Shown: piece by piece, positions 1 to 40,255 of the stretch
Layout: every line of letters starts with the position of its first letter
How positions within the stretch are numbered: the first letter of the stretch is position 1
Source: an uncultured Mycoplasmatota bacterium
GTDB lineage: Bacteria > Bacillota_I > Bacilli_A > RF39 > UBA660
Assembly: GCA_946486465.1 (NCBI GenBank)
Contig: CAMLTY010000006.1
Coordinates: forward strand, 1-40,255
DNA length: 40,255 nt
Direction: 5' to 3'
Notes under the pieces: generated by a model
Seen by the model: only the letters and a program-made list of their open reading frames with translations
Told to the model about the DNA's origin: nothing
The model's database searches: none
Translations under genes and position numbers: made by a program

Positions 1-81
1 AAAAAGTGGGAGAACCCTTGCCATAGTAGGGAATTAAAAAAGTGGGAGAACCCTTGCCATAGTAGGGAGCTAAAAAGTGGG
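1..81 (+). repeat. Tandem direct repeats resembling a type III antitoxin RNA (ToxI-like)
   Basis: Two near-identical units at 1-35 and 36-71 are followed by a partial third at 72-81, which runs straight into a terminator. The unit is 35-36 nt. It starts with an A-run followed by GTGGGAGAACCC and ends AGTAGGG plus four or five variable bases. Within a unit, GTGG (6-9) can pair with CCAT (21-24) while CCCT (15-18) pairs with AGGG (28-31). These interleaved pairings would make an H-type pseudoknot, as known for ToxI RNAs. Repeats, terminator and then a ToxN-like start is the type III toxin-antitoxin order. The array may extend left of the window. There are no unique spacers, so it is not CRISPR. 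Confidence 0.7.
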
Positions 82-110
82 CGATTTTTAATTAAGTCGC
101 CCTTTTATTA
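79..110 (+). terminator. Rho-independent terminator between antitoxin repeats and toxin start
   Basis: GGGCGA (79-84) pairs with TCGCCC (97-102). The stem can be extended by three more pairs including a G-U, and a TTTTATTA tract follows. In type III systems an attenuating terminator at this place sets the ratio of antitoxin RNA to toxin mRNA. Confidence 0.8.
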
Positions 111-130
111 TATATTTTAAGGAGGTTCTA

Positions 131-196
131 ATGAATAAATTAAAAATATACTACATTGATAGTAATTATATCGATTATTTAAGAAAATATTTATAA
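131..196 (+). pseudogene. Truncated ToxN/AbiQ-like toxin (first 21 codons)
   Basis: The start codon follows a perfect Shine-Dalgarno (AAGGAGG, 119-125). The 21 residues begin MNKLKIYYIDSNYIDYLRKY, which resembles the N-terminus of ToxN/AbiQ endoribonucleases of type III toxin-antitoxin systems. Those proteins are normally about 150-200 residues. Here a stop occurs at 194-196 and the downstream frame is transposase-like, so the catalytic protein is gone. The assignment rests on this short match plus the repeat-terminator-gene architecture. The sequence alone cannot show whether the short peptide is still made. Confidence 0.6.
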
Positions 197-198
197 AG

Positions 199-1226
199 GG
201 TGGAGAAATATTAGATGGTAAAATAGAAAAAGTTTCAAAATATCAAGTCTCAATAAATCAAGAGATTCTGAATAGTTTAAAATATGATAATATCCCTCCA
301 GTAGATGAAAATGGAAATGTTATTACTTTTGATAATAGAAAAAGAAATTTTGACTCCAAACAATATAAAGAGCAAAAAGAAAGAAGAATTGAAAAACAAA
401 AAATAATAAAAGAATTAAGAGAGAGATTAAAAACTATTGATTGTCATGGAAAACAGGCTCTTGCCAAAGAATTTAACATATCATATTCAACATTATTAAA
501 ATATTCTAAAATGAGTGATGAAGAAGTAGAAAGTTTAAGTGAGATGAGAAAATATAAAGATAGAAAAAGTTTATTAGATAACTATCGTAATATTGTTTAT
601 AAAATGTTAATAGATAATATACCTCAAGAATATATTTTGGCTTATGTTTTAAAAGAAGGATATAAGGGTTCGATTAGTAATCTTAGTAGTTATATTATTA
701 TGGTAGCCAAAAACAATAATATTTCATATAAAAGTAAATTCCCGCTTCAAGATATTAAAATGGAATATCCTGATGATATTACCATTATTACAAGACAAGA
801 ACTTTTAAAAAATTTATTAACAATTGATGAGAAAAAGAAAAATAATGAAATTGGAAAGTATTTACCTATTATTGAAGATAAATATCCAATAATAAAAACT
901 ATTAAAACAATATTTACTGATTTCCACGATATTATATTTGGTAATGATATAGAATTATTAGATATATTTATAGAGTTATATAAAGATGATATACCATCAT
1001 TTTGTAATGGTTTAAAAAAGATATTGCCGCCGTTAGAAACGCAATATCTTCTGAAATAAATTCTGGATTTGTTGAAGGTAACAACAACAAATTCAAACTT
1101 ATCAAACGTATTGTATATGGAAAACAGAAATTATGCAACCTTTTTAAGAAAAGTTATTTATGTTTTTTGTCTACTTTAGACAACTTTGCTTTAGAAGAGA
1201 TTGTTGCACAAATATTAAGTTCATAA
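199..1226 (+). pseudogene. ISL3-family-like transposase remnant, frameshifted, N-terminus missing
   Basis: One frame is open from about 184 to 1059 and the matching C-terminal part continues in the -1 frame from 1020 to 1226. The middle has a helix-turn-helix-like stretch (KQALAKEFNISYSTLLKYSK). The shifted part contains SGFVEGNNNKFKLIKRIVYG, the typical C-terminal DDE-region motif (N-G-x-V-E-G-x-N-x-K-x-K-x-I-K-R-x-x-Y-G) of ISL3-type transposases. The N-terminal zinc-binding region is absent; the open frame instead runs into the truncated toxN start. The frames meet at AAAAAAG (1014-1020). Most likely this is a dead remnant left when an element disrupted the toxin gene. Confidence 0.7.
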
Positions 1227-1228
1227 TA

Positions 1229-1251
1229 AAAAGTAGGAATATATCCTACTT
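1229..1251 (-). terminator. Terminator of the 100-residue hypothetical gene, possibly bidirectional
   Basis: AAGTAGGA (1231-1238) pairs with TCCTACTT (1244-1251) across a 5-nt loop. Read on the minus strand it is followed by TTTATTATG. The stop codon at 1246-1248 lies inside the stem. It may also end plus-strand transcripts from the transposase remnant. Confidence 0.65.
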
Positions 1252-1548
1252 CCTATTATTGGTTAATCCGCAAACTTTCGGAAGAACCCTTAAATTATCT
1301 AATTCTTTTTTATTACTTAAATGTTGATCTCTCATTAACTGTAATAACTTTACTTTATTCTCTTCTATATTAGTATATCTTGGTTTAGAACCATCTGCCA
1401 TATAAACTACTAGATTATTATAATCTTCTGTAGCTATCTCAACAGCAGAAGCATTTTTTCTAGTATTTTTTTGAATAGTACCTTTTTCTACTTCAAACCT
1501 CATTATATACTTATTACTATTTTTATCTTCATCTCTAATTACTTTCAT
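1246..1548 (-). CDS. Hypothetical protein, 100 residues
   Basis: Not recognised. This is a soluble, mixed-charge protein without membrane segments, starting MKVIRDEDKNSNKYIMRFEV and followed by a beta-rich first half and a lysine/glutamate-rich helical second half. GAGGAAG precedes the ATG at good spacing, and the stop codon lies in a terminator stem, so it looks like a real single-gene unit. It stands between the rpmF terminator and the transposase remnant and could be accessory. Composition is like the surrounding genes. No function is proposed. Confidence 0.6.
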   Translation of the reverse strand: MKVIRDEDKNSNKYIMRFEVEKGTIQKNTRKNASAVEIATEDYNNLVVYMADGSKPRYTNIEENKVKLLQLMRDQHLSNKKELDNLRVLPKVCGLTNNRK

Positions 1549-1599
1549 AACTCTTCCTCTTTTCTGTGCCTATATACTATCACAAGAAAGAAAAAATAA

Positions 1600-1622
1600 C
1601 AAAAAAAGACTTTATTAAGCCT
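1600..1622 (-). terminator. Terminator of rpmF
   Basis: On the minus strand AGGCTT and AAGTCT (1617-1622 and 1607-1612) pair around a 4-nt loop and are followed by seven T residues. The rpmF stop codon (1615-1617) is inside the hairpin. Confidence 0.7.
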
Positions 1623-1830
1623 CTTCTTTCTCTGTCATATCAACAACTGTTTTTCCTTTATAACTTCCACATTTAGGACAAACACGATGAGCTTTAATCA
1701 TTTCTCCACAGTTAGGACATTTAACCATTCCTGGTACGTCAATTGCATTATGACTTCTTCTCATTCTTTTTCTTGTTTTAGATACCTTTCTAAAAGGAAC
1801 TGCAAACATTTGAATATCTAACTTTAACAT
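1615..1830 (-). CDS. rpmF: 50S ribosomal protein bL32 with N-terminal Prp-like leader
   Basis: bL32 is a small zinc-binding protein of the large ribosomal subunit. The core [18 protein letters not shown] and the four cysteines (C38, C41, C51, C54) of its zinc ribbon are present. The ATG at 1828-1830 has AGAAGGAG 8 nt upstream, so the protein starts [10 protein letters not shown] before the usual Ala-Val-Pro-Phe N-terminus. A GTG nine bases further upstream lies against the ribosome binding site and is unlikely to be used. The first ten residues closely match the M-L-x-L-D-L-Q-F-F-A leader of firmicute bL27, which the Prp protease removes before the Ala. Cleavage after F9 would leave exactly the normal mature bL32 end. 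The gene follows the DUF177 gene, as in most bacteria. Confidence 0.93.
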
Positions 1831-1835
1831 TATTA

Positions 1836-2300
1836 TCACTCCTTCTCTATTTCTTTTAATAAATCTTTAAAGGGATTATTAGTATTTACCTTTTTCTCAT
1901 CTTCACTAATAACTCTCCATCCATCCCCTTTATATTCATCATAATTAGTAACTTCGCTATAGCGAATAGGGATCTCTAGTACTATATTTTCCCATAAAAT
2001 GCTAATAATATCAAGAGTAAATTGATCTTTTTCTAAGAATTCAGCCACATTTTCACTTATTTTAAAGGAAAAAGGATAATTTACTGGCTCTAAACTAACA
2101 GAATCATTTAATTTCATTGTAGAAGAACAATCTAATTCTAATAATAAATCATTAACATCCGGATATGTTAGATTACCTTTTACTTTAACTTTCGCTAAAT
2201 CTATTATATTAGTATTAGCATATTCTTCTTTAGGAATAGTAAATTCTTCATCTATTGATATATTATTAACATCACCATCTAACAACTCTTTTATGTTCAT
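1836..2300 (-). CDS. YceD/DUF177 family protein
   Basis: The protein belongs to the DUF177 (YceD) family, which is almost always encoded just before rpmF and has been linked to ribosome or 23S rRNA maturation. Features are the N-terminal [10 protein letters not shown] strand region, a central beta-rich part with the conserved L-x-L-D-C-S stretch near residues 53-58, and the C-terminal [13 protein letters not shown] (N-P-F-x-x-L-K). Length, about 155 residues, is normal. The ATG at 2298-2300 has GGTG at 6 nt spacing; an ATG four codons upstream (2312) overlaps the end of the HD gene and has a poor site. Its TGA lies 5 nt before the rpmF ATG, so the two are surely co-transcribed. Confidence 0.85.
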
Positions 2301-2305
2301 AAGGT

Positions 2306-2851
2306 TCACCATCTCTTGAAAAATACCATGAATAATAAAATAACCATACTACAAGCGACAGACATATTTTCCTTTAAGACATAACTTCTCTCATAGAAGC
2401 AAGCGATATCATCAACAACATTGACTATCCAACTTTCTAAATATCTTGGAAGTGTCTTACCTACAGGAAACATATGAGCTTTAATTATATCTTGCTCTAA
2501 GTCATTTAAATCAAAATACTTACTAGAGTTTTCTAAAGCAATTTTAGGATGATTTACTAACATATGAGCTCTTTTCTCATCATACTCATCTAAAAAGAAA
2601 TCATGTAAAGCCGCTCCTCTTGTTGTACTTCTATAATCTAAATGACAAAACTTAGTTACTTTATATGAATAGTAAGCAACTCTCATCATATGCGAATATC
2701 TATCCATTCCATGATGGACACAATTCTTTGTCTTTTGATACTCACTATTACTAACAATTGGCATTATTATATTATTAAACTCCTCACTTGGATAAAAAGT
2801 CCTCATAATAGCGTCCAACCACCACTTTCTTTTTTCACTTTTCATAAGCAT
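2306..2851 (-). CDS. HD-domain phosphohydrolase-like protein with C-terminal membrane segment
   Basis: An HD-type metal hydrolase fold is suggested by the ordered motifs HHGMDRYSHMMRVA, ALHDFFLDEY (the His-Asp pair) and a later MLVNHPKIALEN with another conserved His. The family hydrolyses phosphate esters, often nucleotides, but the substrate here is unknown. The last 25 residues (VACSMVILLFMVFF) form a hydrophobic segment that may tether it to the membrane. Start choice: the ATG at 2849-2851 has no Shine-Dalgarno but lies just at the expected transcription start of a near-consensus promoter, so the message may be leaderless. A second ATG at 2843-2845 is possible. It is followed closely by the DUF177 and rpmF genes, which it probably leads as an operon. 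Confidence 0.75.
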   Translation of the reverse strand: MLMKSEKRKWWLDAIMRTFYPSEEFNNIIMPIVSNSEYQKTKNCVHHGMDRYSHMMRVAYYSYKVTKFCHLDYRSTTRGAALHDFFLDEYDEKRAHMLVNHPKIALENSSKYFDLNDLEQDIIKAHMFPVGKTLPRYLESWIVNVVDDIACFYERSYVLKENMSVACSMVILLFMVFFKRW

Positions 2852-2856
2852 ATATA

Positions 2857-2885
2857 ATTTTACCACAAATCTAGCACTTTATCAA
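2857..2885 (-). promoter_or_regulatory. Sigma-A promoter for HD gene-DUF177-rpmF
   Basis: On the minus strand there is TTGATA (2880-2885), a 17-nt spacer and TAAAAT (2857-2862). The predicted transcription start falls at about 2850-2851, the A of the proposed start codon. Confidence 0.75.
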
Positions 2886-2910
2886 GTTTACAGGACTACT
2901 TGACACTTAC

Positions 2911-3972
2911 TTAACTTATCTCGGCTTTAACTTTTTTAACGCCTTTTTTGATATCATTTTTAAAGAATCTATAACTTGCTGATATTAATATATATACTGG
3001 TAAAGCGATAATTATACCAAGAGGTCCTCCCACTGTTCCCCCAATTGATACCATCATAATCGTAATTAATGGGTTTACATTATTTGTCTTACCATAGACT
3101 CTAGGAGATATAACATAACCATCTAACTGAGGGAATATTAAACATATTACTAAGGTGGCGATAAATAATGATGGACTTATGACTGATGCTGTTAAAAGTG
3201 CAAGTAAGTTGGTAATAAGTCCTCCAAAATAAGGAATAACGGTAGTAAGGGAAGCTAGAACTCCAAATAAGAACCAGTTAGGATGTCCTACTATTAAAAA
3301 GACAAGAGAATATTCAAAGAACTGAATAACCATAAAGGTTAAAAGGCCTTTTAAATAATTACTAAGCTCAGTATCCAAAGCTTTAACATAACGATAATAC
3401 TTATATTTCGCTTGTTTTAAGAAGTTTGCCACTACCTCTCTAATCTTATCCATATAAGCAAGGAAATAGATAGAAACAACATAGCAAATTACTACTTTAC
3501 CTAAAAATGATGCCGTTTTACCTACTATATCAATGGTACCATCTTTTAGAAAGTTACCTAAACTAGTAATAATATCGTTTAAATAACCTTCACTACTATC
3601 AGTTATAAAGTCTAAATTTATATTAAATTTATCTCCTACATCTTCTATTACTTTACCAAAGTTAGTAGCAAACATCACAAGTTGATTATATAGAAGTGGT
3701 AAAGTTATAACTAATAAAGCGATGATAATAGCAGAGACAGCAACAACTACAATAGTAACAGCAAGAGATTTTCTAACCCCTTTTTCTACTAGTTTTCTTA
3801 CTATAGGATTAAGGGCATAAGAAATAGCAAAGGCAATGATAAAAGGCATACAGATACTAATAATAGATGAAAAGATATTAAACCAAGTACCTATATTAGT
3901 AACTATAATATACAAAAGTCCCATAAGGATTAAAAAGTTTAATAATTTATAATTTATTCTATTTTTATACAT
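2911..3972 (-). CDS. AI-2E family (PerM/YtvI-like) membrane transporter
   Basis: This 353-residue polytopic membrane protein belongs to the AI-2E/PerM permease family, whose members include Na+/H+ antiporters and proposed exporters; the substrate cannot be read from sequence. It has two N-terminal hydrophobic helices (about 10-55), a third at 65-95, an extra-membrane region at about 100-150, and a C-terminal bundle. The latter holds the conserved PYFGG (TTVIPYFGGLITNL) and the P-Q-x-D-G-Y-x-x-x-P-R-x-x-G-K stretch (PQLDGYVISPRVYGKTNNVN). A GGAGAG site precedes the ATG. The gene starts 2 nt after the dtd stop and is the last in the comN-to-permease run. Confidence 0.88.
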   Translation of the reverse strand: MYKNRINYKLLNFLILMGLLYIIVTNIGTWFNIFSSIISICMPFIIAFAISYALNPIVRKLVEKGVRKSLAVTIVVVAVSAIIIALLVITLPLLYNQLVMFATNFGKVIEDVGDKFNINLDFITDSSEGYLNDIITSLGNFLKDGTIDIVGKTASFLGKVVICYVVSIYFLAYMDKIREVVANFLKQAKYKYYRYVKALDTELSNYLKGLLTFMVIQFFEYSLVFLIVGHPNWFLFGVLASLTTVIPYFGGLITNLLALLTASVISPSLFIATLVICLIFPQLDGYVISPRVYGKTNNVNPLITIMMVSIGGTVGGPLGIIIALPVYILISASYRFFKNDIKKGVKKVKAEIS

Positions 3973-3974
3973 AA

Positions 3975-4409
3975 TTATCTCTCCAACATAATTGTAGTAG
4001 GTCCCATATTAGTTAAAGATATCTCCATATCAGCACCAAAGATACCAGCTTTACAAGGAACATATTCATTTAAACATTTATTAAAATATTCATAAAGTAA
4101 CTTTGCTTTCTCTCCACCCATCGCTTTAATATAACTAGGTCTATTACCTTTAGTAGTATCAGCATATAAAGTAAACTGAGATATCGATAAAATAGAGCCT
4201 TTAGTATCTAAGATAGATAAGTTCATTACACCATTACTATCAGGAAATATTCTAAGATTAAGGATCTTTTTTACCATCCATAAAACAGTATCTTTATTAT
4301 CTGTATCAGTAAAACCAACAAGTAACATTAAGCCATCATCTATTTCACTAATATTCTTACCTTTAACAACACATTTAGCATTACTGCATCTTTGAACTAA
4401 GACTCTCAT
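3975..4409 (-). CDS. dtd: D-aminoacyl-tRNA deacylase
   Basis: Dtd hydrolyses D-amino acids from mischarged tRNA, proofreading chirality in the cytosol. The 144-residue protein has MRVLVQRCSNAKC at the N-terminus, the SQFTLYAD active-site motif (about 77-84) and the C-terminal N-x-G-P-x-T motif (TNMGPTTIML) that carries the cross-subunit Gly-cis-Pro element. Length and both motifs are canonical. Its start overlaps the end of rel by 4 nt (ATGA), and the rel-dtd pairing is common in Bacillota. Confidence 0.96.
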   Translation of the reverse strand: MRVLVQRCSNAKCVVKGKNISEIDDGLMLLVGFTDTDNKDTVLWMVKKILNLRIFPDSNGVMNLSILDTKGSILSISQFTLYADTTKGNRPSYIKAMGGEKAKLLYEYFNKCLNEYVPCKAGIFGADMEISLTNMGPTTIMLER

Positions 4410-6559
4410 GATATCAACCTTTCTACACTTGTAATATATGGTAAATTATTTAAATCTAGTATTAATTTATTTAAGTGTTCTAAATCTCTAACTACTACTT
4501 CCATCTCATAAGTAGCATATTCATCTCTATTTACTGTTTTAATACTAGTAATAGAAACATTATCTTTACTAACCGTACTAGTAATATCAACTAGTTTATT
4601 ATCTAGGGTATCTGTTCTAATAATTAAGTCACTATAATACTTATTAGTAGGTTTATCATCCCAACTTACTTTGATACATCTATCATCCATACTTGCTAAG
4701 TTACGGCAAGTACTTCTATGAATAGTAATACCATTACCTCTTGTAATATAACCAACAATATCATCACCATGAACTGGTTTACAGCATGAAGCAATACTTA
4801 CTTTTATTTTGTCTATTCCATCAACTATTATGTCTGAAGCACTATCATTTATTTTGACAATATTTTTAAGTAGTTTAGGCTTCTCTTCTTCTTTTTTCTC
4901 ATAGTTTATATTAATAACATTATTAGGAGTATGTTTACCACTACCTATATCATAGTATAAGTCATCAAGATTATCTATTTTTAAAGTTTTATAGACTTCT
5001 TTAATTTTCTCATCACTATAAAAGTCATTAAGAGGTATTTTTCTTTTTCTTAACTCTTTTTCTAAGAATTCTTTTCCTCGTTCTACTAGAACTTCTTTTT
5101 CATTCTTACTAAAGTAACTCTTAATCTTATTACGTGCCCCTGTAGTTTTAACGATATTTAACCACTCTTTTGATGGATGGGCACTTTTATTGGTATTTAT
5201 TTTAACTATATCATTACTCTTTAACTCATAATCCAAAGGAACAATATTTCCATTAACAAAAGCCCCAACTGTAGTCTCCCCTACTTTACTATGAACTTTA
5301 TATGCAAAGTCTAAAGGAGTCGATCCTTTAGGTAATTCAAAGACATCTCCTTTAGGAGTAAAGACATAGATATTATTATTTAAAACTTCATCTTTAACAG
5401 AACTTACAAAGTCTTCACTACTCATCTTATCGTTTTCTAACTCCATTATCTCTTTAAAGAATTGAAGCTTTTGGGTAGTTAAAGACTGAAGATTAGCCGT
5501 TTTATTACTACCACCATTTTCTTTATATGCCCAGTGGGAAGCGATACCATTTTCGGCAACTTCATCCATTTCATAAGTTCTAATTTGAATTTCAAATAGA
5601 TAACCATCTATACCAAAGACAGTTGTATGAAGGGACTGATACATATTAGGCTTAGGCATAGCGATATAGTCTTTAAACCGTTTTGGTAGTGGTCTAAACT
5701 TAGAATGGATTAAACCTAGAGCAAGATAACAGTCTTGTTCAGTATCTACTAAAACTCTTAAAGCCAGTAAATCATAGATATCACTAAACTTCTTACCTTT
5801 ATCTAATTTATTATAGATACTATAAATACTTTTAGCACGTCCCTTTATCTGATGAGGTATATGATGTTCATTTAATAGTTCTGTTACTTCTTCTTGCATC
5901 TCATAAACAGTTGTATCTCGTTCTGCTTTTGTTTTATTAAGTTTATCAGCAATATCATAGAATACTGTTGGTTTTAAATAACGAAGCGATAAGTCTTCAA
6001 GTTCACTTTTTATTTTATGAATACCTAAGTGATGGGCAAGAGGTGCAAAGATTTCAAGAACTTCTTTAGACTTTTTCTTTTGTTTTTCAACAGGAGTTGC
6101 CCATAATGTTCTCATATTATGAAGTCTATCTGCAAGCTTAACAATAATTACTCTAACATCCTCACTCATCCCAACAATTATCTTTTTATAGTATTCTACT
6201 AAATATTCATTATCAGTAGAAAAGTGAAGTCTACCTAATTTAGTAACACCATCTACTATTTTATAGACAGTAAGACCAAACTTTTCTTTAAACTCATCTA
6301 TATCTACATCACAGTCTTCTATTACATCATGTAAAAGTCCTGCCATCAAACACACACTATCTGCATAAATAGATGTAAGTATCAAAGTAACATTAAGGGG
6401 ATGAATAATATATTCCTCCCCACTCTTACGATACTGTCCAGCATGTTTTTCTTTAGCATAGTAATAAGCATCAAGTATCTTTTCTCGCTCTTTAGGATCT
6501 TTTATATAAGAGTCTACTTTATCCATTAAATCATCTATTGTAATAGTATCTTTTTTCAC
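4406..6559 (-). CDS. rel: Bifunctional (p)ppGpp synthetase/hydrolase Rel
   Basis: Rel makes and degrades the alarmone (p)ppGpp on the ribosome in amino-acid starvation. The domain order is complete: an HD hydrolase with YIIHPLNV and LLHDVIED (about residues 50-90), a synthetase region at about 240-350 containing RFKDYIAMPKPNMYQSLHTT, a TGS domain at about 395-460 (YVFTPKGDVFELP), a zinc-finger-like region with SCCKPVHGD, and a C-terminal ACT domain. The RxKD form of the synthetase loop (RFKD) is that of bifunctional enzymes. A GAGGGG site lies 8 nt before the GTG at 6557-6559, preferred to the GTG three codons upstream (6568), which abuts the site. It is co-transcribed with dtd. Confidence 0.96.
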   Translation of the reverse strand: MKKDTITIDDLMDKVDSYIKDPKEREKILDAYYYAKEKHAGQYRKSGEEYIIHPLNVTLILTSIYADSVCLMAGLLHDVIEDCDVDIDEFKEKFGLTVYKIVDGVTKLGRLHFSTDNEYLVEYYKKIIVGMSEDVRVIIVKLADRLHNMRTLWATPVEKQKKKSKEVLEIFAPLAHHLGIHKIKSELEDLSLRYLKPTVFYDIADKLNKTKAERDTTVYEMQEEVTELLNEHHIPHQIKGRAKSIYSIYNKLDKGKKFSDIYDLLALRVLVDTEQDCYLALGLIHSKFRPLPKRFKDYIAMPKPNMYQSLHTTVFGIDGYLFEIQIRTYEMDEVAENGIASHWAYKENGGSNKTANLQSLTTQKLQFFKEIMELENDKMSSEDFVSSVKDEVLNNNIYVFTPKGDVFELPKGSTPLDFAYKVHSKVGETTVGAFVNGNIVPLDYELKSNDIVKINTNKSAHPSKEWLNIVKTTGARNKIKSYFSKNEKEVLVERGKEFLEKELRKRKIPLNDFYSDEKIKEVYKTLKIDNLDDLYYDIGSGKHTPNNVININYEKKEEEKPKLLKNIVKINDSASDIIVDGIDKIKVSIASCCKPVHGDDIVGYITRGNGITIHRSTCRNLASMDDRCIKVSWDDKPTNKYYSDLIIRTDTLDNKLVDITSTVSKDNVSITSIKTVNRDEYATYEMEVVVRDLEHLNKLILDLNNLPYITSVERLIS

Positions 6560-6593
6560 GTCTTTCACCCCTCATTAAATTACTAATTGAAGT

Positions 6594-6860
6594 TTATCTT
6601 TTCTTTTTTTTATATACATTGCCCCTATCTTCTCCATAAAACCGTTCTGCTGCTCTTTTAGCTCTAAGATACTTATTTCTATTAGGTCCTAATAGCAGAG
6701 CCTTTTCTGTAATTTCATCATGCTCTCTCAATTCCCTTGCAAGCGCACGATTTACATGATCATATTTATCATCACCACGTTCTCTATTTACTATTTCACG
6801 ATAACAATACCAAAAATAAGGATTATCATAATCATTATGTTTATTCTTTTTATTTTTCAA
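6594..6860 (-). CDS. Hypothetical basic protein, 88 residues
   Basis: Not recognised. The protein is rich in Lys, Arg, Asn and Tyr, with a predicted helical core (YREIVNRERGDDKYDHVNRA) and a basic tail ending KKKKR. This suggests an RNA- or ribosome-associated role, but that is only a guess from charge. The start is probably the TTG at 6858-6860, because GGAGG (6870-6874) sits 8 nt before it; an ATG further upstream (6884) has this site inside its codons. It lies between secDF and rel in the same direction and is probably co-transcribed. Confidence 0.65.
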   Translation of the reverse strand: MKNKKNKHNDYDNPYFWYCYREIVNRERGDDKYDHVNRALARELREHDEITEKALLLGPNRNKYLRAKRAAERFYGEDRGNVYKKKKR

Positions 6861-6876
6861 ATTAATCAACCTCCAA

Positions 6877-9165
6877 TTAATCATTTATACCTTTTATTAT
6901 TTTTTCACTCACTTCTTTAACTACTTTTTTCTTTTTATTATTATTTTTCTTCTTACTTGCAAAGAACACATAAAGCCAGCCTGCAAGTAATAATGATGAA
7001 TAAGTACCAGCGATTAATCCTACTATCATCGCTACATTAAAGGTTAATATTTCTCTACTTCCCATAACAAGTAAAGCAATTACTGGAAGTAAGGTAGTTA
7101 ATGATGTATAAATACTTCTTGACATAGTTTCTTTAATACTTATATTAACTACATCTTTAAGTTCTTCTTTATTAAGGTTTTCTTTATCTTTCTTTCTTAA
7201 ATTTTCTCTTACTCTATCAAAGACAACTATTGTATTATTTATAGAATATCCAATAATGGCAAGTACCGCTGCAATAAACATTGAATTTACTTCTACTCTT
7301 AAAAGGATAACACTTGCAACCATCATTAAGGCATCATGTACTAAACAGATAACTGATGAAATACCATAACTAAATTTAAATCTAAAGGTAATATATAGAA
7401 TTATTCCTATTAAAGAGATAACTATTGAGAATATGGCATTTTTAATTAAATCTTGTTTAACGACATTAGAAACAACTCCAATATCAACACTAGCATTATA
7501 TTTATCTAAGAAATAACTCTCTACTTTATTAATCTCATCTTCTTTTAACTCATCACATACTCTAATATCAGTTTCACTACTAGTAATATCAATACTTACT
7601 TCATCAAGTTTTAACTCTTTTAAATCACTTCTTAAGTCTTTTTCACTAACTTCTGTTGTTGCAAGAGTAATATCACTACCAGCTTGAAAGTCAATACCAA
7701 GATTCATTCCTTTAAAAGCAAACATAACGACTGATGCCAGTATTACTACTAAACTAAAGGCAGCAAAGAATTTACTAAGACCTAGATAGTTGTAAGTAGG
7801 TTTCTTATCAGTTTTATTAATATTTTCTTCATGTACACCAATAAATAAGTTTAATTTATTGTCAAAGTATTTAGTCTTAACAAACATCTTCATTAAGATT
7901 CTTGTAATACCAACCATAGTAACCATTGTTACAATGATATTAATGATAAGCATTGTTGCAAAACCTTTAACACTAGATTCACCTAAGTAGAACATGATAA
8001 TGGCAACTAATAATGTTGTAAGGTTAGCATCAAGTATTGTTCCAAAGCTTGCTTTACTACCATTTTTAAAGGCCGTCTCTAAACTTCTTCCTTTAAGTAG
8101 TTCTTCTTTAATACGAGAATAAGTTAAGACATTAGCATCAACTGCCATACCTATACCAAGAATTAAAGCGGCAATACCAGGTAGAGTTAAGACTCCACCA
8201 ATTAGCCAGAAGGCTGCAAATACGAATAAGGTATATAAAAGTATAGATACTGCAGAGATAATACCTGCAAAGTTATAAATACCAATAAGTAATATAATAA
8301 TAGCAAGAACACCGGCAATACCAGCATACATTGTCATAGTAAGGGTTGCATCTCCAAAACTAGCTCCTACTGTCTTACTAGATATTTCTGTAAGTTTAGC
8401 AGGAAGACTTCCTGAATTAATTAAATCAACTAAATTACTAGCTTCTTCTTCTGTAAAGTTACCCTGAATAATAACATCACTAGCAAAACCTTCAGAAACA
8501 GTCGCTGCACTTATACAATTACTCTCACTTGTTCCACACATACTAGCTTCATTAGCATAAGAATCAGTCATTTCATTATAATCTAACCAAATAACTATAA
8601 CGTTATTTTCATAATCTTTAACAGCATTAGTTACTTTATAGAAAGTATCTTTATCTTTAACTGCTAAACTAACAGCAGGTCTACCATTTTGATCTGTAGT
8701 AAGTCTAGCCCCACCTGCTTCTAAGACATCACTAGACATTAGTAAATTATCTTCACTATCTCTAAAAGTTAGAGTTGCAACAGTAGATAATGTCTCTCTC
8801 GCTTCATCTTTATTAGTAACACCAGCAAGTTTAACTCTAATCTTATCATTACCTTCTAAAGTTATTTCCGGTTCACTAACTCCTAAAGTATCAATACGTT
8901 TAAGCATACTTTTATAAGTTGCATTTAACTTATCTTTAGTCATCTTACTTCCATCAATAGGGCTAACTTCATAAAGTATTTCAAAGCCTCCTTGTAAATC
9001 AAGGCCAAAGTTTAATGACTTAAATAATGGTACTATTAAAAAGCATACTATGACAGCTATTACTACTAGTAATCCTGTCTTTACTAACATACTTTTCTTC
9101 TCTTTAGCCATATGACCTCTTTCTTTTTTTATCTTTTTTTCTTTAATTTTCTTATCTTTCTTCAT
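6877..9165 (-). CDS. secDF: Fused protein-export membrane protein SecDF
   Basis: SecDF uses the proton gradient to pull proteins out of the SecYEG channel. This 762-residue protein is the fused form. After a lysine-rich N-terminus comes a membrane helix (about 25-50) and the SecD signature GLDLQGGFEILYEV. The P1 extracytoplasmic region follows, then helices with GMAVDANVLTYSRIKEELL. The SecF half begins near 460 and contains GMNLGIDFQAGSDI and GYSINNTIVVFDRVRENLR. Length is normal for the fusion. A GGAGG site lies at 6 nt spacing before the ATG. It follows comN by about 20 nt, a conserved neighbour pair. Confidence 0.97.
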   Translation of the reverse strand: MKKDKKIKEKKIKKERGHMAKEKKSMLVKTGLLVVIAVIVCFLIVPLFKSLNFGLDLQGGFEILYEVSPIDGSKMTKDKLNATYKSMLKRIDTLGVSEPEITLEGNDKIRVKLAGVTNKDEARETLSTVATLTFRDSEDNLLMSSDVLEAGGARLTTDQNGRPAVSLAVKDKDTFYKVTNAVKDYENNVIVIWLDYNEMTDSYANEASMCGTSESNCISAATVSEGFASDVIIQGNFTEEEASNLVDLINSGSLPAKLTEISSKTVGASFGDATLTMTMYAGIAGVLAIIILLIGIYNFAGIISAVSILLYTLFVFAAFWLIGGVLTLPGIAALILGIGMAVDANVLTYSRIKEELLKGRSLETAFKNGSKASFGTILDANLTTLLVAIIMFYLGESSVKGFATMLIINIIVTMVTMVGITRILMKMFVKTKYFDNKLNLFIGVHEENINKTDKKPTYNYLGLSKFFAAFSLVVILASVVMFAFKGMNLGIDFQAGSDITLATTEVSEKDLRSDLKELKLDEVSIDITSSETDIRVCDELKEDEINKVESYFLDKYNASVDIGVVSNVVKQDLIKNAIFSIVISLIGIILYITFRFKFSYGISSVICLVHDALMMVASVILLRVEVNSMFIAAVLAIIGYSINNTIVVFDRVRENLRKKDKENLNKEELKDVVNISIKETMSRSIYTSLTTLLPVIALLVMGSREILTFNVAMIVGLIAGTYSSLLLAGWLYVFFASKKKNNNKKKKVVKEVSEKIIKGIND

Positions 9166-9186
9166 GACATACCTCCGATTATGTTT

Positions 9187-9453
9187 CTAAATGATTTCTA
9201 TATTTTCTCTTTTGGCAAGATTATCTTTAAGATATTTATTTAATAGTTTATTATCACAATTTAAAATATCACTAACTATATCACTAAGTTCTAGATTATG
9301 AGCTTTAGACCATTTAGTTAGTATTAGATAGTTCCAAACATCGTTTTTATGAATATGACGATACCCAAGTCTATCTAATTCGCTTTTTTTTGCATCTAAA
9401 GCAGGTTCTATCATCTGATATAATTCTTCTTTACTATTAAAGGTAAAATCCAT
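9187..9453 (-). CDS. comN: ComN-like post-transcriptional regulator
   Basis: The protein is a small cytosolic member of the post-transcriptional regulator family (PF13797) typified by Bacillus ComN (YrzD), which binds competence mRNA and interacts with DivIVA. The 88 residues show the family pattern: helix EELYQMIEPALDAKKSEL, then G-Y-x-x-I-x-x-x-D-V-W-x-Y-L (GYRHIHKNDVWNYL), then LSDIVSDILNC. The family typically sits next to secDF, as here. No competence genes are in the window, so its target in this organism is unknown. Confidence 0.8.
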   Translation of the reverse strand: MDFTFNSKEELYQMIEPALDAKKSELDRLGYRHIHKNDVWNYLILTKWSKAHNLELSDIVSDILNCDNKLLNKYLKDNLAKRENIEII

Positions 9454-9488
9454 AAAGATACCACACCTTTCCTTACCAAACTAATAAT

Positions 9489-9497
9489 ATTATAGCA
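9489..9497 (-). promoter_or_regulatory. Extended -10 promoter for comN-secDF operon
   Basis: On the minus strand TGCTATAAT is an extended -10 box (9489-9497) without a good -35 box. It is likely to start the run comN-secDF-hypothetical-rel-dtd-permease. Confidence 0.55.
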
Positions 9498-9598
9498 TTT
9501 ATAAGTCAAAAAGAAAGAAAAAAAGTAGAAAAAAGTCATAAATATTAGATAAAACTTAATATTTAAGTATAGAAATTCAAATGATACAAGTACCTTAT

Positions 9599-9627
9599 TT
9601 GTCTTTTGTAACTTTTTACTGTAAAAT
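9599..9627 (+). promoter_or_regulatory. Sigma-A promoter for yigZ
   Basis: TTGTCT (9599-9604), a 17-nt spacer and TAAAAT (9622-9627), followed by the GAAAGGA ribosome binding site at about 9638. Confidence 0.65.
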
Positions 9628-9650
9628 AAAAATATAGAAAGGAACTAACT

Positions 9651-10232
9651 ATGAAAAGTATTATAAATAAAGAAATATATGAAATAACTATTAAAAACTC
9701 CAAATTTATAGGAGTTATTATACCTATAGAATCTTTAGATGATGTTAAAGATAATATAAATAAATTAAAAGAAGAATATAAAAACGCCACTCATTATTGT
9801 TATGCCTTTAAACTGATTAATGATAAAGGCTTTAGTGATGATGGAGAGCCTAATAAGACAGCAGGTATACCTATTCTAAATGTAATTGAAGGTAATGACT
9901 TAGTAAATGTCTTAGTTGTAGTAATAAGATACTTTGGAGGTATTAAATTAGGACCGGGTGGACTTATTAGAGCCTATTCTAGTACTTGTAAAGAAGTTAT
10001 TAATAAATCTACTTTAGTAGAATTAATTAAGGGAATAGAGGCATCTATTACTTTTAATTATTCTAAAGAAAAAGAGATTAATTATTTACTTAAAGATAGT
10101 ATTATAAAAAGTAAATTATATGAAGAAAACTGTACTTATATAATAGAGACTACTAAAGAGGTATTAGATAGTATTTCTAACCTTGTTACAATTAACTATG
10201 TAAATGAAAAAATAATTCCTAAACATAACTAG
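9651..10232 (+). CDS. YigZ/IMPACT family protein
   Basis: The protein belongs to the YigZ/YvyE family related to the eukaryotic GCN2 regulator IMPACT; the bacterial role is not firmly known. The N-terminal UPF0029 domain shows NSKFIGVI, the ATHYCYAF strand, FSDDGEPNKTAGIPIL and the signature RYFGGIKLGPGGLIRAYS (about 92-109). The C-terminal DUF1949-like half follows. Length, 193 residues, is close to the usual 200-215. Its TAG stop lies on a CTAG palindrome shared with the convergent XRE gene. Confidence 0.92.
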   Translation: MKSIINKEIYEITIKNSKFIGVIIPIESLDDVKDNINKLKEEYKNATHYCYAFKLINDKGFSDDGEPNKTAGIPILNVIEGNDLVNVLVVVIRYFGGIKLGPGGLIRAYSSTCKEVINKSTLVELIKGIEASITFNYSKEKEINYLLKDSIIKSKLYEENCTYIIETTKEVLDSISNLVTINYVNEKIIPKHN

Positions 10233-10242
10233 GAATTATTTT
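10209..10242. terminator. Bidirectional terminator shared by yigZ and the XRE membrane regulator
   Basis: An 11-13 bp stem (AATAATTCCTA at 10211-10221, TAGGAATTATT at 10230-10240) has A-runs on one side and T-runs on the other, so it can work in both directions. Both stop codons lie inside it. Confidence 0.75.
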
Positions 10243-11608
10243 CATTAAAGAATTCTTTATTATTATTTTTTATTATATTTATATTATTACTACTAGTCTT
10301 AATAGTAACTTTGTATTCATTTATTTTATCATAATTATAGATCTTGCCATCCTTGATATCCTTACTTACTTTATCTAAGGCCTCTTTAAAACTAAATTCT
10401 TTAGGGCTATCCATATAAACTAATAAATTATTATTGTGTACTTCTATTTCTATATTGTTGTTTATTAAATAATCATAATAAGTAACATCTACTTCTATTT
10501 CATCTGTTAAGCTATCATCTACTACATACTCTATATCATTATAGTAATAGCCTATTGTCTTAAAATTATTTGTCATAGGAAGTGTTTCACTAATCTCTTT
10601 AGTCTTTACATCTTTTGGTAATTCGTTTACATAAGTAATAGAGAAAAACTCAAAAGCAAAGATAATAGAACCTATTACAACTATAACTAGTGATGTAAGT
10701 AATGTAATCATTACTCTTTTATAATTATTCTTATGATTAATTACAAAGTTTAATAGTACTTCAAAACATAATGAAGCAATAATAAGTCCTACAATTGTCC
10801 ATAAAAGTATTCCTACTAAAGGTAATCCTTTTATAACAAATAATACTTCAAAGCCTAACATAACAGCAAGGACTACTATACATATAAGTGGTGCGAAAAG
10901 AAATAATACTACAAAGAACTTAATAATATAAATGATTATCTTAGCAAGTAATCTTGTTAAAGAATTACTATTACTGCTATTATCTTTAATAATAACCTTC
11001 TCTACTTCTTCTACTCTTTTCTCTTTAACCTTTGCAACTATCTCTTTATCAGTATCTTCTTTTATCTTAATTCTATCTAAATATTTAATCTTTAAGACAT
11101 ATGCAAAAATAACGATAGCGAAGACACTATATAAGATATCTACTATTAGCCTAAATAATGTATTTAATGTAGGTCCTACATAAGTAATACCTTCTAAAAG
11201 ATTAGTACCGATTAAGTTTTCTATAATGTCTTTTGGAATAGTACCTACTAAAATAATTAATATTAAAAGAAATACTGTTACTAAAAACTCTATTATCTCT
11301 TTAAAGCTCATACTTTCAAATAGGCATACAATCTTTTTCATTAAAGTATTAAACTTATCTAAGATATCTTTAGTATTAATAGAAGATTCTTTATCAAGAC
11401 TATCTATATCTACATCTCCATTTACTAACGTATCCATATCGACATTAAGTATCTTACAAATAGATATTAGTTTATCTATTTCAGGATAACTTGCTCCACT
11501 TTCCCATTTAGATACAGATTGTCTTGTAACATCAAGCTTTTCAGCTAGAGCTTCTTGACTCATATTTTCTCTTTTTCTTAACTTTTGCAAATTAGTAGCA
11601 AAAAACAT
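10229..11608 (-). CDS. XRE-family regulator with membrane domain
   Basis: The N-terminal 65 residues form an XRE helix-turn-helix (LRKRENMSQEALAEKLDVTR, then QSVSKWESGASYPEIDKLI). After a linker come about six hydrophobic helices in two groups (roughly 110-190 and 225-335), then an extracytoplasmic, Asn-rich beta-type tail of about 120 residues with a VTIKTSSNNINII ladder. It is therefore a membrane-anchored DNA-binding protein that could sense an envelope signal. The ATG at 11606-11608 is preferred (GAGGTG at 6 nt) over the GTG three codons earlier. Targets are unknown; it lies alone between two terminators. Confidence 0.75.
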   Translation of the reverse strand: MFFATNLQKLRKRENMSQEALAEKLDVTRQSVSKWESGASYPEIDKLISICKILNVDMDTLVNGDVDIDSLDKESSINTKDILDKFNTLMKKIVCLFESMSFKEIIEFLVTVFLLILIILVGTIPKDIIENLIGTNLLEGITYVGPTLNTLFRLIVDILYSVFAIVIFAYVLKIKYLDRIKIKEDTDKEIVAKVKEKRVEEVEKVIIKDNSSNSNSLTRLLAKIIIYIIKFFVVLFLFAPLICIVVLAVMLGFEVLFVIKGLPLVGILLWTIVGLIIASLCFEVLLNFVINHKNNYKRVMITLLTSLVIVVIGSIIFAFEFFSITYVNELPKDVKTKEISETLPMTNNFKTIGYYYNDIEYVVDDSLTDEIEVDVTYYDYLINNNIEIEVHNNNLLVYMDSPKEFSFKEALDKVSKDIKDGKIYNYDKINEYKVTIKTSSNNINIIKNNNKEFFNENNS

Positions 11609-11693
11609 ATTTCTCACCTCGTGTTAAATTTATCAAAAAACTTGGTTGCGTCCCACCAATTTTCAGTTAATTTATGTAAATTTTTAGTTGCAT

Positions 11694-11722
11694 CAAAGAA
11701 AAAAGACTAGTTTTTACTAGTC
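11694..11722 (-). terminator. Terminator of cvpA-trxA
   Basis: On the minus strand GACTAGT-AAAA-ACTAGTC (11705-11722) is followed by TTTTTTCTTT. The trxA stop codon TAG is inside the stem. Confidence 0.85.
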
Positions 11723-12022
11723 CCTTGGTAACCAAGATACTATTTCATCTAGATTATGGTAACCTACTTCTTTTTTAACTAAAGTACCATTTCTATATAC
11801 TTCTATAGTAGGTACACTCATAATACCATGAGCTCTTGTTAAGTCATCAAGCTTGTCTATATCTACTTTAACAACTTTAATTCTTGGAAACTTCTCAGCT
11901 ATTTCTTCTAATACTGGGCTTAACATTTTACATGGTCCACACCAAGTAGCAAAGAAATCTACTAGAACATCTCCTTCTTTAATCAATTTTTCAAAATCAT
12001 CTACATTTTCTAAATAATTCAT
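11717..12022 (-). CDS. trxA: Thioredoxin
   Basis: Cytosolic dithiol-disulfide reductase. The 101-residue protein has the redox motif ATWCGPCKMLSP (about 24-35), VDIDKL, and the cis-Pro motif VPTIEVYRNG (about 70-79). Length and fold are standard. The ATG follows AGGAGG. It lies 10 nt after cvpA and is co-transcribed with it. Confidence 0.97.
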   Translation of the reverse strand: MNYLENVDDFEKLIKEGDVLVDFFATWCGPCKMLSPVLEEIAEKFPRIKVVKVDIDKLDDLTRAHGIMSVPTIEVYRNGTLVKKEVGYHNLDEIVSWLPRD

Positions 12023-12032
12023 TTTATTCCTC

Positions 12033-12740
12033 CTATCTATATTTATCTATTACACCATCAAGGCCACTAATATCATCAAGTTTTCCTGTTTTCTTAACAT
12101 TATCCATAAACTCTACTGATACCGTCTTATATTTTAGCATAATATCTATAACTTTTAAATCATTAGTATTTCTATCATCACCGCTAGATAAACTAAGTAC
12201 ATCTTCTATTGCATAGTTGAGCCCTCCTAAGCTATCTTTAAGTACTGGGCTATCATTAACAATAAATTGTCTAACACCTGAGGACATAAATAGTTCACTA
12301 CCACTCATAGGTATAGCGATAACATTAAGGATTATAAACATTAAGATATAACCTTCTAATAGTCCTACAATAAATCCTAATAATTTATTAGGTAGAGCAA
12401 GGATTATTGTAGCATTAATAATTTTATTAAATATTCCTGTAACATCTACTAGAATTTGAAGAATTAATCTAAATAAAATTACTAATATTAAGAATGCTAT
12501 CAATTGATAGAATATTATATTTAAACTTACTAAATTACCTAAAGGTATTCTAAAATTAAAGAATGGTAAGTTCTGACAAAAAAGTGAAGCTATTACATCT
12601 TTTAAGAAAAAGGATAAGGCAAAAACAACTATTGTTCCTACAATTATAACAAGTTCTTTAAGAATCCCTCTTCTACTTCCAATCACTCCACAGAGTAAAA
12701 TAAGTAATACTATAACTACACTAAATATATTTGGGCTCAT
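12033..12740 (-). CDS. CvpA family membrane protein
   Basis: The protein is CvpA-like, a family first tied to colicin V production and in Bacillota often encoded near DNA repair or thioredoxin genes; the molecular role is unclear. Four hydrophobic helices are visible (about 5-25, 29-50, 75-100 and 110-145) with the family motif GSRRGILKELV after helix 1 and LPNKLLGFIVGLLEGYIL near helix 4. The soluble C-terminal tail is about 75 residues. Length, 235, is within the family range. It diverges from rnhC. Confidence 0.82.
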   Translation of the reverse strand: MSPNIFSVVIVLLILLCGVIGSRRGILKELVIIVGTIVVFALSFFLKDVIASLFCQNLPFFNFRIPLGNLVSLNIIFYQLIAFLILVILFRLILQILVDVTGIFNKIINATIILALPNKLLGFIVGLLEGYILMFIILNVIAIPMSGSELFMSSGVRQFIVNDSPVLKDSLGGLNYAIEDVLSLSSGDDRNTNDLKVIDIMLKYKTVSVEFMDNVKKTGKLDDISGLDGVIDKYR

Positions 12741-12787
12741 AAAACCACACTCCTTCTATATTTATTATAAACTATATTTTAAAACTA

Positions 12788-12796
12788 TGCTATAAT
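12788..12796 (+). promoter_or_regulatory. Extended -10 promoter for rnhC
   Basis: TGCTATAAT (12788-12796) is a perfect extended -10 box 22 nt before the start codon. On the opposite strand a TATAAT (12764-12769) probably serves cvpA, so the two divergent promoters lie face to face in a gap of 77 bases. Confidence 0.65.
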
Positions 12797-12817
12797 ATTT
12801 TGTAAGAGGTGTAAAGT

Positions 12818-13729
12818 ATGAACGTTGTTATAAAAGTAAATGATGAAGTTAAACAAAAAATGATAGAGTATTATAAGGATAAAATGCGTGATAAAAAGAT
12901 TCCTTATGTCGTATTTCAAGCGAAAGATGAAGATACTGTTATTACGATGTATGAATCTGGTAAAGTTATGTTTCAAGGATTGTCAGCTGATGTAGATGCT
13001 AGTATGTGGGGTACTATATTAAGTAATACAAAAGAGGAAAAAGAAAAACAGAAAGAAAAGGATTCTATATATCATAATTGTTCTTCTGTTGGTAGTGACG
13101 AGGTAGGAACAGGAGACTACTTTGGCCCTATTGTGGTAACGTCAACATATGTAAGTAAGGATAATGTAAAATACTTAGAAGATTTAGGAATAAGAGATTC
13201 TAAAAAACTAACTGATGACTTTATTTTAAAAATAACTCCAGAACTTATTAAAAAGATTCCTTATCGCAGTTTAATTTTAACTAATAAAGAATATAATGAA
13301 AAGTATAGCAAAGATATTAATATGAATAAGATTAAAGCCATTATGCATAACAAAGTACTTTATCAAATAATGCAAGATTTAAAACCAGAAGTTGACTATA
13401 TTATTGTCGATGAATTTGCAAGAGAAGCTAGATACTATGATTATATTAAAGATGTTCCTAATGTTCAAAGAGGTATTACTTTTATTCAAAAGGCAGAAGA
13501 TAAGAATTTAGCAGTTGGAGCAGCATCTATTATTAGTAGATATATATTTCTAAAAGAGTTTGACAAACTTTGTGATGAAGTAGGTCTACCTCTTCCTAAA
13601 GGAGCAGGTCCTGAAGTTGATAAAGTTGGGGAAGAACTTGTTAATAAGTATGGAGAAGAGAAGTTAAAAGAAGTAGCAAAGTATAACTTTAAGAATACCC
13701 AAAGAATATTAAAAACTCTTATATTTTAA
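12818..13729 (+). CDS. rnhC: Ribonuclease HIII
   Basis: RNase HIII cleaves the RNA strand of RNA-DNA hybrids in the cytosol. The N-terminal substrate-binding domain (about 1-75) contains YVVFQAKDEDTVITMYESGKV. The catalytic domain opens with GSDEVGTGDYFGPIVV (about 90-105), giving the Asp-Glu pair of the HIII type, and continues with DSKKLTDD, VDEFA and KAEDKNLAVGAASIISRY. Length, 303 residues, is normal. An AAGAGGTG site precedes the ATG. Confidence 0.96.
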   Translation: MNVVIKVNDEVKQKMIEYYKDKMRDKKIPYVVFQAKDEDTVITMYESGKVMFQGLSADVDASMWGTILSNTKEEKEKQKEKDSIYHNCSSVGSDEVGTGDYFGPIVVTSTYVSKDNVKYLEDLGIRDSKKLTDDFILKITPELIKKIPYRSLILTNKEYNEKYSKDINMNKIKAIMHNKVLYQIMQDLKPEVDYIIVDEFAREARYYDYIKDVPNVQRGITFIQKAEDKNLAVGAASIISRYIFLKEFDKLCDEVGLPLPKGAGPEVDKVGEELVNKYGEEKLKEVAKYNFKNTQRILKTLIF

Positions 13730-13730
13730 A

Positions 13731-13768
13731 AGTCCATAGATTAATCAATATATCTATGAACTTTTTTT
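13731..13768 (+). terminator. Terminator of rnhC
   Basis: AGTCCATAGAT (13731-13741) pairs with ATCTATGAACT (13752-13762) with one mismatch, followed by a T7 tract. A-rich flanks mean it may also terminate rloB transcription from the other side. Confidence 0.75.
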
Positions 13769-13781
13769 ACGAAGTTATCCT

Positions 13782-14381
13782 CTACTTAATTAATTCTTCT
13801 ACTATCTTATACATCTCTGTACTAGGATTAGCATCCACCATTCCAATTATCTTATTATTATCTAATTGAAAGGATTCCAACTGCTTCGCATTTTTTATTG
13901 CTTCAGAAACTTTATCTTTAATTTCCGGAAATATATTTATATTCTTCTCATATTTTGGATAATACTTCTTTAATTTATTTATAACATCATTATTAGATAA
14001 CCAAGCTGTAGTATACTCAAAATGTAATAGAAACCATAATTCAATACAAGGATTTGATGTTATCATAATAATATGATATTTTTTAGCAAGTTTTCTGGCT
14101 TTTATTATTTGCACATTTTTTCTTTCGTCCAAATCCGTATCAAATATACAATATGCTCTGTCATTTTCTTCCAAATTAAGACCAAGTTCTTTAACTTTAA
14201 TAATTGTCTTATTTACCAAATTAATAGGATCTGTTTCATTGCCAGGAACCAATTTAATTATATAATCTTTATCTCTTAATCTATAATTGCTAAAATAGTT
14301 ATTCTCTGTTTTATTTTTTCCCTCAAATGCTACCAAAATAACTTTTTTTGATTTGCGACTATTAATATTTCTTCTTCTCAT
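13782..14381 (-). CDS. rloB: RloB-like protein (AbiL second component)
   Basis: RloB-family proteins accompany RloA-type ATPases in AbiL-like abortive infection loci and in restriction-modification islands. The 199-residue protein has a basic N-terminus, ILVAFEGKNKTENNYF (Glu20, then T-E), YCIFDTDLDE (81-85 acidic cluster) and TSNPCIELWFLLHF. The Glu plus D-x-D pattern resembles a TOPRIM-type metal site, which suggests nuclease activity; that is inference. The start codon abuts the rloA stop, so the two are translationally coupled. Confidence 0.85.
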   Translation of the reverse strand: MRRRNINSRKSKKVILVAFEGKNKTENNYFSNYRLRDKDYIIKLVPGNETDPINLVNKTIIKVKELGLNLEENDRAYCIFDTDLDERKNVQIIKARKLAKKYHIIMITSNPCIELWFLLHFEYTTAWLSNNDVINKLKKYYPKYEKNINIFPEIKDKVSEAIKNAKQLESFQLDNNKIIGMVDANPSTEMYKIVEELIK

Positions 14382-15628
14382 TATTCCCCCATAAAATCAT
14401 TAAAATCATTTGTTATAAACGGAATAGCACCATATCTTCCTAATAAATACCCTTTTTCGACGTTTTCAGTTTTTCTTACCGAAAAATCATCTAATGGATA
14501 TATAGTACTTATACCATCATTAGGATTTTTTTCAGTAAACCAAATTTGATCTCTTCTTAATAAATCAAGATCTAATAAATTTGTATCGTGTGTATTGAAA
14601 ATCAATTGAGCACCTAATTTATTAACCTCTTTACTACTAAATATCTCCACAATATATTGAACAATAAATGGATGCAAGCTTTTATCTAATTCATCTATTA
14701 TTAGTACTTTTCTATTATCTAAAACATCTTTTAAAACTGGAATAAGTGAAAATACTGCTCGAGTACCAACAGATTCTTCATTTATATCAAGTTCATATAT
14801 TTCATTATTTATGATATGTTTTGTATTTACATTGTAAAATAAAGTATTGGATGGAATAAATTCTTTAAAAGTATCAGGAATCACTTTTAATTTTTCGGAT
14901 GTTATTTTTTCTTCAGAAACTTTATAACCACTTATATTAAAATCAGCTCTTTTCAAAAAGTCTAAAGCAAATTTTTCCAAAGTTTTATCTTCATCATTAT
15001 AATATTTGCCATATGAATAACCCTTTAATTGTTCATATGGTAAAATCACCCCTATTTTATCTGTTAAAAAATCATAAGCAGGTTTAGTCTTATCATAATT
15101 CCAAGTTGTTGCAGTTGTAATAAAAAATTTATTATCTGTATTTTTTTCACTTATATCATTAAGAAACTTTTCATCATTTATATTAAAAGAATATTTATTT
15201 ACATTTTCACGATTAAATATTTTGACTGGTCTTCCATTTGGATAATAATATAAATATTCCTTATATATTTTTTTATTGTCAGCTTTAAATCCATATTTAT
15301 ATTTTATATTATTTATAATGAATAATATTTCAAACTCACTTGGTTTAGACAACATTTTTTTATCCAGTTTAAAAGGAACAACTGGTAGTATAGAATCAGG
15401 TGTAAAAAAATTAGAATGTTTTATTATATTGCTAACAATTGCTAGAATGTTAAACAAATTGCTCTTACCTGAAGCATTCGCACCATATATAGCAGTAGTT
15501 TTTAGAATTTTAAGACCATTTACTTCTACGTAATTATCTTTTAATGTTGTATCAGAGGATGCTAACATACTAAAGGTTACTTTATCTTTAAAAGACAAAA
15601 AATTAGAAACACTAAACTCAATAATCAT
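14381..15628 (-). CDS. rloA: RloA-like AAA15-family ATPase (AbiL first component)
   Basis: This is an ABC/OLD-like ATPase with the nucleotide-binding fold split by a long insert: N-terminal EFSVSNFLSFKDKVTFSM, Walker A GANASGKSN (49-57), a signature-like ESVGTR (285-290), Walker B VLIIDELDKSLHP (308-320) and the switch His in NTHD (345-348). Such proteins act as sensors in AbiL, PARIS and related anti-phage systems. The 415-residue length is typical. It has its own consensus promoter and an AGGAGG site. All motifs are intact, so the pair looks functional. Confidence 0.87.
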   Translation of the reverse strand: MIIEFSVSNFLSFKDKVTFSMLASSDTTLKDNYVEVNGLKILKTTAIYGANASGKSNLFNILAIVSNIIKHSNFFTPDSILPVVPFKLDKKMLSKPSEFEILFIINNIKYKYGFKADNKKIYKEYLYYYPNGRPVKIFNRENVNKYSFNINDEKFLNDISEKNTDNKFFITTATTWNYDKTKPAYDFLTDKIGVILPYEQLKGYSYGKYYNDEDKTLEKFALDFLKRADFNISGYKVSEEKITSEKLKVIPDTFKEFIPSNTLFYNVNTKHIINNEIYELDINEESVGTRAVFSLIPVLKDVLDNRKVLIIDELDKSLHPFIVQYIVEIFSSKEVNKLGAQLIFNTHDTNLLDLDLLRRDQIWFTEKNPNDGISTIYPLDDFSVRKTENVEKGYLLGRYGAIPFITNDFNDFMGE

Positions 15629-15651
15629 AAATCATCCCTCCTATTTGTTAT

Positions 15652-15680
15652 ATTATATGCAATTTTAAAAGAAAAATCAA
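15652..15680 (-). promoter_or_regulatory. Sigma-A promoter for rloA-rloB
   Basis: On the minus strand TTGATT (15675-15680), 17-nt spacer, TATAAT (15652-15657). The -35 box lies inside one arm of the upstream fic terminator hairpin. Confidence 0.75.
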
Positions 15681-15708
15681 CATTTTTAACATTTAAATGT
15701 TGATTTTT
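15672..15708 (-). terminator. Terminator of the XRE-ImmA/PIN/fic operon
   Basis: A 12-bp perfect inverted repeat (AAATCAACATTT 15674-15685; AAATGTTGATTT 15695-15706) with a 9-nt loop is followed on the minus strand by TTTTCTTTT. The loop region can also form the palindrome AACATTTAAATGTT. Confidence 0.75.
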
Positions 15709-15723
15709 GCATTTTTTCTACAT

Positions 15724-16389
15724 TTATCCATAATTATTTTTCTCTAATTCAAATATACACTTATCATATAGAAAAGGAATTATCTTCTCTTTATTGCCAG
15801 TATTATAATATTCTGTTAATAGTTTATTAAACTCATTGATATCGTCTTTTTTAATAGAAATAATACCACAACCATTACTTATAAGAAGCTTATTTGCAAC
15901 TATCATAGCAGTTCTTTTATTACCATCCCAAAATAGTTGACTTCTCATTAAATAGAGCATAAGATTTAAACTTCTACTAGTAATATTCTCTTCTTTTAAA
16001 ATGTTTTCTATATTAACAATTACATCTTCTCTTTCTGGAATATTAGGAATATAATCTACTCCATTTATACCAACTTTACCAGTCCTTAAAACACCCCATT
16101 CTAAAGACTCATTTCTTGATACAAAAGAATTTACTTTACATATAAAATCAAGAGTAATATCAGCATCTATATTAGAAAGTGCAAAATTCCAAACATCCCT
16201 CAAATTTAAAATACAATTTATTTCATCTAATCTTAAACTAGGTACATTTAATCCTTCTAAAACTTTCTTTGTCTCTTCATAAGTTATATTAATTCCTTCA
16301 AGTCTAGCACTATTATAGATGTTAGAAACTAACTCTTCTTTTGCTAAAAATAGATTTTGTTCTTTTGATAAATGATATTTTTCTTGCAT
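15724..16389 (-). CDS. Fic-domain protein with catalytic His replaced by Gln
   Basis: Fic proteins usually transfer AMP to target side chains through the motif HPFxxGNGR. Here the motif reads QLFWDGNKRTAM (151-162 from the ATG at 16387-16389): the Phe, Asp, Gly-Asn and Arg are kept, but Gln stands where His is expected. The N-terminal helix has SARLEG (27-32), which matches the inhibitory (S/T)xxxE(G/N) motif of self-inhibited Fic proteins. The conserved VGINGVDYIPNIPE flap is present. AAGAAG precedes the chosen ATG; a GTG three codons upstream is less likely. It follows the PIN gene by 25 nt and appears to belong to that operon. Classical AMPylation is doubtful. Confidence 0.85.
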   Translation of the reverse strand: MQEKYHLSKEQNLFLAKEELVSNIYNSARLEGINITYEETKKVLEGLNVPSLRLDEINCILNLRDVWNFALSNIDADITLDFICKVNSFVSRNESLEWGVLRTGKVGINGVDYIPNIPEREDVIVNIENILKEENITSRSLNLMLYLMRSQLFWDGNKRTAMIVANKLLISNGCGIISIKKDDINEFNKLLTEYYNTGNKEKIIPFLYDKCIFELEKNNYG

Positions 16390-16414
16390 ATAAATCACTT
16401 CTTTTTAGATTTTA

Positions 16415-16930
16415 TTAAACTATAACTAATCCCGTTTTAAATTCTGTTATTAAATTATTAATATCTTCTTCTGGTATTCTAGTACTCTGGCATTCTTTCA
16501 ACAAAATACAAGCTTTAATCGCTTCTTTACAAGATATTATATTATTTTCTTTCAACAATTTAATAATTTTTAAGGTTCTAATTACCTTCACCCCATTTTT
16601 TTCTGAATAATTTTTTAATCTATTATCGCCTGTCGCCAGTATTCCATCATTATCTCTTGCAAGTATATAATTTATTAAATCATATACAGATAATTTATTT
16701 TCTTCACTAGATAAAGTACTTACTTCTATTAATTGTTCATCAGTTAGTCTAAGTGTTTTAAATTTATCGATAATTTTTAAATCACCAGTTTTAGAGTTTA
16801 CTTCATCATTTTTAACTAAATCACTTATATAAACATTATCTAAGCCTACAAATTTATCTAAAATATTTGCATTATTTAAATCTGTTATTATATTTGTATC
16901 AGTAACTATAATCTTCTCTGTTATACTCAT
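16415..16930 (-). CDS. PIN-domain-like protein, probable toxin partner of XRE-ImmA
   Basis: The N-terminus IIVTDTNIITDLNN has the first PIN acidic residue (Asp11) and the T-N pair. Acidic residues recur in SVYDLINYILARDNDGILAT and GDNRL (about 84, 93, 95 and 102), matching the order of the metal-binding cluster of PIN ribonucleases. The C-terminal 50 residues form an extra helical part. It overlaps the end of the XRE-ImmA gene by 32 nt, a common layout for toxin-antitoxin pairs in which the Zn-peptidase fused to XRE is the antitoxin-like partner. Activity as an RNase toxin is inferred, not shown. Confidence 0.7.
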   Translation of the reverse strand: MSITEKIIVTDTNIITDLNNANILDKFVGLDNVYISDLVKNDEVNSKTGDLKIIDKFKTLRLTDEQLIEVSTLSSEENKLSVYDLINYILARDNDGILATGDNRLKNYSEKNGVKVIRTLKIIKLLKENNIISCKEAIKACILLKECQSTRIPEEDINNLITEFKTGLVIV

Positions 16931-17942
16931 CAGCTGATACCCCCAAAAGTTCGCAAGCTTTATTTAAAGTGATTATCCCATTTACTTTTAATTTATGAAC
17001 ATTTCTTTTAAACTGATATGATACTTCAGGCATTATAGGATTAGGATCGTTTTTTCCTATATTTTTACTTATAAATATATTTAATTTTTTATAGAGATAT
17101 TCTGAAATAATATTTAAATCTTTTAGTCTATATACAATCGCTGCATAACTAACTTTATATTCATTTTTAAAAGCATTCAACTCATAAAAACTTATATTTT
17201 TTCTAAATAAACCAAACTCATTTATAATCGCTTCTTTAGGCATCAATAAAGCACTAGCAAAACGATTACATAACTTTTCTTCATCTATGTTTTCATCTTT
17301 AATATCTAATATTAAATGAGCTAGTTCATGAGCAATGGTAAATCTTTGCCTCGCTCCATCAGTTATACCATCTAATAATACAATGACAGGAACTCCTTCA
17401 ACAATTTCGCTTAAACCATCAAAATCACTAAAACGATTATCATAATTTTTTACTTGAATTATAATAATACCTAAATTCTCTAATATGTTAATTAAATCTG
17501 ATATTGGTTGTTTATTAGATATTTCAATAAAGTTTCTAAAACTCTCTGCTGCTTTTTCGGCATCATTTAAATTATTACATAGATATTTTTTTAATTTAAT
17601 ATTGTTAATACTTACATTACTTAAATTAAGAACTTCTAAATACTTAGAAACTTCTTCTAATATTAATTGCTTCAAAAGTTCTAAATTTCCACCAGTTAAT
17701 CTTTTTTTCTTTCTAAAAGAAGTAAATTTCATTTTAGGAGTTTTATATGCTTTAATTAAATCAATAGTTTTAACATCATAGGCATTAGCAAACTCTATTA
17801 GTTTAAGAGAATCAGGTACTATATTCCCCTTCTCATACTTTGAAACAGCAGTAGGAGACATATTAAGAAGATTACCAGCTTCTTTAAGAGAAAGGCTTTT
17901 TAATAATCTTATTTTTTTTAAATTTCTTCCAATTTCATTCAT
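16899..17942 (-). CDS. XRE-ImmA/IrrE regulator with metallopeptidase domain
   Basis: The protein has an XRE helix-turn-helix at residues 5-60 (LKKIRLLKSLSLKEAGNLLN, then MSPTAVSKYEKG), a linker of about 80 residues, and an ImmA/IrrE (COG2856) zinc metallopeptidase domain at about 145-290. The peptidase motif is FTIAHELAHLILD (H205-E206-H209), with a downstream NIDEEKLCNRFASALLMP holding the likely third ligand. Such fusions act as cleavable or self-cleaving repressors of mobile elements and as antitoxins. The ATG at 17940-17942 is chosen for its GAGGTG site; a GTG lies three codons earlier. It leads the operon with the PIN and Fic genes and may repress its own promoter. Confidence 0.87.
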   Translation of the reverse strand: MNEIGRNLKKIRLLKSLSLKEAGNLLNMSPTAVSKYEKGNIVPDSLKLIEFANAYDVKTIDLIKAYKTPKMKFTSFRKKKRLTGGNLELLKQLILEEVSKYLEVLNLSNVSINNIKLKKYLCNNLNDAEKAAESFRNFIEISNKQPISDLINILENLGIIIIQVKNYDNRFSDFDGLSEIVEGVPVIVLLDGITDGARQRFTIAHELAHLILDIKDENIDEEKLCNRFASALLMPKEAIINEFGLFRKNISFYELNAFKNEYKVSYAAIVYRLKDLNIISEYLYKKLNIFISKNIGKNDPNPIMPEVSYQFKRNVHKLKVNGIITLNKACELLGVSADEYNREDYSY

Positions 17943-17967
17943 AATCCTCACCTCTTTTATAGTTTAT

Positions 17968-17996
17968 ATTTTATCATCAAAAAGAATATTTGTAAA
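17968..17996 (-). promoter_or_regulatory. Sigma-A promoter for XRE-ImmA/PIN/fic
   Basis: On the minus strand TTTACA (17991-17996), 17-nt spacer, TAAAAT (17968-17973), about 25 nt upstream of the start codon. Confidence 0.7.
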
Positions 17997-18011
17997 CCGA
18001 AATAATGATAC

Positions 18012-18050
18012 AAAAAAGATTTATGTTGTTTTTTAACATAAATCTTTTTT
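18012..18050 (-). terminator. Terminator of the asnB-asnS operon
   Basis: A 16-bp perfect stem (18012-18027 with 18035-18050) has a 7-nt loop and A/T tracts on both sides. The last five codons and stop of the 162-residue gene form one arm. Confidence 0.85.
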
Positions 18051-18521
18051 TGATTCAATTAGCTCTTTTTGTCTTGCAAGTTCTTCTTCTAAAAGCTCTG
18101 TAACTAAAGTTTTATTTTTCTTTCTGCCTTCTAAAATATCTATTTCTTCTTCAATTACCAAATCTCTATAATTTTTATGATTATAATAAAGAGGTTCTTT
18201 AGAATAAATAGCAGCTTCTATATATTTGTTTTTCTCTTCTTCTTTATAGAAAGGTAAAACATTCTCCAAATAATTAATTTGTTCCTCACTACAAGTTTCT
18301 GGCAAATATAATAAATATCCTACTCTTAAATTTAATATAGATATATAATTAATAGATGCTAAAGATAAAGCCGCTGCCTCATCTGTAGATAATGAAATAC
18401 TAAGATTATTTTTAGTAGCAAATTTTCTAAAACTATCTAAATGAACATACCCTAACTTAAATTTATCATTCCAAACTTCTTCACCATTCTCATCGATTAT
18501 TTTAAGAAGAAAATTATCCAT
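18033..18521 (-). CDS. Hypothetical protein, third gene of the asparagine operon, 162 residues
   Basis: Not recognised. It is an acidic, soluble protein with a beta-like N-terminus (FLLKIIDENGEEVWNDKFK), a central hydrophobic stretch (ALSLASINYISILNLRVGYLL) too mixed for a clear membrane helix, and a long charged C-terminal helix (LVTELLEEELARQKELIESK). AGGAGG precedes the ATG, and it starts 10 nt after asnS, so it is controlled by the same Asn T-box. A link with asparagine or translation is suggested by location only. Confidence 0.7.
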   Translation of the reverse strand: MDNFLLKIIDENGEEVWNDKFKLGYVHLDSFRKFATKNNLSISLSTDEAAALSLASINYISILNLRVGYLLYLPETCSEEQINYLENVLPFYKEEEKNKYIEAAIYSKEPLYYNHKNYRDLVIEEEIDILEGRKKNKTLVTELLEEELARQKELIESKKDLC

Positions 18522-18531
18522 AACTTACCTC

Positions 18532-19914
18532 CTAAAATTCACAGTTACCTGGTGTTCTTGGATATGGTATAACATCTCTTATGTTTTCTACACCTGTTAA
18601 ATAGATTAAAAGTCTTTCAAAACCCATACCAAATCCTGAATGAACACAACCACCATACTTACGAAGATTAATGTACCAGTCAAGTTCATCTTTATCCATA
18701 CCTAACTCATCCATACGAGTGACTAATTTATCATAGTCTTCTTCTCTTTGACTACCACCCATTATCTCTCCTGCACCAGGTACTTCTAAGTCAACTGCAG
18801 CAACAGTCTCTCCATCAGGATTTTGTTTCATATAGAAAGCTTTAATATCTTTAGGCCAGTCAGTAATAAATACTGGTCCATCAAAATATTCTGTAATATA
18901 TTTCTCATGTTCTTTTGCAATATCTTCTCCTTGTTTAGGTTCAAACTCCCATTTTACATCTGCTTTTTGTAATATGTCTATAACTTCTTTATGAGTAACT
19001 CTTGTAAATTTAGAATTAACTAGTTTAGTAAGTTTATCAAGTAATCCTTTCTCTACAAATTTATCTAAGAATTCCATTTCATCTTTACAGTGTTCTAATA
19101 CATAACTAACTACATACTTTAACATACTTTCCATTATTTCCATATCCCCATTTAAATCACAAAAAGCAATCTCAGGTTCAATCATCCAAAACTCATTAGC
19201 ATGTACTTTAGTATTAGAGTTCTCTGCTCTAAAAGTAGGACCAAAAGTATAAGTTTTCTTGTAAGCAAGAGCGAATGTCTCTGCTTCTAATTGTCCTGAT
19301 ACTGTTAATGATGTAGGTTTAGAAAACATATCTTTACTATAATCTACTTTACCATCTACTTTTGGAACATTATCTAAATCAAGACATGTTACATGAAACA
19401 TCTCTCCTGCTCCTTCACAGTCACTTGCTGTAATTAATGGAGCATGGAAGTAAACATAGCCTCTATCTTGGAAATATTTATGAATAGCATAAGCTGCTAC
19501 ACTTCTAACTCTAAATACTGCTTGAAACAAGTTAGTTCTAGGTCTAAGATAAGCTTGTTCTCTTAAAAACTCACGAGAGTGTTTCTTAGGTTGAATTGGA
19601 TAATCTTCTGGACACTCTCCTAGTAATATAACTTCACTTGCCTGTATTTCAAAAGGTTGTCCTTCTTTAGGTGATTTAACTACTGTTCCTGCTACTCTAA
19701 TAGCACTACCAACATGATATTTTTGTATTTCTTCAAAATCTTCTAACTTATTATCATAAACAACTTGTATATGTTTAAAACAAGTACCATCAGAAAAATC
19801 TATAAAACCAAACTCTTTTTGTTTACGATGATTTCTAATCCATCCTTCCAAAGTTACTTCTTTATCAATATATTCATCGATTTTTTCATATAATTCTTTT
19901 GCATCAATTACCAT
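18532..19914 (-). CDS. asnS: Asparaginyl-tRNA synthetase
   Basis: Class IIb synthetase that charges tRNA-Asn in the cytosol. The N-terminal OB-fold (about 15-100) carries VTLEGWIRNHRKQKEFGFIDFSDG. The catalytic core shows motif 2-like TFRAENSNTKVHANEFWMIEPE and motif 3 GCVHSGFGMGFERLLIYLTG near the C-terminus, ending in the usual NIRDVIPYPRTPGNCEF. The EFWMIEPE stretch and length (460 residues) support AsnS rather than AspS. It follows asnB by 33 nt, under a T-box whose specifier reads AAC (Asn). Confidence 0.97.
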   Translation of the reverse strand: MVIDAKELYEKIDEYIDKEVTLEGWIRNHRKQKEFGFIDFSDGTCFKHIQVVYDNKLEDFEEIQKYHVGSAIRVAGTVVKSPKEGQPFEIQASEVILLGECPEDYPIQPKKHSREFLREQAYLRPRTNLFQAVFRVRSVAAYAIHKYFQDRGYVYFHAPLITASDCEGAGEMFHVTCLDLDNVPKVDGKVDYSKDMFSKPTSLTVSGQLEAETFALAYKKTYTFGPTFRAENSNTKVHANEFWMIEPEIAFCDLNGDMEIMESMLKYVVSYVLEHCKDEMEFLDKFVEKGLLDKLTKLVNSKFTRVTHKEVIDILQKADVKWEFEPKQGEDIAKEHEKYITEYFDGPVFITDWPKDIKAFYMKQNPDGETVAAVDLEVPGAGEIMGGSQREEDYDKLVTRMDELGMDKDELDWYINLRKYGGCVHSGFGMGFERLLIYLTGVENIRDVIPYPRTPGNCEF

Positions 19915-19947
19915 AATTATTCCTCTCTTTCTTATTTATTATATCAT

Positions 19948-21531
19948 TTATTTACCACTATCTCCATAGTTAGATAAAACTCTAGCACTTGGATCATCTA
20001 CTTTACATCCATCCCAGTCTTTATTAGGCATCCAGTAGTCTACTATTAAATCACTTCTACCTGGATAAAACGCTTCAAATATCTCACGATATAATAATGA
20101 CTCTTTAGTAAATGGTGTATGTTTAGGATACTTTTTAATTTTCTCCTCATATTCTTCATCTGTATATAAACTCTCCGCATAGTCTTTTAAATCATCAACT
20201 AATGAATGCCCTACTGCATCACTAAAAGCAGCTTTTTCTCTATATAAAATATTCTCTGGTAAGTAATCCCCCTCAAAAGATTTACGAAGCAAGTATTTTC
20301 CCATACCATAAGTATTCATCTTAAGTTTAGGATCAATAGAGATCACATAATGTACAAAATCTAAATCTGCAAAGGGAACTCTCGCTTCCAAAGAACAACT
20401 AGAAATACATCTATCCGCTCTTAGCACATCATACATATAAAGTTCTCTAACTCTTTTCTCACTTTCTTTTTGGAATTCTTTAGGAGATGGAGCGAAGTCT
20501 GTATATTTATAGCCAAATAACTCATCACTAACTTCTCCTGTTAATATTACTCTAATATCAGTATTTTCTCTAATCCATTTAGAAAGTAAATACATACCAA
20601 TAGATGCTCTAATAGTTGTAATATCCCATGTTTCTAAACGATATATTACATCTTTTAAGGCTTTAATAACATCATCTCTTGTAATAATAACTTCATGATG
20701 AATACTACCTATATAATCTGCTACTTGTTTGGCATATTTCAAATCAATAGCATCTATATCCATACCAATAGCAAATGTATGAATAGGTTTATCTAATATT
20801 TTAGACGCTATAGAACATACTAAACTAGAATCAAGTCCTCCACTTAATAGAAAACCAAGAGGTACATCAGAATCTAATCTTTTCTTAACTCCCTCTACTA
20901 ATCTTTTATGAATCTCAGGATATATTTTTTCTAAATCATCACTAATAAAAGACTCTACTTTAGTCATATCTACATATTCTTTAAACTCTCCATTAGCATA
21001 ATAATGTCCTGGTGGAAAAGGATATACTTCACTACATAAGTCTACTAATGCTTTCGCTTCACTAGCAAACATAATAGAATGACTCACTTTAGAATAGCCA
21101 TAAAACATCGCTCTAATACCAATAGGATCTCTTGCTGCTACATAGTCTTTCTTCTTAGAATCATAAAGAACAAGAGCAAACTCACTATCTAGCATTTTAA
21201 ACATATCTAATCCATATTTTTCATACATAGGAAGTAATACTTCACAATCACTTTCACTAGTAAATTTAACACCATCTTGGATTAATTCATCTTTAATTTT
21301 ATGAAATCCATAAACTTCTCCATTACAAACTAAAACATTACCATCTCTTGTAAAAGGCTGCATCCCTTCTTCACTTAACCCCATAATAGATAGTCTATGA
21401 AATCCAAAGATTCCAAAGTCATATTCCTTAATTCTACTCATATCAGGTCCTCTATATTTTATTTTAGAAAACCCTTCTAAAAATTCTTTTTTACTAATAT
21501 CTCTTTTTGTGTAAACTTGAAAACCACACAT
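19948..21531 (-). CDS. asnB: Asparagine synthase (glutamine-hydrolysing)
   Basis: AsnB makes asparagine from aspartate, glutamine and ATP. Met-Cys-Gly-Phe at the ATG 21529-21531 puts the nucleophile Cys at position 2, as the Ntn-type glutaminase domain needs; the frame extends 16 codons upstream, but those overlap the T-box terminator and are not translated. YRGPDMS, the RLSIMGLSEEGMQPF stretch, CNGEVYG and the SDCEVLLPMY motif are seen. The synthetase domain has the ATP pyrophosphatase loop LLSGGLDSSLV (about 240) and GEVSDELFGYKY. AAGGAGAG is 7 nt before the ATG. Length, 527 residues, fits the AsnB family. Confidence 0.95.
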   Translation of the reverse strand: MCGFQVYTKRDISKKEFLEGFSKIKYRGPDMSRIKEYDFGIFGFHRLSIMGLSEEGMQPFTRDGNVLVCNGEVYGFHKIKDELIQDGVKFTSESDCEVLLPMYEKYGLDMFKMLDSEFALVLYDSKKKDYVAARDPIGIRAMFYGYSKVSHSIMFASEAKALVDLCSEVYPFPPGHYYANGEFKEYVDMTKVESFISDDLEKIYPEIHKRLVEGVKKRLDSDVPLGFLLSGGLDSSLVCSIASKILDKPIHTFAIGMDIDAIDLKYAKQVADYIGSIHHEVIITRDDVIKALKDVIYRLETWDITTIRASIGMYLLSKWIRENTDIRVILTGEVSDELFGYKYTDFAPSPKEFQKESEKRVRELYMYDVLRADRCISSCSLEARVPFADLDFVHYVISIDPKLKMNTYGMGKYLLRKSFEGDYLPENILYREKAAFSDAVGHSLVDDLKDYAESLYTDEEYEEKIKKYPKHTPFTKESLLYREIFEAFYPGRSDLIVDYWMPNKDWDGCKVDDPSARVLSNYGDSGK

Positions 21532-21549
21532 AATAATCTCTCCTTTTCT

Positions 21550-21836
21550 AATAAATAATAAAAGACTAGTCCATACCATAATACTTATAGTACTATGGGA
21601 CGAAACTAGTCTTCCGCGGTGCCACCCAATTTATTATAAAGGAATTATTAACTTTATAATCACTTTTTCGATTCTATCAAATCTAGCAAATGTAACGGTC
21701 TGCACCCGGCTTAGTCTACTTAATTTCTTTAAGCACTCCGAAATGTTATTCACTACTCGTCTTTACTTGTTTCCACCAACCACAAGTTCTCTATAAAAGA
21801 TTAGAAGTAGTTACTTCTTTTCATCAATGTTTTGAT
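21550..21836 (-). promoter_or_regulatory. Asn-specific T-box riboswitch
   Basis: This leader of nearly 300 nt on the minus strand has a Stem I region with the T-box sequence GGGTGGCACCGCGG (complement at 21614-21627) near its 3' side. In the specifier loop context GTGAATAACATTTCGGAG the codon is AAC (complement at 21745-21747), i.e. asparagine. A terminator stem AAGACTAGT/ACTAGTCTT (21562-21570 with 21605-21613) with a T-rich tail competes with the antiterminator formed by the T-box. Uncharged tRNA-Asn should therefore switch on asnB, asnS and the downstream gene. This accounts for the roughly 300 bases without a gene here. Confidence 0.95.
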
Positions 21837-21842
21837 GTTATT

Positions 21843-21871
21843 AATATACTATTATTTTATTCACTTGTCAA
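21843..21871 (-). promoter_or_regulatory. Sigma-A promoter of the Asn T-box operon
   Basis: On the minus strand TTGACA (21866-21871), 17-nt spacer, TATATT (21843-21848). It begins 10 nt after the stop of the DinG-like gene. Confidence 0.85.
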
Positions 21872-21881
21872 ATATTTTATT

Positions 21882-23177
21882 CTATTTTTTTACTTTAGAT
21901 TTATCTAAAGAATACTCTTTAACTATTTCCATATCATCTATTTTATCTAATCCTAGACTTTCTATAAATGTTTTATAATCATCATTACCTACTATATTAG
22001 AATCAGTAAATACTTTACCATACTTATTATTAGCAAATAAAGATGCTGTTAAAGCGCAAATATCTTTCCTACCATACTTTATAGATATAGAATTTTTACT
22101 ATTAGGCTGAAAATGGAAATAATATATATGTTTACTTCCCTTACCAATCATATCATATAAAATATTAGTATATTTTTTTAATAGCTTTTTTAAATATGTT
22201 AAATCATCACTCTTTTGATAAAACCCTAACTCTTTTCTAAAATTACTTAAACTATTAAACAGTAATAAAATATCTTCTTTTAAAGTATTAATCACTTCTT
22301 TACTATATATTTTATAATTATTATCCCCACTCATATATTTACTTTTAATAAGAGTACCAAGTTTATCATAAAAGGTTTCAATTATATTAACAATTTCTTC
22401 TCCTAGCTCTTTATCTCCAATAATATAACTTATTTCATTAATTATAGACTTTAACATATTTTTAGTTATATAACCTTCATAAGAGTTACTAACTTTCTCT
22501 TTTAGAATAGATGCTTCATCTACTATTAGAATGGATGGATCTTTAAACATTGGATTATCTTTTCTTTTTAAAGATGCTACTAATAATTCATGTGTACATA
22601 GTACATATTTAGCATTAGGCCAACTTTTTCTATTTAAATAGTATTTACATTCATCTTTATATAGACACTTCTTACAACTTTCTCCATTTATATTAATATT
22701 AGTCCAAATCTCATTAGAAATATTAGGATAATCTTCTTTATCAATCATTTCCTCTTCTATTTTTCTGCTTATCTCATTTAATGTTTTATTTTCTTGATGA
22801 CTTCTAAGATATTTTTCTAGTCTTTTCATACAAACGTAATTAACATGTCCTTTAGCAATGGTAACAGGGATATCCACGTTTATTAATTTAGATAGTTTAT
22901 CTATTTCTTCTTTTAATTTGTTTTGTAGTGAAATGGTAGCAGTTGAAATGAGAAAACCTTTAAAAGATTCTTTATCTTTACTTGCATATAATAATGGTAT
23001 TAAATAGCCATAATTATTATCATCTTTTTCTACTACTAAGATATTTTTATCTCTTAGGATATCTATAATATCTAAAGCAAGAGTCTCATCCTCTTCTTTA
23101 AGCTCATGTATATTAAAAAAACTCTCCACTTCATCATATATTTTATCTTCAAAGTTTTCTTCTTTCCAAATACCCAT
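21882..23177 (-). CDS. Truncated, motif-degenerate DinG/XPD-like helicase protein
   Basis: The 431 residues match the first half of DinG-type superfamily 2 iron-sulfur helicases: motif Ia-like LISTATISLQNKL (about 77-89), four cysteines spaced as for a 4Fe-4S cluster (C116, C168, C171, C177), the THELL stretch and a Walker B-like ILIVDEAS (216-223). Motif I is not recognisable: where a G-x-G-K-T/S loop is expected the protein reads VVEKDDNNYGYLIP. The second helicase lobe with motifs IV-VI is absent; the protein ends soon after LTASLF, whereas the family is usually 600-900 residues. ATP-driven unwinding is unlikely. It is either a decaying pseudogene or an Fe-S protein with a changed role. 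Confidence 0.75.
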   Translation of the reverse strand: MGIWKEENFEDKIYDEVESFFNIHELKEEDETLALDIIDILRDKNILVVEKDDNNYGYLIPLLYASKDKESFKGFLISTATISLQNKLKEEIDKLSKLINVDIPVTIAKGHVNYVCMKRLEKYLRSHQENKTLNEISRKIEEEMIDKEDYPNISNEIWTNININGESCKKCLYKDECKYYLNRKSWPNAKYVLCTHELLVASLKRKDNPMFKDPSILIVDEASILKEKVSNSYEGYITKNMLKSIINEISYIIGDKELGEEIVNIIETFYDKLGTLIKSKYMSGDNNYKIYSKEVINTLKEDILLLFNSLSNFRKELGFYQKSDDLTYLKKLLKKYTNILYDMIGKGSKHIYYFHFQPNSKNSISIKYGRKDICALTASLFANNKYGKVFTDSNIVGNDDYKTFIESLGLDKIDDMEIVKEYSLDKSKVKK

Positions 23178-23257
23178 AAATATTCCCCCTAAGTACGCTT
23201 ATTTTACCATAATTTTAATTAATGGTAAAGAAATAGAATTAATTACTTTTTTGATAC

Positions 23258-23286
23258 TTGTATATAAGATACTTATATGATAAGAT
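23258..23286 (+). promoter_or_regulatory. Promoter for candidate antitoxin RNA
   Basis: TTGTAT (23258-23263), 17-nt spacer and TAAGAT (23281-23286) preceded by TGA, giving an extended -10. An alternative -35 TTGATA is at 23251-23256. Transcription would begin near 23293. Confidence 0.5.
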
Positions 23287-23292
23287 GTATAT

Positions 23293-23408
23293 GTAAGGAA
23301 AAATTTCATACAATAAAAAAGAGGGAAAAACTTAACTTGCCAGAGTTGAGTCTTGCACCTATTGTTTTTTAGGTTTAAGTACTTAATCTTGCGATTGAGT
23401 ACTTTTCT
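23293..23408 (+). ncRNA. Candidate antisense antitoxin RNA (RatA-like position)
   Basis: A transcript of about 115 nt is predicted from the plus-strand promoter to the terminator stem 23377-23388/23393-23404 (12 bp including one G-U, loop TTGC) followed by TTTTCT. It carries a second hairpin at 23330-23351. It would overlap about 90 nt of the 3' untranslated part of the convergent toxin mRNA, as RatA does with txpA in Bacillus subtilis. It has no convincing coding content. Existence of the RNA is inferred from promoter and terminator signals. Confidence 0.5.
23312..23351 (-). terminator. Terminator of candidate type I toxin mRNA
   Basis: On the minus strand ACTCAACT (23344-23351) pairs with AGTTAAGT (23330-23337) including one G-U, followed by TTTTCCCTCTTTTTT. 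The descending arm and T-tract can alternatively pair with the 5' end of the same mRNA (23539-23551). Confidence 0.55.
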
Positions 23409-23417
23409 TATATGGTG

Positions 23418-23495
23418 TTACTTTACGAAAAGCAAGGCGATTAATAAGAAGATAATTATGATTAAAGCAGTAACTAAAAAGTCTATTTTTCTCAT
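23418..23495 (-). CDS. Small hydrophobic peptide, candidate type I toxin (25 residues)
   Basis: The ATG at 23493-23495 has a strong AAGGAGGGG site (about 23505-23513). The 25-residue product has a charged start (MRKIDF), one hydrophobic helix (VTALIIIIFLLIALLF) and a final VK before TAA. This is the general build of TxpA/BsrG/Fst-like type I toxins that insert in the membrane. The gene has its own promoter, a leader of about 56 nt, a long 3' untranslated part, a convergent antisense RNA gene and complementarity between mRNA ends. No sequence family is recognised. It lies between the DinG-like gene and dnaJ, in a gap of about 470 bases that otherwise holds nothing. Confidence 0.65.
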   Translation of the reverse strand: MRKIDFLVTALIIIIFLLIALLFVK

Positions 23496-23558
23496 AATAT
23501 CAAGCCCCTCCTTATTTAGAGTAGGCAAGTACCCAATTGTTAAGTTTTCCCTATAACT

Positions 23559-23587
23559 ATAGTATCATATTGATTTCCATATAGCAA
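23559..23587 (-). promoter_or_regulatory. Promoter for candidate type I toxin
   Basis: On the minus strand TTGCTA (23582-23587), 17-nt spacer ending TGA, TACTAT (23559-23564): an extended -10 promoter. The expected start is near 23552. Confidence 0.6.
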
Positions 23588-23602
23588 GAAAAAATGTAAT
23601 AA

Positions 23603-23628
23603 AAAAGTTACGAGTTTTCGTAACTTTT
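23603..23628. terminator. Terminator of dnaJ (bidirectional)
   Basis: AAAAGTTACGA (23603-23613) pairs perfectly with TCGTAACTTTT (23618-23628) across a 4-nt loop, with T-rich tails in both directions. Confidence 0.85.
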
Positions 23629-23645
23629 CTTTATACCTAAAATAA

Positions 23646-24785
23646 TTAATCATTGTTCTTAGTAAATTTATTAAATCTATCTATTTCACTATCATCTAAA
23701 GGAGTTTTAGCAAGGGATTCAAATAATTTTTTCTGGTCTCGTGCTAGTTTCTTAGGAGTAACTACTTTAAAGATAACATACATATCTCCTACTCTTCTAC
23801 TAGTAGAATCTTTTATTCCTTTACCTTTAAGTCTTTGTTTATCTCCACTATCAGTACCTCCTGGTATAGTTAATTTAACATTACCATAGATTGTAGGTAT
23901 TTCTTTTTTACAACCAAGTACTGCTTCAGCCATATTAATAGGTACTTCTAGATAAATATCAAGAGCATCTCGTTCATAGTATTTATGTTCTTTAATATGA
24001 AATTCTAGATATAAATCACCTGAGGCTCCACCATTTTCTCCAGCATGGCCTCTACCTGGTACTCTTAGTCTTTCACCATTATCTATTCCACTAGGAACAT
24101 TTACAGTGATAGTCTTATGAGATTTAACTTGTCCTTTACCACGACATTTACTACATGTCTCTTTATATGTTTTACCTTTACCATTACACTCAGGACAGGT
24201 TGTTTTAGTCATGAATGAGCCAAGTATTGTTCTTTGTTCACTAGTAATAGTACCACTACCATGACATCTAGAACAAGTCTCTTCTCCAAAACCACCTTTA
24301 CCGTCACATTTATCACATTCTGTTACAACATCTAAGTCAAAATCTTTCTCACAACCATAGATAGCTTCTTCAAAGGTAAGTTCTACATGCATTAAGATAT
24401 CACTACCACGTCTTGCTCTACTACTACCACGACTTCTACTAGAACCACCAAAACCAAAGCCACCACCGAACAAGTCATCAAAGATATCGCCTAAGTCACT
24501 TGCATCAAAACCAAAGCCTGCACCATTAAATCCGCCAAAGCCAGAACCGGCTCCTGCTCCTCCTACACCAGCATGACCAAATTGATCATATTGACGACGT
24601 TTATTATCATCAGAAAGAACTGAATATGCTTCTTGAACTTCTTTAAACTTCTCTTCAGCATTTTCTTCTTTACTTATATCAGGGTGATATTTTTTAGCAA
24701 GCTTTCTAAAAGCACTTTTTATCTCGTCTTTAGTAGCACTTTTAGATACACCTAACACTTCATAATAGTCTCTTTTAGTTGCCAT
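23646..24785 (-). CDS. dnaJ: Chaperone DnaJ (Hsp40)
   Basis: Co-chaperone that delivers unfolded proteins to DnaK and stimulates its ATPase. Residues 1-70 are the J domain with [10 protein letters not shown] (HPD motif). A long Gly/Phe region follows (about 75-125, including [18 protein letters not shown]). The zinc-binding region has four C-x-x-C-x-G-x-G type repeats ([32 protein letters not shown]-like, about 150-215), and the C-terminal substrate-binding domains complete the protein. Length, 379, is standard. It is separated from dnaK by pepF. Confidence 0.97.
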
Positions 24786-24801
24786 ATACTACACCTTCCT
24801 T

Positions 24802-26589
24802 CTAATATAGACTTTCTAACATAGAAATTAATTTATCAAAATAGAAAATAGCATTTTTATAAATATTTTCATTCTCTAAAGATATCCCTAACTTTTTAAA
24901 AGCATCAAGAGGATAAATATCAGAGCCAATACATAAGAATTTTAAGTATTTGTCTAAAGTTTCTTTATCACCATCTGTAATTTTAGAAGCAAAGTATGAA
25001 GCCACACTTACACAAATGGCATAATTATAAAGGTAAAAATTACTATAATAATGACTTCTAAATATCCAACTTCCTTTAGCATAAGGACTTAATTTAACAG
25101 TATCACCATAATAATATTTTAAAGACTCTTCTGATATTTCATTCATAAACTTTTTTGTTAAGGCTCCACCATCATGAACTTTATCATGCATTAATCTTTC
25201 CATATCTCCTTCTCTAACTGCACCAAATAAATTACTAGCGATTACATTTAGAGAGTTTTCAAGGGCAAGAACTTTTTCTTCCTTATCTTTAGCATTATTA
25301 AAGATATAATTTGATAGTAAGAATTCATTAGTTAAAGATGCAACTTCTCCCATTATTATTGCATTATGACAATATTGTAGGGGGTTATTCTCTCTAATGA
25401 ACTGATAATTGATATGATGTCCTACTTCATGAGCGATAGTAGATAAAGACTCTAAATCATAATGATAACTCATAAGAATACGGGAGTCACACGAAGGAAT
25501 ACTTAAGTTATAACCACCACTACATTTACCAGGATAACCACAAAAATCAATATTACGTTTTTTAATAAGCTTATCATATTTATTAAGATATTCTTCTCCT
25601 AATGGTTTTAGCACTGCTCTTACGGTTTTAATACCTTCCTTAATACTATATTCTTTTTTAGAGTGACTTAGTTTAGCACCTAAATCATAATTATATAAAG
25701 TATCAAGATTAAGTATTTTCTTTCTTAATTTAAAGTATCTTTGTAATGTATTTACACTACTTCTTGTTGTTTTAGATAAAACATCAAAGATATTTTTATT
25801 AAGATTATCTTCAAAAAGACGTGCTTCAAAACTATCATTAAAGTGATATATATTTGCAAGAGTATCTTCTAACTTAACATAACTATTTAATAGTTCTGCA
25901 GAAGTACTCCCATACTCTAAACCTTTCTTTAATAGTTTGGTATCTGCTTCTTTTCTAGTTTCTCTATTATCATTTGACTTTAAGAATCTAGAATTAGTTG
26001 TAGATAGAGTTACTTTCTTACCATCTGCAAGAGTTACTTTACCATAATCATGTTCCATATTAAGTAAAGTAGATGACATATCAGAAAAGTTATTAGTAGC
26101 CATTACTAAGGAATTAACTATTTTCTCTTCACTTTCATTTAAAGTATGTTCTTTATTTCTATAGATATCTAATAGAAGTGCTCTATACTCTTCTAACTTA
26201 CTATTTTCCCTAAATAAGTTTTCAAATTCATCTTTAGATAGTTTTAAAAGTTCTGGTTCAAAGAAACTATTGACATTATTAATTTTTGCAACAGCATCTT
26301 TACTTTTAGAAAGCATCTCAAGATTTTCTTTTTTACCTAACTCTTCATCATTCTTTAACCAAGCATAAGCATCCATCTTCTCAATAATGGTTTCAACTTC
26401 TTTTAGCTTAATTAAATATTCATAAAGTTTATTACCATCTTTAGTACAACCTCTATAATCATTAAAGATATCTATTTTACTATCTACTTCTTCACTTGCT
26501 TTAAAAAATGCTTCATTACTTTCAAAAAACTCACTTAAATCCCATTTGTACTCTTCTTCTACTTCATCCCTATTCTTATATTCTTTCAT
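24802..26589 (-). CDS. pepF: Oligoendopeptidase F (M3 family)
   Basis: Zinc metallopeptidase of the M3/PepF family that degrades short peptides in the cytosol. The 595-residue protein shows the N-terminal W-D-L-S-E-F helix, a long helical body, and the zinc site LSTIAHEVGHHINYQF (His-Glu-x-x-His, about 385-400), with the third ligand in IIMGEVASLTNEFLL. The conserved SYHYDLESLSTIAHE and PYAKGSWIFRSHYYSNFYLYNYA stretches support PepF. It lies 16 nt before dnaJ and after a weak terminator that follows dnaK, so it interrupts the usual dnaK-dnaJ pairing and probably shares the dnaJ transcript. Confidence 0.93.
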   Translation of the reverse strand: MKEYKNRDEVEEEYKWDLSEFFESNEAFFKASEEVDSKIDIFNDYRGCTKDGNKLYEYLIKLKEVETIIEKMDAYAWLKNDEELGKKENLEMLSKSKDAVAKINNVNSFFEPELLKLSKDEFENLFRENSKLEEYRALLLDIYRNKEHTLNESEEKIVNSLVMATNNFSDMSSTLLNMEHDYGKVTLADGKKVTLSTTNSRFLKSNDNRETRKEADTKLLKKGLEYGSTSAELLNSYVKLEDTLANIYHFNDSFEARLFEDNLNKNIFDVLSKTTRSSVNTLQRYFKLRKKILNLDTLYNYDLGAKLSHSKKEYSIKEGIKTVRAVLKPLGEEYLNKYDKLIKKRNIDFCGYPGKCSGGYNLSIPSCDSRILMSYHYDLESLSTIAHEVGHHINYQFIRENNPLQYCHNAIIMGEVASLTNEFLLSNYIFNNAKDKEEKVLALENSLNVIASNLFGAVREGDMERLMHDKVHDGGALTKKFMNEISEESLKYYYGDTVKLSPYAKGSWIFRSHYYSNFYLYNYAICVSVASYFASKITDGDKETLDKYLKFLCIGSDIYPLDAFKKLGISLENENIYKNAIFYFDKLISMLESLY

Positions 26590-26619
26590 ATTTAGCCCTT
26601 TCTATTATCTTTATCAGAT

Positions 26620-26645
26620 AAAAGTTCTAGTTACCTAGAACTTTT
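26620..26645 (-). terminator. Weak or partial terminator after dnaK
   Basis: AAAAGTTCTAG (26620-26630) pairs with CTAGAACTTTT (26635-26645). The tail on the minus strand is only TTTTATCT, so read-through into pepF-dnaJ is plausible. Confidence 0.6.
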
Positions 26646-26652
26646 AATTTTT

Positions 26653-28470
26653 CTACTTCTCTTCAAAGTCTGCATCTTTTACATCGTCTTTTTTATCTGA
26701 TGTATCTTCACTATTGTTAGCATTTGCTTGACTCTCTTTTTGAATGTTTTCATAAACTTTAGTAGCAAGTGCCATAGCTTTCTCTTGTAGTTTATCTTTC
26801 TTAGCTTTAATATCATCTAAATCATTCTTAGATAAAGCTTCTCTTAAGTCTTTAATTAAATCTTCTGCTTCTTCCTTCTCTTTTTTATCAACTTTATCTC
26901 CTAAATCTTTAAGTGATTTCTCAGTTTGGAATACAAGTTGTTCAGCTTCATTCTTAAGATCTGCTTCTTCTTTACGTTTTTTATCAGCTTCTTTATTTTC
27001 TTCAGCTTCTTTTCTCATCTTTTCAATCTCTTCGTCAGATAGATTTGTAGATGATGTAATTGTAATAGATTGTTCTTTGTTAGTACCAAGATCTTTAGCA
27101 GTTACATTAACAATACCATTAGCATCTATATCAAACTTAACTTCAATTTGTGGAACTCCTCGTGGTGCAGGTGGAATATTTGTAAGTTGGAATCTACCAA
27201 GTGTCTTATTATCAGCAGCCATACTTCTTTCACCTTGTAATACGTGCACGTCAACAGCCGGTTGATTATCTGCAGCAGTTGAGAATACTTCTGATTTACT
27301 TGTTGGAATAGTAGTATTTCTTGGGATTAATACTGTCATAACTCCACCTAATGTTTCAATACCAAGTGATAATGGTGTAACATCAAGTAAAACGATATCA
27401 TTAACATCTCCTGTTAAGACACCACCTTGAATAGCAGCACCCATAGCAACTACTTCATCAGGGTTAACTTCACGAGATGGTTCCATACCAAGTTCTTTCT
27501 TAACTGTTTCATATACAAGTGGAACTCTTGTAGAACCTCCAACGAAGATTACTTTATCTAAGTCTTTAGCTTTCAAATCTGCATCTTTTAAAGCATTTCT
27601 AACTGGCTCTAATGTAGAATCAACTAAATCACTAATTAAGCTTTCAAATTTAGCACGAGTTAATGTCATATCTAAGTGAAGTGGACCATCTGCTCCTTGG
27701 GAGATAAATGGTGCAGAAACTTGGGTACTTGTCATACTTGAAAGATCTTTCTTAGCTTTCTCAGCAATTTCTTTAAGACGTTGCATAGCCATTTTATCTT
27801 TAGTAAGGTCAACACCATTTTCTTTCTTAAATTCACTAACAAGATAGTCAATAACCTTATTATCAAAGTCATCTCCACCTAAGTGGTTATTACCACTAGT
27901 AGATCTAACTTCTACAACACCATCACCTAACTCAAGAATAGATACATCGAATGTACCACCACCAAGGTCATATACAAGAATAGTTTGGTTCTTATCTTGT
28001 TTATCAAGACCATATGCAAGGGCAGCAGCAGTTGGTTCGTTTATAATACGTTCAACATCAAGTCCTGCAATCTTACCAGCATTCTTAGTAGCTTGTCTTT
28101 GAGCATCATTAAAGTATGCTGGAACTGTAATAACTGCTTTAGTAACACTCTCTCCTAAATAAGCCTCAGCAGACTCTTTAAGATTACTTAAAATCATAGC
28201 AGATATCTCTTCAGGAGAATATTTCTTACCTTCAGCTTCAACCTTTTTATCAGTACCCATTAATCTCTTAATAGATGAAATAGTATTTGGATTAGTAATC
28301 GCTTGTCTTTTAGCAGCAGCTCCTACTATTCTTTCACCATTTTTAAATGCAACTACTGATGGAGTTGTTCTTTCTCCTTCTTTATTAGGGATTACTTTAG
28401 GCTCCCCAGCCTCTAATACACAGACACAACTATTAGTTGTACCTAAATCAATACCAATTATTTTACTCAT
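26653..28470 (-). CDS. dnaK: Chaperone DnaK (Hsp70)
   Basis: ATP-dependent foldase. It starts [16 protein letters not shown] (phosphate 1 loop). The nucleotide-binding domain contains [32 protein letters not shown] and [10 protein letters not shown]. The linker [11 protein letters not shown] is followed by the substrate-binding beta domain, and a charged helical lid ends in [10 protein letters not shown]-like [10 protein letters not shown]. Length, 605, is typical for Bacillota. It overlaps the end of grpE by 8 nt. Confidence 0.99.
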
Positions 28471-29113
28471 TTATATCCTCTCCTTTATCATCATTATTAT
28501 TTTTATTATCAACTTCGTCATCTAGTTTATTTACTCTAACAGAAGCAGGTCTAATAACTCTATCCTTAAGACGATAACCTTTAAGTAACACTTCAAGGAC
28601 TTCTCCATCTTTGTAATTCTTATCACTATCAGTCATTAAAGCTTCCATAGTATTAGGATCATATTCTTTATGTTCTGCTTCTATTTCTTCTAGACCATAT
28701 TTCTTTAATACATCATCAAAACTTGCATACATCATCTTAAATCCTTTTAAGAATTTAGATAACTCATCAGTAAGATTATTATCATCAAGTCTAATTGCTC
28801 TTTCAAAGTTATCTAATATTAAGATTAACTCACTAATCAAATCCTGATTAGCATATTTTAATCTATTAGTAACTTCTTCTTCTTTTCTTTTACGATAATT
28901 AACAAGTTCGGCTTGATTATATCTAATTTTTTCTTTATATTCTTCAATCTCTTTGTCTTTACTAGCAAGTTCTTCTTTTAATTTCTTTATCTCATCATAA
29001 TGTTTATCATGTTTTTTAGATTTATCATGACATTCGCAAGGTTTTTCTTTATCTTTACAGTTACATTCATGTTTTTTATCTGTAACTTTTACTTCTTCTT
29101 CCTTAGTTTCCAT
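28463..29113 (-). CDS. grpE: Nucleotide exchange factor GrpE with Cys/His-rich N-terminus
   Basis: GrpE releases ADP from DnaK. The core (about 45-195) has the long coiled coil ([20 protein letters not shown]), the family motif [22 protein letters not shown] and the C-terminal beta domain with [19 protein letters not shown]. Unusually, the disordered N-terminus holds a cluster of metal-ligand residues: H15, C17, C19, C26, C28, H29, H35 and H38. This could bind zinc or another metal; no such site is part of standard GrpE. The start codon directly follows the hrcA stop (TAGATG). Confidence 0.95.
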
Positions 29114-30109
29114 CTAGTCACTACCTTTCTCAATATTTTCTTTTAAGTACTCTAGAATACTAACAACTCTATCATATTCCATTCTCTTAGGTCCTATGAT
29201 AGCAAGTGTTCCATCTTCACTATCAGTCTTAAAGTTAGTCTTAATAATAGTAACATCATCATCAAGTTTGTTCTCACTACCGATATATACTTCAATATTA
29301 TTAGAGTCATCTTTCTTAATTTCCTGCAACAAGTCTTTATCATCAAGTTTCTTAAATAAGTCTTTAATCTTATCAACATTATCAAACTCAGGTTGTTCCA
29401 AGAACTTAGTTCTGCCAACTACATTAATATCAGTATTAGTAATATCTGTAAAGACATTATAAATAGCATTATATAGTTGCTGATGCTGATCTACATATTT
29501 AGAGATAATAGGCTTAATCTCAAACTCTAGTTTAGTACTTACTTCATCAATTGGTGTGCCTACTATTAAGTTATTAATTAACTCTACAGTCTTTTTAATA
29601 TCTTCCATACTAACATTATCTAAAGTTATATTTTTATACTCTACTTTACCTTTATCAGTAACAACTATAACTATTAGATGATTAGCATCAAGGGGTACAA
29701 CTCTAATTTCTTTAAGTAAGTTCTCATGACTTGCTTTACCTAAGACTACGGCTGTATAAGAAGTCATATCAGAGACAACTTGTAAGCTTTTATTAATACA
29801 ATCACTTAATTCTAATGATTGATTATGGAAAATAATTTGCAATTTTAACATATCTTCTCCATTCATCTTTCTAGCTTCCATTAAGTTATCTACATAATAA
29901 CGATATCCTTCTTCGCTAGGTACTCTACCACTAGAAGTATGAGTTTTCTCTAAGTAACCCAAGTCTTCAAGGCTAGCCATTTCACTTCTAACCGTAGCAC
30001 TGGAACATTTTAATTTCTTACAGAGTTGATTACTACTAACAGGCTTAGCTTGTCTAATATAAGACTCAACAATTAATTTTAATATTTTCTTTTGTCTATC
30101 ACTAAGCAT
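29114..30109 (-). CDS. hrcA: Heat-inducible transcription repressor HrcA
   Basis: HrcA binds CIRCE operators and represses the groE/dnaK operons; it needs GroEL to be active. The winged-helix domain (1-80) has LSDRQKKILKLIVESYI, KPVSSNQLCKK, CSSATVRSEMASLEDLGYLEKTHTSSGRVPSEEGYRYYVD in pieces. The GAF-like domain follows with ASHENLLKEIRVVPLD, and the C-terminal dimer part ends GPKRMEYDRVVSILEYL. Length, 331, is normal. It heads the heat-shock operon, just after a CIRCE-like operator. Confidence 0.97.
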   Translation of the reverse strand: MLSDRQKKILKLIVESYIRQAKPVSSNQLCKKLKCSSATVRSEMASLEDLGYLEKTHTSSGRVPSEEGYRYYVDNLMEARKMNGEDMLKLQIIFHNQSLELSDCINKSLQVVSDMTSYTAVVLGKASHENLLKEIRVVPLDANHLIVIVVTDKGKVEYKNITLDNVSMEDIKKTVELINNLIVGTPIDEVSTKLEFEIKPIISKYVDQHQQLYNAIYNVFTDITNTDINVVGRTKFLEQPEFDNVDKIKDLFKKLDDKDLLQEIKKDDSNNIEVYIGSENKLDDDVTIIKTNFKTDSEDGTLAIIGPKRMEYDRVVSILEYLKENIEKGSD

Positions 30110-30181
30110 AACTACCTCCTAAGCACTGATTAACTGGATAAATACTAGTTTTAGCATTCCCACTTTTCCATTGCCAATATC

Positions 30182-30223
30182 ATTATATGAAAAAAGTTAG
30201 CACTTGTCAACTCTTTTTGCTAA
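30182..30223 (-). promoter_or_regulatory. Consensus promoter with degenerate CIRCE operator (HrcA site)
   Basis: On the minus strand TTGACA (30205-30210), a 17-nt spacer and TATAAT (30182-30187) form a perfect sigma-A promoter. Overlapping it, TTAGCACTT (30197-30205), 9 nt, TTTTGCTAA (30215-30223) matches the CIRCE layout TTAGCACTC-N9-GAGTGCTAA, with one change in the left half and three in the right. Very likely the HrcA autoregulatory site. Confidence 0.85.
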
Positions 30224-30230
30224 CTTTTTT
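30190..30230 (-). terminator. Terminator of the ricin-lectin gene, overlapping CIRCE and the hrcA promoter
   Basis: AAAAAAGTTAGC (30190-30201) pairs perfectly with GCTAACTTTTTT (30219-30230), loop 17 nt. On the minus strand the stem is followed by the T-run of its own arm. It contains both CIRCE half-sites and the -35 box of hrcA. Confidence 0.6.
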
Positions 30231-30916
30231 TAAACTTTCAATACTTCCCACTTCTGGGCAATAGTTTTATTACAATCATATGAATTAATCGCACTGCCTC
30301 CGGAAGCAAGAGCGCTAAAAAGATCCATACAAGTACCTAATGCAGACCTAATAGTATACACGCCCACTTTATCAGTTTCAACAAATTGCCACTTCTGAGC
30401 TGGAACATCATATGTTGTATATAACTGTATTTTCGTATTAAGTTCTGTAGAACCACCTGCAATATCCATAACAAAACCAGGATTAGAAAAAGTTGCTATA
30501 TAATAATATGTATCAGTAGTTGATGGCCTAATAGTAAAGCTTTGGGAATCACTATTATTGTTTAATAATAAGATCATTGGTGTTGCATGAGTAATATTAT
30601 TATCTTTAATACTTATTAAATAATTTTCATTAATTGGCGTTATTAACTTAATTTTATCTCCAACGGCCACGTTATGATTATTAATATCTTTTAAAACACC
30701 ACTATAAGTTCCGTCTTCCTTTACTGTGATAATATTAGACGTATCATTAATATTGGTAAAACCATTCAATTCATTTTTGATATTTTCAACGAATTCATCT
30801 GTTGTCCTTCTTTCAAAGCTTAAATTTCCTATTAATAAAAACAAAATTAAAGTCGCCATTAATAATAGTCCATATAATATAGTTGTAATTGCAAACCCCT
30901 TATTATTTAAGCACAT
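30230..30916 (-). CDS. Pilin-like signal plus ricin-type beta-trefoil lectin protein
   Basis: The N-terminus NNKGFAITTILYGLLLMATL resembles a type IV pilin-like signal: K-G followed by Phe (residues 6-8) and a 23-residue hydrophobic helix, but with Thr rather than the usual Glu at position +5. After a linker domain, residues about 115-228 form a ricin B-type region with two Q-K-W motifs (174-176 and 221-223) and the FVMDIAGGST and CMDLFSALAS strands typical of carbohydrate-binding beta-trefoil repeats. It is therefore a membrane-anchored or assembled surface protein that may bind glycans. It lies 4 nt after its partner gene; its terminator overlaps the hrcA control region. Confidence 0.75.
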   Translation of the reverse strand: MCLNNKGFAITTILYGLLLMATLILFLLIGNLSFERRTTDEFVENIKNELNGFTNINDTSNIITVKEDGTYSGVLKDINNHNVAVGDKIKLITPINENYLISIKDNNITHATPMILLLNNNSDSQSFTIRPSTTDTYYYIATFSNPGFVMDIAGGSTELNTKIQLYTTYDVPAQKWQFVETDKVGVYTIRSALGTCMDLFSALASGGSAINSYDCNKTIAQKWEVLKV

Positions 30917-30920
30917 TATA

Positions 30921-31478
30921 TTACCCCTCTTCTATTACTTTTATAATAGCATGATAATGACTATCTCTATCTATTACAAAATCACTATTAATAGCCCAAA
31001 GTCTAATAGAATAATCTTCTTCACTATCAGCTTCCAACGTATACTCATATAAAACATTATTTTGATACTCACTAAGTATTTTAGCGACAGGAGCTTGATG
31101 TTCCACTCTTAGGCTAAGTTTTAATAATTCAGATGGAATTGTATTATTAAAACAACCATCACTATTTATTCTATTAGTATTAGGCTCTAATACTATTTTA
31201 TAATTAACACTATTAGCTGTACTATTCTTAACTGTAAAACTATATTCCGTAGAGCTAAGTCCCACAGCATCACTTACTGGCGTAAACTTAGTTAAATTAA
31301 TTTTATTGCCTTCTTTACCATGAAATACTACTTCCATTTCTCCTGTATCTATATCACGTTCCCTTTCATTAGAAAAACTGTTATATATTAAATATGTAGA
31401 GATTATAGCGAAAGCGAATAAAAAGATTATAATTATTGCACTTTTAATCATATGTCTACGATAATATTTTTGATACAT
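30921..31478 (-). CDS. Membrane-anchored extracellular beta-domain protein, partner of the lectin gene
   Basis: After a basic N-terminus (MYQKYYRRHMIKS) there is one hydrophobic helix (about 14-32, AIIIIFLFAFAIISTYLIY) and an outside domain of about 150 residues rich in beta strands (TEYSFTVKNSTANSVNYKIV, YEYTLEADSEEDYSIRLW). This order vaguely resembles TasA/camelysin-type secreted proteins, but there is no clear signal-peptidase site, so the family is uncertain. The ATG at 31476-31478 is chosen because AAAGAGG lies 8 nt before it; the GTG three codons upstream overlaps the site. Probably forms a surface complex with the lectin protein encoded next. Confidence 0.6.
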   Translation of the reverse strand: MYQKYYRRHMIKSAIIIIFLFAFAIISTYLIYNSFSNERERDIDTGEMEVVFHGKEGNKINLTKFTPVSDAVGLSSTEYSFTVKNSTANSVNYKIVLEPNTNRINSDGCFNNTIPSELLKLSLRVEHQAPVAKILSEYQNNVLYEYTLEADSEEDYSIRLWAINSDFVIDRDSHYHAIIKVIEEG

Positions 31479-31499
31479 AGAAAACACCTCTTTTTAATT

Positions 31500-31529
31500 A
31501 TTGTAAAGCTTTTATATAAAATTAGTCAA
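31500..31529 (-). promoter_or_regulatory. Promoter for the surface-protein pair
   Basis: On the minus strand TTGACT (31524-31529), 18-nt spacer, TACAAT (31500-31505). Confidence 0.65.
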
Positions 31530-31577
31530 TGTAAAGTTGATTTTTTACAAAATATAGTGTAAATTTTCAAAAAACTA

Positions 31578-31606
31578 TTGAAAAAGTTAATAGTTTGTTA
31601 TATATT
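31578..31606 (+). promoter_or_regulatory. Promoter for tRNA-Arg
   Basis: TTGAAA (31578-31583), 17-nt spacer, TATATT (31601-31606), about 16 nt before the tRNA. Confidence 0.6.
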
Positions 31607-31621
31607 AATAATGTCTTATTT

Positions 31622-31698
31622 GTCCGCGTAGCTCAGCTGGATAGAGCAATCGCCTTCTAAGCGATCGGTCATGCGTTCGAGTCGCATCGTGGACACCA
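31622..31698 (+). tRNA. tRNA-Arg (anticodon TCT)
   Basis: A full cloverleaf is visible: acceptor GTCCGCG/CGTGGAC, D arm with GCTC...GAGC, anticodon stem ATCGC/GCGAT with loop CTTCTAA, and T arm GCATG?-type stem closing around GTTCGAGTC. The anticodon TCT (31656-31658) reads AGA, the main arginine codon in such AT-rich genomes. The 3' CCA is encoded (31696-31698). Confidence 0.96.
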
Positions 31699-31709
31699 TT
31701 TATAAAATT

Positions 31710-31735
31710 AAACAGTCTTAGGACTGTTTTCTTTA
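31710..31735 (+). terminator. Terminator after tRNA-Arg
   Basis: AAACAGTC (31710-31717) pairs with GACTGTTT (31722-31729) with a 4-nt loop; TTTCTTTATCTTTT follows. The kinase-like gene starts 16 nt later, so it would depend on read-through or an unseen promoter. Confidence 0.75.
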
Positions 31736-31751
31736 TCTTTTAGGGGGAATT

Positions 31752-32579
31752 ATGAAAGCACTAAATATAGATATATGCAATTTAAAAATATTAGAAATAA
31801 CTGATAACAAAGAAATATATGATTTAGAAAATGGTTATATTTTAAAAAGATATATAAATACAAGTGAAAAAATACTAGAAATTTATAGAAAAAAATTAAT
31901 ACTAGCTAAAGATATATGTATTAAGAATTTAATTAGTCCAGAATTTCTATATGAAGAAAATGGTAAAATAAATGGATCTATTGAAAAGAAAATTAATGGT
32001 CTATCAATCGCTAACTATTTAAGAGCAAAAAGAAAAAATGACGGGCAAATATCTCTTCAAGATATTGGAGAATTATACATGAAGAAACATGATATATTAA
32101 TAGAAGCTAATAAAGAAGATATTAACTTTCCAGATGGTTCTTATAATAACTTTTTTATAGATAAAGATAAAAATGTTTATGCAATAGACTATGATGGTAT
32201 GCAAATTAAAGGGATAACTTCAAGAGAATTTAATGACTTCATCTTTAATAGTAATAATCGTTTCCTATTTAGAAATGAAAAGTACATTAATGAAGGATTA
32301 ATAAATTGTAATATGGATATCTATATGATGGGAATAGAGTTTCTATTTCTTACAACTAAATTAGATCCAATTAGTTATAAATTAAAAAATATAGATGAGT
32401 TTAGAAGTTTCTTAGACTATGTAAATTTTCCAGATAGTGATTTAAGAAAAAAATTAGAGTTACTATATAACCCTAACGAAAATAATAGATATTTTAAAGC
32501 TGAATTAGAAGATTTTATCAAAGAATATAGTTTAACAACAGATAGAAAAGGAGTACCAAGAGTGTTTATAAAGAAATAA
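31752..32579 (+). CDS. Protein-kinase-like (APH/HipA-type fold) protein of unknown target
   Basis: The 275-residue protein has kinase-fold marks: YILKRYINT (candidate Lys of the N-lobe, about 32), IEKKINGLSIANYL as hinge-like segment, the catalytic-loop-like FPDGSYNNFFIDKD (Asp128, Asn132/133), and IDYDGMQIKG (146-150), which takes the place of the D-F-G magnesium site. The HRD/HxD residue order is altered, so activity is uncertain. The family may be an aminoglycoside/choline-kinase-like or HipA-like branch. GGGGG precedes the ATG. It lies just after tRNA-Arg and meets nnrD head-on with no spacer. Confidence 0.6.
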   Translation: MKALNIDICNLKILEITDNKEIYDLENGYILKRYINTSEKILEIYRKKLILAKDICIKNLISPEFLYEENGKINGSIEKKINGLSIANYLRAKRKNDGQISLQDIGELYMKKHDILIEANKEDINFPDGSYNNFFIDKDKNVYAIDYDGMQIKGITSREFNDFIFNSNNRFLFRNEKYINEGLINCNMDIYMMGIEFLFLTTKLDPISYKLKNIDEFRSFLDYVNFPDSDLRKKLELLYNPNENNRYFKAELEDFIKEYSLTTDRKGVPRVFIKK

Positions 32580-33467
32580 TTAACTTTCTCTAATTACTTT
32601 AACAGCATTACCAATATTATTAATAGTGTCACTTGCTATCATGGATATATCTGTATTATCTTCTTCTGCAAGTATTCCTGCTATACCGTTAATTAAAACT
32701 CCTAAAGATATTGTTAATAAACTAAAATTTAAATAAGCAAGAAGTCCAGCAAGTATCCCTGATAAAACATCTCCACTACCTGCTGTAGCCATACCAGCAC
32801 ATCCTGTTTTAATTAGATAAGTAGTATTACCAGCAGTTATAATTGTAGTATGTCCTTTTAAAATAATAGTTATTTTATAAGTACTAGCAAATTCTTTAAC
32901 TAAGTTTAAAGAATCTTTTTTTATCGCTTCTATATCTCTTTTACAAAGTCTAGAAAATTCTTTTAAATGAGGAGTCAACAAGATATTACATCTTTTCTCT
33001 TTTAATACTTCTAAATCCATTCTAGATAATGTATTTAGACCATCTGCATCTATTATTAAGTTACCAGTATAATTTCTTATTAAGAATGCTAATACTTCTT
33101 CTAAGTGTTCATCACTGCCTAGTCCCATACCAAAGGCAAGAGAATCTAAATCTTTAATAGAAGCTTTTAATTTATCATAAAAAGTATCATCATAATCAGG
33201 TAATATATACAATGTCTGTTCTAAAATATTAGGACCTAGTAAAGGTAATACTTCTTTTTTAACTAAAACTCTACTAATACCACAACCACTTCTAAGAGAT
33301 GCTAATGATAAATAGGCAAGTTTTAAAGCCCCAGAGTATTCTATACTACCGCCATAAATACCTGCTTTACCAAAATCTCCTTTATTAGAGTCTATATTTC
33401 TTTCTTTTAATAAATCTTTTACATCACTACTTTTTATTTCATAAGTATTATTATCTATCTTTCTCAT
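32580..33467 (-). CDS. nnrD: ADP-dependent NAD(P)H-hydrate dehydratase
   Basis: The enzyme repairs hydrated NADH and NADPH (NADHX, NADPHX), using ADP or ATP as phosphate donor. The 295-residue protein is the C-terminal (YjeF-C, ribokinase-like) half as a stand-alone form: GDFGKAGIYGGS, then LIIDADGLNTL, TPHLKEFSRL, ILKGHTTII, and the anion-hole motif GMATAGSGDVLSGILAGLLA (about 226-245). No epimerase domain is attached. A GGAGG site precedes the ATG. Its stop codon directly adjoins that of the convergent kinase-like gene, and no terminator is evident between them. Confidence 0.93.
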   Translation of the reverse strand: MRKIDNNTYEIKSSDVKDLLKERNIDSNKGDFGKAGIYGGSIEYSGALKLAYLSLASLRSGCGISRVLVKKEVLPLLGPNILEQTLYILPDYDDTFYDKLKASIKDLDSLAFGMGLGSDEHLEEVLAFLIRNYTGNLIIDADGLNTLSRMDLEVLKEKRCNILLTPHLKEFSRLCKRDIEAIKKDSLNLVKEFASTYKITIILKGHTTIITAGNTTYLIKTGCAGMATAGSGDVLSGILAGLLAYLNFSLLTISLGVLINGIAGILAEEDNTDISMIASDTINNIGNAVKVIRES

Positions 33468-33496
33468 ACTTCCTCCAAAAATAAAGTATACTCAAA

Positions 33497-34273
33497 TTAA
33501 TGAGCATACTGTACAGTCTTTTCTACTACTTCTTTTATATCTCTTTCATTAAATGGTTTCCTTAAGACATCAACTATTGGATAATTAAAGGCTTTGGCAA
33601 CTAACTCATCATCTCCAACTCCTGTAATAATAGAAACAGGGATTAAATCAAATAAGTTATTATTTCTAAAATATTCTAGTACTTGGAAGCCATTAAAGTT
33701 AGGCATATTAAGATCAAGTAACATTCCTACTATCTTTATACCTTTATTATTAGCGATCATCTGCAAGGCTTCATTACCATCATTTGCTACTAATACTTCA
33801 AACTGATTATTGAAGATTTTACTAACAAAGTTTTTAATTACTGCAGAATCATCAACTACAATAAGAGCTCGATCTTTTTTAGGGGCCACAAAAGTAGTAG
33901 CAGTACCAATTTCTTCCATTCCTAAATACTGCTTAACTAAGTGGACAATCCGATCGAGCTCAGTTATCAATTCATCAAAATTTTCAGTTACATAGTACAT
34001 ATTATTTTCTTTACTAGCCATTTCGTGACTATAAGCAAGTTCTGCTAATTTGTCAAAGCCAAAATACTTAGCGTCACTTTTTAGGCCATGAACCAAGATA
34101 GCGTAATTAGCCATATCGCCATTTTCTTTAGTTTGTTTAATTTTAGTTTCTTTCTCATTAATGTCTTGAAGGAAGTCGCCCAATGTATCATCATAAGTCG
34201 ACATATCTCCAAATAATTCTAAACTTTTTTTAACATTTACACCATTATTAATAAGTAAATTTACATCTCTCAT
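33497..34273 (-). CDS. Hpt-receiver protein (phosphorelay intermediate)
   Basis: Residues about 15-115 are a histidine phosphotransfer domain with YAILVHGLKSDAKYFG (His62). Residues about 135-258 are a receiver domain: ALIVVDDSAV (acidic pair), MLLDLNMPNFNGF (phosphate-accepting Asp), IITG and VLRKPFNE (Lys). No output domain follows, so it passes or stores phosphate rather than binding DNA. The ATG at 34271-34273 is chosen because GGAGGG lies 7 nt before it; the ATG five codons upstream overlaps that site. It lies 35 nt after the hybrid kinase gene and is its likely partner. Confidence 0.85.
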   Translation of the reverse strand: MRDVNLLINNGVNVKKSLELFGDMSTYDDTLGDFLQDINEKETKIKQTKENGDMANYAILVHGLKSDAKYFGFDKLAELAYSHEMASKENNMYYVTENFDELITELDRIVHLVKQYLGMEEIGTATTFVAPKKDRALIVVDDSAVIKNFVSKIFNNQFEVLVANDGNEALQMIANNKGIKIVGMLLDLNMPNFNGFQVLEYFRNNNLFDLIPVSIITGVGDDELVAKAFNYPIVDVLRKPFNERDIKEVVEKTVQYAH

Positions 34274-34308
34274 AATAATACCCTCCATACTATAAAGTAT
34301 AGCATAAA

Positions 34309-36120
34309 TTACTGATTATTCAAATACTTATTTATAACATTATCTAGTGCTTTACGTTCAATAGGTTTAGATAAGTAACTATTAAATCCTTCACTTAAAT
34401 ATTTTTCTTCCATGCCAGCAATTGCATTGGCAGTTAGAACAACAACAGGAGTATTAAAGTTAGGATCTTCTTTTAGTTTATGGAATGTTTCAGTCCCACT
34501 CATTCTAGGCATCATATCATCCATAAATATTAAATCATATTTTATAGATTTAACTTTCTCTAAACATTCTGCCCCACTCATACAACTATCAACTGTTATA
34601 CCATAGTCTTCTAAAAGTCTTGTCGCAACCTTTATATTTAATTTATTATCATCTACAACAAGAACACTCTTACCTACTATATCTTTATCTTTAGTAAGTT
34701 CTTCTCTATTTAATTCAAGAGTTTCATCTAATTTAACATCTGATGGAGCGATTTTTTGATCAATTGATACTGTAAACTTACTGCCCTTTCCATAAACACT
34801 TTGAACAACTAACTGTCCATGCATAAGTTGCACTAATCTTTTAGTAATGGCAAGACCTAAACCGGTTCCTTCAATAGTTGTATTTCTATCTTCATCAAGA
34901 CGTTCAAATTTATCAAATAACTTATCAATCTTATCCCGTTTAATACCAATTCCAGTATCTTCAACAGATACTATAAGTCTACAAATATCGCCTTTAATTA
35001 CAGAATCAACTTTGAAAATAATATGTCCTTCTTTAGTATATTTAGCAGCATTTGTTAAAATATTTAAAATTACTTGTTTTACTCTTGTATGGTCTCCATA
35101 TAATACTTTAGGAATAGTCTCATCTATTTTAACTATTAATTCTATTGGTTTTTCTCCTATTCTTACTTTAGTTAAGGTAGTTAAATCATTAAACATCTTA
35201 TAAGGATTATAATTATTATTAATAATCTCTAATTTATTCGCTTCTATCTTAGATATATCTAAAACACCATTAACTATTTCAAGTAAACTATAGCTTGCTA
35301 TTAAAATATCGTTAACATCTTCTTTAACTCTATCAGGTAAATCAGGTTCCTCTTTTAAAGCCTCTGCGAAGCCAGTGATAGCATTAAGGGGTGTTCTAAT
35401 TTCATGAGACATATTAGACAAAAAATCTGTCTTAGCATTATTCGCTTTCTCCGCTTGATTCTTAGCGATATTCAACTCTTCAATCATTTGTATGTCGGGA
35501 TTTTCTATTGTAAAATACATTAAAAATGTTACTAATGTCTCTGTTGGGGTTACTAGTAATAGACCTGGTATCATTTTCTGTATTATAGAAGTTATCATAC
35601 CTAAAACTATATAAACCATAATTGGCAGTATCTTTTTATTTAAATATAATCCTCTATTAAAAAAACACACTCCCATCCAAATAATAATAAAACTAAAACT
35701 TGCTAAATATACTACATTTACAGGAACACCAGTAATAGTAGGGCCGTAAGCAGTTTGTTCAAAAGAAATAGGAAATAATAAAATAGCTATTGCAAAAACA
35801 CTTATAGCACCTATCCAAAATGGTTTTAATATTTCGTGAGATTTTTTTGTAATGTATGTCATATATATAACAAATATACTAATCCATATTAAAAGTAATA
35901 TTAAATATGTTTTTAAAATCATATCACTTATAAAAGGAATATAATTATTAGAAAAAAAAGTACAAGCATATTCAAAAATTAATGCAAAAAGATTACTTAC
36001 AACTAGAAAACGATATAATTTATTCTCAGTATTTTTTACTCTTTGTTTTGAAAAATAAATAACATTTAAAAGTATAGAGAAAAATATAGCACAAGTTGGA
36101 AAAAACAATCCTGTTGTCAT
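34309..36120 (-). CDS. Hybrid membrane histidine kinase
   Basis: The N-terminal 220 residues hold six or seven hydrophobic helices that form the sensor. The dimer/phosphoacceptor domain contains SNMSHEIRTPLNAITGFAEA (His near 237). The ATPase has N-box ILNILTNAAKYTKEG, G1-box VEDTGIGI and G2-box EGTGLGLAIT. A C-terminal receiver (about 485-600) shows VLVVDDNKLN, LIFMDDMMPRMSGTE, VLTANA and YLSKP. With the adjacent Hpt-receiver protein it makes a His-Asp-His-Asp relay. The signal is unknown. Length, 603. Confidence 0.92.
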   Translation of the reverse strand: MTTGLFFPTCAIFFSILLNVIYFSKQRVKNTENKLYRFLVVSNLFALIFEYACTFFSNNYIPFISDMILKTYLILLLIWISIFVIYMTYITKKSHEILKPFWIGAISVFAIAILLFPISFEQTAYGPTITGVPVNVVYLASFSFIIIWMGVCFFNRGLYLNKKILPIMVYIVLGMITSIIQKMIPGLLLVTPTETLVTFLMYFTIENPDIQMIEELNIAKNQAEKANNAKTDFLSNMSHEIRTPLNAITGFAEALKEEPDLPDRVKEDVNDILIASYSLLEIVNGVLDISKIEANKLEIINNNYNPYKMFNDLTTLTKVRIGEKPIELIVKIDETIPKVLYGDHTRVKQVILNILTNAAKYTKEGHIIFKVDSVIKGDICRLIVSVEDTGIGIKRDKIDKLFDKFERLDEDRNTTIEGTGLGLAITKRLVQLMHGQLVVQSVYGKGSKFTVSIDQKIAPSDVKLDETLELNREELTKDKDIVGKSVLVVDDNKLNIKVATRLLEDYGITVDSCMSGAECLEKVKSIKYDLIFMDDMMPRMSGTETFHKLKEDPNFNTPVVVLTANAIAGMEEKYLSEGFNSYLSKPIERKALDNVINKYLNNQ

Positions 36121-36138
36121 ATAACCACATCCTTCTAT

Positions 36139-36150
36139 TCAAGTATAACA
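36139..36150 (-). promoter_or_regulatory. Possible extended -10 promoter for the histidine kinase
   Basis: On the minus strand TGTTATACT (36142-36150) is an extended -10 box about 22 nt before the start codon; no good -35 is seen. The IS insertion point lies about 45 nt upstream and does not break it. Confidence 0.4.
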
Positions 36151-36190
36151 CTTTATCAGTTAATAGAAAAGAAAAAAAGAAATTAACTTA

Positions 36191-36198
36191 AAACTAAT
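36191..36198. repeat. 8-bp target site duplication, left copy
   Basis: AAACTAAT directly abuts the left end of the IS66-family element; the identical octamer is at 37940-37947. Confidence 0.9.
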
Positions 36199-36232
36199 GT
36201 AACTATTCACAGCCCAGAAAATAAATAACTGG

Positions 36233-36263
36233 AAAAATCAGCCAATTTATTTATTATTGGCTG
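36233..36263 (-). terminator. Terminator of the IS66-type transposase gene
   Basis: CAGCCAAT (36239-36246) pairs with ATTGGCTG (36256-36263); on the minus strand ATTTTTCC follows. The transposase stop codon is in the loop. Confidence 0.75.
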
Positions 36264-37830
36264 TTTTTAAATTTCTAAGTTCATCAACGGTATATGGGTT
36301 GTTATCAAATAATCTCTTTATCGCTTCATATTTATTAACATCATAACTACCACAAGTTTCTGTATATGTCATAATGTTTGCAAAACACTTAGCAGATTCT
36401 AGATTTTGAAATTGATAACTTATCTTCATCTTGGTCTTCAACATTCTAAGTAATCTCTCACATAGATTATTTGAATATGGTAAAGAGAAATCTCTAACCC
36501 ACTCAGTTATTGGTCCTTTGAAGTCTCTCATAAACTCTAATAGATTCTCTTCTTTAGTAAATTCATATTTATGTTTAAACTCTATATATTCTTTAAAACC
36601 ATCTTTAATAATAGAGTCATACTTACTATCAAAGTCTTTAATTTCCTCTTTACTAAAAGATTTAATTTGTTTTTCACTATATTCTTTTCTTTTAGTTAAA
36701 GTACTTTCCAATAACTCTTTCATTTTATCTGCCCAATCATGTTTAGTATTTTCTGCTATGCTTTGTAATTTCCTTGTTATATGTGCATTACATTCTATGT
36801 TTTTATAACTATAATCTTCACAATAGTTATGTAATAAATGATCATGCATAACAGTACAATCACTAGGCAAGTTCTGTAATATACCATCTTCATCCATACC
36901 TTTAGTATTTTTTGCAAGATGAGCTTTATACAAAACTTCTTTTCCATTAGTATAACCTCTAATACATCCTTTATCTTTTTCTCCTATTTTTGCAACTGTA
37001 TCATCCCAGTAATTTAATTCAGATTCTAATATCTTTTGTTTTACATCAAAAGTAAAATCTTTAAGCATACTAGAGGCTTTCTTTTGCAGTTTTACTAAAT
37101 AACCTTCGCTAGGATCTATTTCTCCATTTGTAAATCCACATATTATTTTTCTTACTCTATTATAAGATATAAAACCATAATCAAGTAAATTTATGGCAAG
37201 AGCTTTAACTTCACTACCATATTGATTTTCTGCATGTAAATTATCTGGGATTTCACTTTTAAATTTACTACCGCAATCTTCACACACATACTCATTAAAG
37301 TAGTGTCTTCTTTTTATTATAGTAATTTTAAAATCTAATTCATCTCTTACTTTAACATTTATTACTTTAATATTTTTACTATTACAATTAGGGCATTTAT
37401 CCATAGTATGATTTACTTCTTCTGTTATTTCATTATCATTAAATTTTTCTAATTTATGTTTTTTATGACCAATCTGTCCTCCCTTACTTTTATCGGTTTC
37501 TTTTCTTGAATTACATATTTTAGTTTTATATATAGGATCTTTACTGCTAGGTAAACTTGAATTATTTGAGTTAATGTTAAGCCTTTGTTCTAGTTCAAAA
37601 ATTCTTTGATCTTTTTCTTTTATTATTTTTTCATATTTTTCAGATACTTCTTTAACTACTTTAGTCAAAGCGGTTTCTAACTTCTTATCAAAATTTTCTT
37701 CTAAATATTTCAACTTAGAAGTTAGTGATTTTTTCTCTTCTATTAATTCAGAGTTTTTATCTTGTAATTCTACTAACTTCGTTTCTAATTCATTAACTCT
37801 AGTTTGTAATTTACCTAATGTATTTCCCAT
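36247..37830 (-). CDS. IS66-family transposase
   Basis: DDE transposase of 527 residues. It begins with a coiled coil (about 1-95, NELETKLVELQDKNSELIEE) and then has NINSNNSSLPSSKDP, the IS66 N-S-S-x-P-S-S motif. Next come a zinc ribbon (CPNCNSKN and CEDCGSKF), a catalytic region with LNYWDDTVAKI and VMHDHLLHNYC, and the C-terminal NNLCERLLRMLKTKMKISYQ with the last acidic residue. The ATG at 37828-37830 is preferred (AAAAGGAG at 8 nt) over a GTG eight codons upstream that overlaps that site. No frameshift or stop interrupts it. Confidence 0.93.
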   Translation of the reverse strand: MGNTLGKLQTRVNELETKLVELQDKNSELIEEKKSLTSKLKYLEENFDKKLETALTKVVKEVSEKYEKIIKEKDQRIFELEQRLNINSNNSSLPSSKDPIYKTKICNSRKETDKSKGGQIGHKKHKLEKFNDNEITEEVNHTMDKCPNCNSKNIKVINVKVRDELDFKITIIKRRHYFNEYVCEDCGSKFKSEIPDNLHAENQYGSEVKALAINLLDYGFISYNRVRKIICGFTNGEIDPSEGYLVKLQKKASSMLKDFTFDVKQKILESELNYWDDTVAKIGEKDKGCIRGYTNGKEVLYKAHLAKNTKGMDEDGILQNLPSDCTVMHDHLLHNYCEDYSYKNIECNAHITRKLQSIAENTKHDWADKMKELLESTLTKRKEYSEKQIKSFSKEEIKDFDSKYDSIIKDGFKEYIEFKHKYEFTKEENLLEFMRDFKGPITEWVRDFSLPYSNNLCERLLRMLKTKMKISYQFQNLESAKCFANIMTYTETCGSYDVNKYEAIKRLFDNNPYTVDELRNLKTANNK

Positions 37831-37910
37831 CTTTAAAACTCCTTTTATTTTCACTATTATCTTATCATATAATTATGGGATTTTATCAGAATAATTGTGT
37901 AAAAAAGTAA

Positions 37911-39896
37911 CTATTTCACTTTAGGGTGTGAATAGTTACAAACTAATTTCTTTTTATTATCTATAGAGTTTGGTTTGTAATTTACAAAATATATTTCTCC
38001 ATCAATTCTTGATGGAATAAAACATTTTTCTGTAAGTCCTTCTTCCTCTAAAGCATTTAAGCTTCTTTTACCAGAACCAGTAACTTTAAACTCATCTTCT
38101 AGATTATGAAGTCTAAATGTAACTTTTTCAGATAATTCTTGAGGAAGTAAAGAATTCAATTTTTCTTTAGCATTCATTAGTACTTCCGGCATATAATCTT
38201 TAGCATCTGGCTGTAATTCTATGTGGGCGATAGGAATTTCTTCCCCATCTGGTGTTTGAACATTAATTACTTCACAAGACAAAAAGTTTAGATAATCTTC
38301 TTGAATAGCTTCTGATATAACATAAGGTGCTATTTCTTCTCCAGTACTTAAATGAAATTCAGAGCCCATTCTACCATGCATAATGGTGTTGCCTTTTTTA
38401 TTTTTTGAAGCCCAAGCTTTAGTATCACCATAAACTTTACCGTTTGCATCTTCAATAAAGAACTTATTAGTAGCTTCTTCATTGCCATCATATCTTTTCA
38501 TAGTAGTAGGTCCTATAGCAACAAGTCTACCAACGCTGCCATCAGTTATATGATTACCATCTTCATCAAGTATTGCTTCTTCTACGCATTTAAAAGGTGT
38601 AAGGCCATATGTCTCTTTTGATAGAGAGACTTTCTGTCTTAAAGCATGAAATAATGTGAAATAAATACCACCATGTTCACAATCACCACCACCTAAAGAT
38701 AAGGTTACAGGTGATAAAGGAAATGGTACTCTTTTTGTTCCGGCTTTAACCTCTTTTAACCATTTATTTATTAATCTTTCTTCACCTTTACTTGTAGGTT
38801 CTCCTACTGCTATCACTATATAAGCTTGTTCCATTTTTTCATTTGGAAATTCTTTTTCAAATGTTTTAGCAGAATGAATCAAAAAACTAGTAGTAGATGG
38901 TATAGCATTAGGTTTATTAATTACCAATGATCTATTATGAAAGTTTATATCATAAATAGGTTCTAATGCTGCACTACAACCTTGTGATAGTGGATCAGAA
39001 ATACTAGTAATAACATCTGTATTTGAGTATGTTGGAATATGGGCTAACATTCTAACATCATTCATAGCAGGTAAACCCGACAAGTCTGTATCATGAAATC
39101 TTGCCATAGTAATTAAACTACGATGAGGATGAACTATTTGTTTTGGTAAACCCTTTCTAGTAGAGCCACTAGTAAAACTTCTTAAGAAATCATCATCTAA
39201 AGAAACAACTTCTCTAGTTTCTCCTACATAATTTTTACCAAAATCAATAAAGTCTTGGAAAGAATCAATGCCTCTATCTTCTTTCTTAAGCTTTGGAACT
39301 TTATTTGAAAAGTCATAAAAGTCTCTATCTAATTCATAGTATGGATCAATTCCATTAGGTAAAGAATCTGCAAGTGAAGCTATTACTTTATGTTTTATAT
39401 TTTTATTTTGTAAAAAGCTCTTTATTTTTTCATACTTATTATCAGTGACAAAGAAAACTTTGTCTGTACATCCTTCTAAAATTTTTTCTATATATTTTTT
39501 ATCAAAGCTTTCTCCAAATATAGTTGCTTCTGCCCCTACTTTGCTAATAGCCATTAAACAATAAATAAATTCAGGAGTGTTAGACATACAGATAGCTATT
39601 TTGTCTTTTTTTTCAACTCCTGCTTGTTTTAATGATTTAGCTACCTGATCTCTTTTTTCAAAAAGTTCTTTAAAAGTAATTACATTGCCTCTATAGAATA
39701 AAGCTTCATGATCTAAGTTATCCCTATTACGATTTTCTATATCTAGATCCCATGCATAATTGCGATTTTCTTCTATCTCTTTTAAAGCTTTTTCTACTTT
39801 TTTATGAGTTTTAACTATTTTATTACTTTTTTCTCTATTTAATTTAAATTTAGATAATAATATATCTTTTAGTTTATTAATATTTACTATTTTCAT
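37911..39896 (-). CDS. Class I adenylate-forming enzyme (acyl/aryl-CoA ligase-like), C-terminus altered by IS66
   Basis: AMP-binding superfamily protein of 661 residues. A helical N-terminus (1-50) precedes ALFYRGNVITFKELFEKRDQ, the A3 phosphate loop FTSGSTRKGLPKQIVH (241-256), and the A7/A8-type region DTKAWASKNKKGNTIMHGRM with GEEIAPYVISEAIQ. The C-terminal subdomain contains FKVTGSGKRSLNALEE with the likely catalytic Lys. Substrate is unknown. The last nine codons (from CNY) come from the right inverted repeat of the IS. Joining the target sequence without the IS gives an end two residues after Val (stop at 36183-36185), so the enzyme has lost almost nothing. An AAAGGAG site precedes the ATG. 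Confidence 0.85.
   Translation of the reverse strand: MKIVNINKLKDILLSKFKLNREKSNKIVKTHKKVEKALKEIEENRNYAWDLDIENRNRDNLDHEALFYRGNVITFKELFEKRDQVAKSLKQAGVEKKDKIAICMSNTPEFIYCLMAISKVGAEATIFGESFDKKYIEKILEGCTDKVFFVTDNKYEKIKSFLQNKNIKHKVIASLADSLPNGIDPYYELDRDFYDFSNKVPKLKKEDRGIDSFQDFIDFGKNYVGETREVVSLDDDFLRSFTSGSTRKGLPKQIVHPHRSLITMARFHDTDLSGLPAMNDVRMLAHIPTYSNTDVITSISDPLSQGCSAALEPIYDINFHNRSLVINKPNAIPSTTSFLIHSAKTFEKEFPNEKMEQAYIVIAVGEPTSKGEERLINKWLKEVKAGTKRVPFPLSPVTLSLGGGDCEHGGIYFTLFHALRQKVSLSKETYGLTPFKCVEEAILDEDGNHITDGSVGRLVAIGPTTMKRYDGNEEATNKFFIEDANGKVYGDTKAWASKNKKGNTIMHGRMGSEFHLSTGEEIAPYVISEAIQEDYLNFLSCEVINVQTPDGEEIPIAHIELQPDAKDYMPEVLMNAKEKLNSLLPQELSEKVTFRLHNLEDEFKVTGSGKRSLNALEEEGLTEKCFIPSRIDGEIYFVNYKPNSIDNKKKLVCNYSHPKVK
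37940..37947. repeat. 8-bp target site duplication, right copy
   Basis: AAACTAAT follows the right inverted repeat of the IS66-family element, identical to 36191-36198. Confidence 0.9.
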
Positions 39897-40098
39897 ACAA
39901 ATTCTCCTTTACTTTTTTTATCTCTATTTCATCATAAGTATAGGAAGATACTGCATTACCTATTTTCACTTGATAAATAGATCCTATTTTCATAACAACA
40001 ACCCCTGTTATTCCCGTATCTTTAATAACTACTTCGCTACCTATCTCAATATCATCATCTGTTTCATCAAAGCTTGTATTCTTCACTATCAAACCCAT
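39877..40098 (-). CDS. Hypothetical small beta-rich protein, 73 residues
   Basis: Not recognised with certainty. The sequence IEIGSEVVIKDTGITGVVVM followed by KIGSIYQVKIGNAVSSYTYDEIEI has the strand-turn-strand pattern of a KOW/SH3-like barrel, as in many small modifier proteins. It overlaps the start of the adenylate-forming enzyme by 20 nt and has a good promoter, so the two are co-expressed; a function with that enzyme is inferred from this alone. Confidence 0.6.
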   Translation of the reverse strand: MGLIVKNTSFDETDDDIEIGSEVVIKDTGITGVVVMKIGSIYQVKIGNAVSSYTYDEIEIKKVKENLYENSKY

Positions 40099-40125
40099 AT
40101 TTCTACATTTTTCCTTTCCAAGCTT

Positions 40126-40155
40126 ATTATAGAAAAAATATATTTAATTTGTCAA
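40126..40155 (-). promoter_or_regulatory. Sigma-A promoter for the small protein and adenylate-forming enzyme
   Basis: On the minus strand TTGACA (40150-40155), 18-nt spacer, TATAAT (40126-40131): near-consensus. The remaining bases to 40255 are very AT-rich and no gene is seen in them. Confidence 0.8.
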
Positions 40156-40255
40156 TTATAACTATAAAATATATTAATTAAAATCCACAAATTAGTATAT
40201 AGGGAATTTTCAAAAATAAATCTTACAATTTTAGTTAGCATATGGAGTTATAACA

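Follow-up and report, generated by a model that had tools for sequence, protein, structure and literature searches.

What is encoded in the short stretch between dnaJ and a DinG-like gene of an uncultured Mycoplasmatota bacterium? The window, a stretch of 40,255 nucleotides, had been given a sequence-only reading, which proposed an unannotated type I toxin-antitoxin locus at this site. Such a system is expected to combine a small hydrophobic toxin gene under selection, an antisense RNA gene with its own promoter that is complementary to the toxin mRNA, and a primary transcript that is non-translatable with its Shine-Dalgarno (SD) sequence sequestered; a profile match to a named type I family or a TxpA-like sequence would be further marks. 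The proposal is the best supported of the readings considered here, through paralogues, co-variation of the mRNA ends, selection on the peptide, the antisense promoter and one-sided loss. By sequence comparison the locus is very probably a type I toxin-antitoxin cassette and one of a large family. The analysis also adds what the first reading did not contain: the large paralogous family itself, the co-varying 5′-3′ pairing and a separate hairpin predicted to sequester the SD.

The putative toxin gene and its signals

The putative type I toxin, the 25-residue hydrophobic peptide MRKIDFLVTALIIIIFLLIALLFVK, is encoded on the minus strand at 23418-23495, exactly where it had been placed, and belongs to what is called type A below. 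Its very strong ribosome binding site, the SD AAGGAGGGG, is present at 23505-23513 (minus), and a strong SD recurs among the copies; in the predicted fold it lies within a hairpin formed by GCCTACTC and GGAGGGGC (23504-23526, minus). The gene likewise has its own extended −10 promoter, a consensus match of the form TTGCTA-17-TACTAT with a TG extension (23559-23587, minus), and the sense promoter region is among the best-conserved blocks in the type A alignment. This promoter and a terminal U-run bound a predicted toxin mRNA of about 240 nt (23312-23551, minus). Its 5′ arm GGGAAAACTTAAC (23539-23551, minus) and its 3′ arm GTTAAGTTTTTCCC (23323-23336, minus), the latter directly before the U-run, are complementary with one bulge, as the sequence-only reading had noticed. 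The mRNA terminator claimed at 23312-23351 held in part: hairpin and U-run are present, but the hairpin is imperfect and was missed by the terminator scanner.

Upstream of the sense promoter, at 23608-23623 (no strand assigned), lies a palindrome, TTACGAAAACTCGTAA, which is also inside the dnaJ terminator and stands 44-45 nt before the −10 in most copies having it. As TTACGAAAATTCGTAA, it occurs at this position and at about 20 places in the bacterium's own genome, preceding the −10 by 44-45 nt in most type A and B cassettes. It is also found upstream of a KilA-N/BRO-like gene, an ORF6N-like gene and an XRE regulator gene, as well as near recF, and could possibly be a shared operator. Cassettes of types C and D (L014, L016 and L018) have another common upstream block, TGTATCTTGTTCGATTG, in place of the palindrome. 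A KilA-N/BRO-like gene in L012 (about 2640-2730) has a sense promoter region nearly identical to that of the toxin cassettes, with a different leader.

The antisense gene

The convergent plus-strand promoter and terminator of the sequence-only reading were both found. The promoter, again an extended −10 consensus match (TTGTAT-17-TAAGAT with a TG extension), is at 23258-23286 and the intrinsic terminator spans 23377-23407. The latter is the only one of the two terminators that the scanner detected, in a scan for which shuffled sequence gives an expectation of 0.1 terminator-like sites, whatever their kind, and its hairpin shows compensatory changes at 5 pairs among 40 copies. Between them, these signals predict an antisense RNA of about 115 nt (23293-23408, plus), of the length proposed earlier, which would overlap about 97 nt of the mRNA 3′ end. 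At the level of sequence the locus thus has an antisense RNA gene with its own promoter, complementary to the toxin mRNA.

The spacing of the antisense promoter was fixed in all testable complete copies (n = 101), mostly 33-38 nt past the 3′ arm. It scored above threshold in 97 of these, and the remaining 4 were recognised by eye. The set of 101 had been gathered partly via the antisense region and is therefore biased, and it was complemented by a separate search whose only criteria were the SD and the peptide N-terminus. This recovered 16 hydrophobic peptides, each followed by an extended −10 antisense promoter at 119-128 nt from the stop codon, and a single unrelated ORF, which has no such promoter.

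A family of related loci

The bacterium has a small gut-bacterium genome (1.40 Mb, 109 contigs, 87% complete), in which a DNA search found about 12 related places. A covariance model, here called R1 and built on the 3′ UTR and antisense region, the conserved part of the predicted antisense RNA, raised this to 24 places (E ≤ 0.05). Within the genus R1 matched all 35 genomes, at up to 27 places in each; beyond it, 23 of 37 sampled genomes of the same family, representing 20 further genera, had matches, as did a single genome of 258 outside the family. Several draft genomes of 1.4-1.6 Mb had 22-27 copies, these numbers being model matches in incomplete genomes with rough E-values. The extracted copies display a constant order: sense promoter, 5′ arm, SD hairpin, short hydrophobic ORF, antisense terminator, 3′ arm, U-run and antisense promoter. 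Loci from other genera are complete cassettes carrying new peptides. The sequence-only reading had suggested searching related genomes for the peptide with the same arrangement of promoters and terminators, and order and spacing are kept in more than 100 other copies.

A complete cassette (L161, G214:C32:11400-12038) was also detected near a contig end in a genome from a different family within the class, which could reflect either horizontal transfer or contamination. As to a mobile origin, a plasmid collection gave no match and viral contigs no match to the exact pattern, and neither a plasmid nor a phage source was retained; staphylococcal phages gave a weak match of 36 bases, in the promoter region only. 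No description of such a system in this lineage was found in the open-access literature, and a toxin-antitoxin family spanning a family of uncultured bacteria has apparently gone undescribed so far.

Fold and co-variation of the predicted toxin mRNA

The folding of the mRNA, a check proposed by the first reading, gave −64.4 kcal/mol for the window copy (z = −6.1), a value that none of 200 shuffles equalled, and in the minimum-energy structure both ends are paired and the SD is within a local hairpin. The mean z was −6.2 across 25 mRNA copies, and the antisense strand gave z = −3.6.

In a MAFFT alignment of 39 diverse copies, the 21 proposed pairs of the end-closing helix hold in 96.6% of cells, and pairing drops to 40-49% if the partner is displaced by 1-3 columns. 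Changes on both sides affected 8 of the 21 pairs (21 cells), which was reached in 0 of 500 shuffles. The arms of one and the same copy form 10.9 of 14 Watson-Crick pairs against 7.0 for arms swapped between copies, a comparison that somewhat favours own arms because these were chosen as best matches. Over 87 copies, the end helix has a predicted mean pairing probability of 0.96 and the SD a predicted mean unpaired probability of 0.15. Prediction and the co-variation of the end helix thus point to a primary transcript that is non-translatable, with the SD sequestered. The SD stayed closed in every conformer modelled, the 3′-trimmed mRNA included, and the aapA-like opening of the SD by 3′ trimming was not reproduced in silico. 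Between conserved arms there is also a hypervariable loop of 3 variable positions (entropy up to 1.79 bits); at matched similarity the loop was identical in 2 of 140 same-genome pairs and in 79 of 2299 different-genome pairs, a slight difference on counts too small to claim that copies within one genome are kept distinct in their loops. None of the Rfam covariance models reached its gathering score at this locus, and a known paired-end structured RNA such as 6S RNA was rejected on this ground.

These data bear on the simplest alternative, in which the promoters and terminators are chance matches in AT-rich DNA. The window by itself would allow it, for its promoter-like matches are at chance level (7 found, 7.3 expected). 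The promoter, terminator and pairing calls nevertheless rise above chance, because over 100 further copies preserve them at a constant distance from one another. With the same order in all of these, the co-variation and the fold z of −6.1, the comparative data already refute the chance reading, to which we give next to no credence.

The peptides and their selection

At least six peptide types were found on the one RNA scaffold. Type A, that of the window, begins M-x-K-K-D-F-L..., type B MKTKTFI..., type C reads MRKIEKFLC...VPTP, and types D, E and F begin MKKKDMLIVILL..., MNKHEKSYFIII... and MKKRVFILKVL..., respectively. Their only common traits are a length of 22-33 residues, a basic N-terminus and one hydrophobic stretch. 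The pN/pS ratio was 0.36 for type A (61 distinct genes), with a signal of third-position variability, and 0.38 for type B (10 genes), and in both types alternative reading frames behave differently from the peptide frame. The low ratios together with the differing frames argue that the ORF is used as a protein, and by this codon-level measure the peptide is under purifying selection. The small hydrophobic gene expected of a type I toxin is accordingly present, with 22-33 residues, one hydrophobic stretch and selection at pN/pS 0.36-0.38.

It could be argued instead that the loci are a repetitive element or a structured non-coding RNA with terminal inverted repeats, in which the small ORF is incidental. 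The many dispersed copies, the end-closing arms, which are inverted repeats, the fold z of about −6 and the broken ORFs in a minority of copies would all suit such an element. Its ORF would not be expected to display the codon-position signal and the pN/pS of 0.36-0.38, nor to retain a start codon and SD; the promoters are conserved on both sides, outside the inverted repeats, and the searches of plasmids and of viral contigs for the exact pattern were without a match. We regard this explanation as very improbable, and the type I cassette as the preferred one.

For types A-E, Pfam, NCBIfam and PHROG gave no match above cut-off, in line with the first reading, which could not assign the peptide to a known toxin family. 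Profiles of the named type I families (Hok, Ldr/Fst, Ibs, TisB and others) did not match the scanned peptide types either; the best toxin-profile match was HokA for one peptide, far below threshold (E = 0.2, 11.7 bits against a cut-off of 89). A TxpA-like sequence was likewise not found in these profile scans, in which no family rose above cut-off.

One-sided decay

An intact peptide is missing from 13 of 72 R1 matches in three genomes, with the antisense module retained. Some antisense-only sites are common to two species. Other broken copies have an in-frame stop, an internal deletion or a lost sense promoter, and L108 and L105 (about 490-525), which come from two genomes, have an identical shift of one base in a T-run near the beginning of the peptide gene, perhaps a site of phase variation, perhaps an error of assembly. 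Some of the frameshifts and single-base cases may be assembly errors of draft genomes. The reverse loss, of the antisense gene beside an intact peptide, was not seen, in a survey for which R1 is blind, being built on the antisense side, and for which the peptide-based search, the only one free of this bias, is small (16 hydrophobic peptides and the unrelated ORF).

The sequence-only reading had counted disrupted frames with surrounding signals kept as evidence against itself. Such copies do occur, in a minority, but the loss is one-sided, and a peptide lost while the antisense gene stays is the pattern predicted for an addiction module. Antitoxin-only loci are likewise known for orz of the zor/orz system in Escherichia coli (PMC11264685). 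This pattern speaks against the strongest rival, namely that the peptides are small membrane proteins with a normal function, present in many copies and tuned by antisense RNA. Purifying selection and conservation over at least 20 genera would suit any useful peptide, and toxicity is a prediction. Yet it is the peptide that is disrupted or missing where the antisense module persists, and unrelated peptides sharing only a basic N-terminus and a hydrophobic stretch on one scaffold are typical of membrane toxins. A role other than toxin is in our judgement unlikely.

Probable exchange of cassettes at the dnaJ site

Four related genomes have the window cassette between dnaJ and the DinG-like gene, with bodies 97-100% identical. 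Two other genomes have at this site a type B cassette and a different type A cassette, whose bodies are about 50% identical, the level expected for unrelated AT-rich DNA. The flanking promoters remain similar, at 77-92% for the sense flank and 71-91% for the antisense flank, L073 excepted, where the sense flank is altered; in L076 the antisense promoter alone remains. Differing bodies between similar flanks indicate that the body was replaced as a unit, probably by homologous recombination. A wider interpretation, possible although we lean against it, is a genome-wide set of exchangeable toxin cassettes, in which the whole mRNA body, peptide and arms included, is exchanged at a site between promoters that are alike, giving at least six unrelated peptide types on one scaffold; stand-alone antisense genes, kept across species, may then neutralise incoming or related cassettes.

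The DinG-like protein next to the cassette (21882-23177) has only 431 residues and is far below the cut-offs for full-length DinG/YoaA, and in relatives similar matches cover its whole length. The named contigs with the neighbouring DinG-like gene belong to metagenome-assembled genomes of uncultured Bacilli or Tenericutes. A T-box leader (21593-21836, 140.6 bits) was found upstream of asnB-like and asparaginyl-tRNA synthetase-like genes.

Relation to known systems and proposed mechanism

The TxpA peptide of Bacillus subtilis has about 59 residues. The window peptide has 25 and no profile link to it, and co-varying 5′-3′ end pairing and high copy number further distinguish the present family. 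The likeness to txpA/RatA drawn by the first reading is apt, with a tail-to-tail overlap at the 3′ ends in the window and in the copies. In that system, from the skin element, the RNAs overlap by their 3′ ends over about 120 nt (about 97 nt here), the SD is very strong, the peptide is small and hydrophobic, and RNase III removes the toxin mRNA (PMC3531473). In aapA/IsoA of Helicobacter pylori, also a multi-copy family, a long-distance 5′-3′ interaction and metastable or transient SD hairpins block translation (PMC6733600); the present cassettes share end pairing and an SD hairpin, as predicted and supported by co-variation, and the multiple copies. aapA is activated by 3′-end processing. In the present cassettes the predicted antisense RNA covers the 3′ UTR only, and no sequence relation was found. 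For Clostridioides difficile, 13 type I modules (CD2517.1-RCd8 and relatives) are listed on the strain 630 chromosome (PMC6563280). They too have convergent overlapping toxin and antisense RNAs, several per chromosome, and peptides without homology to other type I toxins, but their peptides are 34-59 residues long (22-33 here) and many are linked to prophages or CRISPR arrays, whereas no phage link was found here. The ibs/Sib and zor/orz systems of E. coli encode very short hydrophobic toxins in repeated loci, and the present peptides are likewise very short, hydrophobic and encoded at repeated loci. No sequence relation to either system was found, and their arrangement is different.

By analogy with txpA/RatA and aapA/IsoA, the mRNA is probably made in a locked form and then removed by the antisense RNA; both transcripts, the toxicity of the peptide, the decay of the duplex and the trigger are what we infer. 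A minus-strand mRNA of about 240 nt would encode the 25-residue membrane peptide, and the local hairpin would hold the SD from early transcription. Once the 3′ end is made, both ends would pair and the molecule would be closed. The plus-strand antisense RNA (about 115 nt) would be made from a strong promoter of its own, tail-to-tail with the mRNA, and would be perfectly complementary to about 97 nt of the 3′ UTR, the 3′ arm included. It would probably clear the mRNA as a duplex via RNase III, as RatA does with txpA. Translation of the peptide, and with it membrane damage, would follow if the antisense RNA were lost or the mRNA trimmed at its 3′ end.

Significance

Type I systems are hard to find, with their tiny unannotated peptides, and those known so far represent few lineages (PMC12390103). 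The family described here occurs in uncultured Bacilli with small genomes, in at least 21 genera, and has more copies per genome than the 13 modules of the C. difficile 630 list (PMC6563280). Its more than 100 natural variants make the RNA mechanism readable from co-variation. It offers a natural experiment on why such modules accumulate, on cognate specificity among about two dozen near-relatives per cell, and on the persistence of antitoxin-only copies.

What the first reader, a model, noticed from the sequence alone, without database searches (positions are those of the whole stretch)
30230..31529. Pilin-like signal fused to a ricin-type lectin, with a membrane-anchored partner
The K-G-F plus hydrophobic helix is like a pilin signal but lacks Glu at +5, and the C-terminal part has two Q-x-W lectin motifs. 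The preceding gene encodes a single-pass protein with an extracellular beta domain. Together they may form a small glycan-binding surface structure not tied to a known pilus locus in this window.
Basis: partly seen in the sequence, partly recalled or inferred. Interest (0 to 1): 0.55.

Follow-up and report, generated by a model that had tools for sequence, protein, structure and literature searches.

The report
Pilin-like anchor with swappable lectin head
A gut bacterium and its relatives keep, at a usually fixed chromosomal spot, a tiny pilin-like membrane helix whose outer part is a sugar-binding-type lectin in some species, a different surface domain in others, and absent in many, which suggests an exchangeable surface 'tool holder'.

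Summary
Gene P (30230-30916, -) has a prepilin-like start (LNNKG|FAITTILY, Thr not Glu at +5) and a ricin-type lectin end. Gene Q (30921-31487, -) is a single-pass protein with a beta-rich outer domain. The genome (near 'Candidatus Onthousia') has a prepilin peptidase, PilB- and PilC-type proteins and canonical prepilins elsewhere.

The rest varies: ricin lectin, glycine-rich, DUF6273, ChW or LamG/FGE-like domains, or nothing (55-64-aa proteins). In the genus P lies beside Q (29 of 29 loci) and usually before hrcA (25 of 29). DNA comparisons suggest that the whole gene, sometimes with Q, is exchanged between species. Pfam and NCBIfam prepilin models miss P, but a profile comparison aligns it in register with the genome's own prepilins (E 1.4e-6; controls 0.023 and 0.0087).

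Best reading: a Glu5-less modular minor pilin, cut by the housekeeping prepilin peptidase, displaying an exchangeable adhesive head, perhaps at a pilus tip. Cleavage, assembly and glycan binding are inferred. New variant of a known kind (modular pilins).

The parts
30230..30916 (-). P: pilin-like N-terminus fused to a ricin-type lectin (228 aa, stop included)
   Evidence: ORF; PF14200 E 2.2e-14; single match in its own genome
30752..30916 (-). P residues 1-55: conserved prepilin-like leader, hydrophobic helix and amphipathic extension
   Evidence: alignment A1 of 31 sequences, G7 F8 A9 Y15 L50 invariant; dN/dS 0.13; hhalign to own prepilins E 1.4e-6; helix 5-54
30881..30883 (-). codon of residue +5 after the putative cleavage site: Thr where canonical prepilins have Glu
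   Evidence: sequence; in alignment A1, picked by similarity and not by this position, 29 of 31 have Thr and 2 Ser
30233..30751 (-). P residues 56-228: variable part, here a ricin-type beta-trefoil lectin
   Evidence: PF14200 / PF00652; in 8 of 9 relatives compared, DNA homology stops at codon 43-55 and resumes within a few bases of the stop codon (the ninth, L051, shares the lectin)
30921..31487 (-). Q: membrane-anchored partner, N-terminal helix and beta-rich domain
   Evidence: ORF; model; beside P in 29 of 29 loci of the genus; paralogs found by profile and hhalign E 2.1e-13
30197..30223 (-). CIRCE-like inverted repeat with an overlapping TTGACA-N17-TATAAT promoter before hrcA; downstream border of the variable part
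   Evidence: pattern matched in 31 of 40 P-hrcA intervals, name CIRCE recalled; homology resumes here
29114..30109 (-). hrcA, downstream neighbour (hrcA-grpE-dnaK)
   Evidence: tblastn synteny; a relative's HrcA confirmed by Pfam
31622..31698 (+). tRNA-Arg (tct), upstream border of the Q-P locus
   Evidence: ARAGORN; found in 22 of 30 relatives' loci scanned

Best explanation
P is a Glu5-less, modular, pilin-like protein. Its N-terminus inserts in the membrane, is cut after Gly7 by the one prepilin peptidase found in the genome, and the resulting alpha-1-like helix is built as a minor subunit into, or docked at, the type 4 pilus encoded elsewhere in the genome, most plausibly as the end (tip) subunit, because it cannot offer Glu5 to a subunit above it. 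What it displays is an adhesive head. In this species that is a ricin-type lectin that would bind glycans; in relatives it is another head or none. Q, the adjacent membrane-anchored beta-domain protein, would be its membrane partner or chaperone. The P gene, sometimes with Q, is exchanged between species at this spot. Shown: sequence features, conservation, synteny, head diversity, identity patterns that point to exchange, presence of the machinery genes. Inferred: cleavage, assembly, tip position, glycan binding, P-Q contact.
For: Leader and K-G-F in register with seven prepilin-type proteins of the same genome: hhalign probability 90.4, E 1.4e-6, against controls with Q's anchor of 2.1 (E 0.023) and 4.6 (E 0.0087). 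The C9 prepilin has the same N-N-K-G-F start. Prepilin peptidase with PF06750 and PF01478, PilB-type ATPase 404 bits, PilC-type protein PF00482 E 2.2e-50, five PF07963 prepilins over the cut-off. Head diversity. N-terminus under purifying selection with and without a head: median dN/dS 0.123 (87 pairs) and 0.133 (24 pairs). Head labels need 10 changes on an hrcA tree of 29 rows, 27 labelled. Exchange: window versus L054 P N-terminus 79.6% DNA identity against Q 94.0 and hrcA 97.8; L054 versus L058 99.3 against 91.8 and 95.5. Literature: a tip complex capped by a subunit lacking Glu5 (PMC10191384, passages); S. sanguinis PilA lacks Glu5 and PilC is a lectin-bearing modular pilin (PMC9934059, passages).
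Against: No Glu5. PF07963 does not detect P in its own genome at E up to 10 nor any of 31 relatives at E up to 1; TIGR02532 does not detect P and is not among the families matched by the 31. P lies far from the pilus genes. No pilin beta-sheet domain is recognised, and headless forms leave only a helix. Co-occurrence with the peptidase is weak evidence: the peptidase is nearly universal in the order (358 of 385); P's N-terminus is in 178 of those 358 and in 7 of the 27 others (counted by hand; the 7 unlisted peptidase-negative genomes are inferred from gaps in the handles), and incomplete assemblies confuse both. In some pairs Q is as diverged as P while hrcA is not (L063-L064: P 81.0, Q 77.9, hrcA 97.3), so the exchanged tract is not P alone. 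The lectin part of the model is mostly below pLDDT 50.
Confidence: 0.5

Rival explanations
1. P is not a filament subunit. It is a membrane-retained display anchor, perhaps still cut by the prepilin peptidase, that pairs with Q through their transmembrane helices. The heads are optional adhesins standing on the cell surface.
For: Q is beside P in 29 of 29 genus loci. Q's transmembrane part is itself strongly conserved. Headless forms are kept under purifying selection, so the helix has a job without any head. No Glu5, and the locus is away from the pilus genes.
Against: The in-register match of leader and K-G-F to the genome's prepilins is unexpected for a plain anchor. In 11 loci outside the core of the genus the gene before P is not Q-like, and the Q profile is found in only 1 of the 8 other-genus genomes of the family searched.
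Confidence: 0.3
2. P belongs to the second, Tad-like secretion or pilus cluster of the genome rather than to the type 4 pilus.
For: Contig C5 carries a CpaB-like protein (TIGR03177 E 3.1e-9, below its cut-off) and a TadA-like ATPase (TIGR03819 E 3.3e-32, below its cut-off). Only one prepilin peptidase was found.
Against: P's signal resembles the GFT-IEL prepilins. No Flp-type pilin was looked for or identified, and the TadB/C-like reading of the next genes is by eye only, without Pfam or NCBIfam support.
Confidence: 0.08
3. The N-terminus is an ordinary membrane anchor; K-G-F is chance or a local compositional habit.
For: Curated prepilin models do not detect it.
Against: G and F invariant in 31 aligned sequences; low dN/dS; profile match with controls negative.
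Confidence: 0.08

Closest known systems
Modular pilins PilB / PilC of Streptococcus sanguinis (PMC8179133, PMC9934059; passages seen)
   Same: Pilin N-terminus with a grafted adhesive module; PilC's module is a lectin; monoderm host; one partner (PilA) lacks Glu5. PF13385 (Laminin_G_3), one of the frequent modules reported there, occurs in P of L059.
   Different: There the modular pilins have a class III signal recognised by IPR012902, a small pilin module and a place in the pil locus, and PilC has Glu5. P has Thr5, no recognised pilin beta domain, lies beside hrcA, and is headless in many relatives. The published survey used IPR012902; by my recall that entry includes PF07963, which misses P.
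PilV of I-complex plasmids and its shufflon (TP114, PMC9045228; passages seen)
   Same: Constant N-terminus, alternative C-terminal adhesin ends that set target specificity.
   Different: PilV ends are switched within a cell by site-specific inversion. Here the alternatives are spread over species, the N-terminal DNA moves too, and no long inverted repeats were seen at three loci.
Short (truncated) pilins of Geobacter such as PilA GSU1496 (PMC5174107; passages seen)
   Same: A pilin reduced to little more than the alpha-1 helix, with a separate adjacent beta protein gene.
   Different: Geobacter's keeps Glu5 and is a major pilin. The headless P forms lack Glu5, and Q is not a split-off pilin domain by any test here.
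GspK / PilK-type tip subunits lacking Glu5 (PMC9934059, PMC10191384, PMC8179133; passages seen)
   Same: Lack Glu5; expected only at the filament end.
   Different: They are encoded with the other minor pilins, and GspK has a pilin module with an inserted domain. P's link to a minor-pilin set is not shown.
Camelysin / TasA-type surface proteins (recalled), for Q
   Same: A Q paralog in the genome matches PF12389 weakly (E 0.0095, 16.2 bits, cut-off 22.5); short anchor followed by a beta domain.
   Different: Q itself has no PF12389 match at E up to 1, and all 27 aligned Q sequences have Y-[LFY]-I-Y where the four paralogs inspected have Y/F-A-x-F at the helix end, so Q is probably not released.

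Membership tests
Type 4 pilins (class III signal) | short hydrophilic leader ending in Gly or Ala, then 20-25 mainly hydrophobic residues | tested here: met
   MCLNNKG then a hydrophobic stretch; Gly and Phe invariant in 31 of 31; definition from PMC10191384
Type 4 pilins (class III signal) | Glu at +5 (often, not always, per PMC10191384) | tested here: not met
   Thr in P; Thr in 29 and Ser in 2 of 31 aligned relatives. The larger set of 85 cannot be used for this, because its search motif excluded Glu there.
Type 4 pilins (class III signal) | match to PF07963 or TIGR02532 | tested here: not met
   own genome at E up to 10; 0 of 31 relatives; P itself. In NCBIfam a few of the 31 have weak, sub-threshold matches to ComGE (2), ComGF (1), ComGD (1) and PRK10332 (2).
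Type 4 pilins (class III signal) | similarity of leader and alpha-1 to prepilins of the same genome | tested here: met
   hhalign probability 90.4, E 1.4e-6 over 40 columns; controls 2.1 and 4.6
Type 4 pilins (class III signal) | prepilin peptidase and assembly ATPase in the genome | tested here: met
Type 4 pilins (class III signal) | processing by the peptidase and presence in filaments | not testable with these tools
   needs protein chemistry or imaging
Ricin-type beta-trefoil lectins | sequence match and three Q-x-W-type repeats | tested here: met
   PF14200 E 2.2e-14 over its cut-off; PF00652 E 4.8e-6, 27.2 bits against a cut-off of 29; QKW174, QKW221 and a degenerate QSF125
Ricin-type beta-trefoil lectins | beta-trefoil fold | tested here: inconclusive
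   model of this part is of low confidence
Ricin-type beta-trefoil lectins | sugar binding | not testable with these tools
   needs a glycan array
Camelysin (PF12389), for Q | match to the family model | tested here: not met
   no match of Q at E up to 1; weak match only for a paralog
Shufflon-type switching | inverted repeats flanking alternative ends | tested here: not met
   no inverted pair longer than 24 nt or better than 84% complementary in three loci; a recombinase was not searched for

The most novel reading that the evidence does not exclude
A widespread class of Glu5-less pilins, invisible to the curated models, in reduced-genome gut Bacilli: a core tip subunit, usually sitting before the heat-shock genes, whose adhesive head is exchanged between species together with its carrier, and whose ancestral or default state is a headless alpha-1 helix. 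It would be a chromosomal interchangeable pilus tip, analogous to the plasmid PilV shufflon but working at population level.
Probability: 0.3. Interest if true: 0.72.

Novelty: new variant of a known kind. Interest (0 to 1): 0.52.

Why it matters
If right, surveys of pilins based on the Glu5 motif miss a whole class, and these little-studied gut bacteria, known mostly from metagenome assemblies, carry a natural set of one carrier with many heads, which makes it testable what the head alone changes in adhesion. The headless forms ask what a pilin reduced to its helix does. It also gives a named candidate for host- or mucus-glycan contact in this lineage.

Tried and rejected
Rejected: that only the 3' end of P is swapped. 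DNA homology stops at codon 43-55 and resumes near the stop codon in 8 of 9 relatives, but the N-terminal DNA is itself far more diverged than both flanks between window and L054, so exchange of the whole gene fits better. Rejected: a shufflon, on three loci. Rejected: Q as a recognised camelysin. Uninformative: peptidase co-occurrence.

Led nowhere: a strict N-terminal DNA pattern found only P itself in its genome; a looser pattern with up to two mismatches gave 17 matches against 10 for the pattern read backwards and was not followed. The fold searches for Q gave no call: best Z 6.1, no Foldseek match at E 0.001 or better. The sequence search of solved structures with the Q profile gave nothing significant; its top row, a pilin, has E 0.12, and a Q paralog gave E 0.58 at best. 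The P model is poor outside the helix. An early hhalign of Q with a surface protein of L069 was weak (probability 10) and was replaced. Paper searches: nothing on Onthousia with pili (0 papers); one paper holds RF39 and type IV pili together but credits pili to another lineage, UBA9783; the listings showed no paper on this protein.

Limits of labels: in the tree, only L053, L055, L065, L069, L070, L071 and the window were scanned with Pfam. L071 had no match and is called FGE-like by eye from its likeness to L059, whose own FGE match is below the cut-off; L059 is not in the tree. The other DUF6273, GRD and ricin labels are by eye from shared sequence. Two rows of the tree without a readable P (L052, L067) were left out of the label count. 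Alignment A1 holds 31 of the 39 N-termini; left out were L050 and L066 (near-identical to others) and L084, L086, L087, L088 and both copies in L089 (more distant). The 85-protein set was picked by a motif that fixes G, F and the small residue at +5, so its conservation counts at motif positions are circular and are not used as evidence.

Full report
What is there. On the minus strand lie Q (31487-30921) and, four bases later, P (30916-30230), followed by a CIRCE-like repeat with a TTGACA-N17-TATAAT promoter (30223-30197 and on) and hrcA-grpE-dnaK. A tRNA-Arg (31622-31698, +) lies upstream of Q. P starts MCLNNKG|FAITTILYGLLL and ends in a ricin-type lectin: PF14200 E 2.2e-14, with Q-x-W-type motifs at 125 (degenerate QSF), 174 and 221. 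Residue +5 is Thr. Q is predicted as a helix (2-42) followed by beta strands.

The genome. It is a fragmented 1.40-Mb assembly, 87% complete. The nearest named records are metagenome assemblies of 'Candidatus Onthousia' and uncultured Bacilli or Tenericutes; more distant matches include isolates labelled Lapin and Goat. It has one detected prepilin peptidase, with PF06750 and PF01478, just downstream of a PilC-type protein (PF00482), and a PilB-type ATPase (404 bits). Six places match PF07963, five of them over the cut-off; the sixth is one of two prepilin-like genes lying divergently upstream of the PilB gene. A Tad-like cluster on contig C5 is a second candidate system.

The conserved module. 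Searching P in 100 relatives gave matches in 42, among them 31 of the 35 genomes of the same genus, one of these (G021) by the lectin part only. Of 40 fetched stretches plus the window, 38 contain P's N-terminus by tblastn (L052, L056 and L067 do not; L089 has two copies). Alignment A1 uses 31 of these 39 N-termini; G7, F8, A9, Y15 and L50 are invariant, and +5 is Thr in 29 and Ser in 2. Over 49 codons in 22 loci the median dN/dS is 0.13, nearly equal for headless (0.133, 24 pairs) and headed (0.123, 87 pairs) forms. In the order, A1 matches 185 of 385 genomes at E 1e-4 or better.

Is it a pilin signal? Curated models say no: PF07963 misses P even at E 10 and misses 31 of 31 relatives, and TIGR02532 misses P and is not listed for the 31. 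In NCBIfam a few of the 31 show only weak, sub-threshold matches, some of them to competence minor pilins. A direct profile comparison says yes: A1 against seven prepilin-type proteins of this genome gives probability 90.4, E 1.4e-6, with K-G-F in register. The same prepilins against Q's anchor give 2.1, E 0.023, and A1 against Q's anchor 4.6, E 0.0087. E-values are for single comparisons, and only these two controls were run. I therefore call P pilin-like and probably homologous to prepilins in its signal, but do not file it in the N_methyl family.

The variable part. Among 85 distinct P-like proteins, the window's included, collected from all loci (motif-picked), 27 are 55-64 aa long and 58 are 86 aa or longer (6 of these run off their locus). 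Heads found by Pfam in the ten scanned: Laminin_G_3, ChW (three stretches), DUF6273, ALK/LTK glycine-rich, ricin, and below-cut-off F5/F8 and FGE matches; two (L071, L175) had none. Many headless forms outside the core of the genus end in or near a Cys pair, C-x5 to x7-C. On an hrcA DNA tree of 29 loci, the 27 labelled rows need 10 changes of head type; 500 shuffles gave a mean of 14.4 and a minimum of 11. So heads are partly inherited but change often: seven types would need only six changes if each arose once. Headless versus headed alone needs 7 changes.

How it changes. Window and L054 are close in hrcA (97.8% DNA) and Q (94.0%), yet window has the lectin and L054 none, and their P N-termini share only 79.6% DNA. 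Headless L054 and L058 share 99.3% there against 91.8 (Q) and 95.5 (hrcA), and window and L050 share 100% against 93.3 and 98.6. So the gene, N-terminus included, seems to move between lineages, with selection holding the N-terminal protein constant. Against a P-only exchange: among headed relatives Q is often as diverged as P although hrcA is not (L063-L064: P 81.0, Q 77.9, hrcA 97.3), so the tract may take in Q, or hrcA may have moved. With hrcA at 93-100%, same-head pairs average 84.8% in P's N-terminus (20 pairs) and different-head pairs 79.9% (21 pairs). This is an inference from pairwise identities of a short (147-base) segment.

Position. In the genus, Q is beside P in 29 of 29 loci that hold P's N-terminus. 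hrcA follows in 25 of 29, in a few with other genes between; L059 and L068 end at a contig edge just after or within P, and L079 and L082 show no hrcA in the stretch fetched. In 11 loci whose N-terminus is only 33-50% identical to the window's (L157-L163, L165, L168, L173, L190), taken to be other genera, hrcA lies 101-132 bases downstream of P. In 11 loci outside the core of the genus that I read gene by gene, an RsmD-like gene lies directly before P in 10 (one gene away in L164), a YlbF-like gene before it in 10, and hrcA directly after P in 6. The RsmD-like family was confirmed by Pfam in 3 of 3 scanned (Cons_hypoth95; name RsmD recalled) and YlbF in 1 of 2, the other just below its cut-off; the rest is by eye. 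P is thus old in this order, and Q probably joined the locus in this genus. In genus g5, P and Q lie on different contigs of G038.

Q. The Q profile gives 4 to 19 matches per genome in the genus, Q included, and 6 in this one. One paralog aligns over 151 columns (E 2.1e-13). Four paralogs carry Y/F-A-x-F at the end of the helix, like SipW-type sites (recalled); all 27 aligned Q sequences have Y-[LFY]-I-Y there, so Q has probably become a permanent membrane anchor. Its fold match is undecided.

Mechanism. The best-supported chain is: export, cleavage after Gly7 by the housekeeping peptidase, incorporation of the helix as a Glu5-less minor subunit (a tip position fits what is published for Glu5-less subunits), and display of the head. 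Each step after the sequence evidence is inferred. The main rival is a membrane-held P-Q pair outside any filament. Peptidase co-occurrence cannot separate them, because the peptidase is nearly universal in the order (358 of 385; P's N-terminus in 178 of these and in 7 of the 27 others, counted by hand).

What is known. Modular pilins, including lectin-bearing ones, are described: over 1,200 proteins and 264 architectures found through IPR012902 (PMC8179133, passages; PMC9934059, passages). Alternative pilin ends are known from plasmid shufflons (PMC9045228, passages), and headless pilins from Geobacter (PMC5174107, passages). I found no description of this Glu5-less class or of a chromosomal exchange slot in the searches made, all in one open-access library and seen as listings except for the papers named.

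Noticed in passing
G000:C5:6000-16000 (L214): A Tad-like cluster (CpaB-like, TadA-like ATPase, two TadB/C-like membrane proteins by eye) in a genome that also has type 4 pilus genes.
   Followed up: partly
window 24802-26589 and relatives' dnaK neighbourhoods: The PepF-like gene beside dnaK is 86-100% identical to the window's in eight relatives but only 24-29% in eight others (L085's 22-residue match aside), as if two paralogs alternate in this slot.
   Followed up: no
G020 (many contigs); G002:C58:15667-16188: The Q family is expanded (19 matches in G020), and a long member in G002 carries DUF6273, a head type also found on P.
   Followed up: partly
L069, L073, L166 between P and hrcA: Additional surface-type proteins are inserted between P and hrcA in some relatives, so the slot also takes whole genes.
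   Followed up: no
L054, just after the P stop codon: A partial duplication of the CIRCE-like half-site and promoter stretch before hrcA in a headless relative.
   Followed up: no
L077, L079-L083, L105, L108-L112, L115, L116, L118, L164, L166: Headless P forms of these loci end in or near a Cys pair five to seven residues apart (CVxDGSC-like), a possible mini-loop.
   Followed up: no
window 31752-32579 (+): A 275-aa protein of unknown family beside the tRNA-Arg; no match, or a partial or split one, at the same place in several relatives.
   Followed up: no
window 36247-37854 (-): An IS66-type transposase (PF03050 E 9.3e-17).
   Followed up: no
G048:C42 (L089): Two neighbouring P-like genes with glycine-rich heads in a genome, 90% complete, without a detected prepilin peptidase.
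   Followed up: no
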